Assembly (NCBI GenBank): GCA_018402085.1
Contig: JAGYJM010000001.1
Location: forward strand, 216,562 to 280,561
Reading direction: 5' to 3'
Length of the DNA stretch: 64,000 nucleotides
Source: Flavobacteriales bacterium
Lineage (GTDB): Bacteria; Bacteroidota; Bacteroidia; Flavobacteriales_D; Sanyastnellaceae
Made by a program: the position numbers and the translations under genes. The notes under the pieces were generated by a model. That model was given only the letters and a program-made list of their open reading frames with translations. It did not search any database and was not told the DNA's origin. This document shows positions 1 to 64,000 of the stretch, piece after piece (the stretch's first letter is position 1; each line of letters begins with the position of its first letter).

Positions 1-1
1 G

Positions 2-661
2 CAGCTGCAGTGGGTTTTTTCGTCACCCTCAGCGAACGATACCATCGAAGTAGAGGTATTCAACTACCAGGTCAGAAAGCTCCGATCGCGCAATCTGCCG
101 CCTCAAAGCCTTGCGCGTGAAGACACCCTCAGGTGGTCTTTTGCCAGGCCCATAGCGCGCGCAGACACGTCATTGATCTCTTTTTACCGCGATAGCATAC
201 CCGTCAATGGAACAGCGACCTTGGTGCCGGGTAGTTTTGATGTGTTTTTTGACATGGAGCTGTCAGATGGGGGCAATTATGCGATTGAATTGCTTCCGGG
301 AGCCATAGAAAGCCGCGAAGGTTACCGCAATGACACCTTGCGCTGGGCATTCAGCACATGGAAGACAGATTATTTTGGAAAAGTGATTGTCAAGGTGCTC
401 CGCAAGGTGCCTGAAAGTGCGCTGTTGCAGCTTCTTGACAAAAACGGAGTGGTGCGTCAAAAGATGGTGTCATCCGGTGAGGTGGTGGTATTTGACCGGC
501 TCCTTCCATCAACCTACAGTCTTCGGGTGTTGAACGATGAAAACCAGAATGGGAAATGGGACCCTTCAAATTATTCTGAGTCCCGTCGGGCTGAACAACT
601 TGAACACTTTATGAGCACAGTGCAGGTGAGATCGAACTGGGAAATGGAGCTGGAGTGGTAA
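2..661 (+). CDS. Ig-like (Big_5) domain exported protein, C-terminal part
   Basis: The reading frame is open from base 2, so this is the last 219 residues of a gene that begins upstream of the window. The visible part reads as a beta-rich Ig-like (SbsA/Big_5 type) module: a segment ending in LRWSF, then another around LRWAFSTW, followed by a domain with NDENQNGKWD. It ends in the RSNWEMELEW pattern seen at the end of Bacteroidota Ig-like domain lipoproteins of about 500-600 residues. The family is surface or periplasmic and of unknown function. The lipobox expected for this family would lie outside the window. An internal TTG at 173 could be taken as a start, but the frame upstream is coding-like, so I treat the gene as 5' incomplete. 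Confidence 0.75.
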   Translation, partial: QLQWVFSSPSANDTIEVEVFNYQVRKLRSRNLPPQSLAREDTLRWSFARPIARADTSLISFYRDSIPVNGTATLVPGSFDVFFDMELSDGGNYAIELLPGAIESREGYRNDTLRWAFSTWKTDYFGKVIVKVLRKVPESALLQLLDKNGVVRQKMVSSGEVVVFDRLLPSTYSLRVLNDENQNGKWDPSNYSESRRAEQLEHFMSTVQVRSNWEMELEW

Positions 662-753
662 TTGTGCTCGTTTTTTGTTTCGAAGAGGCAACCTTGTTTC
701 TTGATTATGAGTCATATTTAAGCCTTGAGATTATAATACTGAACTTTTAACCA

Positions 754-3700
754 ATGCGTGGATTAATCATACTTCTTTGCGGGCTGTCACTTCTGGGGCA
801 AAATGCGCTTTTGGCACAAGGTTCCGGTCCTACCAAGGGAAAGGAGTTCTGGGTGGGTTTCATGCAGAATTTTGAGATTCAGGAAGGAGCGGAAGAACTC
901 AGTTTTTTCGTGACATCTTCTCAGAACACGACGGGCACCATTGAAGTACCTAATCTTGGGTATTCAGAGCCTTTCAACGTCACTGCAAACCAGACCACCA
1001 CCGTGAGCATAGACAATGCGCTGGTAGAACACTTCACCTCAGAAGTGATCGAAGACAAAGGCATTTTCATCAGCACGCAGGATACCGTTTCGGTGTTCGC
1101 GATTAACTTCAACAACTTTACTGCTGACGCTACCAAAATCCTGCCTATCCAGTCACTGGGCATTGAGTATATGGTGAGTTCTTATCCTTCTGGCTTTCAA
1201 GATTGGGGCTCAGAGCTGTTGATTGTGGCCACAGAAGATGACACTGAAATAGAAATAACCCCTTCCACACTGACACAAGGAGGCAACGCTGCGGGTGTTC
1301 CTTTTGTGGTACAGCTTGATGAAGGGCAGAGTTACCAAATTAAAGTGGGTGAGCTGGGAGGAGACCTTACCGGCACCCTTATACAGGGCACTGAAAGCAG
1401 TGGCGATTGCCGGCCTTTCGCCGTATTCTCCGGAACGAGTTGTGTCAACATACCACAGGAATGTTCTGCCTGCGATCACGTCTTTGAGCAGAATTTCCCA
1501 GTGGAAACCTGGGGCACGGAGTTCCATGTCATCCCATTTAATTTGTCTGAATCGTGCACATACCGTGTGCTGGCGAGAGAAGACAACACTGAAGTCTTTG
1601 CGGATGGTGCACCGCTTGTAACCCTAAATGCGGGTGAAGTGGTTGAATATAATTTTCAGGAGGTTCCGGTATGTATCACTGCGAATAATGGGATTTGCGT
1701 CACTCAGTTTATGGAAGGTGTGACGTGCACAGGTTATGGTGACCCCGCCATGATGATCCTGAACGATGCGACGCAGAAGATTGACCAGATTACTTTCTCG
1801 ACTGTAAACGTGAATGTTATCAATGAGCACGGACTCACAGTCATTACAGCAACTGCTGACATCAATAGCGTTCTCTTCGACGGAGCGCCGCTTGATGCAG
1901 ACATCTTTGAGCAGATGCCGGGTTGCCCGGGCCATTCATTTGCCCGCTTTTCGATTGCAGAAGGCAGTCACACACTGAGCGCTGCAAACGGGGTGATTGG
2001 CTATGTTTACGGCACTGGCGATGCTGAGAGCTATGCTTATTCTGTGGGCTCATTCACACCACCGCCACCACTCGTCGTCGATGACGTCTTATGTACTGAT
2101 GGAGAGGTGAACCTTGCGAGTGAAGAAGGCCTCATTGATGTGATTTGGTATACCCTTTCTAACCCTGAAGACACCGTGGGTGTTGGGCCCTTACTGACCC
2201 TGACACCACCTATTGTAAGCGATGTATACGTGGCAGTAGGTAACCAGTTCCAGTCAGGGTGTGAGCAAGAAGAACTCTTCTCCGTAGAAACGCCAACGCC
2301 TCCGGCGCTGGAGGTTTTCCAGTCTGAAACGGAAATCTGCCAATATGAAGAAGTTCAGTTTGAAGTGGAGCCGACACCTTCTGGTACTTACCTTTATTCG
2401 TGGTCGCCTGTGGTGGGGCTCGACAACCCAACTATTGCCAATCCGGTAGCTACTCCGCTTGAAACCACTACGTATACCGTTGAGGTGTCAACGCTTTCTG
2501 GCTGCAGCTTTGCAACCGCTGAAGTGACCGTTGAAGTGACCGGGGGGGGCATCGCCAACTTCGAAGCGACCAGCGATATTCCCGGGTATTGTTCACAAGG
2601 AGAAGTACAATTCGGACTGACCTATGAAGAACCGGTTTTCCAGGATGATTTTGACCCTGGTGTAAGCTGGGGCCTGTGGCAAGAAGTGTTGAATGGTGAG
2701 CAAGATGATGCCTGTGGGTTAGTCTCTGGTAACGGACTATGGTTCAATGGAGACGGTGAGCGTTCTGCAACCACCAATGCAGTAGATGTCTCAGGCGGAG
2801 GAAGCGTCTTGTTTACACTGGCGATCGGTTCTGGTGCCTTCCCCTGCGAAGACGCAGAGCCTGGCGATGATGTTGCACTTGAGTACAGCACCAGCGGGCC
2901 TGGTGGCCCTTGGACCGTGATTCAGGTATTTCCGGCAGACAACTACCCGGAACCCACTTCTGTGTCAGTCACGATACCTGATGCAGCAGAAAGTGCAGCA
3001 ACACTCTTTAAATGGAGGCAGCTCAACAATGGGGGCGATGGTGAAGACAACTGGATTATCGATAATGTCTTCATCGGAGCAACGAGCGATGGCGGGTACT
3101 CAGTAGAGTGGCTTCCTTCTGAAGGTCTGAATGATAATGAGTCGTTCAATCCGGTCGCATCTCCGGAAGCAACCACGAACTACATCGTCACCATGACGGA
3201 TGAGCAGTCGGGCTGCATCTACACCGATTCTGTTCTTGTGATTGTTGAAGAAGGTTTTGAGCTTCAACTGACACAGGATGCGTCAGTTTGTGAAATAGAA
3301 GGCTTCGAACTTCAGGCGGTTCCTGTTGAACTAGGAGAGTACATCTGGGAATGGTCAAATCCTGAGCTGTTAGATGATGAAAACACGGGTACGCCAACGG
3401 TCAACGAGAATACACCCAACACGTTCACCGTATCTGTCACTTCTGCTCAAGGATGCACGATATCGGGTGAAATCAGCCTCGATCTGATCTTTGAAAGCTT
3501 TGATCTCGGTCAGGATGAGGTGTTTTGCCAGGGGGAATCATTTGAGATTGTAACCGGTTTTGACGCGACTTTTGGTTTTGACTGGACCACCGGTGACACC
3601 AGCTCCTCACTCGAAGTAACAGAGACAGGAACCTATGGCGTTGTCATCACAAGTCCTGAAGGATGCACAGTAGAAGATGAAATAGAAGTCATTTTTCAAC

Positions 3701-4854
3701 CGACCCCTCAGATTGAAATTGACACCAACATCGATGTCTGCGAAGGAGACGAGTATGTGCTTGACGCCGGAAACTCCGGCTCGTCTTTTGAGTGGAGCAC
3801 CGGAGAAGAGACACAGGTGATTACTGTTACAGAGACTGATACGTACTCGGTAGAAGTTACCGCACCTAATGGTTGCAGCGCGGTAGCTGACCTTGAGGTT
3901 GCCTTCCTTCAGAATCCTGAGGTTCCATTCGAGCTCGAAGAGATCGGTGACTGTGAGGGCGAGGTTTTGCAACTTGACGCCGGAAACGCGGGGTCAACGT
4001 ATGAGTGGAGCACGGCTGAAACGACCCAGCAAATTAATGTGGCTGAAAGTGGCACATACACCGTTGCGATTACCAATGAACTTGGTTGCACCATAGAAAA
4101 TGCAATTGATGTGGTGTTTGAGCCTTATCCGGGCCCTGACCTTGGACCGGATAGCTTATACTGCGCAGGTACCGTTGTTACGCTCGACTCTGATGCGTTT
4201 GGAGAAGAGTACCTCTGGTCAACAGGTGAAACAACAGCGACCATTGATGTGACTGCAACCGGAGTCTACAGCGTTGAGGTAAGTACAGCCTACTGCTCGG
4301 CTTCGGATGAGGTAGACCTGTTCTTTGCTCCTCTGCCGGTAGATGTGCTTCCGAATGATACACTGGTCTGTTTTGATGAGCCGCCTTACGAACTCATTGT
4401 GGATGCAGGCAATTCCGGCGCCACATACGCCTGGAACAATGGCGAGACCGGTCAGTCGATTGTGGTGGCAGAGGAAGGCTACTTCACCGTTGCAATCACG
4501 ACGCCCCTGGGGTGTACGTCTCTCTTTGATTTTCTGGTAACCGACGACTGCTTCGGTGACTACCTCTACGTGCCCAATGCCTTTACCCCGAATAACGACG
4601 GCATTAATGATGTGTTTATGCCTATTGGTGATAACATTGCCGAAATTGAGGTGCAGGTCTGGAACCGATGGGGAGATCTGATTTGGTCAACCAATGAACT
4701 TGGAGTCGCATGGGATGGCAGTTATCAAAACGGTGATTACTACGTTGAGAATGAACAGTACGTTTACGTAGTTCGCTATCGGTACTTTACCAACGAAACC
4801 GGGGATATGTCTGAAACGATAGAGAAAAAAGGATCGGTAGTGCTTATTCGTTGA
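754..4854 (+). CDS. Large secreted adhesin-like protein, IgGFc-binding-like N-terminus, T9SS type B sorting domain
   Basis: This 1366-residue protein starts with a clear signal peptide (about residues 1-22, ending LLAQ). Residues about 25-430 resemble the IgGFc-binding/FcgammaBP N-terminal domain found in Bacteroidota surface proteins (GKEFWVGFMQN near the start). Residues about 440-1260 are repeated Ig/PKD-like modules with recurring YEWSTGETTQ-like and CEGD-like motifs; many Cys and Asp/Glu residues suggest an acidic extracellular protein. The last 90 residues (VPNAFTPNNDGINDVF, then WNRWGDLIW) are the CHU_C/gliding-motility-associated type B sorting domain, so export is expected by the type IX system. 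It is convergent with the Trk gene and overlaps it by 11 bp. Its natural ligand is unknown. Confidence 0.88.
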   Translation: MRGLIILLCGLSLLGQNALLAQGSGPTKGKEFWVGFMQNFEIQEGAEELSFFVTSSQNTTGTIEVPNLGYSEPFNVTANQTTTVSIDNALVEHFTSEVIEDKGIFISTQDTVSVFAINFNNFTADATKILPIQSLGIEYMVSSYPSGFQDWGSELLIVATEDDTEIEITPSTLTQGGNAAGVPFVVQLDEGQSYQIKVGELGGDLTGTLIQGTESSGDCRPFAVFSGTSCVNIPQECSACDHVFEQNFPVETWGTEFHVIPFNLSESCTYRVLAREDNTEVFADGAPLVTLNAGEVVEYNFQEVPVCITANNGICVTQFMEGVTCTGYGDPAMMILNDATQKIDQITFSTVNVNVINEHGLTVITATADINSVLFDGAPLDADIFEQMPGCPGHSFARFSIAEGSHTLSAANGVIGYVYGTGDAESYAYSVGSFTPPPPLVVDDVLCTDGEVNLASEEGLIDVIWYTLSNPEDTVGVGPLLTLTPPIVSDVYVAVGNQFQSGCEQEELFSVETPTPPALEVFQSETEICQYEEVQFEVEPTPSGTYLYSWSPVVGLDNPTIANPVATPLETTTYTVEVSTLSGCSFATAEVTVEVTGGGIANFEATSDIPGYCSQGEVQFGLTYEEPVFQDDFDPGVSWGLWQEVLNGEQDDACGLVSGNGLWFNGDGERSATTNAVDVSGGGSVLFTLAIGSGAFPCEDAEPGDDVALEYSTSGPGGPWTVIQVFPADNYPEPTSVSVTIPDAAESAATLFKWRQLNNGGDGEDNWIIDNVFIGATSDGGYSVEWLPSEGLNDNESFNPVASPEATTNYIVTMTDEQSGCIYTDSVLVIVEEGFELQLTQDASVCEIEGFELQAVPVELGEYIWEWSNPELLDDENTGTPTVNENTPNTFTVSVTSAQGCTISGEISLDLIFESFDLGQDEVFCQGESFEIVTGFDATFGFDWTTGDTSSSLEVTETGTYGVVITSPEGCTVEDEIEVIFQPTPQIEIDTNIDVCEGDEYVLDAGNSGSSFEWSTGEETQVITVTETDTYSVEVTAPNGCSAVADLEVAFLQNPEVPFELEEIGDCEGEVLQLDAGNAGSTYEWSTAETTQQINVAESGTYTVAITNELGCTIENAIDVVFEPYPGPDLGPDSLYCAGTVVTLDSDAFGEEYLWSTGETTATIDVTATGVYSVEVSTAYCSASDEVDLFFAPLPVDVLPNDTLVCFDEPPYELIVDAGNSGATYAWNNGETGQSIVVAEEGYFTVAITTPLGCTSLFDFLVTDDCFGDYLYVPNAFTPNNDGINDVFMPIGDNIAEIEVQVWNRWGDLIWSTNELGVAWDGSYQNGDYYVENEQYVYVVRYRYFTNETGDMSETIEKKGSVVLIR

Positions 4855-5539
4855 CCTCCAAAAAGCGTTTCACATTTGAGAGGGTGCCAAACACTACGAG
4901 TGTGTCTGTGTCATAGATGGTTGTTTCAGCCTTTGGAACACCAAGAATATGTTCCGTTTTTACGGGCTCTCCGTTGACCTCTTCTTCATAAGAGCGCTTG
5001 ATGGTAATCAGTGTCAGATTGTAACGATTTACAAGGTCAATGTCCATCAAGGTTCGGTTGGAGATGCCCCGAGGCGCTTTAATCTCAGCGACTTCATAAT
5101 TGTCAGGAAGCTGGAGGAAGGCCGTAATGCTCGGGTTAATCAACTGTTCAGCAACGAGGCTCGCAAACTCTTCTTCAGGAGCTAGAATCTCATCAATACC
5201 AAGACTGTGAAGAATCCTTTTCTGGTTGTCACCACTTGCGCGCACAATCACGCGGGGCAACTTTAGGTCCATTAGATTGAGCGCTGTGAGAATGGTAGCT
5301 TCAAAGTTTTCACCAATAGCGACAACGGCGGCATCCATTTCAGTCACTTTTTGAGCAAGAAGGGCTTTCTTATCGGTGGTATCGAGTTGAACAGCGAGCG
5401 CCACCTCATCTTTAATAACCTCCACCCGGTCTGTGTCCGAGTCAAAGGCGTAAACTTCTGCACCTCTTGAAGCGAGGCGCCGTGCAATTTCGGTTCCGTA
5501 ACGTCCGATGCCGATTACGGCAAAGCGATTCCTTGACAT
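4844..5539 (-). CDS. ktrA: TrkA/KtrA-type potassium uptake regulatory subunit
   Basis: The 231-residue protein opens with the Rossmann motif GIGRYG (residues 10-15) of an RCK_N domain that binds nucleotides, followed by the acidic strand end YAFDSD. Residues about 135-225 fit an RCK_C (TrkA_C) domain. Its length matches the single-RCK KtrA/KtrC form rather than the double TrkA of enterobacteria. Such cytosolic rings gate a KtrB/TrkH channel in response to ATP/ADP or c-di-AMP. No channel gene is in the window, so the partner must be elsewhere or upstream by operon rearrangement. Its 3' end overlaps the convergent T9SS gene by 11 bp. The split between KtrA and TrkA names is by length only. Confidence 0.88.
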   Translation of the reverse strand: MSRNRFAVIGIGRYGTEIARRLASRGAEVYAFDSDTDRVEVIKDEVALAVQLDTTDKKALLAQKVTEMDAAVVAIGENFEATILTALNLMDLKLPRVIVRASGDNQKRILHSLGIDEILAPEEEFASLVAEQLINPSITAFLQLPDNYEVAEIKAPRGISNRTLMDIDLVNRYNLTLITIKRSYEEEVNGEPVKTEHILGVPKAETTIYDTDTLVVFGTLSNVKRFLEVNE

Positions 5540-5576
5540 GCTGTATATAGGTCTTTATGCGAGGTGCAAAGTACGG

Positions 5577-5596
5577 CATCCTGCGCTTTTGCGCAG
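5577..5596 (+). repeat. CATC-hairpin element 1
   Basis: CATC is followed by stem CTGCGC, loop TTTT and stem GCGCAG. It lies between the 5' end of the Trk gene and the stop codon of kynU, only 2 bp from that stop. It is a member of the 13-copy dispersed family described in the findings. Confidence 0.85.
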
Positions 5597-5598
5597 CC

Positions 5599-6882
5599 TT
5601 AAGCAAGTGCCTTCTCCATTGCCTTGCCAAAATGGTAAACATCTTCGAACGAATTGTACATCGGAACCGGGGCGACACGAATAACATTCGGTTCACGCCA
5701 GTCAGCGATCACGCCCTCTGCAGTGAGTTTATCGAAGAGCTGTTTTCCCATTCCGTGTGCAAGAATGGAGAGCTGACAACCGCGCTCTCGCGAAGATGCG
5801 GGCGTTATAATCTCAAATTTAACCGTAGCTGAAGCAGCACTGATTTGCTTCAGCACAAATTCAAGATAAGCCGTGAGCTCAAGGCTTTTCTCCCGAAGTT
5901 GCGTCATGCCCGCATCAGTGAACTGGTCAAGCGCTACTTTGTGAATGGCCATGTTGAATACAGGCGCATTGCTCAATTGCCAGCCTTCAGCGCCCGGAAT
6001 CGGCTTGAACCCCTGTTCCATCAGGAAGCGCTCGTCTTTATCATGACCCCACCAACCAGCAAAGCGCTGAAGATCGCTCCGATAGGCGTGGCGTTCATGA
6101 ACGAACACGCCTGAAACTGAGCCCGGTCCGCTATTGAGATACTTATAAGTGCACCAGCAGGCAAAGTCTACCTCCCAGTCGTGCAGTTTCAAAGGTACAT
6201 TGCCTGCAGCGTGGGCCAAATCAAACCCTACAATAGCACCGGCGGCATGTCCGGCACGTGTGATCCTCTCCAGGTTGAAGAATTGTCCACTATAGTAATT
6301 AACACCACCGATCATTACCAAGGCGATCTCATCTTTGTGGTCCTCTATGGCTGCGAGGATGTCTTCTTCACGAAGCAGATGCTCTCCTTCACGAGGTGCC
6401 ACTTCAATGAGATGCAGGGCAGGGTCAAGTCCGTGAAAACGCAGCTGCGTTTCGATCGCATACTGATCACTCGGAAAAGCTTTGGCTTCGCATAGCAGTT
6501 TGGTGCGTCCGCTTTGCTTATCCGGGCGAAAGAATGAAACCATCATCAGGTGCAGGTTCACCGTGAGGGCGTTCATCATCACGACTTCCGAAGACTGCGC
6601 ACCGACAACAGCCGCTGCGCCTTCAGTGAGAATTTCATGGTAACTGTACCACGGGTTGCGTGCATGGAAATGGCCTTCTACCCCCCACCTGGCCCAGTCT
6701 TCAAGTTCGACCTGGAGTGCTTCACCGGCCTTTTTGGGCTGCAAGCCAAGTGAGTTGCCCGTGAAATAAAGCACCTGCCGGTCGTTAATGACCGGGAAAT
6801 GAAATTGTTCGCGAAAGCCTGCAAGCTGATCTGCCGCATCTCGTGACCGCGCATAGTCTATTGTGTATTCCGGAGTCATCAT
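5599..6882 (-). CDS. kynU: Kynureninase
   Basis: The 427-residue protein matches kynureninase, the PLP enzyme that cleaves kynurenine or 3-hydroxykynurenine to anthranilate or 3-hydroxyanthranilate plus alanine. Visible signatures are [12 protein letters not shown] (residues 39-50), the RNPWYSYHE segment, [12 protein letters not shown] (219-230) carrying the PLP-contacting Asp, and [11 protein letters not shown] with the Schiff-base lysine at about residue 247. Length is normal for the family (about 410-430). There are two adjacent ATG codons; the first is used here. The gene is divergent from hemL with a very short shared upstream region. Other kynurenine-pathway genes (tryptophan dioxygenase, kynurenine monooxygenase) are not in the window. 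Confidence 0.95.
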
Positions 6883-6887
6883 TGCCG

Positions 6888-6895
6888 CAAAGGAT
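6888..6895 (-). promoter_or_regulatory. Possible -7 box for kynU
   Basis: Read on the minus strand this is ATCCTTTG, which keeps the TTTG of the Bacteroidota TAnnTTTG box but not the TA. It ends 5 nt before the kynU ATG, so a transcript from it would be leaderless or nearly so. It is a weak match supported mainly by position. Confidence 0.3.
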
Positions 6896-6900
6896 TCTGT

Positions 6901-6908
6901 TAGTTTTG
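6901..6908 (+). promoter_or_regulatory. -7 promoter box (TAGTTTTG) for hemL
   Basis: The sequence matches TAnnTTTG exactly, and an ATTG that could act as a weak -33 element lies 16 nt upstream (6881-6884). It sits 47 nt before the ATG at 6956. It supports the downstream start, because the longer reading frame would begin before the promoter. Confidence 0.45.
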
Positions 6909-6955
6909 CGGTAAAGAAGGCCGAAATTGGTCAAACCTCAAAAAATATCTTTCAG

Positions 6956-8263
6956 ATGATTGATCGTTCTGCGTCAGCTGAGTTGTTCGAAACCGCCAAA
7001 AAGTACTTTCCGGGAGGCGTAAACAGCCCCGTGCGTGCCTTCAGGAGCGTAGGAGGTACGCCGCTCTTTATTGAGAAAGGTGACGGCGCCCTGATCTGGG
7101 ATGCCGATGGTAACCAATTCATTGATTATTGCTGCTCATGGGGGCCGCTCATTCTTGGGCACAACCATCCGTCTGTGCGTGAGAATATTCATAAAGCGGT
7201 TGACCAGGGAACTTCTTTTGGAACACCCACCCGGTGGGAGAATGTACTGGCATCAACCATTCTTGAAAATCACAGCTACCTTGAGCGAATCCGATTCGTG
7301 TCATCCGGAACTGAAGCCGCCATGAGCGCTATCCGACTCGCTCGCGGAGTCACTGGTAGAAGCAAGATCATTAAATTTGATGGGTGCTATCATGGACATG
7401 TAGACGCGCTGTTGGTGAAAGCAGGGTCAGGCTTGGCCACATTGGGCACATCCAGTAGCGCAGGCGTGCCGGAAGCTTATGCCAAAGAAACCATTGTGCT
7501 GCCATTGAACGATCGTCAGGCGGTTGAAGAGGCGGTAAAGCAATACAAAGACGAGATTGCCTGTGTCGCCATTGAGCCGATACCAGCCAATAACGGCTTG
7601 TTGATTCAGGATCCCGAATACCTCCGTTTTCTGCGTGAGATATGCACACGGGAGGGAATTATTCTCCTCTTCGATGAGGTGATTTCAGGTTTCAGGGTAG
7701 GATTTGAGGGTGCCGCAGGCTTGTACGGTATTCAACCGGATGTGCTCGCCTTCGGTAAAATCATCGGCGGAGGAATGCCCGTAGGTGCGTATGGCAGCTC
7801 CGCAGAGATCATGAACCACATTTCACCGGAAGGCCCCGTTTACCAGGCCGGAACCCTCTCCGGGAACCCTGTCGCAATGGCGGCGGGAGCGGCCCAGCTG
7901 CAACAGTGCCTGAAACCCGGTTTCTACGAAGAACTCGAGCGTAAAACCCGAAACCTGATTGACCCGTTGATGGAGTACAGCCAACAAAATGGATACAGCT
8001 TTCGGATGTTCAACCGCGGCTCGGTCTTCTGGCTCGCTTTCAGCGATAAGGTGGCGATCAGAAGCTCTGCGGAGATCGATCCGGATAGCATGAAGTACTT
8101 TGCTACGCTGCACAGTGCCTTGCTCGATCGCGGTATTTATCTCGGACCGAGTGGCTACGAAGTTGGTTTTGTCTCAGCCGCACATACCGATGAGCAGATC
8201 GCCCAAACGGTAGAGGCTTTTAAGGAAGCCCTCGACATCGCGTTTTCAGAACAGAACGGATAG
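6956..8263 (+). CDS. hemL: Glutamate-1-semialdehyde 2,1-aminomutase
   Basis: The 435-residue PLP enzyme converts glutamate-1-semialdehyde to 5-aminolevulinate in the C5 route of heme synthesis. Diagnostic segments are FPGGVNSPVRAF near the N-terminus, the PLP-phosphate-binding VSSGTEAAMSAIRLARG, FDEVISGFR, and FGKIIGGGMPVGAYG with the Schiff-base lysine at residue 268. I chose the ATG at 6956 because homologues start close to this point (S..LFE.A....PGGVNSPVRAF) and a -7 promoter box lies between it and the upstream possible start at 6863. Its 3' end overlaps the convergent UbiA-like gene by 18 bp. Confidence 0.97.
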   Translation: MIDRSASAELFETAKKYFPGGVNSPVRAFRSVGGTPLFIEKGDGALIWDADGNQFIDYCCSWGPLILGHNHPSVRENIHKAVDQGTSFGTPTRWENVLASTILENHSYLERIRFVSSGTEAAMSAIRLARGVTGRSKIIKFDGCYHGHVDALLVKAGSGLATLGTSSSAGVPEAYAKETIVLPLNDRQAVEEAVKQYKDEIACVAIEPIPANNGLLIQDPEYLRFLREICTREGIILLFDEVISGFRVGFEGAAGLYGIQPDVLAFGKIIGGGMPVGAYGSSAEIMNHISPEGPVYQAGTLSGNPVAMAAGAAQLQQCLKPGFYEELERKTRNLIDPLMEYSQQNGYSFRMFNRGSVFWLAFSDKVAIRSSAEIDPDSMKYFATLHSALLDRGIYLGPSGYEVGFVSAAHTDEQIAQTVEAFKEALDIAFSEQNG

Positions 8264-9118
8264 TGCGACGAGCAAGGCCTGTAAGATGAGCAATCCGTCT
8301 ACCGCACCCGTGAAGAACATTTCGTCATTTCCGGAACGCGTCTTGCCAATCAGCACTGCACTGATGATCAGGCTGATCATGACAGCGATCCAGTTAAATA
8401 CTGTGTAAACGTCATGAACGAATAGCGCAGTGGCCGCACTGAGGCTCAGTGCAACCCAAACCAGTGCGTAATACCGGGCGCCACGCTCACCGAGCAGTTG
8501 TGCAGCAGTCCGCTGGCTTGGGTCATCGAGCCCAGCATCGCGAATATCAAAAGGAATGGTGATCGCAACGATAAAGGCAAAGCGTTCAGCGAACCGCAGA
8601 AGAAAGGCGTCGTCAAACACAATCCCCTCATGCTGCACCACGGGCAGCGCAACGGTGACCATCGCCCATACCAATGCGATGACGTACAGTTTCACATAGG
8701 CGACATCGCGCAAGGCACGCAGTCTGCCTGCAATAGGGAAGAAGCGTACCGCATAAAACAGCGATAACACGCCCGAAAAAGATAGCAGGAGGAGCGAAGA
8801 TGAAGAGAGCATTGGTATTAGCAAGAGGCACGGAATCGCAGCCAGTACAGAGAGAATACCAAGCAGCCTGCGGTTGCGAAAGAGCCAGTTGTTGCGGCCG
8901 GACGCAGCATACTCCGGCCGATCAGTTAGCTTCACCAGTCGCTGAAAGTTGTACGTGAATAAGGTGGCGAAGCCGGTGAAAAACGACAAGTGGAGGGTGG
9001 TTTCACCGATCAGTACTCCCGTCTGCCAGGTTGCGGCCGCAGCACCCAAAGCGATCCAGACGTTGCTGTAAACCGCATTCCTCCAGTGCTTGCGTACCTT
9101 AAAACGGGTCCCTTTCAT
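8246..9118 (-). CDS. UbiA-like prenyltransferase family membrane protein with degenerate first Asp motif
   Basis: The 290-residue protein has about eight hydrophobic segments and a basic N-terminus. The layout resembles UbiA-superfamily intramembrane prenyltransferases: the second acidic motif is visible as DIRDAGLDD around residues 196-204, and LRDVAYVKLYVIALVW fits the loop before it. The first NDxxDxxxD motif, expected near FTYNFQRLVKLTD (residues 53-65), keeps the Asn but lacks most of the Asp residues that bind Mg-pyrophosphate. Prenyl transfer is therefore uncertain. Its ATG overlaps the stop of the upstream exported protein (shared A in TGATG), so the two are translationally coupled. 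Confidence 0.6.
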   Translation of the reverse strand: MKGTRFKVRKHWRNAVYSNVWIALGAAAATWQTGVLIGETTLHLSFFTGFATLFTYNFQRLVKLTDRPEYAASGRNNWLFRNRRLLGILSVLAAIPCLLLIPMLSSSSLLLLSFSGVLSLFYAVRFFPIAGRLRALRDVAYVKLYVIALVWAMVTVALPVVQHEGIVFDDAFLLRFAERFAFIVAITIPFDIRDAGLDDPSQRTAAQLLGERGARYYALVWVALSLSAATALFVHDVYTVFNWIAVMISLIISAVLIGKTRSGNDEMFFTGAVDGLLILQALLVALSVLF

Positions 9119-10134
9119 CAGCGCAAGACGAGAAAATAGGTCGCTATACCTACCAGAAGACCGAGTCCTGAACCTTTCATCGCACCCATCAGCTTCTTAG
9201 GTCTTGCCACGCGCTCATAGCCAAGGGCGTAGACCTCGTTAAATTTGTATTCAGGCTTGCTGATCGAGGCGCCCTGGATGCGAAGCACCGGCAACAGCGG
9301 GAAAGCAGAGTAGGCAAGGGGTGGAGCTATCGTAAAAAGGAGTCCGCCATCGGCAAGGATGGCACTGCCCGCACCAACGAGGAATCCTCCCAGGGTGGTT
9401 GGCCAGACTTTGAAGCCGCGGCGCGCATCCTGTTCTCCGGCAATGAAGATCCGCATTTCATCAATGCTCAGGTCATCTCCCAGTGCAGGGTCAGGAGCGT
9501 AAAGCACCCATTCTCCGGCGTTTTGACCGGTGAAAGTCATTGAAAACACCTCTGATTTGTGGATTTCGAGACGTTTTGGCTTCCGCCGCTTTCGCGGCGT
9601 TTCCATGACAATGTCAATGCCGTCAACCGATAGCACGCTGCCACTAATTTCATTCCCGCTCATGCGCAGCAAGGTGGCCTCAGCAGGCAGTTCTGGAACT
9701 TCAAAGAAGTTGCGGTCAAAAGCGGTTTCAGGGTTACCGATTTCAGGAAGGACAACCTCACCTTCAAGAAAAAAAACGGCAGACCAGGTCAGGTCGCCTT
9801 TCTTCGCGTCGAGCTGAAGCTTGATGCGCTCGCCGTTCTTGATGGCAGTACCCGTGACGAAAATACCCGTAGTGCGCTCACACATCGGTAGCGGCACCAG
9901 TTCAGGCTGTTCCTTTTCCAGCATGAGTGAAAAGTGCCGGTTGATGGCGTGCAAAGTACTGTCTGCTATTTTTTCGGCCTGAAAAGGCCGGATGCAAATA
10001 CTGTCGTTTTTCGCAAGGCGCAGCGTGTAGTGCAAGTCTGATGCACTGTTACGCAAGGTGTTGTTCCATGGATGCTGTCCTGATGAGGTCAGCTGAAGAA
10101 GCAGGAGTGCGGCGCAGAGAAGCGTGAATCGCAT
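9118..10134 (-). CDS. Exported hypothetical protein
   Basis: The protein has 338 residues from the ATG at 10134, which begins a good signal peptide (RFTLLCAALLLLQLTSSGQ). A longer frame to 10176 is possible, but a TACCTTTG promoter box at 10150-10157 would lie inside it, so I prefer the shorter start. Residues about 150-200 form a basic stretch (ETPRKRRKPKRLEIHKSEVF) that reads like a small beta domain. The C-terminal half has glycine-rich hydrophobic segments (LGGFLVGAGSAILADGG, GSGLGLLVGIATYF), so it is probably membrane associated. I recognise no family. It heads a two-gene unit with the UbiA-like gene. Confidence 0.6.
   Translation of the reverse strand: MRFTLLCAALLLLQLTSSGQHPWNNTLRNSASDLHYTLRLAKNDSICIRPFQAEKIADSTLHAINRHFSLMLEKEQPELVPLPMCERTTGIFVTGTAIKNGERIKLQLDAKKGDLTWSAVFFLEGEVVLPEIGNPETAFDRNFFEVPELPAEATLLRMSGNEISGSVLSVDGIDIVMETPRKRRKPKRLEIHKSEVFSMTFTGQNAGEWVLYAPDPALGDDLSIDEMRIFIAGEQDARRGFKVWPTTLGGFLVGAGSAILADGGLLFTIAPPLAYSAFPLLPVLRIQGASISKPEYKFNEVYALGYERVARPKKLMGAMKGSGLGLLVGIATYFLVLR
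9975..9994 (-). repeat. CATC-hairpin element 2
   Basis: On the minus strand CATC is followed by stem CGGCCT, loop TTTC and stem AGGCCG. It lies inside the exported hypothetical gene, in the coding sense, near its N-terminus. Element 6 (30845-30864) is identical to it, and the identity extends to 26 bases with the adjoining A-run. Confidence 0.85.
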
Positions 10135-10149
10135 ATAAATCAGTTTGGT

Positions 10150-10157
10150 CAAAGGTA
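10150..10157 (-). promoter_or_regulatory. -7 promoter box (TACCTTTG) for the 10134 gene
   Basis: This is an exact TAnnTTTG match on the minus strand, 15 nt before the ATG at 10134. It is used here to choose that start over the one at 10176. Confidence 0.5.
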
Positions 10158-10271
10158 AGCGTACGCTCGTAAACATGGCCGCAGATTAGTTGTTGCTGAC
10201 ACAAGCTTGACGGCGATACCGATAGAGAACGCAGAAAGTGTCTCTTGTGATGGCTCGTCTGTTTTGAGCTG

Positions 10272-10279
10272 TATATTTG
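10272..10279 (+). promoter_or_regulatory. -7 promoter box (TATATTTG) for gcvP
   Basis: This is an exact TAnnTTTG match 19 nt before the gcvP ATG. No clear -33 TTTG is seen at the usual distance. No glycine riboswitch is evident: only about 120 bp separate gcvP from the neighbouring divergent promoter. Confidence 0.5.
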
Positions 10280-10298
10280 CAGACCCAAACCTAAAAAA

Positions 10299-13154
10299 AT
10301 GGATACAGGTAGTTTCGCAGCACGACATATTGGTCCGCGTCAGGAAGAAATCGCCAGAATGCTCGAGGCCGTTGGTGTTGAATCAATTGAGGAGCTGGTT
10401 GATAAGACAGTGCCCTCGAACATCCGATTGCAAAAAGAGCTAGAGCTGCCCGAGCCGATGACGGAGCGCTCATACCTGAAGCACCTGAAAGATCTCGCTT
10501 CTCAAAACAAGATGTACAACACGTACATCGGTATGGGTTACTATCCGACAGTGGTGCCTTCTGTGATACAGCGAAACGTACTGGAGAATCCGGGTTGGTA
10601 CACGGCATACACGCCTTATCAGGCTGAAATTGCCCAAGGGCGACTTGAGGCGTTGTTGAACTTCCAGACCATGGTTAGCGATCTGACAGGTTTGCCCATC
10701 GCGAATGCTTCATTGCTTGATGAAGCAACAGCCGCCGCAGAAGCCATGCTGATGCTGTTTCATGCCCGTTCTAAAGAGAAGCGGAAAAGCAATGCCAAGC
10801 GCTTTCAGGTGGATGAGAATGTATTCCCCCAGACCCTCGCAGTGATCAGCATGCGCGCGCATCACCTCGATGTTGAGATCGATGTGAAACCATGGCGTGA
10901 GTTTGATCTGAAAGAAGACGTGTTCGGATGTATGTTGCAATACCCGAACGGAGTGGGCCTCATTGAAGACTACAAGGCATTCACTGAATCTGCACGTGAA
11001 GAAAATGTACCGGTGGCCGTGGCTACTGATCTCGCAGCCCTTGCCTTGCTGATGCCTCCCGGAGAATGGGGTGCAGATGTGGTCTTCGGTAACTCTCAGC
11101 GTTTCGGCGTTCCGATGGGCTATGGAGGTCCGCACGCAGCGTTCTTCGCCACAACAGATGCTTACAAGCGTCAGATTCCGGGCCGCATCATCGGCGTGTC
11201 AAAAGATCGCCGAGGTAAACTCGGACTCCGGATGGCACTGCAGACGCGTGAGCAGCATATCCGCCGCGATAAAGCTACGAGTAACATATGTACCGCCCAG
11301 GCATTGCTGGCAGTGATGGCTTCCATGTATGCCGTGTATCACGGCAAGGCGGGCATCCGGTCGATCAGCGAGAGCATTTACCAGAAGACTCGTCTGGTAG
11401 ATGAGGCCCTGCAGGCAGCCGGTTGGGAGCAGAAGAACGAATATTACTTTGATACACTCCTGGTAGATACCGGCGACCGGATCAATGAGATTCGGGCAGC
11501 CGCAGAAGCGGCGGAGCTTAACCTACGCTTCTTTGACGACGAGCGCCACGTCGGGATATCCATGAGCCAGGTAGACGACCTCGAGAGCATAGACACGCTT
11601 CTCGGGGTGTTCCTTGCCGATCGCAAAGATCAACACTTTGAGAGCCTTCCTACGCGACCAGACATCATGAAGCGTCGTACAGATTACCTCACGCATCCTG
11701 TTTTCAACCGCTACCACAGCGAAACGGAGATGATGCGCTACCTCAAGCGTCTCGAGAATAAAGACTTCTCACTGACCCACGGTATGATCCCGTTGGGTTC
11801 GTGCACCATGAAACTGAATGCGGCAACTGAACTGCTTCCATTAACGTGGCCTGAATTTGCTGAGATTCACCCATATGCTCCTGTTGAACAGGCGGCTGGT
11901 TACCATAAAGTGATTCACCAGCTCAAGCGCGATCTTGCAGAGATTACTGGACTTGCAGGTACCAGTTTGCAGCCGAATTCAGGTGCCTCTGGTGAGTACA
12001 CAGGGCTTTTGGTGATTCGGGCTTATCACGAATCTCGGGGAGAGTCGCACCGCAATATCTGTCTTATTCCATCTTCAGCACACGGTACCAACCCGGCAAG
12101 CGCCGTGATGGCGGGTATGAAAGTGGTTGTGGTGAAATGCGATGATAACGGAAACGTTGACGTCCAAGACCTTCGCGATAAAGCTGAACAGTACAAAGAC
12201 AATTTGGGAGCGCTCATGGTGACCTATCCGTCAACACATGGTGTGTTCGAAGAAGCGATCGTCGAAATCAATGAAGTCGTGCACCGTTGCGGCGGACAAG
12301 TATACATGGACGGGGCAAATATGAATGCACAGGTTGGATTGACAAATCCCGGGCGTATTGGTGCAGACGTATGTCACCTCAACCTTCACAAAACATTTGC
12401 CATTCCCCACGGAGGCGGTGGCCCGGGCATGGGGCCTATCTGCGTGGCAGAGCATCTGGTTCCATTCTTGCCGGGTAACCCACTCGTACGAACCGGCGGT
12501 GAGGCCGGAATCGGCGCTGTTGCAGCTGCTCCATACGGCAGTGCGCTGATTCTCCTTATTTCTTACGGTTACATCGCGATGCTCGGGGCAGAAGGCCTGC
12601 GGAACAGCACAGAGATTGCAATTTTGAACACCAATTATATACGTGTGCGCCTCGAAGGCCAGTTCGATGTCTTGTATAAAGGAGCAAACGGCTATGCGGC
12701 ACATGAAATGATCGTAGACTGCAGGGGCTTTAAGAAGCAGGGCATTGAGGTTTCGGATATCGCGAAGCGACTGATCGATTATGGTTTCCATGCTCCTACG
12801 GTGTCATTCCCCGTGGCCGGAACGATCATGATAGAGCCTACAGAGAGCGAAGGCCTTCGTGAGCTTGACCGATTCTGTGAAGCGATGCTAAGTATCCGCG
12901 AGGAGATTCGTATGATTGAGCGTGGCGATGCAGATATAGAAGACAACGTACTGAAGATGGCTCCCCATACGGCTGAAGAACTTATCGGTTCAGTGTGGCC
13001 GCATCCTTACAGCCGCGAAAAAGCCGCCTATCCTGTTGATAGTCTCCGTGATCAGAAGTTCTGGGTGAGCGTTTCGCGCGTTGATGACGCTACAGGAGAC
13101 CGTAATCTTATATGTACGTGTCCACCGTTGGAAAACTACATGGAAGAAGCCTGA
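10299..13154 (+). CDS. gcvP: Glycine dehydrogenase (decarboxylating), P-protein of the glycine cleavage system
   Basis: The 951-residue protein is a full-length homodimeric-type P-protein. Both halves are present: an N-terminal [17 protein letters not shown] start and [36 protein letters not shown] in the second half; and [18 protein letters not shown] with the PLP Schiff-base lysine at residue 698. It decarboxylates glycine and loads the aminomethyl group onto the lipoyl H-protein. The T, H and L protein genes are not adjacent, as is usual in Bacteroidota where gcvP often stands alone. The ATG follows an A-rich run and a TATATTTG box; there is no Shine-Dalgarno sequence. Confidence 0.98.
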
Positions 13155-13374
13155 AAGGCCGACTAAGATTCCGCGTACCAAACCTTCGAGTGTGAATCCT
13201 ACCTGCGGGTTGATCGCAGAAAATTCACCATAGGCGGTCTTTTGGGAGACACGGAGGCAGGGAAGGCAGAGCCCTGAGTATGAGCGTAAAGTGATCGGGT
13301 GCAATGTCGGTTTCATTTACACGGCATTGCAAGAGACAAACAAATCAAAACCTTAACGCAAGCTTAAAGATTCA

Positions 13375-13382
13375 TATATTTG
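13375..13382 (+). promoter_or_regulatory. -7 promoter box (TATATTTG) for the first T9SS cargo gene
   Basis: This is an exact TAnnTTTG match 48 nt before the ATG at 13431, in the 276-bp gap after gcvP. The remainder of that gap shows no gene or terminator that I can support. Confidence 0.5.
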
Positions 13383-13430
13383 GGGCACTTGATCAATTCA
13401 ATTCACGTAAACCACTTAAAATCAATCATT

Positions 13431-15341
13431 ATGAAGAAAATTTACGCGCTGATGCTCGTATCATTTCTTGCCTTTGGAGCTTCTGCTCAGCATGTTTATC
13501 AACCGATGCAAAAGGCTCGCGACGGCAAAATGATGCGTGCAAACAATAGCACCACCTTCGCTGGAGATCGCGAAACATTCTACACCAACGACTTCAGCGA
13601 CTGTTCTGACTTCGTTATTGACAACGCATTCGATAACGGTTTGACTCAGTTTGTTGAACTCCAGTGGGAGTGCGGTAATGTCGAGCCGGAAGGTTTCGCG
13701 GCGATCGCGCCAATCGAATCTACCACCGCTGACGATGGCTTTATGATGGTCGACTCAGATGAGTTCGGTGGTGAAGAAGGCGGAACAGGCATTGAAAACT
13801 GCTGGTTCCAAACGGCAGATCCTATCAACTGTGCTGACTATCCTTTCGTATCGATCAGCTTTGAAACTTTCTACCGTATGTGGGATGGAGGTTCATCTGA
13901 CGGCAACGAATACTGCCTTGTAGAGGTTTCACGCGACGGCGAAACATGGCCGGATGTTGAAACGTTTGAAGTGGCAGACGGATTTGTAGACTTCGGTGAT
14001 GGCGATGGCGAGGTACAAGCTCGCTGGGAGTTGTGGCCTGAAATGGAAACCCAAGACCCGGTAGAGAACCCAACAATACAAACTTTTGATATCACAGCAG
14101 CAGCAGGTGGTCAGGAGCAAGTGTGGATCCGCTTCCGCTGGAAGGGTACCTGGGGCTACGCCTGGATGGTTGACGACATGGAGCTCTTCGAGACACCTGC
14201 CAACGATCTCCGCCTTGGTAGCTACACTACGTACACCGATTATGACGGAACAGGAATCTATGAGTACGGAGTGTGGCCGGTTAGCCAGTCGACAGAAGTA
14301 CAAATGGCCTCTACAGTTCAAAACATCGGCACAGACGCTCAGACAAACACCTCACTTTCTGCTACCGTGAATGGTGAAGCTGTAGGTTCGTCTGACCCGA
14401 TGGATTTCGAATACCAAATGACGGATACTCTTCGCATTCCCGGGTATCAGATCCCAACCGATATTGGAGAATACACTGTAGAGTACACCGTAGCTTCTGA
14501 TTTCGAAGATGAAAGTCCTGAAAATAACACGACCACACAGTCTTTCGAAGTCTCAGAATACAGCTATGGTCGTGATGACGAATTCTTCACGGCACTCTTC
14601 CCGGGTGAAACCTACAACGACCAATACATGGCGGCAACACCATTCCAGTTCTTTGGAGATGCCACCATCTACGGAATCGATGTAGCCATTACGGCGGGCG
14701 ACGAAGATGCGCCGATCATTGCACACATTCTTGACTTTGCAGAGCTTGAAATTCAGGCTTCCACTGCAGAGCTTGAGCTGAATCCGGCTTTCGTAAATAC
14801 AGACCCGAACAACGAAGAAATCATCTGGTACACGTTTGTACTCGAAGATCCATGGACGGTCTCAGCCGATGAAGGCTGGGTAGCGGCTTTTGAAAGCTAC
14901 GGAGGTTCAGGCGTTCGTATCGGTGAGTCAAAATTTGCTCCGGATCAAACTTGCTACGTGCAGGGAGACTTCGGAACCGCTGGTTTCGACTGGTATTTCA
15001 CCAATGAAGTTCCTATGGTTCGCTTCAATCTCGATCCAAACCTTCAGGAGACTCCTAACAGCGTAGAAGAGGTGAACACTGTAAACTTCGAGCTCTTCCA
15101 GAACGCTCCAAACCCGGTATTGGATCAAACCCGAATCCGCTACAACCTGAACGCTGCAAGCGAGGTTGTATTTGAGGTGCGTGACCTTACCGGTAAGCTG
15201 ATGGAAAGTCGTGACCTCGGTACTCAGGTAGCTGGTGAGCAAATCATCGAGCTGAACGTTAGCAACTACGCTGCCGGTATGTACCAGTACTCCGTTACTG
15301 TTGACGGTGAGCGTGCGACACGCAAAATGATGGTGAAGTAA
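13431..15341 (+). CDS. Secreted choice-of-anchor J-like protein with T9SS type A sorting domain (paralogue 1 of 3)
   Basis: The protein has 636 residues from the ATG at 13431, which begins signal peptide MKKIYALMLVSFLAFGASAQ. Residues about 45-260 look like a jelly-roll 'choice-of-anchor J' domain: YTNDFSD, ESTTADDGFMMVDSDEF and the closing GYAWMVDDMELFE. Ig/CARDB-like strands follow (about 270-395). The C-terminal 80 residues (FELFQNAPNPVLDQT to RKMMVK) are a type A T9SS sorting domain, so it should be secreted and attached to the cell surface. It is strongly acidic. The following two genes encode paralogues, and a strong terminator separates it from them, so each is probably transcribed alone. 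The ligand or substrate is unknown. Confidence 0.9.
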   Translation: MKKIYALMLVSFLAFGASAQHVYQPMQKARDGKMMRANNSTTFAGDRETFYTNDFSDCSDFVIDNAFDNGLTQFVELQWECGNVEPEGFAAIAPIESTTADDGFMMVDSDEFGGEEGGTGIENCWFQTADPINCADYPFVSISFETFYRMWDGGSSDGNEYCLVEVSRDGETWPDVETFEVADGFVDFGDGDGEVQARWELWPEMETQDPVENPTIQTFDITAAAGGQEQVWIRFRWKGTWGYAWMVDDMELFETPANDLRLGSYTTYTDYDGTGIYEYGVWPVSQSTEVQMASTVQNIGTDAQTNTSLSATVNGEAVGSSDPMDFEYQMTDTLRIPGYQIPTDIGEYTVEYTVASDFEDESPENNTTTQSFEVSEYSYGRDDEFFTALFPGETYNDQYMAATPFQFFGDATIYGIDVAITAGDEDAPIIAHILDFAELEIQASTAELELNPAFVNTDPNNEEIIWYTFVLEDPWTVSADEGWVAAFESYGGSGVRIGESKFAPDQTCYVQGDFGTAGFDWYFTNEVPMVRFNLDPNLQETPNSVEEVNTVNFELFQNAPNPVLDQTRIRYNLNAASEVVFEVRDLTGKLMESRDLGTQVAGEQIIELNVSNYAAGMYQYSVTVDGERATRKMMVK

Positions 15342-15368
15342 GATCCACCCATCTGAATGAACTGTTTT

Positions 15369-15402
15369 GAAAAGGCCTTCAAGTGAGGGCCTTTTCTTTT
15401 TT
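15369..15402 (+). terminator. Intrinsic terminator after T9SS cargo gene 1
   Basis: A 9-bp perfect stem (GAAAAGGCC with GGCCTTTTC) encloses a 10-nt loop and runs directly into six T residues. It starts 27 nt after the stop codon. A CATC-hairpin element begins at the end of the T tract. Confidence 0.9.
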
Positions 15403-15422
15403 CTGCGCAGAAGCGCAGGATG
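15403..15422 (-). repeat. CATC-hairpin element 3
   Basis: On the minus strand CATC is followed by CTGCGC, loop TTCT and GCGCAG. It abuts the terminator of the preceding gene. The 20-bp core and a few flanking bases are identical to element 7 at 31450-31469, which is inside a coding region. Confidence 0.85.
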
Positions 15423-15553
15423 CGAAGCAGTGTTTCACAAGCACGAAAACGTTGGATTGAAAGAATAAAGATGTTTTCTGACGTTTTATTCTCCCGTAAC
15501 CCTTGCGGGGATGCCTATTTTCACTAATTTCCAACCTTATAAAAAGTGTAAGG

Positions 15554-17575
15554 ATGAAGAAAATTTACTTGTTTTTAACTGCAATGTTGTTTGTAGTGTC
15601 GGTCAATGCACAGCGTATCGATGCTCAACACGATTTTAACTCCATGCTGCGTCCGGCATCTTCGACCGAAATTGAAGCGTCGAACAACCTCGGAAGAGCA
15701 CTCATGGAAAAATGGAATGCCACGGACCGCGGAGACACTTTCTTTTACGAAGATTTCTCCGAAGGCCTTGATGGCAGCACTCCCTTCGGAGCATGGTCGA
15801 TTGAAGATTCTGGCGGTGGCTCGATCTGGATGGAAGCAGACGCAAATAGCCCTGCAGGTGAATTCTCAACCAATATCGGTGCCCTTGAATCAACAACCGC
15901 TGATAACGGATGGATGATCTTTGACTGTGACCTCTACAATACACCCATTTCCGATGGTGTAGAAGATGTTACCGGAAGACTGATTTCGCCGGTGATTGAT
16001 ATGTCAGGACTGAATTCTGTGGTGGTTGAGTGGGAACAATACTTCCGCTACTGCTGCTTTTCGCCGGCACCCGTGTTTCTTGAAGTTACCACTGATGGTG
16101 GCGACAACTGGACAGCTTTCCCTGCGTGGGGAGATTTTATCCAGTCAGCAAATACCGCTTCTGCGAACCCTCTCCCAACAGGAGTTGACATCTCGTGTGC
16201 AGCTGCCGGTGAGTCAACAGTTCAAATCGCCTTTTCTTACCTCCAGAACCCTGTCGTAGGTAATGGCTACAGCCACTACTACTGGGGTGTGGATGATGTG
16301 GTGATCCGTGAGAACGAGATAGTCAATGACCTCCGCGTAGCACAGGTGACTACAGGCGATGTATTCAATTATTTCGAGTACCGCTCACTCCCTATTGAAC
16401 AGGCGATTCCTGAAGATGAAGGTGGGCTTGTCGCCGGAGTCATTTACCGCAACGCGGGCAATGCTGATCAAAACAATGTGGTGATCACCGTTGACATCCT
16501 TGATGATGGAGGAAATGTACTTACCTCTGTAACCTCCGAGCCATTCACCGCTCCTTCAGCCGCAAATGCTGAACTCTGTCCGCAAAACACCAATGACACG
16601 CTGTACATCAATACCGACTGGGCGCCAGAGGCGACTGGTGATTACACAGTGGTTGCAAGCATCGCAAGTGATTCTAATGACGAAACGCCTGATAATAACC
16701 AGCGCGAACGTCCAATCACGTTCACCAACGATATCTATGCACATGACGACGAGTCAGAATGGAATGTGGAGTTCCGTCCGCGCGAAGATGACGACAATGG
16801 CCTCTTTAACCCAACAGGCTACGGTAATTTCTACACCGCAAATAACCCTGGAACCACAGCCTATGGAGCACTTGTGGCTTTTGGGCCAAATACCGGTACC
16901 GATTTTCTGGAGTTTGAGTTGAGGTTCTATACCATTGAGCCCGGTGTTTTCCTAAATGACGCTGGGTTTGATGTTGCATTCTACTCGGTAGCACCTGAAT
17001 ATGTGCCGTCTTCTATTGCCGGAGCCGAACTGGTCTACTACCCTTTTGAAGACCCGATAGAAATGAGTGTCGCAAATCCAACAGACCTCGATGATGATGT
17101 CTTCTACTTCGTAGGCGTTCTCAATGACTTCCAGTCTGAAGAGGAGCTTACAGTTGTAGGTAACGGAAACTCTGATACCGACAACTCAACCGGAGCATAC
17201 GAGCAAACAGGCGATGGTGACTTTGTGTGGTTCACAGCGCAAACCGCTACACCAGCCATTCGCCTGGTGACCAGCGAGCAAACCTCTGTTGATGAGCTTG
17301 CCCAGCGAAATGGTGTGCAACTCATGCAAAACATGCCAAACCCGGCCGCCGAAAGCACAACAATTGAGTTCTACCTGGTTTCTTCGAAAGAAGTGATGTT
17401 CGAGCTCTATGATGCGCAGGGGCGTCTCGTAGATCAGAATGATATGGGTACCCTCCAGGGCGGAGAGCACCGCATCGTTTACCCTGTAAATGAACTTCAG
17501 TCTGGGGTGTATTACTACAACCTTATTGTAGACGGGGTACGCCTTACGAAGAAAATGATTGTTCAGCGCCGCTAA
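15554..17575 (+). CDS. Secreted choice-of-anchor J-like protein with T9SS type A sorting domain (paralogue 2 of 3)
   Basis: The protein has 673 residues; the ATG at 15554 starts signal peptide MKKIYLFLTAMLFVVSVNAQ, so a longer frame from 15503 is rejected. The N-terminal module repeats the pattern of paralogue 1 (FYEDFSEG, ESTTADNGWMIFD, HYYWGVDDVVIRE near residue 255). A CARDB-like segment follows with DETPDNNQ (about residue 380), then another beta domain. The last 80 residues (VQLMQNMPNPAAESTTIEF to KKMIVQRR) are a type A sorting domain. It is flanked by terminators on both sides, suggesting independent transcription. Function beyond surface display is unknown. Confidence 0.9.
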   Translation: MKKIYLFLTAMLFVVSVNAQRIDAQHDFNSMLRPASSTEIEASNNLGRALMEKWNATDRGDTFFYEDFSEGLDGSTPFGAWSIEDSGGGSIWMEADANSPAGEFSTNIGALESTTADNGWMIFDCDLYNTPISDGVEDVTGRLISPVIDMSGLNSVVVEWEQYFRYCCFSPAPVFLEVTTDGGDNWTAFPAWGDFIQSANTASANPLPTGVDISCAAAGESTVQIAFSYLQNPVVGNGYSHYYWGVDDVVIRENEIVNDLRVAQVTTGDVFNYFEYRSLPIEQAIPEDEGGLVAGVIYRNAGNADQNNVVITVDILDDGGNVLTSVTSEPFTAPSAANAELCPQNTNDTLYINTDWAPEATGDYTVVASIASDSNDETPDNNQRERPITFTNDIYAHDDESEWNVEFRPREDDDNGLFNPTGYGNFYTANNPGTTAYGALVAFGPNTGTDFLEFELRFYTIEPGVFLNDAGFDVAFYSVAPEYVPSSIAGAELVYYPFEDPIEMSVANPTDLDDDVFYFVGVLNDFQSEEELTVVGNGNSDTDNSTGAYEQTGDGDFVWFTAQTATPAIRLVTSEQTSVDELAQRNGVQLMQNMPNPAAESTTIEFYLVSSKEVMFELYDAQGRLVDQNDMGTLQGGEHRIVYPVNELQSGVYYYNLIVDGVRLTKKMIVQRR

Positions 17576-17600
17576 TATGCAGTGATGACAGAAGCTTTTA

Positions 17601-17634
17601 GAAAGCCCGGCAGCACTGCCGGGCTTTCTTTGTT
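17601..17634 (+). terminator. Intrinsic terminator after T9SS cargo gene 2
   Basis: AAAGCCCGGCAG pairs perfectly with CTGCCGGGCTTT (12 bp, with a tight loop), followed by a T-rich tail. It starts 25 nt after the stop codon. Confidence 0.88.
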
Positions 17635-17750
17635 TCTGATTTTGAACAACTTGGTGTAGGAAAGTTCTTACGTCTTTATCAGCAATCGCCCGTAAGACGT
17701 TGTAATATCGTGCTGATATCTTGCCGCCAAACGCTCGAAAAGAAACTTTA

Positions 17751-19652
17751 ATGAGAACGCTTTTTACCCTATTGCTTGTTTTTGCGGGCCTTACGGTCGC
17801 TGCACAACACGACTTGTCAGACGTGACCGCTGCCCCCGGTATGTACGTGAATGGCGACCGACCCGAAGAGGGTGCCATTTTCATACGTGAAAACGTACTT
17901 TGGTCTGAAGATTTTTCAAACGGTATTCCAACTACCTGGTCCAACACCGCTGATCCTGAACTCGCCGTGTGGGAATACAGAGGTCTTTTAACCTCTCCCG
18001 ATAATTCAGCCGGAACTCAAGGCTCATGCGTGTCGCAAGATGATGACTACGGTCCGCCAATTGAGTCAGAAACCGCCGACAACGGCTTCATCATCTTCGA
18101 CTCCAATTACTGGGATGACAACATAGGTCCGTGCGGTAATTTTGGCGCGGGTCCGGCACCTGGGCCACATTTTGCCACGCTGACAACCGATGCAATTGAT
18201 CTTTCTGCCTCAGAGTTGGTTGGGCTTCGCTTCTACCAGTATTTCAAGAATTATCAAGCCAACGCTCGCATAGAATACAGTATTGCTGATGATGAATGGA
18301 TGATTCTCTGGGAATCAGATATTGCAGATTTCACAGGAGAAACCGCTACCAACGATTTTGTTCGCTTCAATGTGAGTGATCAATTGGGAGGTCAGGCAGA
18401 TGTGCGTCTTCGATTTGTATTCGAAGGAAATTACTACCATTGGATGATCGATGATATTGCGCTCTTTGAATTACAGCAAAACAACATCATTGTCGCAAAT
18501 GCAACTTATGGTGATTTTGACTTTTTCGATCAGGGCAATGAAACCGGGTTTGAAAAAATGGAATATACCCGTTACCCGGCAGAAATGGCACCGCGGGTCT
18601 ACTTCTCTGCACGTGCAGCCAATTGGGGTGCTGCTGATCAGACAGACTGCAACCTTACCGCAGTGCTTAGAAATGAAAGTACACTCGATACTTTATACGA
18701 GGCCACTTCAGCATCTACCGATCTGATGCCTGACGCTGAACATGGATTTACCGTTTCCGCCTACGACCTTGACGGTACTCTCGCGCCATACACCACCCAC
18801 TTTCATGTCTCACAAAATGAAGAGGAGGAGTCTCCTGAGAACAATACCGTGATTCATTCTTTTGATGTAAACGACTACATCTATGCGCGTGACCAACAAC
18901 AAACAGACGGAGTGTTTGTGCCCAATAATGTCTTTAACGGTGCTCCGTATGAAGTGGGCAATATGTTCCTCATAACGGCTGATGACCAGGCCGTAGAATC
19001 AGTGAGTATTGGGGTCGGTTCGAGCTCATGGACCGGAGCCAGTGTGTACGCGAAAGTGTACCGCTTGCAAACCAGCGGGGGCATCGGAGCCGAAGAGATC
19101 GCATCTACAGATGAGTTCGGAATTATTGAAGATGCCTTGAATAATGTGGGTGACAACAACATCATGACCATTCCTTTTCCGGAGCCGGTTGTTCTTGCCA
19201 AAGACTCCGCATACCTCGTAGTGGCTGGAACAAATGATGGGCCTGAAAATGTGCGCTTTGCCGTAAGCGGTGACAGTCCTGACTTCACCTCTTACGTCCT
19301 ATTCCTGCCAAACTCGTGGTTTTATCTGGTACGCACACCGCTCGTGCGTATGAACTTCGGTCCGGTAGTTGACGTCGAAGAGATTGCAAGACCAGAAGCT
19401 CAACTTTCAGCTTATCCCAATCCGGCAAGCGAACACGTGCAATTGCGGTTTAATCTTGATCGAGCATCACGTTGTACACTGGTGATTTACGATGCCGTCG
19501 GGCAGATCGTTGATCGTCGCGATCTGGGTGTGTTGCCCGCAGGCGAACACCTTGAGCGTTTAGCCTCTTCAGAGTGGGCGGATGGCTGGTATGTAGTTTC
19601 GCTCGAAGGTGAAGGCTTTCGCGAAAATGAAATGATTGTGATTCAGCATTGA
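17751..19652 (+). CDS. Secreted choice-of-anchor J-like protein with T9SS type A sorting domain (paralogue 3 of 3)
   Basis: The protein has 633 residues from ATG 17751 (signal peptide MRTLFTLLLVFAGLTVAAQ). The same architecture is visible: WSEDFSNGIPTTW at the start, ESETADNGFIIFDSNYWD, and YYHWMIDDIALFE closing the jelly-roll domain. EESPENNTVIHSFDVNDYIYARD marks the end of an Ig-like segment and matches SPENNTTTQSFEVSEYSYGRD of paralogue 1. The type A sorting domain (LSAYPNPASEHVQLRFN to MIVIQH) ends the protein. It is more diverged than the first two. A strong terminator follows it. Confidence 0.9.
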   Translation: MRTLFTLLLVFAGLTVAAQHDLSDVTAAPGMYVNGDRPEEGAIFIRENVLWSEDFSNGIPTTWSNTADPELAVWEYRGLLTSPDNSAGTQGSCVSQDDDYGPPIESETADNGFIIFDSNYWDDNIGPCGNFGAGPAPGPHFATLTTDAIDLSASELVGLRFYQYFKNYQANARIEYSIADDEWMILWESDIADFTGETATNDFVRFNVSDQLGGQADVRLRFVFEGNYYHWMIDDIALFELQQNNIIVANATYGDFDFFDQGNETGFEKMEYTRYPAEMAPRVYFSARAANWGAADQTDCNLTAVLRNESTLDTLYEATSASTDLMPDAEHGFTVSAYDLDGTLAPYTTHFHVSQNEEEESPENNTVIHSFDVNDYIYARDQQQTDGVFVPNNVFNGAPYEVGNMFLITADDQAVESVSIGVGSSSWTGASVYAKVYRLQTSGGIGAEEIASTDEFGIIEDALNNVGDNNIMTIPFPEPVVLAKDSAYLVVAGTNDGPENVRFAVSGDSPDFTSYVLFLPNSWFYLVRTPLVRMNFGPVVDVEEIARPEAQLSAYPNPASEHVQLRFNLDRASRCTLVIYDAVGQIVDRRDLGVLPAGEHLERLASSEWADGWYVVSLEGEGFRENEMIVIQH

Positions 19653-19671
19653 GCTGAGTAATCCCTCCGGT

Positions 19672-19702
19672 AAAGCCACTCGGGTATCGAGTGGCTTTTT
19701 TA
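19672..19702 (+). terminator. Intrinsic terminator after T9SS cargo gene 3
   Basis: AAAGCCACTCG pairs perfectly with CGAGTGGCTTT (11 bp) around a 5-nt loop and ends in six T residues. It sits only 15 nt before the start of the GH3-like gene, whose promoter box must therefore be just after it. Confidence 0.9.
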
Positions 19703-19717
19703 TTCACCTTTGTGGCT

Positions 19718-21217
19718 ATGGGTATAAAGTCACTTCTCAGTCGTCCGCTTTCATATTTCGTCATGCGCGGAGTGTACAAGAGAGCTGCCCAGGCTCCTGA
19801 ATGGCAGCGTCGGCAGTTCGTCAATCTCCTCGAGAACGGACGCAAAACAGTGTTCGGAAAAGACCACTACCTCAATGAGGTTCATTCGTATGACGAATTT
19901 CGTGAGGCTGTGCCTCTGCGCGATTACGAAGCCCTTAAACCATACGTCGATCGAAGTGTCAGGGGTGAAGAGCATGTACTCTGGCCGGGTAAACCACTGT
20001 ATTTCTGTAAAACAAGTGGTACCACCTCCGGAGCCAAGTATATCCCGATTACCGAAGACTCGATGCCCAATCATATACGCAGTGCCCGCAATGCGCTGCT
20101 TGCTTACGTGCATGAAACAGGTAAAAGCTCCTTTGTTGAGGGTAAAATGATCTTCCTTCAGGGAAGCCCGAAGCTCGATCACACCGGCGATGGAGTGCCC
20201 TATGGCAGGCTTTCCGGAATAGTAGCCCACCATGTGCCTGCGTACCTTCAGCGAAACCGCCTTCCTTCGATGGAGGCGAATTCGATCGAAGAATGGGAGC
20301 AAAAGCTCGAGGCGGTCGTAAATGAAACCATCAACCAGCCGATGAGCCTCATCAGCGGCATTCCTTCGTGGTTGCAGATGTATTTTGAGCGACTGATCGA
20401 GCGCTCCGGAAAGCCCAATATCGCAACCCTCTACCCTGAGTTTTCGTTGATGGTTTACGGGGGCGTTAACTTTGAGCCATACCGGGCGCGCTTCCGTGAG
20501 TTGATCGGTAAAGACATCCCAACAATTGAGACCTATCCGGCCAGCGAAGGTTTTATCGCTTACCAGGATAGTCAGCAGCACGAAGGTCTCTTGCTCACAA
20601 TCGCCGATGGCATCTGGTACGAGTTCATTCCGGCAGATCGGTTTTTTGACGAAGACCCGCCGCGCCTGAGCCTCGAAGAAGTGCAGCTCGGGGTCAACTA
20701 CGCCCTCGTGATGAATACCAATGCCGGATTATGGGGCTACAGTATTGGCGATACGGTGAAGTTCGTCTCTCTCAATCCGCCACGCATAAAAGTAACCGGC
20801 CGCATCAAGCATTACACCTCAGCATTCGGGGAGCACGTGATCGCAGAAGAGGTAGAAGCGGCGATGACGGCCGCGTTGGCGAAGTTCCCCTGTCAGGTGC
20901 GTGAATTTCACGTAGCACCGCAAGTTCATCCCGATCAAGGCCTTCCGTACCATGAATGGTTCGTTGAATTTATTGACCCGCCGCTTGATCCAGCCGCTTT
21001 TGCGGCTGAAATCGATAAAGAAATGACCGGGCGAAACATCTATTATAAAGACCTGATCAAAGGTCAGATCCTTCGTCCGGCAATCGTTACGGCACTTAAG
21101 CCAGGCAGTTTTGAAGCCATGATGCGCAAAAGAGGTAAGCTAGGCGGGCAGAATAAAGTGCCTCGTCTGGCCAATGACCGGGAAGTGGCATCCATTTTGC
21201 AAGAGGTCAGTCTGTGA
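19718..21217 (+). CDS. GH3 auxin-responsive promoter family protein (acyl-adenylate-forming)
   Basis: The protein has 499 residues with the features of bacterial GH3 proteins: KTSGTTSGAKYIPIT (about residues 102-116), which is the ATP/phosphate-binding loop of adenylate-forming enzymes, YPASEGFIAYQD (about 270) and WGYSIGDTVKF (about 340). Plant GH3 enzymes conjugate amino acids to acyl acids via an adenylate; the bacterial substrate is not known. The ATG at 19718 is preferred because a terminator ends at 19702 and a CACCTTTG box lies at 19705-19712. It ends overlapping the next frame and leads a rightward gene run. Confidence 0.88.
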   Translation: MGIKSLLSRPLSYFVMRGVYKRAAQAPEWQRRQFVNLLENGRKTVFGKDHYLNEVHSYDEFREAVPLRDYEALKPYVDRSVRGEEHVLWPGKPLYFCKTSGTTSGAKYIPITEDSMPNHIRSARNALLAYVHETGKSSFVEGKMIFLQGSPKLDHTGDGVPYGRLSGIVAHHVPAYLQRNRLPSMEANSIEEWEQKLEAVVNETINQPMSLISGIPSWLQMYFERLIERSGKPNIATLYPEFSLMVYGGVNFEPYRARFRELIGKDIPTIETYPASEGFIAYQDSQQHEGLLLTIADGIWYEFIPADRFFDEDPPRLSLEEVQLGVNYALVMNTNAGLWGYSIGDTVKFVSLNPPRIKVTGRIKHYTSAFGEHVIAEEVEAAMTAALAKFPCQVREFHVAPQVHPDQGLPYHEWFVEFIDPPLDPAAFAAEIDKEMTGRNIYYKDLIKGQILRPAIVTALKPGSFEAMMRKRGKLGGQNKVPRLANDREVASILQEVSL

Positions 21218-21264
21218 GCAACATCCCACCATACCAATTGACCGGAAATCTTCGTTTTTACGAT

Positions 21265-22662
21265 ATGATCCGCGTCGTTGCAATGGCATTTTTTCTTTTT
21301 TTTCAGCCTTACGGCAGGATGATCGCACAGGTCACACCTGATCGCGAGAAGCACGATTTCGGAACAATTGACCGTACCTCAGATCGGGTCGCTGATTTCA
21401 CGTTCATCAACGATGACAGCGAAGATGCTTTCGTGCTCACCACCCGTGTTCCGCGAGCCTATACCTACTTGTGGTCGGCAAAAACCATCAAAGCCGGTGA
21501 ATCTATCACCCTGCGAGTTAAATACAATCCACTCGAAAAAGGAACTGTGCGCGATGAACTTGAGGTGTACTTCTCTTCAATGCAAGATCCTGTCATCCTG
21601 CGCTTTCGCGCAGAAGTAGAATATATTGACAGAAACGACAACCCGGCTTGTCCGAGCTTTCGCGAAATACCCGGCGAGAACGCTACTGAAAAACCCTTTA
21701 CCGTGAAGGTGGTAGACCGCGAAACGCGTGAGGTGCTGAGCGGTGCACGCGTACGGATTGTGCAGCAGGGGCGGTTGCAACGAGATGTGAATACGAACCG
21801 AAAAGGCCTCTACAGCGAAGTTGTGCCTATCGGTTACTACCTCGTGCTTGCCGATGCAGACGGTTACATCAGCGCTGATTCAAGCGGATATATCAATCGT
21901 AGAAATGATTTTCTGCTCTTTGAGCTCGAAAAAGATCCTGAGGCACAGGAGGAAGAGGCCGTAGCTGATGAGCTTCCGGAGCCTGAACCAGAGGCACAAA
22001 AGGATGAAATTGCCATTGCGACGGGCGGTGTTCCGGAGCCTGAAATTGCGGAGCCTCAGCCTGAGCCCGTAGCAGTGACCAGTGCTGAACTGCCCGAAGA
22101 CCGTTATGCCCGAAATAGTGTGGTATTCTTACTCGACGTCTCGCAATCGATGCGGCAGAAAGGAAAGCTTGAACTCTTACAGGCCTCGATGCTGCGCATG
22201 ATTAATGCCCTGCGCTCTATTGACCAGGTTGCATTGATCAGTTATGCCTCAGAGACCGTTGTGGTGCTCAATATGACCGCAGCAGACCGCAAAGAAGAGC
22301 TCGAAAGGGCGGTTGCTGCGCTTGAAGCCGGCGGCATGACCGCTGGAGCGAGAGGATTTCAGGGAGCCTACGACATGGCCCTCGAGCACTTTGTTGAACA
22401 GGCGAATAATCAGGTGATCGTGACTACGGATGGTGCCTTCACAAAGCGAGACCAGCCCAGAATTTTGCGTATGGCCGAGAAGTACCGTAAGAAAGAAGTG
22501 AAAACCACCGTTGTTGGAATCCGGAGTAAACCCTACGCCATAGAGATCCTGGCAGAAATCGCTGAAGCCGGCGACGGCTCGCTGGTGCGGATTGAAGATT
22601 TCGACCTCGGACAAGAGGCTCTGCTCGAAGAAATCCGAAAACAGTCATACATTCAACCGTAA
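21265..22662 (+). CDS. Exported DUF1573 / carboxypeptidase-regulatory-like / von Willebrand A protein
   Basis: The protein has 465 residues. A GTG at 21214 would overlap the GH3 stop, but the ATG at 21265 starts a good signal peptide (MIRVVAMAFFLFFQPYGRMIAQ), so I use it. Three modules follow: a DUF1573/ASH-like beta domain (EKHDFGTIDR), a carboxypeptidase regulatory-like fold (VVDRETREVLSGARVRI), and, after a P/E-rich linker (about 230-280), a vWA domain with an intact MIDAS (DVSQS, GGMTAG, TTDGAF). Such proteins bind partners through a metal ion at the cell envelope. The partner is unknown. It is followed 18 bp later by the uridine kinase gene. Confidence 0.8.
   Translation: MIRVVAMAFFLFFQPYGRMIAQVTPDREKHDFGTIDRTSDRVADFTFINDDSEDAFVLTTRVPRAYTYLWSAKTIKAGESITLRVKYNPLEKGTVRDELEVYFSSMQDPVILRFRAEVEYIDRNDNPACPSFREIPGENATEKPFTVKVVDRETREVLSGARVRIVQQGRLQRDVNTNRKGLYSEVVPIGYYLVLADADGYISADSSGYINRRNDFLLFELEKDPEAQEEEAVADELPEPEPEAQKDEIAIATGGVPEPEIAEPQPEPVAVTSAELPEDRYARNSVVFLLDVSQSMRQKGKLELLQASMLRMINALRSIDQVALISYASETVVVLNMTAADRKEELERAVAALEAGGMTAGARGFQGAYDMALEHFVEQANNQVIVTTDGAFTKRDQPRILRMAEKYRKKEVKTTVVGIRSKPYAIEILAEIAEAGDGSLVRIEDFDLGQEALLEEIRKQSYIQP
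21594..21613 (+). repeat. CATC-hairpin element 4
   Basis: CATC is followed by CTGCGC, loop TTTC and GCGCAG. It lies inside the DUF1573/vWA gene, in the coding sense, encoding VILRFRAE. Confidence 0.8.
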
Positions 22663-22665
22663 GAT

Positions 22666-22673
22666 TATCTTTG
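22666..22673 (+). promoter_or_regulatory. -7 promoter box (TATCTTTG) for udk
   Basis: This is an exact TAnnTTTG match ending 7 nt before the udk ATG. A transcript from it would begin at or next to the start codon. It may be an internal promoter in the rightward gene run. Confidence 0.45.
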
Positions 22674-22680
22674 CACCGCG

Positions 22681-23301
22681 ATGCAAAAACCCTATCTGAT
22701 CGGTATAGCAGGTGGCAGTGCGAGCGGGAAGACCTCCTTCCTGAAAGCACTGGTTGAGGCCTTTTCTGAAGACGATGTAAGCCTGGTTTCGCAAGACAAC
22801 TACTACCGCCCCTACAACGAACAACTGCGCGATGCGCAAGGTTGGAGAAACTTTGACCTGCCTGATTCAATTCATCGCGATCATTTTCACCGCGATTTAC
22901 TGCGACTTACTCAGGGCGAGCCGATTGAACGTATCGAGTACACGTTTAATAATCCGAAAATTCAACCGGCACTCATTCGCGTGCGACCCACCCCAATCAT
23001 TCTCAGCGAGGGGCTCTTTGTCATGCACTACGATGAGGTGCGTGCGCTGCTAGATTACAAGGTGTACATTCATGCAGACCCTGACGTACGCCTGAATCGC
23101 AGAATCGCACGTGACCACCATGAACGAGGGTATCCTGAAAACGAAGTTCGCTACCAATGGAACAACCACGTCAGGCCTGCTGACGTGCAGTATCTGGAGC
23201 CTTACAAACCTGATTGTGACCTCGTAGTCAATAACAATGAGAGTTACGAAGACGGACTGAAAGCTCTCCGGCGCCATATTGAGGAAATCTTAAAACGATG
23301 A
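22681..23301 (+). CDS. udk: Uridine kinase
   Basis: The 206-residue protein has the Walker A loop GGSASGKT at residues 10-17 and the family segments SQDNYYRP and FNNPKIQPALI (nucleoside binding region), and ends with a short basic helix. Uridine kinase phosphorylates uridine and cytidine with ATP or GTP in pyrimidine salvage. Length is typical for bacterial Udk. The stop codon overlaps the ATG of the next gene by 4 bp, indicating translational coupling. Confidence 0.93.
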   Translation: MQKPYLIGIAGGSASGKTSFLKALVEAFSEDDVSLVSQDNYYRPYNEQLRDAQGWRNFDLPDSIHRDHFHRDLLRLTQGEPIERIEYTFNNPKIQPALIRVRPTPIILSEGLFVMHYDEVRALLDYKVYIHADPDVRLNRRIARDHHERGYPENEVRYQWNNHVRPADVQYLEPYKPDCDLVVNNNESYEDGLKALRRHIEEILKR

Positions 23302-23651
23302 AGACATTCTTTCACCTCGGATCATGCAGCACTTGCCAGCGCATTATCAATGAGCTTGACCTGGGCACAACGGAGGTGCAATTGCAAGAAATCAAGAGTG
23401 AGCCTGTTACCGAAGCCCAGATTGACGCGATGAAAGAACGTGCGGGCAGTTACGAAGCGCTCTTCTCACGCAGGGCCTTGAAATACCGGGCGATGGGGCT
23501 TGGAGACAAAAACCTCAGCGAGCCTGATTACCGACAACTGATCCTTGACGAGTACACTTTTCTGAAACGTCCGGTTTTGATCCTTGACGATGAAATCTTC
23601 GTGGGCAATTCGAAGAAAGTGACGGCCGCGGCCAAAGCTGCCCTACGTTGA
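23298..23651 (+). CDS. ArsC/Spx-family thioredoxin-fold protein
   Basis: The 117-residue protein has an N-terminal CSTC (Cys10 and Cys13) and the later KRPVLILDDEIFVG segment, which together define the ArsC/Spx/YffB family. The CxxC arrangement is as in Spx and YffB-type proteins; true arsenate reductases use a Cys-x5-Arg type site and accompany ars genes, none of which are present. It may be a redox or transcription-stress regulator or a glutathione-independent reductase. It overlaps its neighbours by 4 bp on each side, so it is the middle of a coupled set of three genes. Confidence 0.85.
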   Translation: MKTFFHLGSCSTCQRIINELDLGTTEVQLQEIKSEPVTEAQIDAMKERAGSYEALFSRRALKYRAMGLGDKNLSEPDYRQLILDEYTFLKRPVLILDDEIFVGNSKKVTAAAKAALR

Positions 23652-24577
23652 GCAGAACACTGTTGTTCGCGCACATCGCTCTTCTGGTAGTAGCCCTGTT
23701 CTATGGCGCCAACTACCTGATTGCGAAGGGGCTAATGCCCGGTATGATAGAGCCTTCGGGTTTTATTGTACTTCGTATCACCGGTGCAGGAGCACTTTTC
23801 TGGCTCATTTATGCCTTTCGGTACGAGGCGGTGAAGTGGCGTGACCTGCCGCGCCTTGCCGCTTGCGGTCTTGCTGGCGTAGCAGCCAATCAATTGCTGT
23901 TTTTCAATGGTTTAAGTCAGACTTCTCCCGTGAATGCGAGCATTATTATGACCAGCAATCCTATTTTGGTGCTGGTTGCCTCTGCGGTCATTCTGCGCAC
24001 CTCGATCACGGCACGCAAACTTGCCGGTATCGCCCTGGGAGCCGCTGGCGCAGTGAGCTTACTCTTGCTCAGCAAGGGCAGCGATGCGGCGCATATCAGC
24101 TTGAAGGGTGACGCCATGGTTTTCCTCAACGCGATGGCATACGGCATTTACCTCGTTATGGTAAAGCCACTCATGGCAAGGTACAAGCCACTTACCGTCA
24201 TCACCTGGGTCTTCTTGTTTGGCTGGCTGGTGGCACTGCCCATTGGTTGGCGTCAGGTGCTCGCCATCGATTGGTCAGGCTTTGAACAGCAGCACATTCT
24301 CGGAGTCGCTTACGTTGTGGTGGGTACCACTTTTCTCGTTTACCTTCTGAATATTTTTGCCTTGCGCATTGTACAGCCCACAGTGGTTAGCGTGTATATC
24401 TATCTCCAGCCGCTCTTTGCCGGCCTGTTTGCCTTTGTGTACGCTTATTTCGGTGGGGAAGATTTCACGGGTGACATCACCTGGGTGAGGGCGCTCTGCG
24501 CATTGCTGATCTTTGCGGGCGTCTACCTGGTTAGTGTGCCGCCAAGAAGCTGGGGGCCGATGCGTCAACGGCATTAG
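23648..24577 (+). CDS. EamA/DMT-superfamily transporter
   Basis: The 309-residue protein has about ten hydrophobic helices arranged as two EamA repeats (the first ends near residue 140, the second starts near KGDAMVFLNAMAYGIYLV). Sequence marks are YGANYLIAKG in helix 1 and MTSNPILVLVAS in helix 3-4. Members export amino acids, nucleotides or other small metabolites across the inner membrane; the substrate cannot be read here. The start is a TTG that overlaps the previous stop (TTGA, 4 bp). No ATG exists near the N-terminus that would keep helix 1. Confidence 0.88.
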   Translation: MSRTLLFAHIALLVVALFYGANYLIAKGLMPGMIEPSGFIVLRITGAGALFWLIYAFRYEAVKWRDLPRLAACGLAGVAANQLLFFNGLSQTSPVNASIIMTSNPILVLVASAVILRTSITARKLAGIALGAAGAVSLLLLSKGSDAAHISLKGDAMVFLNAMAYGIYLVMVKPLMARYKPLTVITWVFLFGWLVALPIGWRQVLAIDWSGFEQQHILGVAYVVVGTTFLVYLLNIFALRIVQPTVVSVYIYLQPLFAGLFAFVYAYFGGEDFTGDITWVRALCALLIFAGVYLVSVPPRSWGPMRQRH

Positions 24578-24594
24578 CTTCGTACCTTTACACC

Positions 24595-25221
24595 ATGTTG
24601 AAGAGTACAAACCTCACCTTTCAGTACCCTCATGGACCCTCATTCGGCTTTCCAGATATCGCATGCGAGGCCGCGAAGCACTTGTTGCTGCTGGGTGAGT
24701 CGGGGTCAGGTAAAACGACCCTGCTGCATTTGCTCGCCGGTATGCTGCGACCAACCGGAGGTGCCGTGCACATTGCAGGACAAGATACCACGGCGCTGAG
24801 CAGCAAAGCGATGGATAAGTTTCGGGGCCAGCATGTGGGCATCATTTTTCAGACAGCGCATTTCGTGCAGAGCCTGACCGTTGAAGACAACCTGATCTTA
24901 CCTCAGTTTCTCTCAGGTCGTTCGGTTGACCGCGCAAAAGCGCGGGATGTGATTTCGCGCCTTAACTTAGGCCATAAACTTCGCGAGAAGCCGGGAAACC
25001 TAAGCATCGGAGAGCAACAGCGCGTGGCGATTGCCCGGGCCCTGGTGAATGACCCGGATGTAATACTGGCAGATGAGCCTACTTCAGCACTCGATGACAA
25101 GAATGCTGAAGAAGTGATCCGGATGCTCGAAGAACAAGCCAGCCTCACCCGGGCATCGCTCATTATTGTGACCCACGATCAACGTCTGAAAGACCGCTTT
25201 CTAAACCGCGTGACCTTATGA
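24595..25221 (+). CDS. ABC transporter ATP-binding protein (LolD/MacB type)
   Basis: The 208-residue ATPase has Walker A GESGSGKTT (about residues 34-42), Q-loop FQTAHFV, signature LSIGEQQRVAIARAL and Walker B VILADEPTS. Its size and sequence fit the LolD/MacB/FtsE branch, whose permeases are of the FtsX type, and an FtsX-type permease indeed follows with a 4-bp overlap. A TACCTTTA box ends 4 nt before the ATG. Role candidates are lipoprotein release, peptide or metal transport. See the permease and DUF3299-like entries for context. Confidence 0.92.
   Translation: MLKSTNLTFQYPHGPSFGFPDIACEAAKHLLLLGESGSGKTTLLHLLAGMLRPTGGAVHIAGQDTTALSSKAMDKFRGQHVGIIFQTAHFVQSLTVEDNLILPQFLSGRSVDRAKARDVISRLNLGHKLREKPGNLSIGEQQRVAIARALVNDPDVILADEPTSALDDKNAEEVIRMLEEQASLTRASLIIVTHDQRLKDRFLNRVTL
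24930..24949 (-). repeat. CATC-hairpin element 5
   Basis: On the minus strand CATC is followed by CCGCGC, loop TTTT and GCGCGG. It lies inside the ABC ATPase gene, opposite to its coding strand, encoding DRAKARDV. Confidence 0.8.
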
Positions 25222-26402
25222 ACCTGCTCAAGATTGCACGTAGAAATATTGCTTCAAAGCCGCTTAACACTTTTCTGAGCCTCGTGTTACTGGCCTTCGG
25301 TGTGGGTATTATCTCATTGCTGCTACTGCTGGAGGTCAGTTTGCAGGAGAAGTTTGACCGGAATATTAAAGACATTGATATGGTGCTGGGCGCTAAAGGT
25401 TCGCCTCTGCAACTCATTCTGGCAAACGTCTATCATGTAGATGCCCCAACGGGTAACATTTCACGTGCTGAAGCAGAAAAGGTGGCCCGTCATCCTTACA
25501 TAGAAGATGCTATTCCGCTGGCATATGGCGATAACTTTCGTGGCTATCGAATCGTTGGTACAGAACACAAATACCATGAACACTACGGTGTTGAACTGAA
25601 TCAGGGCCGCCTTTTTGAAGGTACTTTTGAAGCTACGGTTGGTGCGAAGGTAGCAGAAGAGACCGGACTGAAGATCGGAGACACGTTTTACAGCGCACAC
25701 GGGCTCACCGATGAGACAGATGTGCACAAAAATCATGCGTTCACGGTGGTGGGCATATACGCTGAAAGCGGATCGGTGATTGATCAGTTGTTGCTTACGC
25801 CGATGAGTTCAATCTGGGGTGTGCACGCCAATGTAGAAGAAGAGACGGGCGAAAAGCCCGATGATGAAATCACGGCGATGCTGCTCAAGAAGAAAAATCC
25901 GCTGGCGGTGATGATGATTCCGAAATTACTTGAAGACAGCAATATGCAGATTGCTTTGCCGTCTATCGAGATCAACCGGCTCACTCAAAATTTCGGTATC
26001 GGTATGGATACCGTTGAGGCCATCGCCATTCTGATCATGGCCCTGTCGTTCATCAGTGTCTTCATTTCACTCTACAACTCTATGCGGGAGCGCAAATATG
26101 AGCTTGCCCTGATGCGCACGATGGGCGCAACACGAGGGAGCCTTTTCACGCTGATCATTCTTGAAGGATTGGTCATGACCATTTCCGGGATGTTGATCGG
26201 TTTATTGCTCAGTAGGGTGGGCATGACGGTGCTGGCCAACGTCATGGAGTCAGAGTTCCGTTATGACCTGGGCGACCTCGGTGTACTGGCGTCAGAATGG
26301 CAGCTTTTGGGAATCACTATCTTTGTAGGGGTCTTGGCATCATTATTGCCGGCACTATCAGCAGTAAGACTCGACATTTCAAAAACCCTCGCAGATGGAT
26401 AA
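25218..26402 (+). CDS. ABC transporter permease, FtsX/MacB family
   Basis: The 394-residue protein has one N-terminal helix (LNTFLSLVLLAFGVGIISLLL), a periplasmic domain of about 230 residues (MacB_PCD-like, with DIDMVLGAKGSPLQ near its start) and three C-terminal helices including the FtsX signature region around SLYNSMRERKYELALMRTMGATRGSLFTLI. It forms the membrane part of the transporter with the preceding ATPase. Its end overlaps the next gene by 8 bp. These type VII-fold transporters usually do mechanical work on periplasmic partners rather than classic transport. Confidence 0.9.
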   Translation: MNLLKIARRNIASKPLNTFLSLVLLAFGVGIISLLLLLEVSLQEKFDRNIKDIDMVLGAKGSPLQLILANVYHVDAPTGNISRAEAEKVARHPYIEDAIPLAYGDNFRGYRIVGTEHKYHEHYGVELNQGRLFEGTFEATVGAKVAEETGLKIGDTFYSAHGLTDETDVHKNHAFTVVGIYAESGSVIDQLLLTPMSSIWGVHANVEEETGEKPDDEITAMLLKKKNPLAVMMIPKLLEDSNMQIALPSIEINRLTQNFGIGMDTVEAIAILIMALSFISVFISLYNSMRERKYELALMRTMGATRGSLFTLIILEGLVMTISGMLIGLLLSRVGMTVLANVMESEFRYDLGDLGVLASEWQLLGITIFVGVLASLLPALSAVRLDISKTLADG

Positions 26403-27015
26403 GTTCATGAAGTACGTAGCCGCCGCTATGGGCATTGTCACCATCGCCGCACTTAACCTGAGCACGAGCTGTGTTTCACCATCGATTGCTTCGTCTGACA
26501 TAGCACGTGTAGCTCAGTACCGGCAAACCATTCCATCGGTGCAGCAGGTATTTAATCAGGCGAACACCGTGAAAGCCAACCCGGTTTACCAGGAAGAGAC
26601 AGACGCGAATACGCCCGTTTATTCAGCGAATGAAGCGGATGAACTGACATGGCGCACGCTCACAGATGTAGAGTTTAAAGACGTATATGTAGAAGAGCTT
26701 GACGCTTACTACTGGAAACCAACCTTTGGAAAAACAGTTAAAGAACTTGAAGGCAAAGAAGTGTACATTACCGGCTATATCATTCCGGTTGACTACGATG
26801 AAGACTTCTATGTGCTTTCGCGTTATCCTTTTGCCAACTGCTTTTTTTGCGGTGGTGCCGGTCCTGAATCAGTGGTCGACCTCCGATTCAAAAGCAAAAC
26901 CCGAAAGTACGAGACCGACGAGCGCTTAACCTTCAAAGGAACCTTCGCGCTGAATGCAGATGACGTCTACCAGATGAACTACATTCTGGAAGGTGCTGAG
27001 GAGTATAAGCCCTGA
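26395..27015 (+). CDS. DUF3299-like exported protein with CxxC
   Basis: The 206-residue protein has a hydrophobic N-terminus ending at Cys26 (weak lipobox, LSTSC), so it is probably periplasmic or a lipoprotein. Residues about 85-205 resemble DUF3299: a GKEVYITGYIIPVDY segment and then CFFCGGAGPESVVDL with the pair Cys149/Cys152. The Cys pair next to Gly suggests metal or disulfide function. It is coupled to the FtsX-type permease by an 8-bp overlap, so it is likely the periplasmic partner of that transporter. A metal (zinc or copper) role is my inference from the domain and context only. Confidence 0.7.
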   Translation: MDKFMKYVAAAMGIVTIAALNLSTSCVSPSIASSDIARVAQYRQTIPSVQQVFNQANTVKANPVYQEETDANTPVYSANEADELTWRTLTDVEFKDVYVEELDAYYWKPTFGKTVKELEGKEVYITGYIIPVDYDEDFYVLSRYPFANCFFCGGAGPESVVDLRFKSKTRKYETDERLTFKGTFALNADDVYQMNYILEGAEEYKP

Positions 27016-27064
27016 TTTAGCTGCGAGGGTTAGCTTTCGTTGTTGTGCGCTTTTCTGGCTTCTT

Positions 27065-28123
27065 TCATGATGAGCCCCGCTGCTTTGCTTTTCGGGCGTA
27101 TTGCACTTGTTGACGTAACCTTCCTTTATTGAAGATTTTGTTGCTGTTGGTTTTACCACGTCGCAGCTTACGTTGCTCTTCTTCCGGTAGGTTATGGATG
27201 TCTTTGCATTCGGCAGAACAGCAATCGTCATAAGCTGCTTTGCACTCCTCACACTGAATGAACAGCAGGTTGCAGGCGACATTTGCACAGTTGGTGTGGT
27301 CATCACAGGGTTTTCCGCACTGGTGGCACTCAGCGATAATATCTTCAGATATTCGTTCTGCCCGACGCTCATCGAACACGAAATTCTTGCCGATGAACTT
27401 GTTCTCGAGCCCTTGCTCTCTTACCTGACGGGTATATTCTATGATCCCGCCATCGAGTTGATGCACATTCGCATAGCCCTGATGCTTGAACCATGCACTG
27501 GCTTTTTCACAGCGGATGCCCCCGGTGCAGTACATGACAATGTTCTTGTCTTCGTTACCCTGCAGCATATCGGTGACCAGGTCAATTTCTTCGCGAAAGG
27601 TATCGACATCAGGGGTGATGGCCCCCTTGAAATGACCGACTTCGCTTTCGTAATGGTTGCGCATATCGATCAGAATCGTCTCAGGATCGCTGACAAGAGT
27701 ATTGAATTCAGCCGCCGATAGGTGCTTTCCGCGCCGGGTTACATCAAAGGTGCTGTCATTGAGACCATCGGCCACAATTTTCTCACGCACCTTGATGGCG
27801 AGTTTGAAGAACGACTTTCCGTCATCGTCAACGGCCACATTCAGGCGTATGCCATCGAGAAAGCGCACGGAGTAAAGGTGTTCCCTGAATGGTTCATACT
27901 GAGCCCGGGGCAGGCTGACCTGGGCGTTGATGCCTTCGTTGGCGACATAGGTGCGGCCGAGTACACCCATCTCCTCCCAGTTGGAGTAGAGAAAGTCGCG
28001 AAAAAACTGAGGGTTACGGATGTGCGCATAGCAATAAAACGACAGCGTCATGCGCTCTTCGTCGCTATTGAGCATGCGCTCAATCAGTACCCTCCGGTCG
28101 ACCTGGTTGTGTAGCTTGTTCAT
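27065..28123 (-). CDS. trhO: tRNA uridine(34) hydroxylase (rhodanese family, YceA/TrhO)
   Basis: The protein has 352 residues from the ATG at 28123. A frame extending to 28279 lacks homology-like sequence and would pass through a promoter box, so it is rejected. The N-terminal acylphosphatase-like domain (VLGRTYVANEGINAQVS) is followed by a rhodanese domain with the catalytic VMYCTGGIRCEKA loop, and a Cys-rich C-terminus (CHQCGKPC...CC...C) typical of the longer YceA proteins, possibly zinc binding. TrhO uses O2 to form 5-hydroxyuridine at the wobble base of some tRNAs. The gene is convergent with the DUF3299-like gene. Confidence 0.93.
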   Translation of the reverse strand: MNKLHNQVDRRVLIERMLNSDEERMTLSFYCYAHIRNPQFFRDFLYSNWEEMGVLGRTYVANEGINAQVSLPRAQYEPFREHLYSVRFLDGIRLNVAVDDDGKSFFKLAIKVREKIVADGLNDSTFDVTRRGKHLSAAEFNTLVSDPETILIDMRNHYESEVGHFKGAITPDVDTFREEIDLVTDMLQGNEDKNIVMYCTGGIRCEKASAWFKHQGYANVHQLDGGIIEYTRQVREQGLENKFIGKNFVFDERRAERISEDIIAECHQCGKPCDDHTNCANVACNLLFIQCEECKAAYDDCCSAECKDIHNLPEEEQRKLRRGKTNSNKIFNKGRLRQQVQYARKAKQRGSS

Positions 28124-28439
28124 CGTACAATTACAGGTTATACGTGATCCACCAAACCGGCAGAGGTTCAGACAAAGATACGGCTTTGCCAAAAGAGCCG
28201 TTAAAGGGTGACAATTGTCATGCCTCAACAGCGCCTTATTGAACTCTCTATTGAAATCCTGTCGGTGAGGTAATATCAAGACGTGCTCCGTCGTTCTTTA
28301 CCTGAGTCGTCACGGAAGATGACACCGGAAATCTATTGATGATAGGGTGTACAGGCGATTGTTAACAATAATTAGAGGATGCACGGTCAGGCATATTCTG
28401 ACGTTTTGTATCTTCAGTGAGCTTTAAAACCTGAAGGAG
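28124..28439. other. 316-bp intergenic region between divergent trhO and the 64-residue gene
   Basis: The region holds the trhO -7 box (28173-28180), a perfect 12-bp palindrome ATTGTTAACAAT at 28358-28369, and a TATCTTCA (28409-28416) that may be a weak -7 box for the rightward small gene. I see no other gene, RNA or terminator in it. The palindrome could be an operator, but nothing else supports that. Confidence 0.5.
28173..28180 (-). promoter_or_regulatory. -7 promoter box (TATCTTTG) for trhO
   Basis: This is an exact TAnnTTTG match on the minus strand, 49 nt before the chosen ATG at 28123. Confidence 0.5.
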
Positions 28440-28634
28440 ATGTTGGATTTTTGTAAGAACATACTGACCAAGGTCAGCTTTGATAGAAAATTGTTCCAGA
28501 AAGAGCTCAAGAAGTCAATCAAGTGGCTCAATAAAGAGGATCTTCATCAACTTCGGGCCTGGTGCCTGCAGAGGTTTGGAAATGTCTACGGAGATGTGAT
28601 CCAGGAGACCTTTACCCCCGTACTTGCAAGCTGA
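28440..28634 (+). CDS. Small basic conserved-looking protein
   Basis: The 64-residue protein is rich in Lys and Leu and predicted helical (FDRKLFQKELKKSIKWLNKEDLHQLRAWCLQRFG). It has no signal peptide. The amphipathic spacing and the absence of stop codons across a frame that fills the space before queG support it as real, and GGAG lies just before the ATG, which is rare in this window. Its last codon touches the queG stop (convergent, no gap). I recognise no characterised family. Short proteins with this start (..KVSFDR.LF.KEL.K..KWL) occur in Bacteroidota to my recollection. The function is unknown. Confidence 0.65.
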   Translation: MLDFCKNILTKVSFDRKLFQKELKKSIKWLNKEDLHQLRAWCLQRFGNVYGDVIQETFTPVLAS

Positions 28635-29573
28635 TTATTTGTCCAGAAAACGAATATTTCTTTTCAAGCCTTCATAGCCCGTACGTTTCACTGCTGACTT
28701 TCGAAATAGTTGGTTGAACACGTCTTTCGTGAGTTCGACCCATTCGTTGCGCGTCATTCCCAGAAGATCGGGATGTGGTTCGAAGGCCGGTTCAGTGTGG
28801 GGCTTCGAGAAGCGGTTCCACGGACAAACTTCCTGACAGATATCGCAGCCGAACATCCAATCGTCAAATTGACCTTTGAACTCTTGTGGAATGGCGTCTT
28901 TTAACTCAATAGTGAAATAGGAGATGCATCGTGATCCATCAACGGTGTAAGGACGAATAATGGCACCGGTAGGACAAGCGTCAATACAGGCTGTGCATTT
29001 GCCGCAATGGTCTGTTACGGGAGCATCGGCCTGCAATTCAAGATCGATGATCAATTCAGCGATGAAGAAGTAGCTTCCTTCCTGCTTGCGGAGTACGTTG
29101 CTGTGCTTTCCCATCCATCCCGAGCCGCTTCTCACCGCCCAGGCTTTATCAAGCACGGGTGCCGAATCAACGAAGGCCCTTCCGTCAACGTCACCGATCA
29201 TTTCGCGAATACGCTCGATCAGGGTGCGCATTTTTCGCTTGATCACGAAGTGGTAGTCTTCTCCATAAGCGTACATCGAGATCTTTGGTGCTTCTGGGTC
29301 TAGCTGTTTTGCGGGTGTGTAATAGTTATAGAGCAAGGTGATCACCGACTTGGCTCCGGGTACGAGTTTGCGCGGATCAAGGCGTTTGTCGAAGTAGTTT
29401 TCCATGTACTTCATCTGGCCATGCATAGCCTGTTTGAGCCAGCTTTCGAGTCGTGGCGCTTCTTCTTCGAGAAAAGTGGCTTTGCTGATGCCGCAGTGCA
29501 AAAACCCCGCATCTTCAGCCAGTTCCTTGATGAGCTGACTGCGATCAAAGGCGGTAAGGTCTGCGGTGGTCAT
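28635..29573 (-). CDS. queG: Epoxyqueuosine reductase
   Basis: The 312-residue protein shows the two [4Fe-4S] motifs of Que[17 protein letters not shown] (residues about 190-205) and [11 protein letters not shown] (about 247-257), plus the N-terminal cobalamin-binding region with the [18 protein letters not shown] segment. It performs the last step of queuosine synthesis in tRNA, reducing epoxyqueuosine with cobalamin. It lies downstream of ruvB on the same strand with a 94-bp gap. The queG-ruvB pairing is common in Bacteroidota. Confidence 0.95.
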
Positions 29574-29667
29574 AAATCAAGCCGTTTTGTTGAATTCGAG
29601 ACGCATTTTAGTGGATATGATGAGAGGCGTATACGTTGCAGGTATGCACTTAGAATGAACAGAACGA

Positions 29668-30687
29668 TTAAAACAACTGTCCTTCACCGCCTGAAGGTAG
29701 TTTTCCGAGGTGTTGATAAGCCAATTCTGTTACCTGTCGTCCACGTGGTGTGCGTATTAAAAAACCTTCCTGGATGAGAAAGGGCTCATAAACTTCTTCG
29801 AGGGTGCCGGCATCTTCGCCCACAGCAGTGGCGATGGTATTTAGTCCAACCGGTCCACCCTTGAATTTGTCAATGAGGGTTGTGAGAATCCGGTTGTCCA
29901 TTTCATCAAGACCACGGCTGTCTACATTGAGAGCCTCAAGCGCGATGCGGGTGATTTCGAGATTGATGGTGCCATCTCCTTTGATCTGGGCGAAATCGCG
30001 CACACGACGCAGGAGTGCATTGGCAATTCGTGGGGTGCCGCGACTGCGCGAAGCGATTTCATGTGCCGCTTCATAGTCGATAGGTACATGCAGAATACCT
30101 GCACTGCGCTCTACGATATCGGTCAGGGTTTTGACATCGTAGTACATCAGGCGCAAATTGATTCCGAAGCGCGCTCGCAATGGAGCGGTCAGCAGGCCTG
30201 ATCTTGTGGTGGCACCTACGAGCGTAAAAGGATTGAGATCAATTTGTACCGTTCTCGCATTGGGCCCCGTATCAATGACAAGATCAATGCGGAAGTCTTC
30301 CATTGCGGAGTAGAGATATTCTTCTATAATCGGGCTCATGCGGTGAATCTCGTCGATGAACAGCACATCATTTTCTTCGAGATTGGTCAGTAGGCCGGCA
30401 AGATCACCCGGTTTGTCAAGTACAGGGCCGGAGGTAGTTCTGATCTGAACCCCCATTTCAATGGCGATGATATTGGCCAGGGTGGTTTTACCCAGTCCGG
30501 GAGGGCCATGCAAGAGCACGTGATCAAGCGCTTCTCCCCGTTGTTTGGCAGCGGCAACAAACACCTGCAGATTATCCAGCGCTTTGCGCTGCCCGGTGAA
30601 ATCATCAAACCGTTGCGGACGCAATACGCGTTCTAAGTCTTGGTCTGAGGGCTGCTCCGCCTCGCTGTGGTAATCGAAAGATGCCAT
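29668..30687 (-). CDS. ruvB: Holliday junction branch migration helicase RuvB
   Basis: The 339-residue AAA+ ATPase has Walker [10 protein letters not shown] (about residues 65-73), Walker B LFIDEIHR (about 113-120), sensor 1 GATTRSGLL, arginine-finger region LRARFG and the C-terminal winged helix with [16 protein letters not shown]. RuvB rings drive branch migration with RuvA. RuvA and RuvC genes are not adjacent. An exact TAACTTTG box ends 4 nt before the ATG, so the mRNA may be leaderless. Confidence 0.98.
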
Positions 30688-30691
30688 GAGT

Positions 30692-30699
30692 CAAAGTTA
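30692..30699 (-). promoter_or_regulatory. -7 promoter box (TAACTTTG) for ruvB
   Basis: This is an exact TAnnTTTG match on the minus strand with only 4 nt between box and ATG, implying a transcript that starts at or inside the start codon. Confidence 0.5.
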
Positions 30700-30844
30700 C
30701 GATAGTTCACTTAAGTCTGGTGAGGGTTGAAGGGGGGCATAAGGCATGAGTATTTCACGGTGTCTAGCGAGATAAGAGTGGCGTGCTGTGTCAGGTGGTA
30801 TTGCAAAAGTGATGATCTTTCGCCTCGGTCGTTGCTTCTTTTTT

Positions 30845-30864
30845 CGGCCTGAAAAGGCCGGATG
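30845..30864 (-). repeat. CATC-hairpin element 6
   Basis: On the minus strand CATC is followed by CGGCCT, loop TTTC and AGGCCG, then an A-run. It lies directly after the stop of the barrel-like gene (stop at 30866). It is identical over 26 bases to element 2 inside the 9118-10134 gene. Confidence 0.88.
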
Positions 30865-30865
30865 T

Positions 30866-31513
30866 TCAGTTGCTCATTCGCTCTTCAAAGTCTCTTCGGA
30901 TCTGACCAAGTTTCACCCTGAATCGAAGCTGCCAGGTAGGTGCGGTGAACTGTTCGGGGATCTCGCGGTTGGAAACGATCATAAGCCGGAAACCCACACC
31001 GGCACCAATGCCAAAGTAGCGGAGAAAGTGATATTCTGCGATCATTGCGGGTTCATAGAGTACGATGGCTCTGCTGTTCACAGAAGTTCTTGAAGGTGTT
31101 TCCGAAAGCAGCTCCCTGTTTCGGCCTACACCGCAGGATACAGGAATAATGATTTGCCAATTTTTACGGTAGAGGAAGGAGTACTCGAAGAAAAAGCTGA
31201 CATAGGCCATTCTCAGTTCACGCAGCTCGTCAATACCGTTTGTTTGTCGTATCACAGATTCACCATGCCGCATCCAATTGTAGCCGAGCCCAACCGTCAC
31301 CCGCTCTCCGTAGCTTAAGCCCAATTTCGCTCCATAGGTCCGAATAGGGCGTCCGGTAACAAATGCATTGTGGGTATTGAGTCGTGCGATGAGTCTCGGT
31401 TCTTCGGCAAACGCAGAGCGAACGGAATCTGTCAGGGAAGGCAGGTCCGCATCCTGCGCTTCTGCGCAGAAAGAAACACAAAACACGATTGCTATAAAAG
31501 CGAAAATCCGCAT
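30866..31513 (-). CDS. Exported beta-barrel-like hypothetical protein
   Basis: The 215-residue protein has a signal peptide (FAFIAIVFCVSFCAEAQ). The rest has alternating aromatic and polar strands (KLGLSYGERVTVGLGYNW, YVSFFFEYSFLY, YFGIGAGVGFRLMI, WQLRFRVKLGQI), as expected for a small outer-membrane barrel. No family is recognised. The C-terminus RRDFEERMSN is not the usual aromatic barrel end. A TATCTTTC near-match to the -7 box lies 13 nt upstream of the ATG (31527-31534). CATC-hairpin elements occur both inside the signal-peptide region and right after the stop. Confidence 0.65.
   Translation of the reverse strand: MRIFAFIAIVFCVSFCAEAQDADLPSLTDSVRSAFAEEPRLIARLNTHNAFVTGRPIRTYGAKLGLSYGERVTVGLGYNWMRHGESVIRQTNGIDELRELRMAYVSFFFEYSFLYRKNWQIIIPVSCGVGRNRELLSETPSRTSVNSRAIVLYEPAMIAEYHFLRYFGIGAGVGFRLMIVSNREIPEQFTAPTWQLRFRVKLGQIRRDFEERMSN
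31450..31469 (+). repeat. CATC-hairpin element 7
   Basis: CATC is followed by CTGCGC, loop TTCT and GCGCAG. It lies inside the barrel-like gene, antisense to it, over the signal peptidase site (CAEAQDAD). The core is identical to element 3. Confidence 0.85.
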
Positions 31514-31561
31514 CTCAGCTTTGGCTGAAAGATACGGACTTTCAAAAGGGTTTACGGAAGC

Positions 31562-33316
31562 TTAGTGCTCTTCTTCTCCGGCGGCCAAAGGCACCGTCTG
31601 TGGCACGAAGTCTTCATCGTAATTAGGATTGCTGTAATCGTAGGCCCATCGGTGAACCTCTGGGAGTGCGCCCGGCCAGTTGCCATGAATGCGCTCAACA
31701 GGAGTGGTCCATTCGAGGGTATTAGATCTCCATGGGTTTTGCACGGCTTCTTGTCCTCGGAAAATGCTGTAGAAAAAGTTGAACAGGAATATCAATTGCG
31801 CGATACCTCCCACGATAGCGAATACCGAGATGATCGGGTTGAGATCCATCACGAAGTCAAGGAAATCAAATGCGCTGTAGTCATAGTATCGGCGAGGAGC
31901 GCCTGCCATACCGACGAAATGCATTGGGAAGAACACGCCGTAGCCACAAACGAGGGTAAGCCAGAAGTGGGCGTAACCCATTTTCGTACTCATCATTCGT
32001 CCAAACATCTTCGGAAACCAGTGGTAAATACCACCGAGCATACCGAATATGGCAGACATACCCATTACGATGTGGAAGTGGGCAACTACGAAGTACGTGT
32101 CGTGTACGTTCACATCAAGCGCGGAGTCAGCGAGGATGATACCCGTCAGACCACCGGTGACGAAAGTTGAAACAAGCCCGACACTAAATAACATAGCGGG
32201 TGTAAAACGAATGTTGCCTTTCCAGAGCGTTGTGATGTAGTTAAATGCTTTGACCGCTGACGGGATCGCAATCAAAAGTGTAGTGAATACGAATACAGAT
32301 CCGAGGAAAGGATTCATACCTGTAACGAACATGTGGTGACCCCAGACGATGAAGCTGAGGAAACCAATAGCGAGGATAGAGCCGACCATGGCGCGGTAAC
32401 CGAAGATCGGTTTGCGGCTGTTGGTGGCAATGATTTCAGAAGAAATGCCGAGGGCAGGAAGGAGTACGATATAAACTTCGGGGTGACCGAGGAACCAGAA
32501 TAAGTGTTGGTAAAGAATAGGTGAGCCACCGGTTACATCGAGGGCCTCACCGGCAATATGAATGTCGCTTAGGTAGAAGGCCGTACCCATTGAACGATCC
32601 ATCAGCAGCAATACAACTGCAGAGACGAGTACAGGGAATGAAAGAACTCCGAGTACAGCTGTAATCAGGAATGCCCAGATCGTGAGAGGAAGACGGGTCA
32701 TTTTCATACCCTTCGTGCGAAGGTTGATAATGGTCACAATGTAATTTAAGCCACCCAACAAGGATGAGGCGACAAACAAGACCATAGAGATGAGCCAAAG
32801 GGTCATTCCAAGGCCTGAGCCGGGCATAGCTTGCGGAAGTGCTGATAATGGGGGATAGACCGTCCAGCCTCCTGATGCTGCGCCACCTTCAACGAAGAGG
32901 GAGAAGATCATGATAGCACTCGAGACGAAGAACATCCAATACGAGAGCATATTGAGGAATCCCGAGGCCATATCACGGGCACCAATTTGAAGTGGAATGA
33001 GGAGATTGGAGAACGTACCTGACAATCCACCTGTCAGTACGAAGAACACCATGATGGTACCGTGAATGGTGACCAGAGCCAGATATGCATTACGGTCAAG
33101 TACTCCGTCGGGAGCCCACTTACCCATCAATGCTTCAAGTATTGCAAATTGCTCACCGGGCCAGCCAAGCTGGAGTCGGAAAAGCAAAGAGAGCATTACT
33201 GCTACAATCCCCATGAAAATTGCAGTGATCAGGAACTGCTTGGAGATCATCTTGTGATCTTGCGAGAAGACATACTTCGAGATGAAGCTTTCTTCGTGGT
33301 GTGCGTTTGCTGCCAT
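31562..33316 (-). CDS. ctaD: Cytochrome c oxidase subunit I (heme-copper oxidase, caa3/aa3 type)
   Basis: The 584-residue protein has about 12 helices and the complete active-site pattern: WFLGHPEVYIVLLP (CuB His cross-linked to Tyr), WGHHMFVTGM (CuB His pair), and HDTYFVVAHFHIVMG (heme a3 and heme a ligands). The GHPEVY motif places it in the A-type oxidases that reduce O2 to water and pump protons. It is the last gene of the leftward act-cta operon and follows subunit II by 33 bp. Subunits III and IV are not in this operon segment. Confidence 0.97.
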   Translation of the reverse strand: MAANAHHEESFISKYVFSQDHKMISKQFLITAIFMGIVAVMLSLLFRLQLGWPGEQFAILEALMGKWAPDGVLDRNAYLALVTIHGTIMVFFVLTGGLSGTFSNLLIPLQIGARDMASGFLNMLSYWMFFVSSAIMIFSLFVEGGAASGGWTVYPPLSALPQAMPGSGLGMTLWLISMVLFVASSLLGGLNYIVTIINLRTKGMKMTRLPLTIWAFLITAVLGVLSFPVLVSAVVLLLMDRSMGTAFYLSDIHIAGEALDVTGGSPILYQHLFWFLGHPEVYIVLLPALGISSEIIATNSRKPIFGYRAMVGSILAIGFLSFIVWGHHMFVTGMNPFLGSVFVFTTLLIAIPSAVKAFNYITTLWKGNIRFTPAMLFSVGLVSTFVTGGLTGIILADSALDVNVHDTYFVVAHFHIVMGMSAIFGMLGGIYHWFPKMFGRMMSTKMGYAHFWLTLVCGYGVFFPMHFVGMAGAPRRYYDYSAFDFLDFVMDLNPIISVFAIVGGIAQLIFLFNFFYSIFRGQEAVQNPWRSNTLEWTTPVERIHGNWPGALPEVHRWAYDYSNPNYDEDFVPQTVPLAAGEEEH

Positions 33317-33349
33317 GTTTCGCTACGTTATTTTTTTTCCTGAGGTGGT

Positions 33350-34774
33350 TTAAAGAGCTGCGGTTTCGGTGCTGCCCTCAGCGGCTTCAGGTTTTTCTTC
33401 AGTTGGTTGAACTTCTTCTTCTTTCTCTTCTTCCACTTGCTCAACATAGAATGCATCCTGTTGTTCAAGCCATGACTCATATTGCTCTTGCGTTTCCACA
33501 ACCACCTTCATTTGCATGTTAAAGTGCGCAGCTCCGCAGACTTTATTGCAGAGGAGGACGTAGTCAAACTCTTCATTTCCGGTGATGAGGCGCATGCTGT
33601 CAGTGGTAATGGTAGGAGTCATCTTGAAGCGAGTTGGGACCCCGGGAACACAGTTCATCTGGGTGCGGAAGTGCGGCATGTAGGCTGAGTGGATAACGTC
33701 GCGAGAACGGAAAACGAACTCGATTTCACGACCGACGGGCACGTGGAATTCACCTTTTACAATCTTGTCATCTTTGCCTGCTTCCCAGGAGGCGACTCCT
33801 CCAAAATCGAAGTTGTCAATTTCGAGAATACGTTGCACCTGGCGCTCTAGTCGGTAGAGTTTTTCTTCTTTAGCATCGATAGCCGCCTGGGTAAGGATGG
33901 TTACTTTATCCGAGTTTAGCATGGTATTGATTTCAGAAAGGCGAGCGTTGAGCGTGGCTTTCATGTCATCTGACATGCCGTGCGCATGACCTTCATGATC
34001 TTGTGCATCATCATGATGACCGTGATGACCATGCTCAGCTGCATGCAGTTGTTCTTCGATCTCTGCTTTTTCATTCAGCAAAGTGCTGCGCTCGTATTGA
34101 AGGTCGTCTTTAATCTCAGTTATTTGGGATTCGAGGTCAGCAAGGCTTTCTTCTAGTTTCTCTTCTGTAACAATACCCAGAGGATTGCTTGTGGTGATCA
34201 GGTTGTAACTGGCGAGACCAAACTCTTTGTCTGCTCCGGAGTAGCGGGCTGTCCAGTCAAATTGCTTCGAATAGAGCTCTACCTGGATAGCGTCATCGCT
34301 GGCAGGCCCAGTCATATCGTTCCAGGTCTTAAGTCCGTATATAATAATGACAGCGAGAACGATAGACGGAATGACCGTCCAGACGAGCTCGAGGCGATTA
34401 TCATGCGGGAAGAATTTGGCTTTCCGTTCTTTCCGGAAGTAATACTTCGATGCGAACCAGAAGAGCATAGTGTTTACGAGGAAGAAGACCGTCACAATGA
34501 TAATGAGGTTGAAGCCCATTAGCGTATCGACTTCGGCGCCGTGCACGGAAGCAGCGGGTGGTGCGTAGTCACCATAGACTACGAACAGGTAGATAACACC
34601 GGCGTAGAACAGCACCATGAATACGAGCCACAGACCAGCGTTCAGACGGTTATCAGCGTACGAGATTTCTTCTTCTTTACGCTTTCTTAAAAGTGCAGTC
34701 AACTCATACACTCGTGACAACTGTGCCACGGCTATGATTCCGACTACGATGACCAAAAGGATTAACAGTTTCAT
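33350..34774 (-). CDS. ctaC: Cytochrome c oxidase subunit II with large coiled-coil/His-rich insertion
   Basis: The 474-residue protein has helices at about 1-20, 46-68, 86-110 and 130-147, then the CuA domain starting at VELYSKQFDWTARY. CuA ligands are intact: His362 (DVIHS), Cys409, Cys413, His417 and Met420 (CNKVCGAAHFNM). Between NPLGI (ends residue 201) and AGKDDKI (332) there are about 130 extra residues forming two coiled-coil-like stretches around a His-rich turn (residues 248-265). A Glu-rich C-terminal tail follows the domain. There is no CxxCH, so it is not a heme-bearing caa3 subunit II; ActE or a separate cytochrome would donate electrons. Confidence 0.95.
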   Translation of the reverse strand: MKLLILLVIVVGIIAVAQLSRVYELTALLRKRKEEEISYADNRLNAGLWLVFMVLFYAGVIYLFVVYGDYAPPAASVHGAEVDTLMGFNLIIIVTVFFLVNTMLFWFASKYYFRKERKAKFFPHDNRLELVWTVIPSIVLAVIIIYGLKTWNDMTGPASDDAIQVELYSKQFDWTARYSGADKEFGLASYNLITTSNPLGIVTEEKLEESLADLESQITEIKDDLQYERSTLLNEKAEIEEQLHAAEHGHHGHHDDAQDHEGHAHGMSDDMKATLNARLSEINTMLNSDKVTILTQAAIDAKEEKLYRLERQVQRILEIDNFDFGGVASWEAGKDDKIVKGEFHVPVGREIEFVFRSRDVIHSAYMPHFRTQMNCVPGVPTRFKMTPTITTDSMRLITGNEEFDYVLLCNKVCGAAHFNMQMKVVVETQEQYESWLEQQDAFYVEQVEEEKEEEVQPTEEKPEAAEGSTETAAL

Positions 34775-34797
34775 AGTACTATTCTCTCGGTGTCAAA

Positions 34798-36054
34798 TTA
34801 GTGTGACAATTCCTTACTCTCCTGCAGGTATGGGTGGTTCACCGGAACCAAAGGCGCTTTGCTGAGTGCGCGGAAGGTCACGAACATGAACAATCCAAGG
34901 AACCCGAGGAACATACCAACTTCCATCAGACCAAATTTGTTGTGGTCATGCATGGTTCCGGGGATAACAAGCAAATATGTATCCACGAAATGCCCAACAA
35001 AGATTAGTATGGCAACGGGGAGGATAAATTTCGGGTTCCGTTTAGCGTCACGAGCAATGAGCACATAGAACGGAACGGCGAAGTTTATGAAGAACATCAG
35101 CCAGAAAGGCACAGCGTAGTCGGTGAAGATACGGTTCATGAAGTAAGTCACTTCTTCTGGGATGTTCGAGTACCATATGAGCAGGAACTGACTGAACCAG
35201 AGGTAGCTCCAGAGCATTGAGATGGCGAACATCCACTTTGCGAGGTCGTGCACATGTGAGTCGGTAAGATTTGGCATGTAGCCTTTGGAGCGCAGGAAGA
35301 GTAGGCTGACGAGGGCAAAGATCATGCAACTAACCCACATACCGGAGAAGACATACCATCCGTAGAGAGTGGAGAACCAGTGAGTATCTATCGACATGAG
35401 CCAATCCCATGAGAGGGTAGAGCTAAAGACAGCGAAGAACACCAGGAACAGAGCGCTTCTTCGATACTGCAGGTAATGGAGTTTGATTCCCCCTTCGCGG
35501 TCTTCTTGAAGAGACCATTTGCGGAACAGGCGTGCGAAGATCAAGAAAGTTGCGATGTAAATGATGGATCTCAGCCAGAAGAACCAGGAAGTCAGGTAAG
35601 CAGACTTTCCGGCGATCAGGTGATCGTAGTTAGGGTTATCAATGGCATTGGCTTCTTTGACATTGGTATATACCACATCATCACCGGCAACCACCATATA
35701 CTCGTAATAGAGGGAGTTGTCCATCCAGTGGTACAAGTGATGGATGTGGAATTGTCCGGCGAGCAAGACAATCACGATAACGATTACACCTACAGGGAGG
35801 TAAGCAAACATAGCTTCAAAGAAGCGTTTAATGTAAGCCGACCAGCCCACTTCGGCGGCGTATTGCAGAGCGTAAAAGAACAGAGCTCCGAGTGCTATTG
35901 CGAAGTAGAAATAGCCATTAATGAGCAGGTTAGCCCACCAACGTTGGTGATGTTCGGAGTCATCAGTCAGAAAACCACCAACAAGAGCCACTACACCGAT
36001 GATCATCAGTACAATGGAAGTGGTTTTGAGCTTGCCTTCGAATTTAAATTCCAT
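34798..36054 (-). CDS. actF: Alternative complex III subunit ActF (quinol:cytochrome c oxidoreductase membrane subunit)
   Basis: The 418-residue membrane protein has about ten helices and no cofactor motif, as known for ActF, a smaller relative of ActC. Marks include the LSWDWLMSIDTHWFSTLYGWYVFSG segment and HDLAKWMFAISMLWSYLWFSQFLLIWYSNIPEE, conserved in this family. It lies between actE and ctaC in the standard act order. ActC and ActF form the transmembrane core of ACIII; in Flavobacterium johnsoniae this core contacts the aa3 oxidase in a supercomplex. Confidence 0.94.
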   Translation of the reverse strand: MEFKFEGKLKTTSIVLMIIGVVALVGGFLTDDSEHHQRWWANLLINGYFYFAIALGALFFYALQYAAEVGWSAYIKRFFEAMFAYLPVGVIVIVIVLLAGQFHIHHLYHWMDNSLYYEYMVVAGDDVVYTNVKEANAIDNPNYDHLIAGKSAYLTSWFFWLRSIIYIATFLIFARLFRKWSLQEDREGGIKLHYLQYRRSALFLVFFAVFSSTLSWDWLMSIDTHWFSTLYGWYVFSGMWVSCMIFALVSLLFLRSKGYMPNLTDSHVHDLAKWMFAISMLWSYLWFSQFLLIWYSNIPEEVTYFMNRIFTDYAVPFWLMFFINFAVPFYVLIARDAKRNPKFILPVAILIFVGHFVDTYLLVIPGTMHDHNKFGLMEVGMFLGFLGLFMFVTFRALSKAPLVPVNHPYLQESKELSH

Positions 36055-36089
36055 CAGATTGCAGATATAATAAGTTCGTAGCGATCGAG

Positions 36090-36815
36090 TTACATTGTTG
36101 TTTCGGAGGAAGGTTCGTCAGAAGATGCCTCTTCGGCATCCGAGGCTTCTGCCTCGCCACTACCCTCAACAACATTTCCATTTTCATCAAATTCAGGCAT
36201 ACTGCCGCCCTTTTGGAGCACCTGTACGTATTGAATTACTTGCCAGCGTTCCATCTGGTTGATTTGTGAGGCATGTGATCCCATCAAACCCTTTCCGTAA
36301 GTAATGCTGTGGTACATTTTACCTTCTGAGAGGTCAACTAGCTTACCACTGTACGACGGAATACCTTTGATATGACCATTGGTTGAGATGGCACCGTTAC
36401 CTTCGCCTTTTTCACCGTGGCAGTGAATGCACATAATTTCGTAGATCTCCTGACCTCGCTCGATGTGGGCTTTAGTAACCTTCAGTGGAGAAACCAACTC
36501 AGTACCTGCAGCTTCATACCCATCAGTGGTGTTTTCGTAAGGGTAAGGCATATTGAATGCCATCATGTTACCGGAGTATGCAATAGTGCCAGGAGCAGGC
36601 TTACGCGCAGACAAACGACTGTTCAAGGAGTCATATTGCGCTTCACCGAAGTGGTAAGGATCCATACCATAATCGACATAAGCTTCAATAGCCGGCGAGC
36701 GGTACATGTCAGGCATGTATTCAAGGCCCGGGCTGTTCTCATTGGTGGTACAACCTACGAGGATGATACCGAGAAGCAGAAATAAAAGGCTGTATGTAGA
36801 ACGCATTGAAGTCAT
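36090..36815 (-). CDS. actE: Alternative complex III subunit ActE (monoheme lipoprotein cytochrome c)
   Basis: The 241-residue protein has a lipoprotein signal with lipobox LVGC (Cys22) and one heme site CIHCH at residues 129-133. NQMERWQVIQYVQVL is the usual C-terminal cytochrome c helix. It should sit at the periplasmic face of ACIII and pass electrons from the ActA hemes to the oxidase. The C-terminus is a low-complexity acidic Ser/Glu tail of about 35 residues that carries a CATC-hairpin element. It starts 2 nt after the actD stop. MTSM offers an alternative start three codons later. Confidence 0.94.
   Translation of the reverse strand: MTSMRSTYSLLFLLLGIILVGCTTNENSPGLEYMPDMYRSPAIEAYVDYGMDPYHFGEAQYDSLNSRLSARKPAPGTIAYSGNMMAFNMPYPYENTTDGYEAAGTELVSPLKVTKAHIERGQEIYEIMCIHCHGEKGEGNGAISTNGHIKGIPSYSGKLVDLSEGKMYHSITYGKGLMGSHASQINQMERWQVIQYVQVLQKGGSMPEFDENGNVVEGSGEAEASDAEEASSDEPSSETTM
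36137..36156 (+). repeat. CATC-hairpin element 8
   Basis: CATC is followed by CGAGGC, loop TTCT and GCCTCG. It lies inside the acidic tail of actE, antisense to it, encoding EAEASDAE. Confidence 0.8.
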
Positions 36816-36817
36816 AT

Positions 36818-37354
36818 TTACTCGTAATCTTTAATGCTGAGTTCGATCATTTCTGTACCACGCACCATATTTTCAATTTCTTCAGCGCTGAACTGGCTGT
36901 TTTGATCGGTGGTGATTTCCATTACAAACTTGTCGTCGGTAGTACGCGGATCGGGGTTGCTCGCCGGCATGCCTGGAAGAGTTCCATTACGCAGAAGGTA
37001 GGTAATGGCCATTCCGTGCGCAGCGCAAAGTACGCTAAACTCGAAGGTAACCGGAATGAATGCAGGCAAGTTTTGGATCAGCGTGAAGCTTGGTTTACCA
37101 CCAATATTCATGGGCCAGTCGCTAATCATAAAGTACCACATACCGAGTAATGCGAGAGAGGTTCCGGCAGTAGCGTACATGAAAGAGGCTATAGCCAGGC
37201 GTGTTCTTTTAACGCCAATGATTGGGTCCAGACCATGGATCGGGAATGGTGAATAGACGTCTTTAACGCGGATTCCTTTTTCTACGAGCTTTTCAGCATC
37301 GTGCATCAGGACTTCCTCGTCGTCGAACATGATATGAAAGACTTTCTTGCTCAT
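36818..37354 (-). CDS. actD: Alternative complex III subunit ActD (DUF3341)
   Basis: The 178-residue protein has an N-terminal cytosolic domain (VRVKDVYSPFPIHGLD-like segment, residues 28-43, with PFPIHGLD typical for ActD) and two helices (about 58-80 and 95-120). No cofactors are expected. It is part of the membrane arm of ACIII next to ActC. Gene order and 12-bp spacing to actC support the call. Confidence 0.94.
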   Translation of the reverse strand: MSKKVFHIMFDDEEVLMHDAEKLVEKGIRVKDVYSPFPIHGLDPIIGVKRTRLAIASFMYATAGTSLALLGMWYFMISDWPMNIGGKPSFTLIQNLPAFIPVTFEFSVLCAAHGMAITYLLRNGTLPGMPASNPDPRTTDDKFVMEITTDQNSQFSAEEIENMVRGTEMIELSIKDYE

Positions 37355-37366
37355 TTCACTGTGTTC

Positions 37367-38752
37367 TTAGTGCTGATCGCTGTGTTGTTTCTTCTTGTAA
37401 TTTTCTCCGGAGCTCTTCAAAATAGACTTTAGCTCGTTGAGCGCTAATACAGGGAAGAACCGTGCGAAAAGCAGGAAAAGGGTGCCAAAGATTCCGATGG
37501 TTCCGATGAAGATACCGATGTCAATGGAGGTTGCATGAAACTCGCCCCATGATGAAGGGTCGTAATCACGGTGAAGCGAAGTCACGATAATTACGTAGCG
37601 CTCAAACCACATACCGATGTTCACTACGATAGAAAGAACAAAAGTGAACAGCAGGTTGCGCCTCCATTTCTTCACCCAGAAAAGCTGGGGAGAAATCACA
37701 TTGCAGGTCATCATGATCCAGTAAGACCAGGCGTAGGGGCCTGAAAAGCGGTTGATGAACGCGTACGATTCATATTCGACCCCAGAATACCAGCTAATAA
37801 AAAGCTCGGTGAGGTATGCCACACCGACAATCGATCCGGTAACGATAATCACGATGTTCATGTACTCCACGTGTTTGACGTGGATATAATTTTCTAGGCG
37901 CATGGTTTTGCGCATGATCAAGAGGAGCGTTTGCACCATTGCAAAGCCAGAGAATACCGCACCGGATACGAAATATGGAGGGAAGATGGTCGTGTGCCAT
38001 CCCGGAATGACCGAAGTGGCAAAGTCCATTGATACGATAGAGTGTACCGAGAATACAAGTGGGGTAGCGATACCTGCGAGCACTAGAGAAACTTCTTCGA
38101 ATCGGGTCCAGTTTTTTGCACGTCCGGACCAACCAAAGCTGAGAATACCGTAAATCTTCTTCGGAAGTGGCTTAGTGACACGGTCACGGATAGTAGCAAA
38201 GTCAGGAATCAGTCCGATGTACCAGAATACCAATGATACCGAGAAGTACGTTGAAATCGCGAATACGTCCCAAAGAAGTGGTGAGTTAAAGTTCACCCAC
38301 AGCGAACCAAACTGGTTTGGTAGCGGGAGAACCCAGTACGAGACCCAGATCCTTCCCATGTGGATGCCCGGGAAAATTGCTGCCATGATGACGGCAAAGA
38401 TGGTCATCGCCTCAGCTGACCGGTTGATGGCCATGCGCCACTTTTGGCGGAAGAGAAGGAGCACGGCTGAAATCAGCGTACCTGCGTGACCAATGCCGAC
38501 CCACCATACGAAGTTGGTAATGTCCCAGGCCCAGCCAACGGTTTTATTCAGGCCCCAAACACCGATACCTGTAGCGATCAGGTACAGGATACATCCTACA
38601 CCGTAGAAGGCAACGATGCCGGTGAGTGTGATGAGGATTTTCCAGGCGCGGGGTGCCGGACCTACAATAGGACCAACAACGTCGTCGGTGATGTCTTTGT
38701 AAGACTTATCCCCCAGGATCAGGGGTTCTCGAATGGCTGCTTCTTTTTGCAT
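37367..38752 (-). CDS. actC: Alternative complex III subunit ActC (NrfD-like, quinol-binding)
   Basis: The 461-residue protein has ten predicted helices in the NrfD/PsrC fold. Visible marks are WVGIGHAGTLISAVLLLFRQKWR and IFPGIHMGRIWVSYW (about residues 87-140), which carry the residues placed at the quinol site in the structurally studied ACIII complexes, and SIVSMDFATSVIPGWHTTIFPPYFVSGA. It follows actB by 12 bp. It is expected to oxidise menaquinol. Confidence 0.95.
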   Translation of the reverse strand: MQKEAAIREPLILGDKSYKDITDDVVGPIVGPAPRAWKILITLTGIVAFYGVGCILYLIATGIGVWGLNKTVGWAWDITNFVWWVGIGHAGTLISAVLLLFRQKWRMAINRSAEAMTIFAVIMAAIFPGIHMGRIWVSYWVLPLPNQFGSLWVNFNSPLLWDVFAISTYFSVSLVFWYIGLIPDFATIRDRVTKPLPKKIYGILSFGWSGRAKNWTRFEEVSLVLAGIATPLVFSVHSIVSMDFATSVIPGWHTTIFPPYFVSGAVFSGFAMVQTLLLIMRKTMRLENYIHVKHVEYMNIVIIVTGSIVGVAYLTELFISWYSGVEYESYAFINRFSGPYAWSYWIMMTCNVISPQLFWVKKWRRNLLFTFVLSIVVNIGMWFERYVIIVTSLHRDYDPSSWGEFHATSIDIGIFIGTIGIFGTLFLLFARFFPVLALNELKSILKSSGENYKKKQHSDQH

Positions 38753-38764
38753 GCTTGCAGTCTT

Positions 38765-41700
38765 TTAAACTTCTTCGCTTTCAATGTTACGCACCTTCGC
38801 CATGTAGTAGATATTTGGTTGAACACCAATCTCTTCGAGGGCGTGGTAAGAGCGATTGTTTTTCGAAATATCGGTTACGCGTGCTTTCTTGTCATTGAGA
38901 TCACCGAATGAAATCGCGTGTGTTGGGCAAGCTTCTGCGCAAGCCGTGACAACGGATCCATCTTCTACCGGTGTTCCTGCTTTCTTAGCTTCAAGTTTAC
39001 CGGCCTGAATGCGTTGAACGCACATAGAGCATTTTTCCATGACACCACGTGAGCGCACAGTAACATCCGGGTTGAGTACCATGCGGGTTAGCATGTCTTG
39101 TGCCGGATTGATGTGCTGGAATTTATCGTAACCCATGTAGTTAAACCAGTTGAAACGGCGCACTTTGTACGGACAGTTGTTCGCACAGTATCGCGTTCCG
39201 ATACAGCGGTTATAGGTCATTTGGTTGAGACCTTCATTGCTGTGTGTAGTTGCGGCGACCGGACAAACGGTTTCACATGGGGCGTGGTTACAATGCTGGC
39301 ACATCATCGGCATGTGAACTGTTTGTGGGTTCTCAGCCGGGTCTTCCATTTTACGATAAGTAGAGATAGCGCCCAGTCCTTCTTCTTCTCCTCTCTCCAT
39401 GGAGTAGTCAGATGAGTAGAATCGGTCAATGCGCAACCAATGCATGTCACGGTGGCGGAGAACTTCGTCTTTACCGACCACGGGCACGTTGTTTTCGATA
39501 TGGCATGCAGTAACGCAGTCTCCGCAGCCAATACAAGTGCTGAGATCTATGGTCATGCCCCAACGGTGACCGACCCCTTCAACCGGGTGCTCATGCCATA
39601 AGTCAAACTCTTTCGTTGGCTTTTTATCAGAGGCGTCGATTTTCCCGTCGTTATTAACGTCTTCATGAACACCGAGGCGAGGCGCCATGTTCCAGGAAGC
39701 ATTTCCTTTCGCCTTGTCTTTCTCGTCCAGATAGGCGCTTAAGGTTGTTTCCTTGACGACAGACTCACGTCCCATATAGGTGTGGTGAATCTGTGTACAT
39801 GCCAGCGGATATGTTTCGCCAAGTGCTTCGATGTTAACATCAAGATTTTCAAGCACTGGGAAGCCATCTTTCAGGGTAGCAAATGGGAATACATTTGCGC
39901 CGATAGGCATAAGGTTACCGTTTTCGTCAGTCAGGTGCTGGCCGTTTTCACCGGTTTGGAAAGCAGCCCGACCGATGTTCTCACCGTTAGCGCCACGACC
40001 GTATCCCAAAGCAATACCGATTGTTCCCGGTTTTTGTCCTGGTTGATGGAATGCAGGGAGAATCACTTCCTTTCCATTGGCCGTCACCTTCACCAAAGAA
40101 GCGTGATCTCGTTGAGCGATGTAGATGTTCAGCCCCATTTGTTCCATGTCAGTGCGTGACATGGTGACGTAGTTGTCCCAGGTTACTTTTGTAACAGGGT
40201 CAGGAAGTTCCTGGCACCATGGGTTGGCGATGTGTGATCCGTCACCTATTCCGGCTTTTTCATAGAGGAAGAGCTGCATTGCACCTCCTTTCTTTTTGTT
40301 GACAGCCTGAATGGAGGAAGCCACGGAAGGAGCGCTCAGGTTTACGATTGTCTCGCCATCAAGATCTGTATTGCCGCCACTAGCTTCAGTTAGTTCATTA
40401 GTACCGGCAGAGTTCGCTGCAGCCATCATGACACCATTATGGAGAGCAGCATTCCATGCTTGATCCGTGTACATCATTGCGGAAGCGTACGCGGGGTTAT
40501 GTGTTTGGCGCAGGAACGTGTAATAGTCAGTACCAACGTCGGCCCATTTCAGGAGGCTTTCCTGAGCCGGTCGCGTATTGAAGAGCGGTCGGATGGTTGG
40601 TTGAACGAGGTCAACGCGACCATCAATGAGGCTGAGGTCGTTCCAAGACTCGAGGTAGTGGTGATCCGGTGCGATGTGTTGACATCGGCTGGCGGTTTCA
40701 TCGGCTTTTCCCGAAAATGAAACAGACAACTTCACTTTTGACAGACCGGCATTGAATTCATCGGAATTGTACCAACTATAACCAGGATTGCATCCGTAAA
40801 TAATAAGCGCATCGATCTTGCCTGCGTTCATGTCGCGCACGAGTGTTGACATTGCTTTGTCATCACCACGGAACATAGAAACGGGTTGTTCGATATGAAT
40901 GGTCTTACCATAGTTACCGAGTTTCTGGTTGATCGCATTGACGATGCGTTGCACATCAGGATCGTTGCTGCCCGCGATCACAAGGCTTTCAGCCTCGGTA
41001 CTTCTCAATGCCTTTACAGCGTTTGCCAGAGCGAGATCACTAACACCTTCCACACTGCCCTTGCCGCCATTCAGGCGATCATAGATAGCGGCAGCGACTT
41101 TACCGTCCTGATCCGGCGATATCATCACACGCGTGTCAGCGTTTGTTCCGGTGAGAGACATAACTGTTTCAAACTGGAAGTGTCGAGACATCCATTCGCC
41201 TTCAGGGCGACGGCGTTGAGCGTATTCCGGGACGTAAAGGTTAGCGTTCAACCAGCTGTTGAGGAAATCAGCACTGATGCTAACGATGGTTTTCGCTTTT
41301 CCGAAGAGGTATTGAGGGATTACAGCTTTTCCGAAGTCAGCCTCATTGGCTGCCCGCATTCCGCCGTAAGAAATAGCATCGTATTGAATATGACGTGCAT
41401 TGTACTGCGTTTTGAAGGCATCAATGGCACGACGGGTGGAAGGTGAAATGATGGTGTTGCTCAGGAGCACCACGTTTCGGGCTGCTTGCAGACCATCTTT
41501 CACCTGGGAGTCGAGCGTGGCCCAGTCAGTTGCGCCACCATTTGTCTGTGGTGCTTGCAAACGGGCAGAATCGTACAGTTCGAGTACCGAGGCGTTAATT
41601 CTTGCGCTCAGCGAGCCTTTGGCAAGGCCGTGATCTTTATTGCCTTTGATAAAGATAGGTCGACCTTCACGAGTCTTTACGAGGAGGCTGCCGTAGTCAT

Positions 41701-42004
41701 GACCGTCATAATAGGTGCTCGCGTAATAATTTGGAATACCCGGTGTTATCTCTTCAGGTTTGTTCACATAAGGAACAGATTTGATCACGGGCGTTTCGCA
41801 GGCAGCGAGGGTAGCTGCGGTGATACTGAAGCCCATGAACTTCAGAAAATCACGTCGCCCGGTACTGGATTCTTGGAGACGTTCATCCGAAAGAAACTCA
41901 TCGACACCCTGGCGGGCCGGAAATTCTTCTTTGGCAATTTCCTGATAGCCCTCTGTTTCGTGGAGTTCATCTAGACCTGACCAATAGCGCTTATTATTTC
42001 CCAT
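38765..42004 (-). CDS. actB: Alternative complex III subunit ActB (iron-sulfur protein with molybdopterin-oxidoreductase-like domain)
   Basis: The 1079-residue protein has an internal Tat-like signal (RRDFLKFMG, Arg50-Arg51) followed by a lipobox-like LAAC (Cys69). The large N-terminal region resembles molybdopterin oxidoreductases (known to lack the cofactor in ACIII). The C-terminal B2 domain has four Cys clusters for one [3Fe-4S] and three [4Fe-4S] centres: CIGCGDCVTAC, CQHCNHAPCETVCP, CIGTRYCANNCP, and CSMCVQRI plus CAEACP. It is twin-domain ActB as in Rhodothermus and Flavobacterium. The gap to actA is 18 bp. Confidence 0.96.
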   Translation of the reverse strand: MGNNKRYWSGLDELHETEGYQEIAKEEFPARQGVDEFLSDERLQESSTGRRDFLKFMGFSITAATLAACETPVIKSVPYVNKPEEITPGIPNYYASTYYDGHDYGSLLVKTREGRPIFIKGNKDHGLAKGSLSARINASVLELYDSARLQAPQTNGGATDWATLDSQVKDGLQAARNVVLLSNTIISPSTRRAIDAFKTQYNARHIQYDAISYGGMRAANEADFGKAVIPQYLFGKAKTIVSISADFLNSWLNANLYVPEYAQRRRPEGEWMSRHFQFETVMSLTGTNADTRVMISPDQDGKVAAAIYDRLNGGKGSVEGVSDLALANAVKALRSTEAESLVIAGSNDPDVQRIVNAINQKLGNYGKTIHIEQPVSMFRGDDKAMSTLVRDMNAGKIDALIIYGCNPGYSWYNSDEFNAGLSKVKLSVSFSGKADETASRCQHIAPDHHYLESWNDLSLIDGRVDLVQPTIRPLFNTRPAQESLLKWADVGTDYYTFLRQTHNPAYASAMMYTDQAWNAALHNGVMMAAANSAGTNELTEASGGNTDLDGETIVNLSAPSVASSIQAVNKKKGGAMQLFLYEKAGIGDGSHIANPWCQELPDPVTKVTWDNYVTMSRTDMEQMGLNIYIAQRDHASLVKVTANGKEVILPAFHQPGQKPGTIGIALGYGRGANGENIGRAAFQTGENGQHLTDENGNLMPIGANVFPFATLKDGFPVLENLDVNIEALGETYPLACTQIHHTYMGRESVVKETTLSAYLDEKDKAKGNASWNMAPRLGVHEDVNNDGKIDASDKKPTKEFDLWHEHPVEGVGHRWGMTIDLSTCIGCGDCVTACHIENNVPVVGKDEVLRHRDMHWLRIDRFYSSDYSMERGEEEGLGAISTYRKMEDPAENPQTVHMPMMCQHCNHAPCETVCPVAATTHSNEGLNQMTYNRCIGTRYCANNCPYKVRRFNWFNYMGYDKFQHINPAQDMLTRMVLNPDVTVRSRGVMEKCSMCVQRIQAGKLEAKKAGTPVEDGSVVTACAEACPTHAISFGDLNDKKARVTDISKNNRSYHALEEIGVQPNIYYMAKVRNIESEEV

Positions 42005-42022
42005 TCTGATTGTCTTCTGAAA

Positions 42023-43414
42023 TTAGTAGTGACACTTGGAGCATTCCCATCCTCCAAGATCTTTTACCGTTACTTCTTCATCTTCGAGGTATCGACGAAG
42101 TTCTTCATTACCGCGAATATCATCTTTCAGGCGATTATGAACCTCTTCATAGTAACCGCTGCTTGCAAGATCCACCTCTGCTTTATTGTGGCATTCGATA
42201 CACCACCCCATGGTAAGTGTTGGCTTGGATAGCTGAATGAGAGTTGGGTATTCGTCAACCAGGGCATTGATCTCCTCAACGGGTGCGATGCGGCCTTCTT
42301 TATACTTTGCAACATCACCGTGGCAGTTCTGACACTCAAGTCCGGCAACTGCAACGTGTTGTGAGTGGTTGAAGTAGACGTGGTCAGGGAGGTTATGCAC
42401 TTTATTCCATTCAATGGGTTGTTCTTCGTAGTCTTCAATATACTGTCCGGTAGCAGGATCGAAGCCAATTGCGGTGTAGATTTTACCGATTTCTTTTTCG
42501 CCCCAGCGGCTGCCATTCTTGATGCCCTTGTGGCAGTTCATACAGACGTTGGCGGATGGAATGGAGGCGTGTTTAGATTTAGCTACTGTGCTATGGCAGT
42601 ACTGGCAGTCGACTTCATTTTCACAAACGTGAATGCTGTGCCAGAATTTGATTGGTTGCTCAGGTTGGTAACCTTCATAAACACCAATTCCCATAGCGCT
42701 TTGGTAGGCAATAACTACGATGTAAGCGGTTACGAACAGCCCGATAATCGAGACGAACACGATGTTGTTCCAAGCCCATTCACGCAGCGACTCAACGTAG
42801 GTTTTCTGGGCCAGAGGATTCTTGCCTTCACTTTCTCGGTATGCATTAGTCAATGAGCGCTTCACATTGGATGCGGAGGCTGCTATGATGATGAAAAGCA
42901 CCAATAGAATCAGGAACCAGATGGTGGCTGAATTACTACTTTCTTCGGGGTACATTTCATCGATTGTCGGACAAGCATCACCGGCATCTGCTACCTGCTC
43001 AGCTCCACCTCCCGGAGGATTCTGGACGTAGGCCATGATGTCTTTGATCTCATCTTCGTTCACAGCTTGTGCAGCCATCCAGCCATAGGTGGGTACGTAG
43101 CGCTCTACTAGCGATTTGATGTAAGGGTCTCCAGATTCTGCCGCTTTTTGCGGGTTTTGAATCCAGAGTACAAGCAGTTCTTCGCTAGCACTCCAACGAT
43201 CCTTGATGCCCCCGAGACCGGGTGCCGCAAGCACTTCTTTGTTGATGTAGTGGCAGTAAGCACAATTGGCATTGAATAGTTGCTCGCCATTTGCAGGGTC
43301 TCCTTCGTCCCAAACGCCGGCCATGCCGGAAGCACCGAATGCAAATGTGAACAACAGAACCAAAATCCCTGAAGGCCAGCGGCTGTGCAGGAAACGGTAA
43401 GCTGAGTGGTTCAT
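42023..43414 (-). CDS. actA: Alternative complex III subunit ActA, six CxxCH motifs
   Basis: The protein has 463 residues from the ATG at 43414, which starts a signal peptide. A longer frame to 43456 begins inside the promoter region and is rejected. Heme motifs are CAYCH (about 51), then after two helices (about 163-180 and 219-237) CQYCH (270), CMNCH (291), CQNCH (361), CIECH (405) and CSKCH (458). The last five are the classical pentaheme ActA; the first belongs to an N-terminal class I cytochrome c-like domain whose possible Met ligand is in YGWMAAQ (about 113). It starts the respiratory operon. Confidence 0.95.
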   Translation of the reverse strand: MNHSAYRFLHSRWPSGILVLLFTFAFGASGMAGVWDEGDPANGEQLFNANCAYCHYINKEVLAAPGLGGIKDRWSASEELLVLWIQNPQKAAESGDPYIKSLVERYVPTYGWMAAQAVNEDEIKDIMAYVQNPPGGGAEQVADAGDACPTIDEMYPEESSNSATIWFLILLVLFIIIAASASNVKRSLTNAYRESEGKNPLAQKTYVESLREWAWNNIVFVSIIGLFVTAYIVVIAYQSAMGIGVYEGYQPEQPIKFWHSIHVCENEVDCQYCHSTVAKSKHASIPSANVCMNCHKGIKNGSRWGEKEIGKIYTAIGFDPATGQYIEDYEEQPIEWNKVHNLPDHVYFNHSQHVAVAGLECQNCHGDVAKYKEGRIAPVEEINALVDEYPTLIQLSKPTLTMGWCIECHNKAEVDLASSGYYEEVHNRLKDDIRGNEELRRYLEDEEVTVKDLGGWECSKCHY

Positions 43415-43453
43415 GTGTCGTCTTTTGTAAAACAGATCGATCATTATCGCGGG

Positions 43454-43461
43454 CAAATTTA
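43454..43461 (-). promoter_or_regulatory. -7 promoter box (TAAATTTG) for the act-cta operon
   Basis: This is an exact TAnnTTTG match on the minus strand, 39 nt before the actA ATG. It is the only good box upstream of the eight-gene respiratory operon. Confidence 0.5.
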
Positions 43462-43588
43462 TGGCATTTTAACAATCGCCTCCGGAGCACGTGACACTTT
43501 TGTGACAAGGCTTCCTAATTTAAAAACGTTCTAAATAGCAGGCGAAACGATAAGTGCAGTGCAAAATTCTGAACCTCACCCATGTTCA

Positions 43589-43608
43589 CATCCAACGCTT
43601 TTGCGTTG
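43589..43608 (+). repeat. CATC-hairpin element 9
   Basis: CATC is followed by CAACGC, loop TTTT and GCGTTG. It is intergenic, between the actA promoter and the SPOR-protein gene. This stem is AT-richer than the others yet fully paired. Confidence 0.85.
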
Positions 43609-43657
43609 ATCAATTGACGCGATGAAATTCCGTTAATTTGTGGCGAAGATACACCCT

Positions 43658-44266
43658 ATGAAAAACATTGCGCACGTTCTTGTTCTTGTACTGTGCAGCC
43701 TCGTCCACCAAGCAGCCTTAGCGCAGGATGACGCGCCATGGTGGAAGCGTTTATTTCGCAAAGAAACGGTAGAAGAGATGGAGCAGGAAGGCGATTCGCC
43801 GGCGGTTCCGGAAGCTGCAGAGGTGCCGGCTGATTCTGTGATGATCGATGGGGGGGCTGAAGAGTTGAGTCGAACAGATTCTGTCGATGCTCCTGTACTG
43901 CGCAGGGTTTTGCCTGGTGAGATCACTATGGCTTTGCCTGAGGGCATCGGTCGCCTTGACAGTTTGTATATGGAGCATCCTCCGGCCCTGATGGGGTATA
44001 GGGTACAAGTTTATTTCGGCCGTTTGCAAGATGCACGTGATCAGCGAGCAGAGTACATCCGGAGCGACCTAGATTATCCGAGTTACCTGATTCAGAATCC
44101 ACCGAATTTCGCGGTGCAGCTCGGAGATTTTCGCACCCGGCTTGAGGCATGGCGTGCGATGCAAGATTTGAAGGAGCTTTACCCGGCATCGATTGTAGTG
44201 CCTGCAGAAATAGAATGGCCCAGCTTAGAATCGCAGGGATCTGACTCCACTTTAAATCGTCGGTAG
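43658..44266 (+). CDS. SPOR-domain exported protein
   Basis: The protein has 202 residues from ATG 43658 (signal peptide KNIAHVLVLVLCSLVHQAALA). An acidic linker follows, then a C-terminal SPOR-like domain (about 115-195) with YRVQVYFGRLQDARDQRAEY and PNFAVQLGDFRTRLEAWRAMQDL. SPOR domains bind denuded peptidoglycan glycans, often at division sites. The domain is somewhat shortened at its end. A TTAATTTG near-match to the -7 box lies 17 nt upstream. The gene stands alone between the divergent respiratory operon and the convergent infB. Confidence 0.85.
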   Translation: MKNIAHVLVLVLCSLVHQAALAQDDAPWWKRLFRKETVEEMEQEGDSPAVPEAAEVPADSVMIDGGAEELSRTDSVDAPVLRRVLPGEITMALPEGIGRLDSLYMEHPPALMGYRVQVYFGRLQDARDQRAEYIRSDLDYPSYLIQNPPNFAVQLGDFRTRLEAWRAMQDLKELYPASIVVPAEIEWPSLESQGSDSTLNRR

Positions 44267-44431
44267 ATGAATACTGACCTTGAAAGCCTTTGTGTTTTTG
44301 CAGGTAAACTCAGGCACGGGTACCTTTAAGTATTCCGGGCATCGTGCTAGTGGGCAGAGTCACCTTTGTTCACGCAGCGATGACAGCTGACTCCTCGCAG
44401 ATAAGTGCCAAGATTGGCGTTCGAGACTACC

Positions 44432-44451
44432 CATCCGGCGCTTTTGCGCCG
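44432..44451 (+). repeat. CATC-hairpin element 10
   Basis: CATC is followed by CGGCGC, loop TTTT and GCGCCG. It lies in the 214-bp gap between the convergent SPOR gene and infB. The rest of that gap shows no gene or clear terminator. Confidence 0.87.
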
Positions 44452-44480
44452 AACGTAAAAAAGCCTTGATGAGGATTTAA

Positions 44481-47462
44481 TCAGCTGTCAAGGGTTTGCT
44501 TCACCTCGACTTCTTCAAAGGCTTCGATGTTGTCACCTACTTTAATGTCATTGAAGCGGTCAACATTCAGACCACATTCATAGCCTTTCGACACTTCTTT
44601 TACGTCGTCTTTGAAACGCTTGAGCGAGCCAAGCTCACCGGTGTAGATCACAATTCCGTCGCGGATCACGCGCACTTTATTGTTTCGATTGATCTTGCCG
44701 TCAAGCACGAAGCAACCAGCGATGGTACCCACTTTGGAGATTTTGAATGTTTCGCGGATTTCGGCTGTACCAACGACTTTCTCTTCAATTTTCGCTGAGA
44801 GCATGCCTTCCATGGCTTCTTTCATCTCCTCGATGGCTTTGTAGATCACCGAGTACAGCTTGATTTGAATTTCTTCGTTTTCAGCGAGTTTACGCGCGCT
44901 GGCCGACGGGCGCACCTGGAAGCCGATGATGATGGCATCTGAGGCAGAAGCCAGCAAGACATCGCTCTCTGAAATCTGCCCTACCGCCTTGTGAATGATG
45001 TTGACCTGAATCTTCTCAGTTGAGAGTTTCTGGAGCGAGTCGCTGAGTGCTTCTATGGAGCCGTCAACGTCACCTTTCACAATAAGGTTAAGCTCTTTGA
45101 ACTCTCCGATGGCGATTCGGCGTCCAATTTCTTCGATGGTAATGTGGCGTTGCGTACGAACCCCTTGTTCGCGTTGCAGTTGCTGGCGTTTGACGGCAAT
45201 GTTTCGCGCTTCTTTTTCGTCTTCGAGCACGTGGAATTTATCACCTGCAGACGCTGCGCCGCTGAGTCCGAGCATTGAAACCGGCATGGATGGTCCGGCT
45301 TCTTCAATGCGTTGACCGCGTTCGTTGTACATTGCTTTGACACGACCGCTGTACTGTCCTGCCAGCACAGAGTCACCTACCCTGAGGGTACCTCCTTCAA
45401 CGAGGAGTGTAGAAACGTAACCACGACCTTTATCGAGTTGTGACTCGACTACGGTACCTGTGGCGCGTTTATTCGGATCAGCTTTCAGCTCGAGCAGTTC
45501 GGCTTCAAGCAGCACTTTTTCAAGCAAGTCTTCGATTCCTTCTCCTTTTTTCGCGGAGATTTCCTGGGCCTGATATTTTCCTCCCCAGTCTTCAACGAGG
45601 ATATTCATTTTCGAGAGTTCTTCGCGGATTTTTTCGGCGTTAGCTCCCGGTTTATCGATTTTATTGAAGGCAAACACCATTGGGATATCTGCAGCTTGCG
45701 CGTGGTTGATAGCCTCAATGGTTTGTGGCATCACGGAGTCATCGGCGGCGATTACGATGATGGCGAGGTCAGTGACCTGCGCACCTCTTGCCCGCATGGC
45801 GGTAAATGCTTCGTGACCAGGTGTATCGAGGAAGGTGATGGTTTTTCCGTCAGGGAGTTCGACGTTGTAGGCGCCGATATGCTGTGTGATTCCTCCGGCC
45901 TCTCCGGCAATTACATTTGCGCGACGAACGCGGTCGAGCAGAGAGGTTTTACCGTGGTCAACGTGCCCCATTACTGTGACAATCGGCGGGCGAGCCTGCA
46001 GGTTTTCGGGGGCGTCTTCTTCTTCAGGAATGGATTCCTGAACTTCTGCACTTACAAATTCGACGCTATATCCGAACTCTTCAGCGATGATCTGAATGGT
46101 TTCGGCATCGAGGCGCTGGTTGATAGACACCATGATACCGAGGGTCATGCAAGCGCTGATGACATCATTCACCTGCGCGTCCATCATCGTGGCGAGCTCT
46201 GACACGGTTACGAACTCGGTCAGTTTAAGCTGCTTCGATTCTTCTTCGAGTCTTTGTGCTTCTTCTTCTTGCTTAGCAGCTACGGCATCACGTTTCGCGC
46301 GGCGCAGTTTCGAAGATTTCGATTTTTTACCACCGCTGAGGCGCGCGAGTGTTTCTTTGATTTCTTTTTGGATGTCAGCGTCTGACACCTCTGTTTTCGC
46401 ATCCTTCTTCTTGCCTCGAGCGCTTCCTCCGCCTCTTTGATCGGTGCGTGACTGGGTATCAACATCGACTTTAGAGATGCGTTTGCGTTTGCGTTTTTTG
46501 CGGAGATCACTGTCAGCAGAAGATGCGACCGGTTTTTTCTTTTTGCGCTCTTCTTTGAGCTCAATTTTACCGACAACTTTTGGCCCGGAGAGTTTTTGCG
46601 CTTCGGCTTTCACCAATTCTTTTGGTGCGGGTTTTTCTTCTTTCGGCTTTGTTTGTTCTTCTGCTTTTTCGGCGGCTACGGGTTTTTCTTCTTTCGGCTT
46701 CGTTTCTTCTTCCTTCTTCGCTGCAGGAGGGGCTTCCTGGTTTTCGGTTTTCTTCTTTTTCTTTTTGGTATCGAATTTACCGAGGTCCATTTTCCCGACG
46801 ACCTTTGGTCCTACGTGGGCTGGTTTTTCGACTTCTTTCGGTTCTTCCGGGGCTTCCTGCGTTTTGTTAGGCGCTTCCGGTTTGATTTCTTCTTTTGGAG
46901 TGTCTTCCGGGGTTTCGGCTTTCGCTTTCGGGGTTTCTGCCTCGACCGGTTTATCTTCAGCCGTTGCTTTTTCTTCGCTTTTCACCGGTTCTTCAACCTT
47001 AGCCGGTTCTTCGGCCTTCACCGGTTCTTCGGTTTTGGCAGGTTCTTCAGCCTTGGCGGGTTCTTCGGGCTTCGGAGTTTCTTCAGCTTTTGGGGCTTCT
47101 TTTTCCGGGCTTTCTTTTTTGGAAGGGCTTACACCGGGAGGCAATTCAGACTTCTGGAATTTCGACAAGTCGATTTCCTCTTCTTCTTCCTGCGGTTTTT
47201 CCTGCTCCTTCTTGGTGGATTCCAAAGTAACGGTTTCACGTTCCTGGCTAGGACGCGAGACGCTCTTTGATTTCTCCTTGAGTTCTTTCTCGACCGCAAA
47301 TGCTGCCCGAATCAGGTCATACTGTTCGTGGTCGATCTTGGTATTGGGTTTACCATCGACTTCAAATCCCTTTCCGTCAAGGAATTCCACGATTGTACCG
47401 AGCCCGATATTGAACTCTTTGGCGACTTTACTAAGACGTACCGGCTTTTTAACTTCCGACAT
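44481..47462 (-). CDS. infB: Translation initiation factor IF-2
   Basis: The 993-residue GTPase has the G domain with [12 protein letters not shown] (about 496-507), DTPGHEAF and NKIDKPGA, and the C-terminal IF-2 domains ending in [23 protein letters not shown]. The N-terminal 440 residues are charged low complexity: IF2_N-like [24 protein letters not shown], then a long K/E/P repeat (KAEEPAK, KTEEPVK, about 110-290). Such extensions are common in Bacteroidota. IF-2 delivers initiator tRNA to the 30S subunit. It ends the rimP-nusA-infB operon. Confidence 0.98.
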
Positions 47463-47508
47463 ATAAAAAATTATGTTCGCTCACTTGCGTATCCTTAGTT
47501 TCAGTGTT

Positions 47509-48744
47509 TCAATCGAACTCTGACTTAAGGATGCGCGTCACTTCGCGCACGGTTTCAATTTCGAGGTCTGTCCTCTTCGCGAGGTCTTCCTCATTCAGAT
47601 CGAGTACGCTTCGTGCCGTGTCGCACCCGATGGCTTTGAGAGCATCGATAATCCAGCTATCGATTTCATCTGCAAACTCTTCCAGTTCAACGTCGTCAAG
47701 TTCCGCTTCTGATTCACGGTACACGTCAATGTCGAAGCCGGTGAGTTTACTGGCTAGTTTGATATTGTGTCCGCCTTTGCCAATGGCGAGAGACACTTGG
47801 TCAGGCTTCAGGAAAACATCGGCCTTCTTATTCTCATTGTCAAGTGTGATCGACGAAATTTTTGCCGGAGACAATGCCCGGGCGATCAATAGCTGATCGT
47901 TTTCCGTGTAATTGATCACATCGATATTCTCGTTCTTGAGTTCACGTACAATACTGTGAATACGAGCGCCTTTCATTCCTACACAGGCGCCTACCGGGTC
48001 AATTCGATCATCGTAAGACTCTACGGCAACCTTGGCTCTTTCGCCTGGTTCGCGAACGATCTTTTTGATGGTAATCAATCCGTCAAACACTTCCGGCACT
48101 TCTTGTTCGAACAGACGCTCGAGGAATTCAGGAGCGGTGCGACTGAGAATGATGCGCGGATTGTTGTTACGCATATCGACCTCTGCCACCACAGCCCGTA
48201 CGGTATCTCCTTTTTTGAAGAAGTCAGAAGGGATCTGGTGCGCGCGCGGCATCACCAGTTCATTGTCTTCATCATCAATGATAAGGATTTCACGTTTCCA
48301 AATCTGGTAAACCTCTCCGGAGATGATATCACCAACTCGCTCTTTGTACTTCTGATAGATGTGATCTTTTTCAAGGTCAAGTACACGGCTCACGAGGTTC
48401 TGGCGCATGGCCAACACAGCGCGACGACCGAAGTCTTCGATCTTGATTTCTTCAGATACCTCCTCACCTATTTCAAAGTCATCTTCAATTTTCAGCGCTT
48501 GCGAGAGCTCAATTTCGAGGTTCTCGTCTTCTACTTCACCGTCTTCAACGATTTCTCGGTTGCGCCAAATTTCAAGGTCACCTTTTTCAGGGTTGATGAT
48601 AATGTCAAAATTATCATCAGCGCCATAGCGCTTGATGATCATTCCTCTGAAAACATCCTCAAGGATCGCGAGCATCGTTTGGCGATCGATGTTTTTGAAC
48701 TCTTTGAATTCCTGAAACGACTCGTTCAGATTGAGCACATTCAT
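47509..48744 (-). CDS. nusA: Transcription termination/antitermination protein NusA
   Basis: The 411-residue protein has the N-terminal RNA polymerase-binding domain, an S1 domain (about 135-200, GDIISGEVYQIWKREILI), and two KH domains with GACVGMKGARIHSIVREL and the later VSLAIGKGGHNIKLAS. A short C-terminal helix-hairpin-like segment (LDLNEEDLAKRTDLEIETV) replaces the two acidic repeats of E. coli NusA. NusA modulates pausing, termination and antitermination. It lies between rimP (6-bp gap) and infB (46-bp gap). A hairpin in the operon leader could be its own target. Confidence 0.97.
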   Translation of the reverse strand: MNVLNLNESFQEFKEFKNIDRQTMLAILEDVFRGMIIKRYGADDNFDIIINPEKGDLEIWRNREIVEDGEVEDENLEIELSQALKIEDDFEIGEEVSEEIKIEDFGRRAVLAMRQNLVSRVLDLEKDHIYQKYKERVGDIISGEVYQIWKREILIIDDEDNELVMPRAHQIPSDFFKKGDTVRAVVAEVDMRNNNPRIILSRTAPEFLERLFEQEVPEVFDGLITIKKIVREPGERAKVAVESYDDRIDPVGACVGMKGARIHSIVRELKNENIDVINYTENDQLLIARALSPAKISSITLDNENKKADVFLKPDQVSLAIGKGGHNIKLASKLTGFDIDVYRESEAELDDVELEEFADEIDSWIIDALKAIGCDTARSVLDLNEEDLAKRTDLEIETVREVTRILKSEFD

Positions 48745-48750
48745 TTTTGC

Positions 48751-49218
48751 CTATTTAAATGATAAGACCACACGGGCCTCCACAATCTTTTCAAATTCAA
48801 TATGGTGGTCTTCTTCCACCCACTGTTTAGCCTTGCGGCCTTCTATCCGCTGTTTTTCGCGGGTATGCAATACGATGCCGTTGTCATCCACGGCAGTGAG
48901 CTTGCCTTTCAGCTTGACTCCTTCATCGCGTTTAACGATAAGTTCCCGACCGATGTTTTTCTTGTATTGCCGGCGAACCACAAGAGGTTGGTCGGCTCCC
49001 GGTGAAGAGACATTGAGCGAAAAATCTTCCTCTTCACGATCGAGCGACCCTTCAATGATGCGGCTCACTTTCACGCAGTCATCAATCGAAATACCCTCTT
49101 CGTTATCGATGAGTACCCTGATGTCATTATTGCCGGAAACGTCAATGCTCACGGCAAACAACGTACTGTCTGCGATGGCTTCTCCCAGGAGACGTTCGAT
49201 GTATTCCTTCGTGATCAT
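48751..49218 (-). CDS. rimP: Ribosome maturation factor RimP
   Basis: The protein has 155 residues from ATG 49218 (MITKEYIERLLGE). A longer frame to 49284 reads through the leader hairpin and the promoter and is rejected. The RimP pattern is visible in GISIDDCVKVSRIIEGSLDREEEDFSLNVSSPG, split as a short N-terminal alpha/beta domain and an SH3-like C-terminus with KGKLTAVDDNGIVL. It helps assemble the 30S subunit. It is first in the operon with nusA and infB, the order found in most bacteria. Confidence 0.95.
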   Translation of the reverse strand: MITKEYIERLLGEAIADSTLFAVSIDVSGNNDIRVLIDNEEGISIDDCVKVSRIIEGSLDREEEDFSLNVSSPGADQPLVVRRQYKKNIGRELIVKRDEGVKLKGKLTAVDDNGIVLHTREKQRIEGRKAKQWVEEDHHIEFEKIVEARVVLSFK

Positions 49219-49230
49219 TTTCGTACAGGC

Positions 49231-49256
49231 AATAAAAAGAGGGGTTTCCACCCCTC
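49231..49256 (-). terminator. Attenuator-like intrinsic terminator in the rimP-nusA-infB leader
   Basis: On the minus strand GAGGGGT pairs with ACCCCTC around a GGAA (GNRA-type) loop and is followed by TTTTTATT. It lies between the promoter box (49282-49289) and the rimP ATG (49218), so readthrough is needed for expression of the operon. It looks complete as an intrinsic terminator for leftward transcription. Confidence 0.75.
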
Positions 49257-49281
49257 CCCGTTTGCATCCGTTTTGCTTGTG

Positions 49282-49289
49282 CAAATATA
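49282..49289 (-). promoter_or_regulatory. -7 promoter box (TATATTTG) for rimP-nusA-infB
   Basis: This is an exact TAnnTTTG match on the minus strand, 63 nt before the rimP ATG. Start of transcription about 7 nt on would give a leader of roughly 57 nt that contains the hairpin at 49239-49256. Confidence 0.55.
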
Positions 49290-49432
49290 ATAAATCGCCT
49301 GACCTGTAAGCTCAAACCTGACAATCTTTTGGTTTACATGACAAATCGCATAAAATCAATTTCTCTGCGTTAGGTGTGGAAAACGCACTCTTCATCAGTC
49401 GGTCGCGTCAAAATGAGAGCGTTACTTTTGTC

Positions 49433-49440
49433 ATAAAGTT
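49433..49440 (+). promoter_or_regulatory. -7 promoter box (TACTTTTG) for the MORN-repeat gene
   Basis: This is an exact TAnnTTTG match with 7 nt between box and the ATG at 49448. It supports that start over the upstream one at 49376 and suggests a leaderless transcript. Confidence 0.5.
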
Positions 49441-49447
49441 ACTCCTT

Positions 49448-51028
49448 ATGCGTTTACTGCTGTTCCTCATTTTAGTCGCTCCCCTCACTTCGCAGGCCCA
49501 AAAGCAGCACTACGTTGACTTTTACGAATCCGGAAAAAAGCGCGCCGAAGGCTTCTATGAACGTGGTATAGAGCACGGAGAGTGGAAGTGGTGGCATGAA
49601 GATGGCACCCTCAAAGAGCACTCTTTCTACTGGTTCGGTGATCTCCATGGCCCGGTGCTTACTTTTCATACGAATGGTCAGCTCATGAACGAAGGATACT
49701 TTATCAAAGGGGTCCAAGACAGCATTATGCGCACCTTCGCAGCTGACAGCGTGCTCCTCGAAGAGGGCCACTATAAAGAAGGGCTCAAAAATGGAGAATG
49801 GCAGTATTATTTCCCGGATGGCCAACTTATGGTGCGCGAATTTTACGCAGATAGTGCAATGCAGTTGCTTTTTTATCGCCGTAAAAACGGCGGACGGGAG
49901 AAGCTGATTGAAGACGGAAAGGGAACACTTCGGGAATGGTTCGAGAATGGACAATTGCGAAAAGAAACGGCGTACTACGATGGTTTTCCAAATGGCGAGC
50001 ATAAGGAGTGGTTTGTGGACGGCACCCTGCAAATGGAAGGACGTTATGTGGATGGATTGCGCGACGGTAAATGGACAAGCTTCTACTTCAGCGGGAGGCC
50101 TGAGAAGGTTGCCCATTACTCAGATGGGGTGCTTAATGGATCTTTCAAACGGTACTTCAGAAATGAAAACACCGATGTAGAAGGCAATTACACCTTGGGT
50201 GAAAAAAGCGGCGTCTGGAAGTGGTTTTTTAAAGAAGGAGGAACTGATATGGAAGGCCCCTTCGTTAAAGGAAAGCAGCAAGGCACCTGGACCTATTACT
50301 ACGGAAACGGCAATGTGCATTATACCGGGGAGTACGCAGAAGGCCAAATGGAAGGCGAGTGGACGTGGTACTACTTTGACGGGGAGTTATGGAAAAAGGG
50401 CAGCTACAGCAGCGGAATGAAAGACGGCTTCTGGGAGTATTGGTTCGAAAACGGTCAGGAACTGATGTCTGGTCACTTTGAGAACGATCTGGAAGAGGGA
50501 GAATGGGAAAGCTGGTATGACAATGGCCGGCAAAAAGATCGTGGTGCTTACAAAGAGGGTAAGATGAACGGCGCCTGGGAGGGCTGGTACCCGAATGGCG
50601 TGGTGCATTATCGCGGTAGCTGGAAAGATGACCTCCGCACGGGAAACTGGGAATACTATTACGAGAACGGACAACTGCACGAGAAAGGGGCTTATAACGC
50701 AGAAGGTCAGAAAAGTGGTGAGTGGGTCACCCACAACCCTTCAGGAAGGATGGAAATGCGGGGTGAATATCAAAAGGGTGTACCACACGGAGACTGGCTG
50801 TACAACTACCCCAATGGCTCGCCGCAACGATCGTGCAGTTACGATGAAGGTCAGCTCTCAGGGCTCGTTAAAGACTATGATCGGCGCGGACAGTTGATCC
50901 GTGAAGCCGGCTACAAGAACAATCGGCGCCATGGCAAGTTTATCGTGTATAACGAGAAAACCGGACAGATCGATCAGCACATGATCTTCGAAAACGGAAT
51001 GGTGGAGAAGGTCATTGTGGCTAAGTAG
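49448..51028 (+). CDS. Exported MORN-repeat (YwqK-type) protein
   Basis: The protein has 526 residues from ATG 49448, which begins a signal peptide (RLLLFLILVAPLTSQAQ). The rest is about 20 tandem MORN_2 repeats of about 23 residues with the pattern G.W.(Y/W)(Y/W)..G.....G.Y..G...G. Databases often name such proteins 'YwqK family antitoxin', but the signal peptide indicates export and there is no toxin gene beside it. MORN repeats form elongated beta sheets and probably act in surface or periplasmic binding. Function is unknown. A CATC-hairpin element follows 8 bp after the stop. Confidence 0.88.
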   Translation: MRLLLFLILVAPLTSQAQKQHYVDFYESGKKRAEGFYERGIEHGEWKWWHEDGTLKEHSFYWFGDLHGPVLTFHTNGQLMNEGYFIKGVQDSIMRTFAADSVLLEEGHYKEGLKNGEWQYYFPDGQLMVREFYADSAMQLLFYRRKNGGREKLIEDGKGTLREWFENGQLRKETAYYDGFPNGEHKEWFVDGTLQMEGRYVDGLRDGKWTSFYFSGRPEKVAHYSDGVLNGSFKRYFRNENTDVEGNYTLGEKSGVWKWFFKEGGTDMEGPFVKGKQQGTWTYYYGNGNVHYTGEYAEGQMEGEWTWYYFDGELWKKGSYSSGMKDGFWEYWFENGQELMSGHFENDLEEGEWESWYDNGRQKDRGAYKEGKMNGAWEGWYPNGVVHYRGSWKDDLRTGNWEYYYENGQLHEKGAYNAEGQKSGEWVTHNPSGRMEMRGEYQKGVPHGDWLYNYPNGSPQRSCSYDEGQLSGLVKDYDRRGQLIREAGYKNNRRHGKFIVYNEKTGQIDQHMIFENGMVEKVIVAK

Positions 51029-51035
51029 ACCGTCG

Positions 51036-51055
51036 CATCCGCCGTTTTTACGGCG
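51036..51055 (+). repeat. CATC-hairpin element 11
   Basis: CATC is followed by CGCCGT, loop TTTT and ACGGCG, then TAAAA. It lies in the 58-bp gap between the MORN-repeat gene and the AlbA_2 gene. Confidence 0.87.
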
Positions 51056-51086
51056 TAAAAAATCACTACCTGAAGCGCATACACCC

Positions 51087-51770
51087 ATGTCGTATGTCAC
51101 TAAAATGATTGAAGAGGGTGAGCACCAGCAGCAAGACTTCAAGGTGCGCATTGAGGATGCGCGAAAGATTGCTAAAACGCTGGTAGCCTTTGCCAATACG
51201 GATGGGGGAAGACTGCTCATCGGTGTGAAAGACAATGGCACAGTGAGCGGAGTAGACGTACAGGAAGAGTTTCACATGATTGAGGCTGCTGCTGAAATGT
51301 ACTGCAAGCCGGTGGTGCCTTTCAAGACCCAGGTATGGAAATCCAACTATCGGTCTGTGCTCGAAATTCAGATAGAAGCATCGCTGAAGCGTCCACACTT
51401 TGCTGAACCGGAGCCGGATAATTGGGCTGCTTATCAGCGGGTTGACGACCGAAATGTGAAAGCAAACGGTGTGCTGCTCAAAGTGTGGCAGCATCGTTTC
51501 AATGAAAATATTGGTGATTTCAAGTACACCCGGCCGGTGAGAAAACTCTTCAGTGCCCTCCGTGAGCAGAAAAGGCTGGGCTTTCGTAAAGTCTTAAGAA
51601 TCGTGCGCCTGAATAAAGAGAAGACGGAACGTTTGCTGGCGCAACTTGTAAGCTGGGAAGTAATTGATATGGAGTTCACCGACACCGGGTGCTATTTTTG
51701 CCTTAGCGATGAATCGCTACCAGATGAGTGGGAAGAACAATACAGGAGGTCAACACCTGATGATAACTGA
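51087..51770 (+). CDS. AlbA_2 (Schlafen-like) domain putative nucleic-acid-binding protein
   Basis: The protein has 227 residues from ATG 51087; a longer frame from 51015 would start inside the preceding gene and cross the repeat. EGEHQQQDFKV (about 9-19) and KTLVAFANTDGGRLLIGVKDNGTVSGV (about 28-54) are the AlbA_2 signature, followed by EIQIEAS and RVDDRNVKAN. The C-terminus (about 150-225) reads like a winged helix (FRKVLRIVRLNKEKTERLLAQLVSWEVI). Members are thought to bind DNA or RNA or act in stress regulation. The specific role is unknown. Confidence 0.85.
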   Translation: MSYVTKMIEEGEHQQQDFKVRIEDARKIAKTLVAFANTDGGRLLIGVKDNGTVSGVDVQEEFHMIEAAAEMYCKPVVPFKTQVWKSNYRSVLEIQIEASLKRPHFAEPEPDNWAAYQRVDDRNVKANGVLLKVWQHRFNENIGDFKYTRPVRKLFSALREQKRLGFRKVLRIVRLNKEKTERLLAQLVSWEVIDMEFTDTGCYFCLSDESLPDEWEEQYRRSTPDDN

Positions 51771-51830
51771 CCTGTTCCGTATACGATTCATCAACGGAAG
51801 ACGTTTATTTTGCAGACCAAAATCCAAACC

Positions 51831-54188
51831 ATGCGGATTCTTTCGATTCTCTTTCTCGTCATATTCACTGCCGGAGCAGAAACTGTCGCGCAGCAGCCGG
51901 TAGGTTCATGGAGGGAACACTTACCTTACGGAAGTACCATTGATGTCGCCTATGGTGACGGGCGCGTCTTCTGTGCGACTCCGTTTTCCGTATTTGCATA
52001 TGACACCGGAGACCAGAGCATTCAGAGGGTTTCGAAGGTCAATAAGCTCTCAGGTTCAGACCTGAGTTGTGTGGTATACGATGAGGCGACCTCCACGCTG
52101 CTTGTGGGCTATCAGTCAGGTAATCTCGATATCATCAGCTCAGGCGTCCCCTTTAATTTACCCGATATCGCCAACAGTAGCGTGTTTGGTGATAAACGGA
52201 TCTATGAGGTTTTTGTGGATGACGGCAGTGCTTATCTATGCTGTGGTTTCGGAGTGGTGGTCGTCAACATCGCCAATAAAGAGGTTCGGGAAACCTGGTT
52301 TCTCGAGGGGCAAAATGACCTGGTGAAAGTCAATGCACTGACCAGAGATGAGCTGCACTGGTTTGCGGCTACAGACCGGGGCTTATACCGTGCTGAAGTG
52401 ACTGATCCTTTCCTGGTCAGCTTTGAAGCCTGGGAACACATCGAAACGCCACCGCTGGAAGATGCTGAACTCTCTGATGTCATGCTGTACAATGACCGCA
52501 TCTTTGTCATCAATGAGCAAGGCGACGACGATGCGATCTGGTATGCGGAAAGCGATTTGGGAGCATGGACGCTCTTTCCTTTTTATATGGCAGAAGAATT
52601 GCGCGAAATTGACGCAGGAGGAGATGGCTACTTCGTAGTATGCGAAAAGAACGGTGTTCGGGTATATGCATTCACCGGCGAAGGAAGCAACGACGGTTAC
52701 GAAGAAATTGATTTTAGAGGGGGCTTGTTTGATATTGTCATGGATCCTGCCGCGGCTGTGATCGATGACAATAATGTGGTGTGGTTCGCAAACGATGAAG
52801 GCGGGATGTTCCGTTTTCTGATCAATGGTGAATGGCAAGGTGAAAGCCGGCATATGCCAGACGGACCGCCTGCTTTCAATGTGCGGCGCATTGATGCGTA
52901 CAACAACAACATCTGGATTGCTTCCGGAGGTGTGGATGCGTCGTGGACCAATAACTACGACAAAAAAGGAATTTATGGCCTTGTCAATGACCGGTGGGTG
53001 ATTATGGAGAGCCCTGAAGGAGAAAACGATATCGGATCCGTCAATGACTACATGGCAGTATCTGTGAACCCCCTCAATAATGATCATATCGCTCTTGGCT
53101 CTTGGGAAGAGGGGCTTATTGAAGTCAGAAATGGAGAGGTCACTGAAATCTACAATGAAGAAAATAGTCCGCTCGAACTCGTCAGTTTCGGTGGCTCGCC
53201 GCGTATCGGTATAGCGGGAGTTGATTTTGATGAAGACGGAAACCTTTGGTTTACCAACGCCTACAGCAGTAACTCCCTGATGATGCAGTCGTCTTCGGGG
53301 TCATTCTACAGCTGGAATCTTTCTCCTGAAATCAACTCGGAAGAATTTCTGGGCGACGTAGTGGCTGCACGGCAAGGTTATATCTGGGCCATTGCGCCAA
53401 GGGGTAATGGCCTGCTTGTGTTAGACCCTAAGGAAACACCAACAAATCCTAACGACGATGAGTACAGGTTATTGACTGCCGAAGAAGGAAATGGAGGCTT
53501 GCCGACAAATGACATATTCAGCCTTGAAGAAGACCTCGACGGTGAAATGTGGGTGGGTACCCTGCAAGGGTTAGCAGTGTTCTATTCACCCGAAGCGATC
53601 TTCAACAGCGATAACTTCGATGCCCAACAAATCCTCATTGAACAAGATGGAAACATTCAGATCCTACTTGAAACAGAGCAGATCAATTGCATTGAAATCG
53701 ATGGTGCTAACCGCAAATGGATCGGTACCGAAAGCAATGGCGTGTTTTTACTGAGCGAAGACGGGTTGAACCAGGTGGTTCATTTCACGGATGCTAATAG
53801 CCCACTGCTCTCCAACACTGTGTTCGATATTGCGATCAACCAGGAAAATGGAGAGGTCTTCTTTGGTACCAGCCGCGGGATCGTTTCTTACATAGGTACT
53901 GCCACCAACTTTGACCCCGACATCAGTGAGGTGACCGTTTATCCGAATCCTGTAAGGGAAGATTACACCGGATCAGTGACCATTGAAGGACTTGCTTTTG
54001 AATCGGAAGTGCGCATTACTGATGCCAGTGGAAACCTTGTCTACACCACTCTCTCAAATGGAGGCCGCGCCACCTGGAATGCCACAGGGCCTGATGGGAA
54101 ACGTGTAAGTACCGGAGTGTACCTCGTCTTCTGCAGCAGTCCTGACGGCAGTGCGTCAAATGTGGCTAAGGTTGCTGTAATCCGGTAA
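51831..54188 (+). CDS. porZ: T9SS attachment-complex protein PorZ
   Basis: The protein has 785 residues from ATG 51831 with a signal peptide (RILSILFLVIFTAGAETVAQ). It begins the mature part with VGSWREHLPY and then NKLSGSDLSCVVYDEATSTLLVGYQSGN, the hallmark opening of PorZ. Two beta-propeller domains fill about residues 30-690 (FANDEGGMFRFLING, DGEMWVGTLQGLAVF). The last 80 residues (VTVYPNPVREDYTGSVTIEG to VAKVAVIR) are a type A-like sorting domain, which PorZ itself carries. PorZ works with PorU, PorV and PorQ in cleaving sorting domains and attaching cargo to lipopolysaccharide. It stands alone here. Confidence 0.85.
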   Translation: MRILSILFLVIFTAGAETVAQQPVGSWREHLPYGSTIDVAYGDGRVFCATPFSVFAYDTGDQSIQRVSKVNKLSGSDLSCVVYDEATSTLLVGYQSGNLDIISSGVPFNLPDIANSSVFGDKRIYEVFVDDGSAYLCCGFGVVVVNIANKEVRETWFLEGQNDLVKVNALTRDELHWFAATDRGLYRAEVTDPFLVSFEAWEHIETPPLEDAELSDVMLYNDRIFVINEQGDDDAIWYAESDLGAWTLFPFYMAEELREIDAGGDGYFVVCEKNGVRVYAFTGEGSNDGYEEIDFRGGLFDIVMDPAAAVIDDNNVVWFANDEGGMFRFLINGEWQGESRHMPDGPPAFNVRRIDAYNNNIWIASGGVDASWTNNYDKKGIYGLVNDRWVIMESPEGENDIGSVNDYMAVSVNPLNNDHIALGSWEEGLIEVRNGEVTEIYNEENSPLELVSFGGSPRIGIAGVDFDEDGNLWFTNAYSSNSLMMQSSSGSFYSWNLSPEINSEEFLGDVVAARQGYIWAIAPRGNGLLVLDPKETPTNPNDDEYRLLTAEEGNGGLPTNDIFSLEEDLDGEMWVGTLQGLAVFYSPEAIFNSDNFDAQQILIEQDGNIQILLETEQINCIEIDGANRKWIGTESNGVFLLSEDGLNQVVHFTDANSPLLSNTVFDIAINQENGEVFFGTSRGIVSYIGTATNFDPDISEVTVYPNPVREDYTGSVTIEGLAFESEVRITDASGNLVYTTLSNGGRATWNATGPDGKRVSTGVYLVFCSSPDGSASNVAKVAVIR

Positions 54189-54282
54189 AATACTCTTGGA
54201 AATCAACTGTATGCGGGGCCACTTCGGCCTTAAATGTTGACGTTCTCTCCGGATTTTCGTAGTATGAGGTAAACACATCCCT

Positions 54283-54585
54283 ATGAAGAACCGCTATTTT
54301 GACACACTTACAGAGGCTATACAAACATTAAACCGCGAAGGGTACACTGCTAGTCTAAAGGCTGAAAATGGCCATATCATTGACCTGGGGCACAACCGAA
54401 AATACAAACCGGATCGGCTTGTCATTCAAGGAAGCTATCGCTTTGAAGGACAAACCAATCCGGCTGATTCTGTTGAAGTCTTCGCCATCAAGGCGAAGGA
54501 TCAGATGAAAGGCACGTTGGTCATGTCATACGGTGCAAAGCACTCACAAGATGCCGGTCTGATCAGGCGCATTCCATTCGAATGA
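54283..54585 (+). CDS. Small conserved Bacteroidota protein (often misnamed phosphoribosylpyrophosphate synthetase)
   Basis: The 100-residue soluble protein has a YFDTLTEAIQTLNREGYTA start, KYKPDRLVIQGSYRFEG in the middle and KGTLVMSYGAKHS near the end. This pattern occurs in short Bacteroidota proteins that databases sometimes label phosphoribosylpyrophosphate synthetase, but it is far too short and lacks the PRPP loop. The ATG follows a 95-bp gap after porZ. It abuts the end of the convergent subtilase gene with no gap. The function is unknown. Confidence 0.8.
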   Translation: MKNRYFDTLTEAIQTLNREGYTASLKAENGHIIDLGHNRKYKPDRLVIQGSYRFEGQTNPADSVEVFAIKAKDQMKGTLVMSYGAKHSQDAGLIRRIPFE

Positions 54586-57144
54586 TCACGGACAAGGCAG
54601 TCCGATCAATCCGAGGAACACCAACACATCTGATGCCGTTACGGCATTGTCGTCATCCATGTCCATTGCGCCGCAGTCTCCGGTGCAACCGAAAGCGGCC
54701 AATACCTGAAGGAAGTCAGATACGTCGCGCATGCCATCCTCGTTAAAATCACCAGGGCATTGGGCACAGCTCTCAAATTCACAGGTGCCATCATCGCATT
54801 GTGCCGCAGGATCGTAGTTGCATGCGCTTTGATCGGTACAGCCATCGGGTAAGATGCACGAACCATCATCGCATTGTGCCGCAGGATCGTAGTTGCATGC
54901 GCTTTGATCGGTACAGCCATCGGGTAAGATGCACGAACCATCATCGCATTGCGCCGCAGGATTGTAGTTGCAAGCACTCTGGTTTGTGCATCCGTCAGGA
55001 AGAACGCAACTGCCATCATCTACTGTTGCCAACGGATCGAAATTACAGGCCGATTGGTCTGTACATCCCGGCAAGTCTATCGGTACACAGAAGTCGTGTG
55101 TTGTTCCGGTGCCGTAGTTCGGGTCACCCATCTGGAAAAGCACATTTCCTAGATTATCTTCCATGACATAGTTGCCGTCAACCGGGCAATTCCAGATCGT
55201 TCCGTTTAGGCCGTCTCCGTAGCTGTCAAAAATGTTAAAGGTGTAGCATCCGTACTCCAGGCAGCCGGTCCATGTGAAGGATTGCTGGTTTCCGTAGGTA
55301 TTACCCGGAACGGAGGCCACCGTATTGCCCTGATCATCTAAAATCTCCCATGAAACTTCGCTGCCCCAGCAGTCGGTGTCGATGGTGAGTGTTACATCTG
55401 TGCAAGGAAAGGTGCAACTGCCATCATCAAAGGTAGCGGCAGGGTCATAGTTGATGGCGCTCGGACTTGTGCATCCCGGAATTTGGCTGCTGCAATCACC
55501 CGTCGTTACCACCTGGGTGGCCGAAGTGCCGTCAGCAGTGGTGAAATATACTTCGTAAGTCGTGTTAGACTGAAGTCCGTTGATGGCGTAAGTGTTGGTG
55601 TTATTCAGGTCAACGCCCAAACTAAGAAGATCGTCGCACACAGGAGACTGACCTTGAATGGCATAACATACAGTAGTGGCAGTGCAGAAGTTTTCTGACA
55701 TCGTCACGTCCACAGTGACTGTGGCTTCAACGGCACCGGATACCTCGTTATAAAGACACTCTGTGGTGAGGCTTATTCCGGTAGGATCACACGGAGGAAG
55801 CGGGCCGCAGTTGAGCAGGGCCAGGTCGAGTGAATTACGCAAGTTGAGTCGTCCGCCGGTTACCGTTTCACCGGCGAGGTTCCCGATAGGGTCAACGCCG
55901 TCAAAAATATAGCCTCGCACCATATCTGCAGCCTGCTGGGGGTCAGTTAATGCAAGCGCTGCGAGCTCAGGACAAGGGGCTGAATACATAAGTGCGATTG
56001 CACCTGCTACACAGGGGCTCGCAAAGGAAGTGCCGGAGGTATTTGAGTAGCCAGAGCCTCCTGAAGGCAGGTTTACACTCTCGCCGGGAGCGCCCAGGTC
56101 AATGGTAGTCGCGCCATATCCGGAGAATGTGCGAACATCGTTGACATTGGTAGCGGTAACTGCGACCATATACTCTGAAGAACAGCCGGTGGGCATATCG
56201 CCCACAGCGTCGATGTTCACATTGTTGTTCGCGGTCGCGCCGCAATTCAGAATCCCAACGGTGCCGAGGGTATCGTAATAATTGCACCAAACCGGATAAT
56301 TCGCAGGATTGGCTCCGTCAATGCCCCAGGATGCGTTGGTGGCGACAACAAACGCGCCTTGCGCTCCATTGGTATTGTTGTAGAGGTTTCTCATATCATA
56401 AGCATACTCATAAGATGAGATGACACTGGCTTCATTCAGTGAACCAATCTGTATGTTCATGATTTCAACATCCCAGTTTACTCCTGCTCCGCCGATGCCA
56501 TTATTACCCACGCCGCCAATCATTCCGTTTACCGCCGTTCCGTGTCCGCCGCAGCATACATTATCATTGTTGCCGCCGGGGTTCCAGCCGTCGTAATCGT
56601 CAACATACCCGTTGCCGTCATCGTCGATGCCATTATCAGGAATTTCACCCGCGTTCACCCAGTGGTTGTCAATAAGGTCGTTGTGCGGATAGTTCGCATC
56701 TTCGATCACTGCTACTACAATGGGGTCTCCGTTAGCGGTGGTACCTCCCGTGGTGATGTCCCAGGCTAGCTCTGAGTCAATGTTGTTGTGAAACCATTGA
56801 TTTCCGTAGCCGGGATCGTTTGGTGTAGCGCGCATCTCAATGACGTGGTTGAACTGCGCAGCGAGCAGGTCGCTGTCTTTGCGCAGGATGTCAAGAAGAT
56901 GACGATCATTGACAGCACCCTCATTAAAGCTTAAAAGATAGATGCCGGCATCATCTGAAAGCTCTTTCAATACCTTGAGTTCGGTAGGGTCATCTTTCAT
57001 TGCCTGATAGCGGTTAACGACTTGTTCAATAGATTGACCTTTCGCAACCTGAACAATCAGTTCACCGGGGAGGTAGGCTTTCTCTTGTGCGCTTGATGTG
57101 AGAATGAATAAACAAGCTAGAAAGCTCAACGTTATCTGCTTCAT
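54586..57144 (-). CDS. Secreted subtilisin-like serine protease with dockerin-like C-terminus
   Basis: The 852-residue protein has a signal peptide (to about residue 20), a fervidolysin-like prodomain (about 21-105) and an S8 catalytic domain with Asp149 (VIEDANYPHND), His201 (GGHGTAVNGM) and Ser373 (GTSFASP). An Ig/fibronectin-like region follows, then GCTDQSACNYDPAAQCDDGSC repeats of 25 residues at about 710-785. The last 55 residues contain two EF-hand-like dockerin repeats (DFNEDGMRDVSDF and DMDDDNAVTASDV). There is no T9SS sorting domain at the end. A TATCTTTA near-match to the -7 box lies at 57177-57184. Confidence 0.88.
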   Translation of the reverse strand: MKQITLSFLACLFILTSSAQEKAYLPGELIVQVAKGQSIEQVVNRYQAMKDDPTELKVLKELSDDAGIYLLSFNEGAVNDRHLLDILRKDSDLLAAQFNHVIEMRATPNDPGYGNQWFHNNIDSELAWDITTGGTTANGDPIVVAVIEDANYPHNDLIDNHWVNAGEIPDNGIDDDGNGYVDDYDGWNPGGNNDNVCCGGHGTAVNGMIGGVGNNGIGGAGVNWDVEIMNIQIGSLNEASVISSYEYAYDMRNLYNNTNGAQGAFVVATNASWGIDGANPANYPVWCNYYDTLGTVGILNCGATANNNVNIDAVGDMPTGCSSEYMVAVTATNVNDVRTFSGYGATTIDLGAPGESVNLPSGGSGYSNTSGTSFASPCVAGAIALMYSAPCPELAALALTDPQQAADMVRGYIFDGVDPIGNLAGETVTGGRLNLRNSLDLALLNCGPLPPCDPTGISLTTECLYNEVSGAVEATVTVDVTMSENFCTATTVCYAIQGQSPVCDDLLSLGVDLNNTNTYAINGLQSNTTYEVYFTTADGTSATQVVTTGDCSSQIPGCTSPSAINYDPAATFDDGSCTFPCTDVTLTIDTDCWGSEVSWEILDDQGNTVASVPGNTYGNQQSFTWTGCLEYGCYTFNIFDSYGDGLNGTIWNCPVDGNYVMEDNLGNVLFQMGDPNYGTGTTHDFCVPIDLPGCTDQSACNFDPLATVDDGSCVLPDGCTNQSACNYNPAAQCDDGSCILPDGCTDQSACNYDPAAQCDDGSCILPDGCTDQSACNYDPAAQCDDGTCEFESCAQCPGDFNEDGMRDVSDFLQVLAAFGCTGDCGAMDMDDDNAVTASDVLVFLGLIGLPCP
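54790..55014 (-). repeat. Three 75-bp tandem repeats within the subtilase gene
   Basis: Units 54790-54864 and 54865-54939 are identical over all 75 bases; the third (54940-55014) is diverged, and a fourth more distant copy follows to about 55075. Each encodes one 25-residue Cys-containing GCTDQSACNYDP-type module. Perfect identity of two units points to a recent duplication or ongoing recombination. Confidence 0.92.
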
Positions 57145-57317
57145 TATAGTAGAAATTGGCCTGAGGTTATTTAGCCTAAAGATACGGAAAAAACAGTTTT
57201 CTGCTTTTGAATCGTTTCAGGTTAACGTCTGAGTGTTGATACTTGGGTGTTGCAGAGGTGTTTTCACAGTCTGCACTCAGCTATCTTCACCCTTAGTTTT
57301 CAAGCAATATCGCTCAC

Positions 57318-58355
57318 ATGAGGATCATCTTCTTCTTTGCCATCCTGCTGACCCCCTGTCTTATGCAGGCTCAGGCTCCGGAAGCATTCAATTATCAGGC
57401 CGTTGCACGCAATACAAGCGGTAGTGCCCTGGCAGACCAGCCCCTGCTTGTTAGAATGGGTATTCTGGCCAATGCCCCCGATGGTGTGTTGGTCTGGGAA
57501 GAAGAACATGCGGTTACCACCGATGAGTTCGGCCTTTTCACATTGAACGTTGGTGAGGGAAGTGATACCGGAAATGGTAACAGTCCTGCTTTTAACCTGA
57601 TCAACTGGGGTGCGACATCCTACTTTCTGCGCGTAGATATCGACGCCGGTAACGGCAATGAGTGGCTCGGAACCCAGCAGCTCATGAGTGTGCCTTACGC
57701 ATTGTATGCAAAACGCAGCGGCGGACTTGAAGAGGTCGGCATCAGCCAGTTTACCGCGGAGAATGACAGCTTGCTCATCACAGAAGGAGACACCGACTGG
57801 TACCTCGATCTTGGTCCGCTTCTCAATGACGCTCTGACTGGTGAAAGCATCAACCTGGTGCAATTGATCGATAACGAACTGAATATCGTAGAAGGTGACG
57901 ATGCTTTTGTGGTTGATCTCAGTTCGCTCGAAGACGATGAAGACTGGCAGCAAACGGATGACGCAGTATTTCAAAACGATCGCCCGGTAGGCATAGGTAC
58001 CACTTCGCCAAATTCTACGTTCCAGGTCAATGGCTCAGTAGCGCACGCCATTCAGCAGTTTCAGGGGCCTGTAAATGCAACACTCAACGCTACACAGCAC
58101 CTCCTTCTCGCTAATGTCAGCAACGGAGATGTCACGCTGACCCTCCCCGTAGCAAATGAATGCGAAGGAAGGGTGTACACCATCAAACGCTTTGGTACCC
58201 CCCCGCTCAGCTCCATTGTGACCCTCCTGCCCGTCAGTGGTGCTACCATCGAGTCTGATGCCGAATGGGTGCTCGACGGTTTTATCGGACAGGTGCTCAC
58301 GATCGTCTCTGATGGCAGCAACTGGTGGATTCTGTCAAATGAAGAAATCAACTGA
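57318..58355 (+). CDS. Secreted cell-surface-like protein (FNYQAVARN...VPYALYA family)
   Basis: The 345-residue protein has a signal peptide ([18 protein letters not shown]) and the Bacteroidota pattern [17 protein letters not shown]...[13 protein letters not shown]...[16 protein letters not shown] (residues about 20-130). This N-terminal module is common in surface proteins placed next to T9SS genes; the C-terminal part (about 200-345) carries a fibre-like beta region ([33 protein letters not shown]). No enzyme motif is seen. Its stop overlaps the next ATG by one base (TGATG), so it starts a coupled four-gene operon. Confidence 0.82.
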
Positions 58356-59086
58356 TGAGGTCGCTCCTGTTTATACTGATTGTTTCTTTGACGCTTCCGG
58401 CGAAGTCACAGATTACCATCGGTCGTCAGGTCATTGGTACGGCATCGGTGAGCGGCACGGCTGCGTCTTTCACGTTGAACTCAACCGCAGGAGAAACGGT
58501 CGTGCTGCGGTTGAATGCTGAGAATACCATCCTTACCCAGGGCTTTGAGCAGCCTGATATCCAACCATTTCTGGTTGAATTTAATATCAGCTATTCCGAT
58601 TGCTGGAACGGACAAAATGCCGCGTTGAATTTTAATTCCCTGAGCGGTTGTGGAGAGGGTTATGAAGTCTCGCTTTTAAATGATGAAGGCAGCGCAGAAG
58701 CGCTGGATGCACTGGCTGACGGAACCTACAGCCTGAGCGTTACAGCGGCCGGAGGCTGTGTTTTTGAAAGTGAAGTTGTGGTTGAAGTGCCGGCCATTGA
58801 ACCTTGTGATTTGCACATATACAATGTTGTCACTCCAAATAACGACGGATTTAACGATACCTGGATCATTGAAGGCATTGAATTACCGAAATATGTCGGA
58901 AATGAGGTGCGCATATTCAATCGCTGGGGCCAACTCGTCTGGAGTGCCCGTAACTACACGAATGACGAAAAGGGGTTCTCCGGATTAGACATCAAGGGAA
59001 ATAAATTGCCTGAGGGTGCTTACCTCTTTGAAATCGCCCTGGGAGGTGGTAACACCCTTAGCGGAACCCTCAACCTCTTACAATGA
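58355..59086 (+). CDS. Secreted protein with T9SS type B (gliding-motility-associated) sorting domain
   Basis: The 243-residue protein has a signal peptide ([18 protein letters not shown]), a short N-terminal region ([23 protein letters not shown]), a beta domain with [13 protein letters not shown], and from about residue 150 the type B sorting domain: [15 protein letters not shown] and [11 protein letters not shown], ending GTLNLLQ. It is small for type B cargo. It overlaps the next gene (PorP/SprF) by 4 bp. In Flavobacterium, type B cargo often needs a cognate SprF-like protein for secretion, which fits this arrangement. Confidence 0.9.
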
Positions 59087-59985
59087 AAAGGGCAGTTTTA
59101 TACTTCTGGCTCTGTTTTGCCGCCTTGGCTGCTCAAGCACAGCAAGACTGGCTCTACAGCATGCAGGCACTGAACCTGTACGATGGAAATGCCGCCGCAG
59201 CAGGTATGTATGAGCGCAATGCTGTGCACCTTCGCTACAGACACATGTGGATGGGGGTAGAGGGTGCGCCACAAACCTTGCAGGCGACCTGGCACAATGC
59301 AATCGGCAGCAATCTCGGTGTGGGCGCTCGAGTGCAAACAGAACGCGCCGGAGCGTTTGACCGGGGCACGGCACTGGCGCACCTGGCATACCGCCTGCGG
59401 CTGCCGAAAAGCGAGCTCTCATTCGCGCTCGGCGGAGGTGTGCGTTATGAGCAACTCGTCAGCAGCAGACTCGATGCTCGTGACCGGGATGACCCGCTGT
59501 TCATTGGTGACCTTACACAGAACGCCCCACTTGCTCAGGCCGCATTGATGTGGCGAGGTAAACGCTTTTTTGCAGGTGCCGAATTCAGCCGCGGGCTGAC
59601 GCAGGCTGACTCTTGGGGCCAACTCAGCACAGACGGCAGGTTCAGCGAAGCACTCTTCATGGCAGGCTCAAAACATCAACTCAACAGCGATATTGCCCTT
59701 CGGCCGATGCTGGCAGTGCGCTGGAGCGAAGCCGGAGCATTGTTGCCGGAGGCCCAGCTGGGAGCCTGGTGGAGACAAACGCTATGGTTGGGCGCGGGCC
59801 ATCGTTTCGAGGCTGCTACCTATGCCTTCGCCGAGTACCGTTACAGAGGTAAATTCCGTCTGGCATACAGCGTAGGGCTTGCCGCAGAACACATCGCACA
59901 TCGTGCGCACCATGAGATCATGATTGGCGTTCTCTGGGGTGGGCGCAATAAACGCAGCGTTAGCAGCAGCACCTATTTCCAATGA
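59083..59985 (+). CDS. PorP/SprF-family T9SS outer-membrane protein
   Basis: The 300-residue protein has a signal peptide ([19 protein letters not shown]) and the family start [23 protein letters not shown] with [21 protein letters not shown] (residues about 50-71). The rest is a beta-barrel of alternating strands ([38 protein letters not shown]). PorP/SprF proteins are tied to type B sorting domains and cell-surface anchoring. Its position directly after a type B cargo gene and before an OmpA gene supports the call. Confidence 0.9.
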
Positions 59986-61859
59986 AAAGCATTGTCGCAG
60001 TTCTCACCGGGTTAATGTGGTTTCCTTTGATCGCCCAGCAGGCTTTCACCGCAAAAGCGGTGGATGGTTTGGCGCTCGGACCAAAGGGATATGCTGCAGG
60101 AATCCGGGAGAATGGATTGCTGATTCAGCAGCAATTGGAGGCGCACCTTATTACGGATGATATCACACGGTTCAGGTGGCAATTAGGATTTGCCCCTCGT
60201 GACACCACCTGGTCGGTTTTTCAACCGGCAGCGCCGGTTTACAGGGGTGAAGAAGTGCTCGGCGCGATGGGTACCCTTCTCGGAAACTCCGATAGCAGCC
60301 GTGTATTTGCCGAAAAGGGCAATATATGGATGTGCGCCATGGAAAGACATCGGATATTGCCACCTACCCCCGTGTTTGACGAACCCCTTCAAGAACATCA
60401 AATTCTGAGTCCGGCCATCTCCCCTGATAGACGACAGATTGTTTTTGCTTCAGATGGGTTGAAGGGTGAAGGTGGGTTCGATCTTTTTGTAACCAACTTG
60501 CTTCCTGACGGATCCTGGAGCACCCCCGTATCACTTGGTCGGGCAATCAATACCTCAGGTGATGAAGTGTTTCCTTCATGGCAAGGCGATCAGTTATATT
60601 TCTCAAGCAACGGACATCCGGGAATGGGCGGGCTTGATATTTACAGGGCAGCACGACGGGCGCAGTTTCAGAAAGTAGAAGCATTGCCGGCCCCTTTCAA
60701 CTCTGCAGAAGATGATTTTCTGCCGCTGTGGCTCAACGCAAATGACGCCTTCGTCACCAGCGCACGAAGGGGTGAGCACATGGTATACCGGCTCCAGGCC
60801 ATTCATGTGCAGGATGTGACGCATGCCTACACTGCGCTGCTTGAGTGCCGGGGAACACCGGTGCAAGGTGCGCGCATTACGATCACAAATGAACTGAATG
60901 AGGAGGTCGCTAAAGCGCTCACCCCACACAATGGTCGTTTTGACCTCGCGCCTTTGGAATTGAATCGTCGCTACCGCGCCCAATTTGATGAGATCAGTCC
61001 TGAAATACTTGCAGCTTCTTTACTCTATATTCTGGATGAAAACGGAAAGCGCGTTATGGTCATTCGTCCGGATGGAGAAGGCTTCTTTTGGTTTGAGCTT
61101 CTTCCCTTCAGTGATGAAGATCAGATGCCCTTTATGGAGAATCCCGATGAATCCAGTTTGTTGAAGGTGGGCATAGAAGGACAAGTGTTTGAAGAAACAC
61201 CGGGTGATGTAGGCAGGGGAGAACCCATCTCCATTGTTGGGCCGGATGGGGAAGTGATGGCCTTGGCCTACACCAAAGACGAAGGCCGCTTCAGTTTTGA
61301 AGATCTTAGTCCGCAGGCACGGTATACCCTGCACATGGACGAGCAGAGTCGCTCTTTGAAAGTGACCATTCTTGACGAAGGGGAAGAAGTCACACTCAGG
61401 CTGGAAGACGGAGAGGCCATCTTTGACCGGGTTTCAGAAGAAGAGGGGCTTGATTTGCTAAATGAGCGTGGAGAACGCATCACCGTTCGGCGGAATGACT
61501 TGTTTGTCATTCGCAATATCTACTATGCGCTTGACCGATATGACTTGAATGCGGCGGCCCGCTATGAGTTGGATCGATTGGTGTCTGTTCTTGAACAGAA
61601 TCCTGACCTACGCATAGAGTTGGGCAGCCATACCGATGCTCAGGGCAACAATGAGTACAATCAAAAGCTCAGTGAAATGCGCTCCGTTGTGGCGGTAGAG
61701 TATTTGCAATCGAAAGGGATAGATTCTTCTCGTATGGTTGCCCGGGGCTATGGAGAAACCCAACTCATCAACGAATGTGGAGATGGGGTGGAATGCCCTG
61801 ACGACAAACATGCGGTAAACCGTCGGACGGAAATTCGATTGATGCCGGCTACCCGTTAG
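59982..61859 (+). CDS. OmpA-family protein with PD40-like propeller (PorE-like)
   Basis: The 625-residue protein has a signal peptide (to about residue 19), a WD40-like/PD40 propeller region (about 130-260; SPDRRQIVFASDGLKGEGGFDLFV, SWQGDQLYFSSNGHPGMGGLDIY), a carboxypeptidase-regulatory-like fold (about 270-330 and about 390-450), and a C-terminal OmpA domain (about 510-625) with IELGSHTDAQGNNEYNQKLSE and NRRTEIRLM. This domain order matches T9SS-associated OmpA proteins such as PorE, which bind peptidoglycan. It is coupled to the PorP/SprF gene by a 4-bp overlap and closes the operon. Confidence 0.87.
   Translation: MKSIVAVLTGLMWFPLIAQQAFTAKAVDGLALGPKGYAAGIRENGLLIQQQLEAHLITDDITRFRWQLGFAPRDTTWSVFQPAAPVYRGEEVLGAMGTLLGNSDSSRVFAEKGNIWMCAMERHRILPPTPVFDEPLQEHQILSPAISPDRRQIVFASDGLKGEGGFDLFVTNLLPDGSWSTPVSLGRAINTSGDEVFPSWQGDQLYFSSNGHPGMGGLDIYRAARRAQFQKVEALPAPFNSAEDDFLPLWLNANDAFVTSARRGEHMVYRLQAIHVQDVTHAYTALLECRGTPVQGARITITNELNEEVAKALTPHNGRFDLAPLELNRRYRAQFDEISPEILAASLLYILDENGKRVMVIRPDGEGFFWFELLPFSDEDQMPFMENPDESSLLKVGIEGQVFEETPGDVGRGEPISIVGPDGEVMALAYTKDEGRFSFEDLSPQARYTLHMDEQSRSLKVTILDEGEEVTLRLEDGEAIFDRVSEEEGLDLLNERGERITVRRNDLFVIRNIYYALDRYDLNAAARYELDRLVSVLEQNPDLRIELGSHTDAQGNNEYNQKLSEMRSVVAVEYLQSKGIDSSRMVARGYGETQLINECGDGVECPDDKHAVNRRTEIRLMPATR
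60047..60066 (-). repeat. CATC-hairpin element 12
   Basis: On the minus strand CATC is followed by CACCGC, loop TTTT and GCGGTG. It lies inside the OmpA-family gene just after the signal-peptide codons, antisense to it, encoding FTAKAVD. Confidence 0.8.
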
Positions 61860-61883
61860 TTGAGATTGATCTGTTTGAAAAGA

Positions 61884-62384
61884 TCATTCGGGGGCGCGCA
61901 TTCTTCGAACAATAGAGCTCGTTGAAAAGCCCTCAACAAGCGGAATGGCAACAACTTCTCCGCCGTTTTCGAGTACGGTGTCGCGCCCGACCATATATTT
62001 TTTGTTATTCGGGTCATCGCACTCAGGGTCATAGTCGCCACCTTTCACTAATACATCCGGCGCTATTGCGCCGATAAGCGCTGCAGGCGTATCCTCACTA
62101 AAGATCACAGCAGCATCTACTGCACTGAGAGCTTCAATTACTGCAGCACGGGCTTTTTCGGGGTTGATCGGGCGCTCGGGGCCTTTGCCGAGGCGGCGCA
62201 CACTGGTGTCGTCATTGACTCCTACGACCAGAACATCGCCTAAGGAGCGGGCTTGCTTAAGATAGGTGACATGACCGAGGTGAAGAATGTCAAAAACGCC
62301 GTTGGTAAAAACAATGCGTTTGTTCTGATCCTTCCAGGTTTGAATTTGACCGAGGGTGCTGTTGAGAGAGAAATCAGGCGGCAT
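61884..62384 (-). CDS. rfaE2: D-glycero-beta-D-manno-heptose 1-phosphate adenylyltransferase
   Basis: The protein has 166 residues from ATG 62384 (MPPDFSLNS). A longer frame to 62444 overlaps the neighbouring gene by 71 bp, so the shorter start, with an 11-bp overlap, is preferred. The nucleotidyltransferase motif GVFDILHLGHVTYLKQAR (HLGH) and PDVLVKGGDY are the standard RfaE domain II signature, with IVRRMRAPE at the end. It forms ADP-heptose for lipopolysaccharide inner core or other glycans. The kinase half is separate here. It is the last gene of a leftward set after the UPF0104 gene. Confidence 0.93.
   Translation of the reverse strand: MPPDFSLNSTLGQIQTWKDQNKRIVFTNGVFDILHLGHVTYLKQARSLGDVLVVGVNDDTSVRRLGKGPERPINPEKARAAVIEALSAVDAAVIFSEDTPAALIGAIAPDVLVKGGDYDPECDDPNNKKYMVGRDTVLENGGEVVAIPLVEGFSTSSIVRRMRAPE
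62054..62073 (+). repeat. CATC-hairpin element 13 (possibly codon-driven)
   Basis: CATC is followed by CGGCGC, loop TATT and GCGCCG. It lies inside rfaE2, antisense to it, and overlaps the conserved IGAIAPDV codons. Its loop differs from the others, so chance or codon constraint is possible. Confidence 0.5.
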
Positions 62385-63678
62385 CAGGTACGGCTTTGTT
62401 TCTGTCTTTGCGCAGGCGCACCCACATGAGGGCGAGGTAGCCAATGCCTCCTCCGGTAATGATCATGAGTGTCTGCGTGAGCCACAACACGTTTGCCACA
62501 GCAAACCCTACGGCACCGGAGTATCCGAGCGCAATGAATCCCAATTTGACCGTCCAGTGAAAAGAGCCAATTCCACCGGGAGCCGGAATGATGATGCCAA
62601 ATCCGCCGGCGACCACAATGAACATGCACTGCAACGGAGTGAGGGTAGAGGTGGCCTCAATGCTCATGTAGATGATGTAAGCCATCAGGTAATAGGCCAC
62701 CCAGATAAAGAGTGTGTGCAAAATGAAGGGCCATTTGCGTTTCATTTTCAATACACTTTTCACACCATCACTGACACCGGCGAGAAAACCTTTGAGTTTT
62801 TGAAAGAGGCTTCCCAGAAAAACAGAACGGCGCATCAGGAATACCCCTGCGACCAAAACACCCAAAAGAACGAGTATCCAGAACCAAAGCCCGGGTCCGC
62901 CATCTTCAGTTTCAGGGTTTCCCTGTCCCATCTCAAGTATTCTGCTGAAGGCATCAAGGTTTGCGAAAACGGCAATGGCCATAAAAATCAGCAGCATGAG
63001 CATATCAATGACCCGCTCGCTGATCACGGTACCGAAAAGCCGGTCTACAGGGATGTCATCTGTTTGATTAAGGGCAGCGCAGCGTGCAACTTCTCCTGAA
63101 CGCGGAACAAAAGTGTTCGCAAAATAAGCAAAGGCGACAGCGTGGATGCTGTTCCATGTGCCGGCTTTGTATCCCATAGGTTCGAGGAGGTACCTCCATC
63201 GAATACCTCGCGAGACGATTGCGAGATAGCCCAGAACGAAGCTGATCACTATACCGGGAATGCTGGCTTTACTCATATCGTTCTTTAACTCCTGCACGCG
63301 GTTGACGCCACTGAGCACAATAGTTGCGCCCTCCGCAGGCGCTTCGTCGAGTTCAATGGAGTAGCTTCCTTCCGGGATGCAGAACTGTGCGGCGTATTCG
63401 AGACTTTCGGCGTTCAATATGCCTTGGTGCACAGCAATGCCGCTTTCATCGATCACCCGGAATTTTTTGCCATTGAGCGGTGGCTTTACGGCTTCAATGA
63501 TCATTTCGGCGTCGCCGTCGCTGCAAGATCCCAGTCCGGAGCCCACCCGAAAAGGCGTCAATTTTTCTTCAAGGGGCAGGGCTCCCTGCGTGATATCGAG
63601 GGTTGCGAGGTAGAAGAGGCCGACACCGATGCCCAGAAAGAGCACATAGGTGAACATATTTCGGATCCGCTTTTTCAA
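62374..63678 (-). CDS. UPF0104/LPG-synthase-TM family membrane protein with N-terminal periplasmic insertion
   Basis: The 434-residue protein has one helix at about 8-26, a hydrophilic segment of about 110 residues (30-140) with Cys52, and then at least seven helices. The family motif is FANTFVPRSGEVARCAAL (about 189-206), followed by VISERVIDMLMLL. The family includes lysylphosphatidylglycerol synthase membrane parts and flippase-like proteins; the catalytic acyltransferase domain is not present here. The soluble segment after helix 1 is an unusual feature for family members. It lies between panD and rfaE2 (6-bp gap to panD). Confidence 0.82.
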   Translation of the reverse strand: MKKRIRNMFTYVLFLGIGVGLFYLATLDITQGALPLEEKLTPFRVGSGLGSCSDGDAEMIIEAVKPPLNGKKFRVIDESGIAVHQGILNAESLEYAAQFCIPEGSYSIELDEAPAEGATIVLSGVNRVQELKNDMSKASIPGIVISFVLGYLAIVSRGIRWRYLLEPMGYKAGTWNSIHAVAFAYFANTFVPRSGEVARCAALNQTDDIPVDRLFGTVISERVIDMLMLLIFMAIAVFANLDAFSRILEMGQGNPETEDGGPGLWFWILVLLGVLVAGVFLMRRSVFLGSLFQKLKGFLAGVSDGVKSVLKMKRKWPFILHTLFIWVAYYLMAYIIYMSIEATSTLTPLQCMFIVVAGGFGIIIPAPGGIGSFHWTVKLGFIALGYSGAVGFAVANVLWLTQTLMIITGGGIGYLALMWVRLRKDRNKAVPDAA

Positions 63679-63684
63679 TCGGGG

Positions 63685-64000
63685 TCAGTTGAGTGCGTTC
63701 GTGGCGGTGTCAGGGAAAACCACTTTCGGTTGAAAGACGCGGGCTTCATCAGGTGTGAGCTGACAATAAGCGATGATAATGACAATATCACCCACTGCTA
63801 CGCGGCGCGCCGCCGGTCCGTTCAGGCAAATCTCACCTGATCCGCGCTTGCCGCGTATGACGTATGTATCGAGGCGTTCACCATTGTTGATATTCACAAT
63901 CTGAACCTTCTCCCCCTCGATCAGATCGGCGGCATCCATCAGGTCTTCGTCAATGGTGACGCTGCCGATGTAATTTAAGTCTGCTTCGGTGACGGTCACA
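63685..64000 (-). CDS. panD: Aspartate 1-decarboxylase, 5' end outside the window
   Basis: The visible 104 residues start inside the gene, which continues beyond base 64000 on the minus strand; about a dozen N-terminal residues are missing. [20 protein letters not shown] contains the Gly-Ser self-cleavage site that generates the pyruvoyl cofactor, and [20 protein letters not shown] and [12 protein letters not shown] are characteristic of PanD. It makes beta-alanine from aspartate for pantothenate and coenzyme A. It is followed by the UPF0104 gene with a 6-bp gap, a common order in Bacteroidota. Confidence 0.95.

What the first reader, a model, noticed from the sequence alone, without database searches (positions are those of the whole stretch)
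49231..49289. Attenuator hairpin in the leader of rimP-nusA-infB
On the leftward strand a promoter box (TATATTTG) is followed by a stem GAGGGGT/ACCCCTC with GGAA loop and TTTTTATT before the rimP ATG. It has the form of a complete intrinsic terminator in the leader of the operon that encodes NusA. In E. coli the nusA operon is controlled by NusA feedback on leader terminators, but the layout there is different. Feedback control by readthrough here is an inference.
Basis: partly seen in the sequence, partly recalled or inferred. Interest (0 to 1): 0.6.

Follow-up and report, generated by a model that had tools for sequence, protein, structure and literature searches.

The report
Leader terminator of the nusA operon
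A small hairpin that can stop transcription sits just after the promoter of the rimP-nusA-infB operon in nearly all sampled relatives, so the operon probably limits its own NusA, a known kind of control found here in a group where its function had not been stated in the papers I could search.

Summary
On the minus strand a TATATTTG promoter box (49289-49282) is followed by a 7-bp G-rich hairpin (49256-49239), TTTTTATT (49238-49231) and the rimP ATG (49218). One script finds promoter, hairpin and T tract in this layout in 170 of 176 distinct rimP leaders of the order and its neighbours (shuffled: 1 of 176) and 89 of 101 in a class-wide sample (shuffled: 0 of 101); 7 of those 12 misses show the hairpin by eye, 5 have none. 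The hairpin is locked to the promoter (gap sd 4-5 nt), not to the ATG (sd 14-24 nt). Tests for an antiterminator and for a leader start codon gave no excess. Of ten genomes with nusA but no detected RimP, nine have a leader hairpin directly before nusA-infB (six by the strict script), so it follows nusA-infB, not rimP. Best reading: an intrinsic-terminator attenuator through which NusA limits its own operon. This is the 'rimP-leader' of Naville and Gautheret 2010; NusA feedback is shown in B. subtilis. It does not match Rfam RF01770. New here: the promoter-locked form across the class and its persistence without rimP. Termination and NusA feedback remain inferred.

The parts
49313..49316 (-). 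possible -33 element TTTG, 23 nt before the -7 box (weak)
   Evidence: sequence; the TTTG -33 consensus is recalled, spacing not tested
49282..49289 (-). -7 promoter box TATATTTG (consensus TAnnTTTG)
   Evidence: sequence; TAnnTTTG as the -7 box of sigma-A in a flavobacterium is stated in PMC9723704 (passage); box of this kind before the hairpin in 170 of 176 leaders
49273..49276 (-). predicted transcription start, about 6-9 nt after the -7 box
   Evidence: inference from recalled general spacing, not mapped
49250..49256 (-). 5' arm of terminator stem, GAGGGGT
   Evidence: G exceeds C on this arm in 175 of 175 leaders against 86 of 146 other strong terminator-like hairpins
49246..49249 (-). 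loop GGAA
   Evidence: loops vary among relatives
49239..49245 (-). 3' arm of terminator stem, ACCCCTC
49231..49238 (-). T tract TTTTTATT; RNA 3' ends predicted near here (RNA of about 43-46 nt)
   Evidence: T excess at tract positions 1-8 and not at 9-10 across 175 leaders (the script itself asked for at least 5 T in 8)
48751..49218 (-). rimP
   Evidence: Pfam RimP_N
47509..48744 (-). nusA, probable regulator and regulated gene
   Evidence: Pfam NusA_N, S1, KH
44481..47462 (-). infB
   Evidence: Pfam IF-2

Best explanation
The element is a promoter-proximal intrinsic terminator used as an attenuator. RNA polymerase starts about 17-20 nt before the hairpin (inferred). When the hairpin and U tract have been made, part of the polymerases release an RNA of roughly 45 nt and the rest read on into rimP-nusA-infB. 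NusA, which stimulates intrinsic termination, raises the fraction that stops, so high NusA lowers transcription of its own operon; no antiterminator is needed. Shown by sequence: the parts, their conservation and spacing, and that the leader stays with nusA-infB where rimP is not found. Inferred: that termination happens, that it is partial, and that NusA sets it.
For: Layout promoter + hairpin + T tract in 170 of 176 distinct leaders, shuffled 1 of 176; class sample 89 of 101, shuffled 0 of 101; 7 of the 12 class misses show the hairpin by eye. T excess at tract positions 1-8 and not at 9-10. Stem arms co-vary: real partners 100% paired, swapped partners 82%, sd 1.1 points (the real arms were picked as paired, so the swap is the informative side). 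Promoter-to-stem gap sd 4.0 and 4.9 nt against stem-to-ATG sd 14.4 and 23.7 nt. The layout occurs at no other place in the window and at 3 other places in 1,086,094 strand-bases of 79 loci, against 74 at rimP. No excess of antiterminator complements: 25 of 170 and 12 of 89 leaders, shuffled 18 and 9; no excess of ATG between promoter and stem: 83 of 169, expected 78. Nine of ten genomes with NusA and no detected RimP have a leader hairpin before nusA-infB: six by the strict script, one with a 4-bp stem, two with a hairpin 51-52 nt from the box; shuffles of these gave 0 or 1 of 50 each. Precedent: B. subtilis nusA (PMC12288461, passage) and the rimP-leader family (PMC2965389, passages).
Against: No RNA 3'-end data for this organism or a relative were available to me. 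Hairpin and U tract look strong, while NusA-dependent terminators in B. subtilis tend to be weak (recalled from Mondal 2016, not held). Five of 101 class genomes have rimP but no such leader (families f96 and f89), and G384, a 0.49-Mb genome with nusA and no RimP hit, has none, so it is dispensable there. The reverse strand of the leaders also scores as terminator-like in 74 of 176. nusA and infB stay together in the nine genomes, so infB as the target cannot be excluded.
Confidence: 0.68

Rival explanations
1. Constitutive attenuator: the terminator sets a fixed level of readthrough, without feedback from NusA.
For: Nothing in the leader itself is seen to sense anything; termination by hairpin and U tract needs no factor. 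The conservation data fit equally.
Against: A fixed level could be set by a weaker promoter; retention with nusA-infB also where rimP is not found is easier to explain by feedback; NusA feedback is reported for B. subtilis (PMC12288461, passage).
Confidence: 0.17
2. Attenuator that answers to another factor: NusG, RimP, IF2, an RNA-binding protein, a nucleotide pool or the short leader RNA itself.
For: A compact leader could be read by any factor acting on early elongation; NusG is also an intrinsic termination factor in B. subtilis (PMC8060035, title and passages).
Against: RimP cannot be the sensor in the nine genomes where it is not found. No conserved loop for a binding protein: GNRA in 11 of 46 tetraloops, loop lengths 3-12. 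IF2 is not excluded.
Confidence: 0.1
3. mRNA 5' stabilising hairpin or translational control hairpin, the T tract being incidental.
For: The hairpin lies 8-60 nt before the start codon in 169 leaders, and Shine-Dalgarno sequences are absent in flavobacteria (PMC9723704, passage).
Against: T excess over about 8 tract positions; spacing is locked to the promoter and not to the ATG, with one case, L309, of 33 nt to the promoter box and more than 200 nt to the ATG.
Confidence: 0.04
4. Terminator of the upstream gene, read by the first reader as a leader element.
For: Some relatives have a codirectional upstream gene, for example a tRNA gene in L017 and L068.
Against: In the window the upstream gene is divergent (49376-51028, plus); a promoter box precedes the hairpin closely in 170 of 176 leaders; L247, L254 and L293 have a separate terminator-like hairpin before the promoter box.
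Confidence: 0.01

Closest known systems
rimP-leader of Naville and Gautheret 2010 (PMC2965389; passages read)
   Same: Upstream of rimP-nusA-infB; hairpin with G-rich 5' arm and C-rich 3' arm, T stretch, no antiterminator; NusA proposed as regulator; called the most ubiquitous attenuator.
   Different: Main text names no Bacteroidota ('bacteroid' and 'flavobacter' 0 occurrences; its species tables were not readable here). In the passages read only the distance to the gene start is given; here the distance to the promoter box is narrow (8-35 nt).
NusA-autoregulated leader terminator of B. subtilis nusA (Mondal 2016; not held, told in PMC12288461, passage)
   Same: Intrinsic terminator in the leader; NusA-stimulated termination limits the operon. 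That no antiterminator is involved is recalled from Mondal 2016.
   Different: B. subtilis leader is 180 nt (PMC2965389, passage); here the terminated RNA would be about 45 nt. NusA dependence is not tested here.
E. coli metY-rimP-nusA-infB leader with t1 and t2; Rfam RF01770 'rimP'
   Same: Terminators upstream of rimP; NusA regulates the operon (PMC6511841, passages).
   Different: tRNA gene and several promoters in the leader, two terminators; RF01770 (102 positions) gives no match at the window leader.
Structured 5' element upstream of rimP in Flavobacterium psychrophilum (PMC9723704; passages and section 19 read)
   Same: Probably the same element; reported as present in other genera of Flavobacteriaceae.
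   Different: Reported without function, without NusA ('nusA' 0 occurrences) and as an original element without Rfam hit. Its sequence was not seen, so identity is inferred.

Membership tests
rimP-leader (Naville and Gautheret 2010) | lies upstream of rimP-nusA-infB | tested here: met
   Pfam
rimP-leader (Naville and Gautheret 2010) | hairpin followed by T stretch | tested here: met
   in relatives 175 of 176 leaders, the missing one (L160) has a T tract cut by a start codon set too early
rimP-leader (Naville and Gautheret 2010) | G-rich 5' arm, C-rich 3' arm (GGGc...gCCC) | tested here: met
   G exceeds C on the 5' arm in 175 of 175 leaders, 86 of 146 other strong terminator-like hairpins
rimP-leader (Naville and Gautheret 2010) | no antiterminator structure | tested here: met
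   5-nt complement of the 5' arm upstream in 25 of 170 and 12 of 89, shuffled 18 and 9; a simple test
Rfam RF01770 rimP | covariance model match at gathering score 47 | tested here: not met
   no match in window or leader; 51 weak matches in the genome, all on contig C2 (the leader is on C1), none over cut-off; of 14 control genomes one is over cut-off, not named which
NusA-autoregulated leader (B. subtilis type) | termination stimulated by NusA, operon expression falls with NusA | not testable with these tools
   needs 3'-end mapping at altered NusA
NusA-autoregulated leader (B. subtilis type) | leader belongs to nusA | tested here: met
   present before nusA-infB in nine of ten genomes with NusA and no detected RimP; infB not separable
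NusA-autoregulated leader (B. subtilis type) | long leader (180 nt in B. subtilis; not a defining feature, given for comparison) | tested here: not met
   promoter box to end of T tract is 59 nt in the window; promoter-stem gap 13-34 nt in 170 leaders, 8-35 nt in 89

The most novel reading that the evidence does not exclude
Because the hairpin is held within about 8-35 nt after the -7 box whatever the distance to the gene, the leader may gauge how soon NusA joins RNA polymerase after sigma leaves, rather than how much NusA sits on elongating polymerase: termination at about +45 would happen mainly if NusA has already replaced sigma. That would make it a promoter-locked, minimal feedback device of Bacteroidota, distinct from the long-leader form of B. 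subtilis.
Probability: 0.15. Interest if true: 0.7.

Novelty: new member of a known kind. Interest (0 to 1): 0.45.

Why it matters
It extends NusA-type leader attenuation, reported for B. subtilis and E. coli, to nearly all sampled members of a class in which my paper searches found no statement of it, and it may explain a Flavobacterium 5' element that was reported without function. The genomes without detected RimP act as natural deletions that point to nusA (or infB) as the reason for the leader. The narrow promoter spacing gives a compact, directly testable substrate of about 45 nt for the question how NusA acts on early elongation complexes.

Tried and rejected
Rejected: riboswitch or aptamer (gap between promoter box and stem is 13-34 nt in 170 leaders, 8-35 nt in 89). 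Leader peptide (ATG between promoter and stem in 83 of 169, 78 expected by letter shuffle). Loop-recognising protein (loops vary). Upstream gene's terminator (see rivals).

Led nowhere: RNAalifold on the MAFFT alignment A2 of 100 leaders gave 0 pairs, I think because stems of different loop length fall out of register; I used an arm-swap test instead. No covariance model was built. The pattern TTTG-gap-GGGG-loop-CCCC-NN-TTT has one match in the window's own genome, the leader, but in relatives it is not unique: 67 of 72 genomes match, many more than once and one 14 times; the listed extra matches include likely ordinary terminators and tRNA ends, and the list was cut off by the tool. So uniqueness holds for this genome, not for the family.

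Rows dropped or missed: one locus (L022) had no rimP hit; duplicates and one leader under 60 nt (L044) were dropped before counting. The order set misses L126, L073, L192, L017, L191 and L068; these are among the 175 with a hairpin, but the box, the tract or the spacing did not pass. Phylum-wide sample: 24 of 30 loci with a hairpin by script, that is 19 of 25 outside the class and 5 of 5 inside it; the other six show a hairpin by eye with a bulge or long loop; in some of the 24 the script's choice was not the promoter-proximal hairpin (L205, L215) and in L217-L219 the rimP start is uncertain. In the class sample the script chose another hairpin in L247, L254, L290 and L293 although the leader hairpin is there. 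G382 and G265 gave no NusA hit.

Full report
What is there. The minus strand reads TATATTTG (49289-49282), 25 nt, then GAGGGGT-GGAA-ACCCCTC (49256-49239), TTTTTATT (49238-49231), 12 nt, and the rimP ATG at 49218. rimP, nusA and infB follow. The leader folds at -21.4 kcal/mol, z -3.0 against shuffles. The consensus terminator scan reported none here, I think because three G-U pairs let the stem run into the T tract. The window belongs to a 3.78-Mb genome of 2 contigs; the best NusA matches among named contigs are metagenome-assembled Flavobacteriales and Cryomorphaceae. That the class is Bacteroidia is my inference from those names.

Is it more than chance. I collected rimP leaders from 80 NusA-related contigs and from 120 related genomes, 116 of which gave a RimP match. 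rimP was found in 196 of 197 loci, giving 177 distinct leaders, 176 of at least 60 nt. A terminator-like hairpin lies in 175 of 176; the one miss, L160, has the hairpin but its T tract was cut by a start codon set too early. Controls: dinucleotide shuffles 34 of 880; the stretch 251-400 nt upstream 6 of 174; the reverse strand of the same leaders 74 of 176, which is high, I think because a hairpin is nearly palindromic. Asking for the whole layout, promoter box TAnnTT(T/C)G, 6-36 nt, hairpin, T tract, gives 170 of 176 against 1 of 176 shuffled.

How far it reaches. In a sample of 109 genomes drawn over the class, 101 have RimP. All 101 leaders were scanned. The strict script finds the layout in 89, shuffled 0 of 101. 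Of the 12 misses, seven show promoter box and hairpin by eye (L247, L254, L269, L339, L340, L343, L345: longer loop, one mismatch, or a weaker T tract), and five have none: L319 and L320 of family f96, and L341, L344 and L346 of family f89, where the start codon seems to lie about 9 nt after the box. In a phylum-wide sample a hairpin is found by script in 24 of 30, 19 of the 25 outside the class, often with other letters; some of these picks are uncertain.

What is conserved. T is in excess at tract positions 1 to 8 and not at 9 and 10; the script asked for at least 5 T in 8, which favours this, but almost no leader failed it. Stem letters change while pairing stays: among 87 of 101 dereplicated leaders with six pairs, real arms pair at every position, by selection, and swapped arms at 82%; 19 different 5' arms occur, 50 of the 87 being GAGGGG. 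G exceeds C on the 5' arm in 175 of 175 against 86 of 146 other strong terminator-like hairpins in the window and the 80 loci. The loop is not conserved. The gap from promoter box to stem has sd 4.0 nt (order set) and 4.9 nt (class sample), the distance from stem to ATG sd 14.4 and 23.7 nt. L309 keeps 33 nt to its promoter box with more than 200 nt to its ATG.

Is the layout special to this operon. In the window 56 terminator-like hairpins exist and only this one follows a TAnnTTTG box at 10-33 nt; in 1,086,094 strand-bases of 79 NusA loci there are 74 such places at rimP and 3 elsewhere. A G4/C4 pattern has one match in the own genome, but several per genome in many relatives, so the G-rich hairpin alone is not unique.

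Which gene does it belong to. Ten sampled genomes have NusA but no detected RimP: seven of the class (G377, G383, G384, G400, G412, G431, G440) and three of another class (G225, G276, G312). For nine of them (not G384) the RimP profile gives nothing at E up to 10, and Pfam RimP_N nothing over cut-off while all four control genomes put into the same call pass it. In these nine nusA is followed by a match to infB, in L335 and L336 only to its N-terminal 48 residues. The strict script finds the leader layout before nusA in six: L325, L329, L331, L332 with GGGG arms, L335 and L336 with GGGC...GCCC; L337 passes with a 4-bp stem, and L328 and L330 have a GGAGG...CCTCC hairpin 51-52 nt after the box; each set of 50 shuffles gave 0 or 1. 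G384, a 0.49-Mb genome, has none. So the leader follows nusA-infB and does not need rimP.

How it most likely works. Intrinsic termination shortly after the start, with NusA raising its efficiency, gives negative feedback on NusA. The parts and their conservation are shown; that termination occurs, is partial, and depends on NusA is inferred. There is no excess of antiterminator complements (25 of 170 and 12 of 89 leaders, shuffled 18 and 9) or of start codons before the hairpin (83 of 169, expected 78).

What is known. Naville and Gautheret 2010 (PMC2965389, passages read) described the rimP-leader as the most ubiquitous attenuator, with G-rich 5' arm, no visible antiterminator, and NusA as the likely factor. 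In B. subtilis NusA-stimulated termination in the leader controls nusA (PMC12288461, passage; the original paper by Mondal and others is not held). In E. coli metY and terminators t1 and t2 precede rimP (PMC6511841, passages). [quoted passage not shown] Searches for rimP with Bacteroid, attenuat, leader and terminator, for 'rimP leader' and for nusA with Bacteroides or Bacteroidetes terms listed no paper whose title or start of abstract states NusA feedback for Bacteroidota; this covers the held open library only and most listed papers were not opened. The window leader does not match Rfam RF01770. Hence: a member of the described rimP-leader kind by its sequence features, not a member of the Rfam family, with a compact promoter-locked geometry.

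Noticed in passing
L017:2344-2416 and L068:2328-2401: In two genomes titled Bacteroidales a tRNA-Gln gene lies just upstream of the rimP leader in the same direction, and no TAnnTTTG box stands between, reminiscent of metY before rimP in E. coli.
   Followed up: partly
L341, L344, L346 (family f89) and L319, L320 (family f96): These class members lack the leader hairpin; in f89 rimP appears almost leaderless. NusA of f96 is more divergent from the window's (45-46% identity) than in most others of that call.
   Followed up: partly
G377, G412, G440, G400, G431, G383, G225, G276, G312 (loci L325, L328-L332, L335-L337): No detected RimP in nine genomes of four families with 95-100% completeness, although nusA-infB is there.
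   Followed up: partly
window 49376-51028 (+): Divergent neighbour is a long MORN_2-repeat protein, by eye with a signal peptide; by eye a similar MORN-like end lies upstream of nusA in L325.
   Followed up: no
window 51015-51770 (+): Protein with a Schlafen/AlbA_2 domain (PF04326, 7.4e-20).
   Followed up: no
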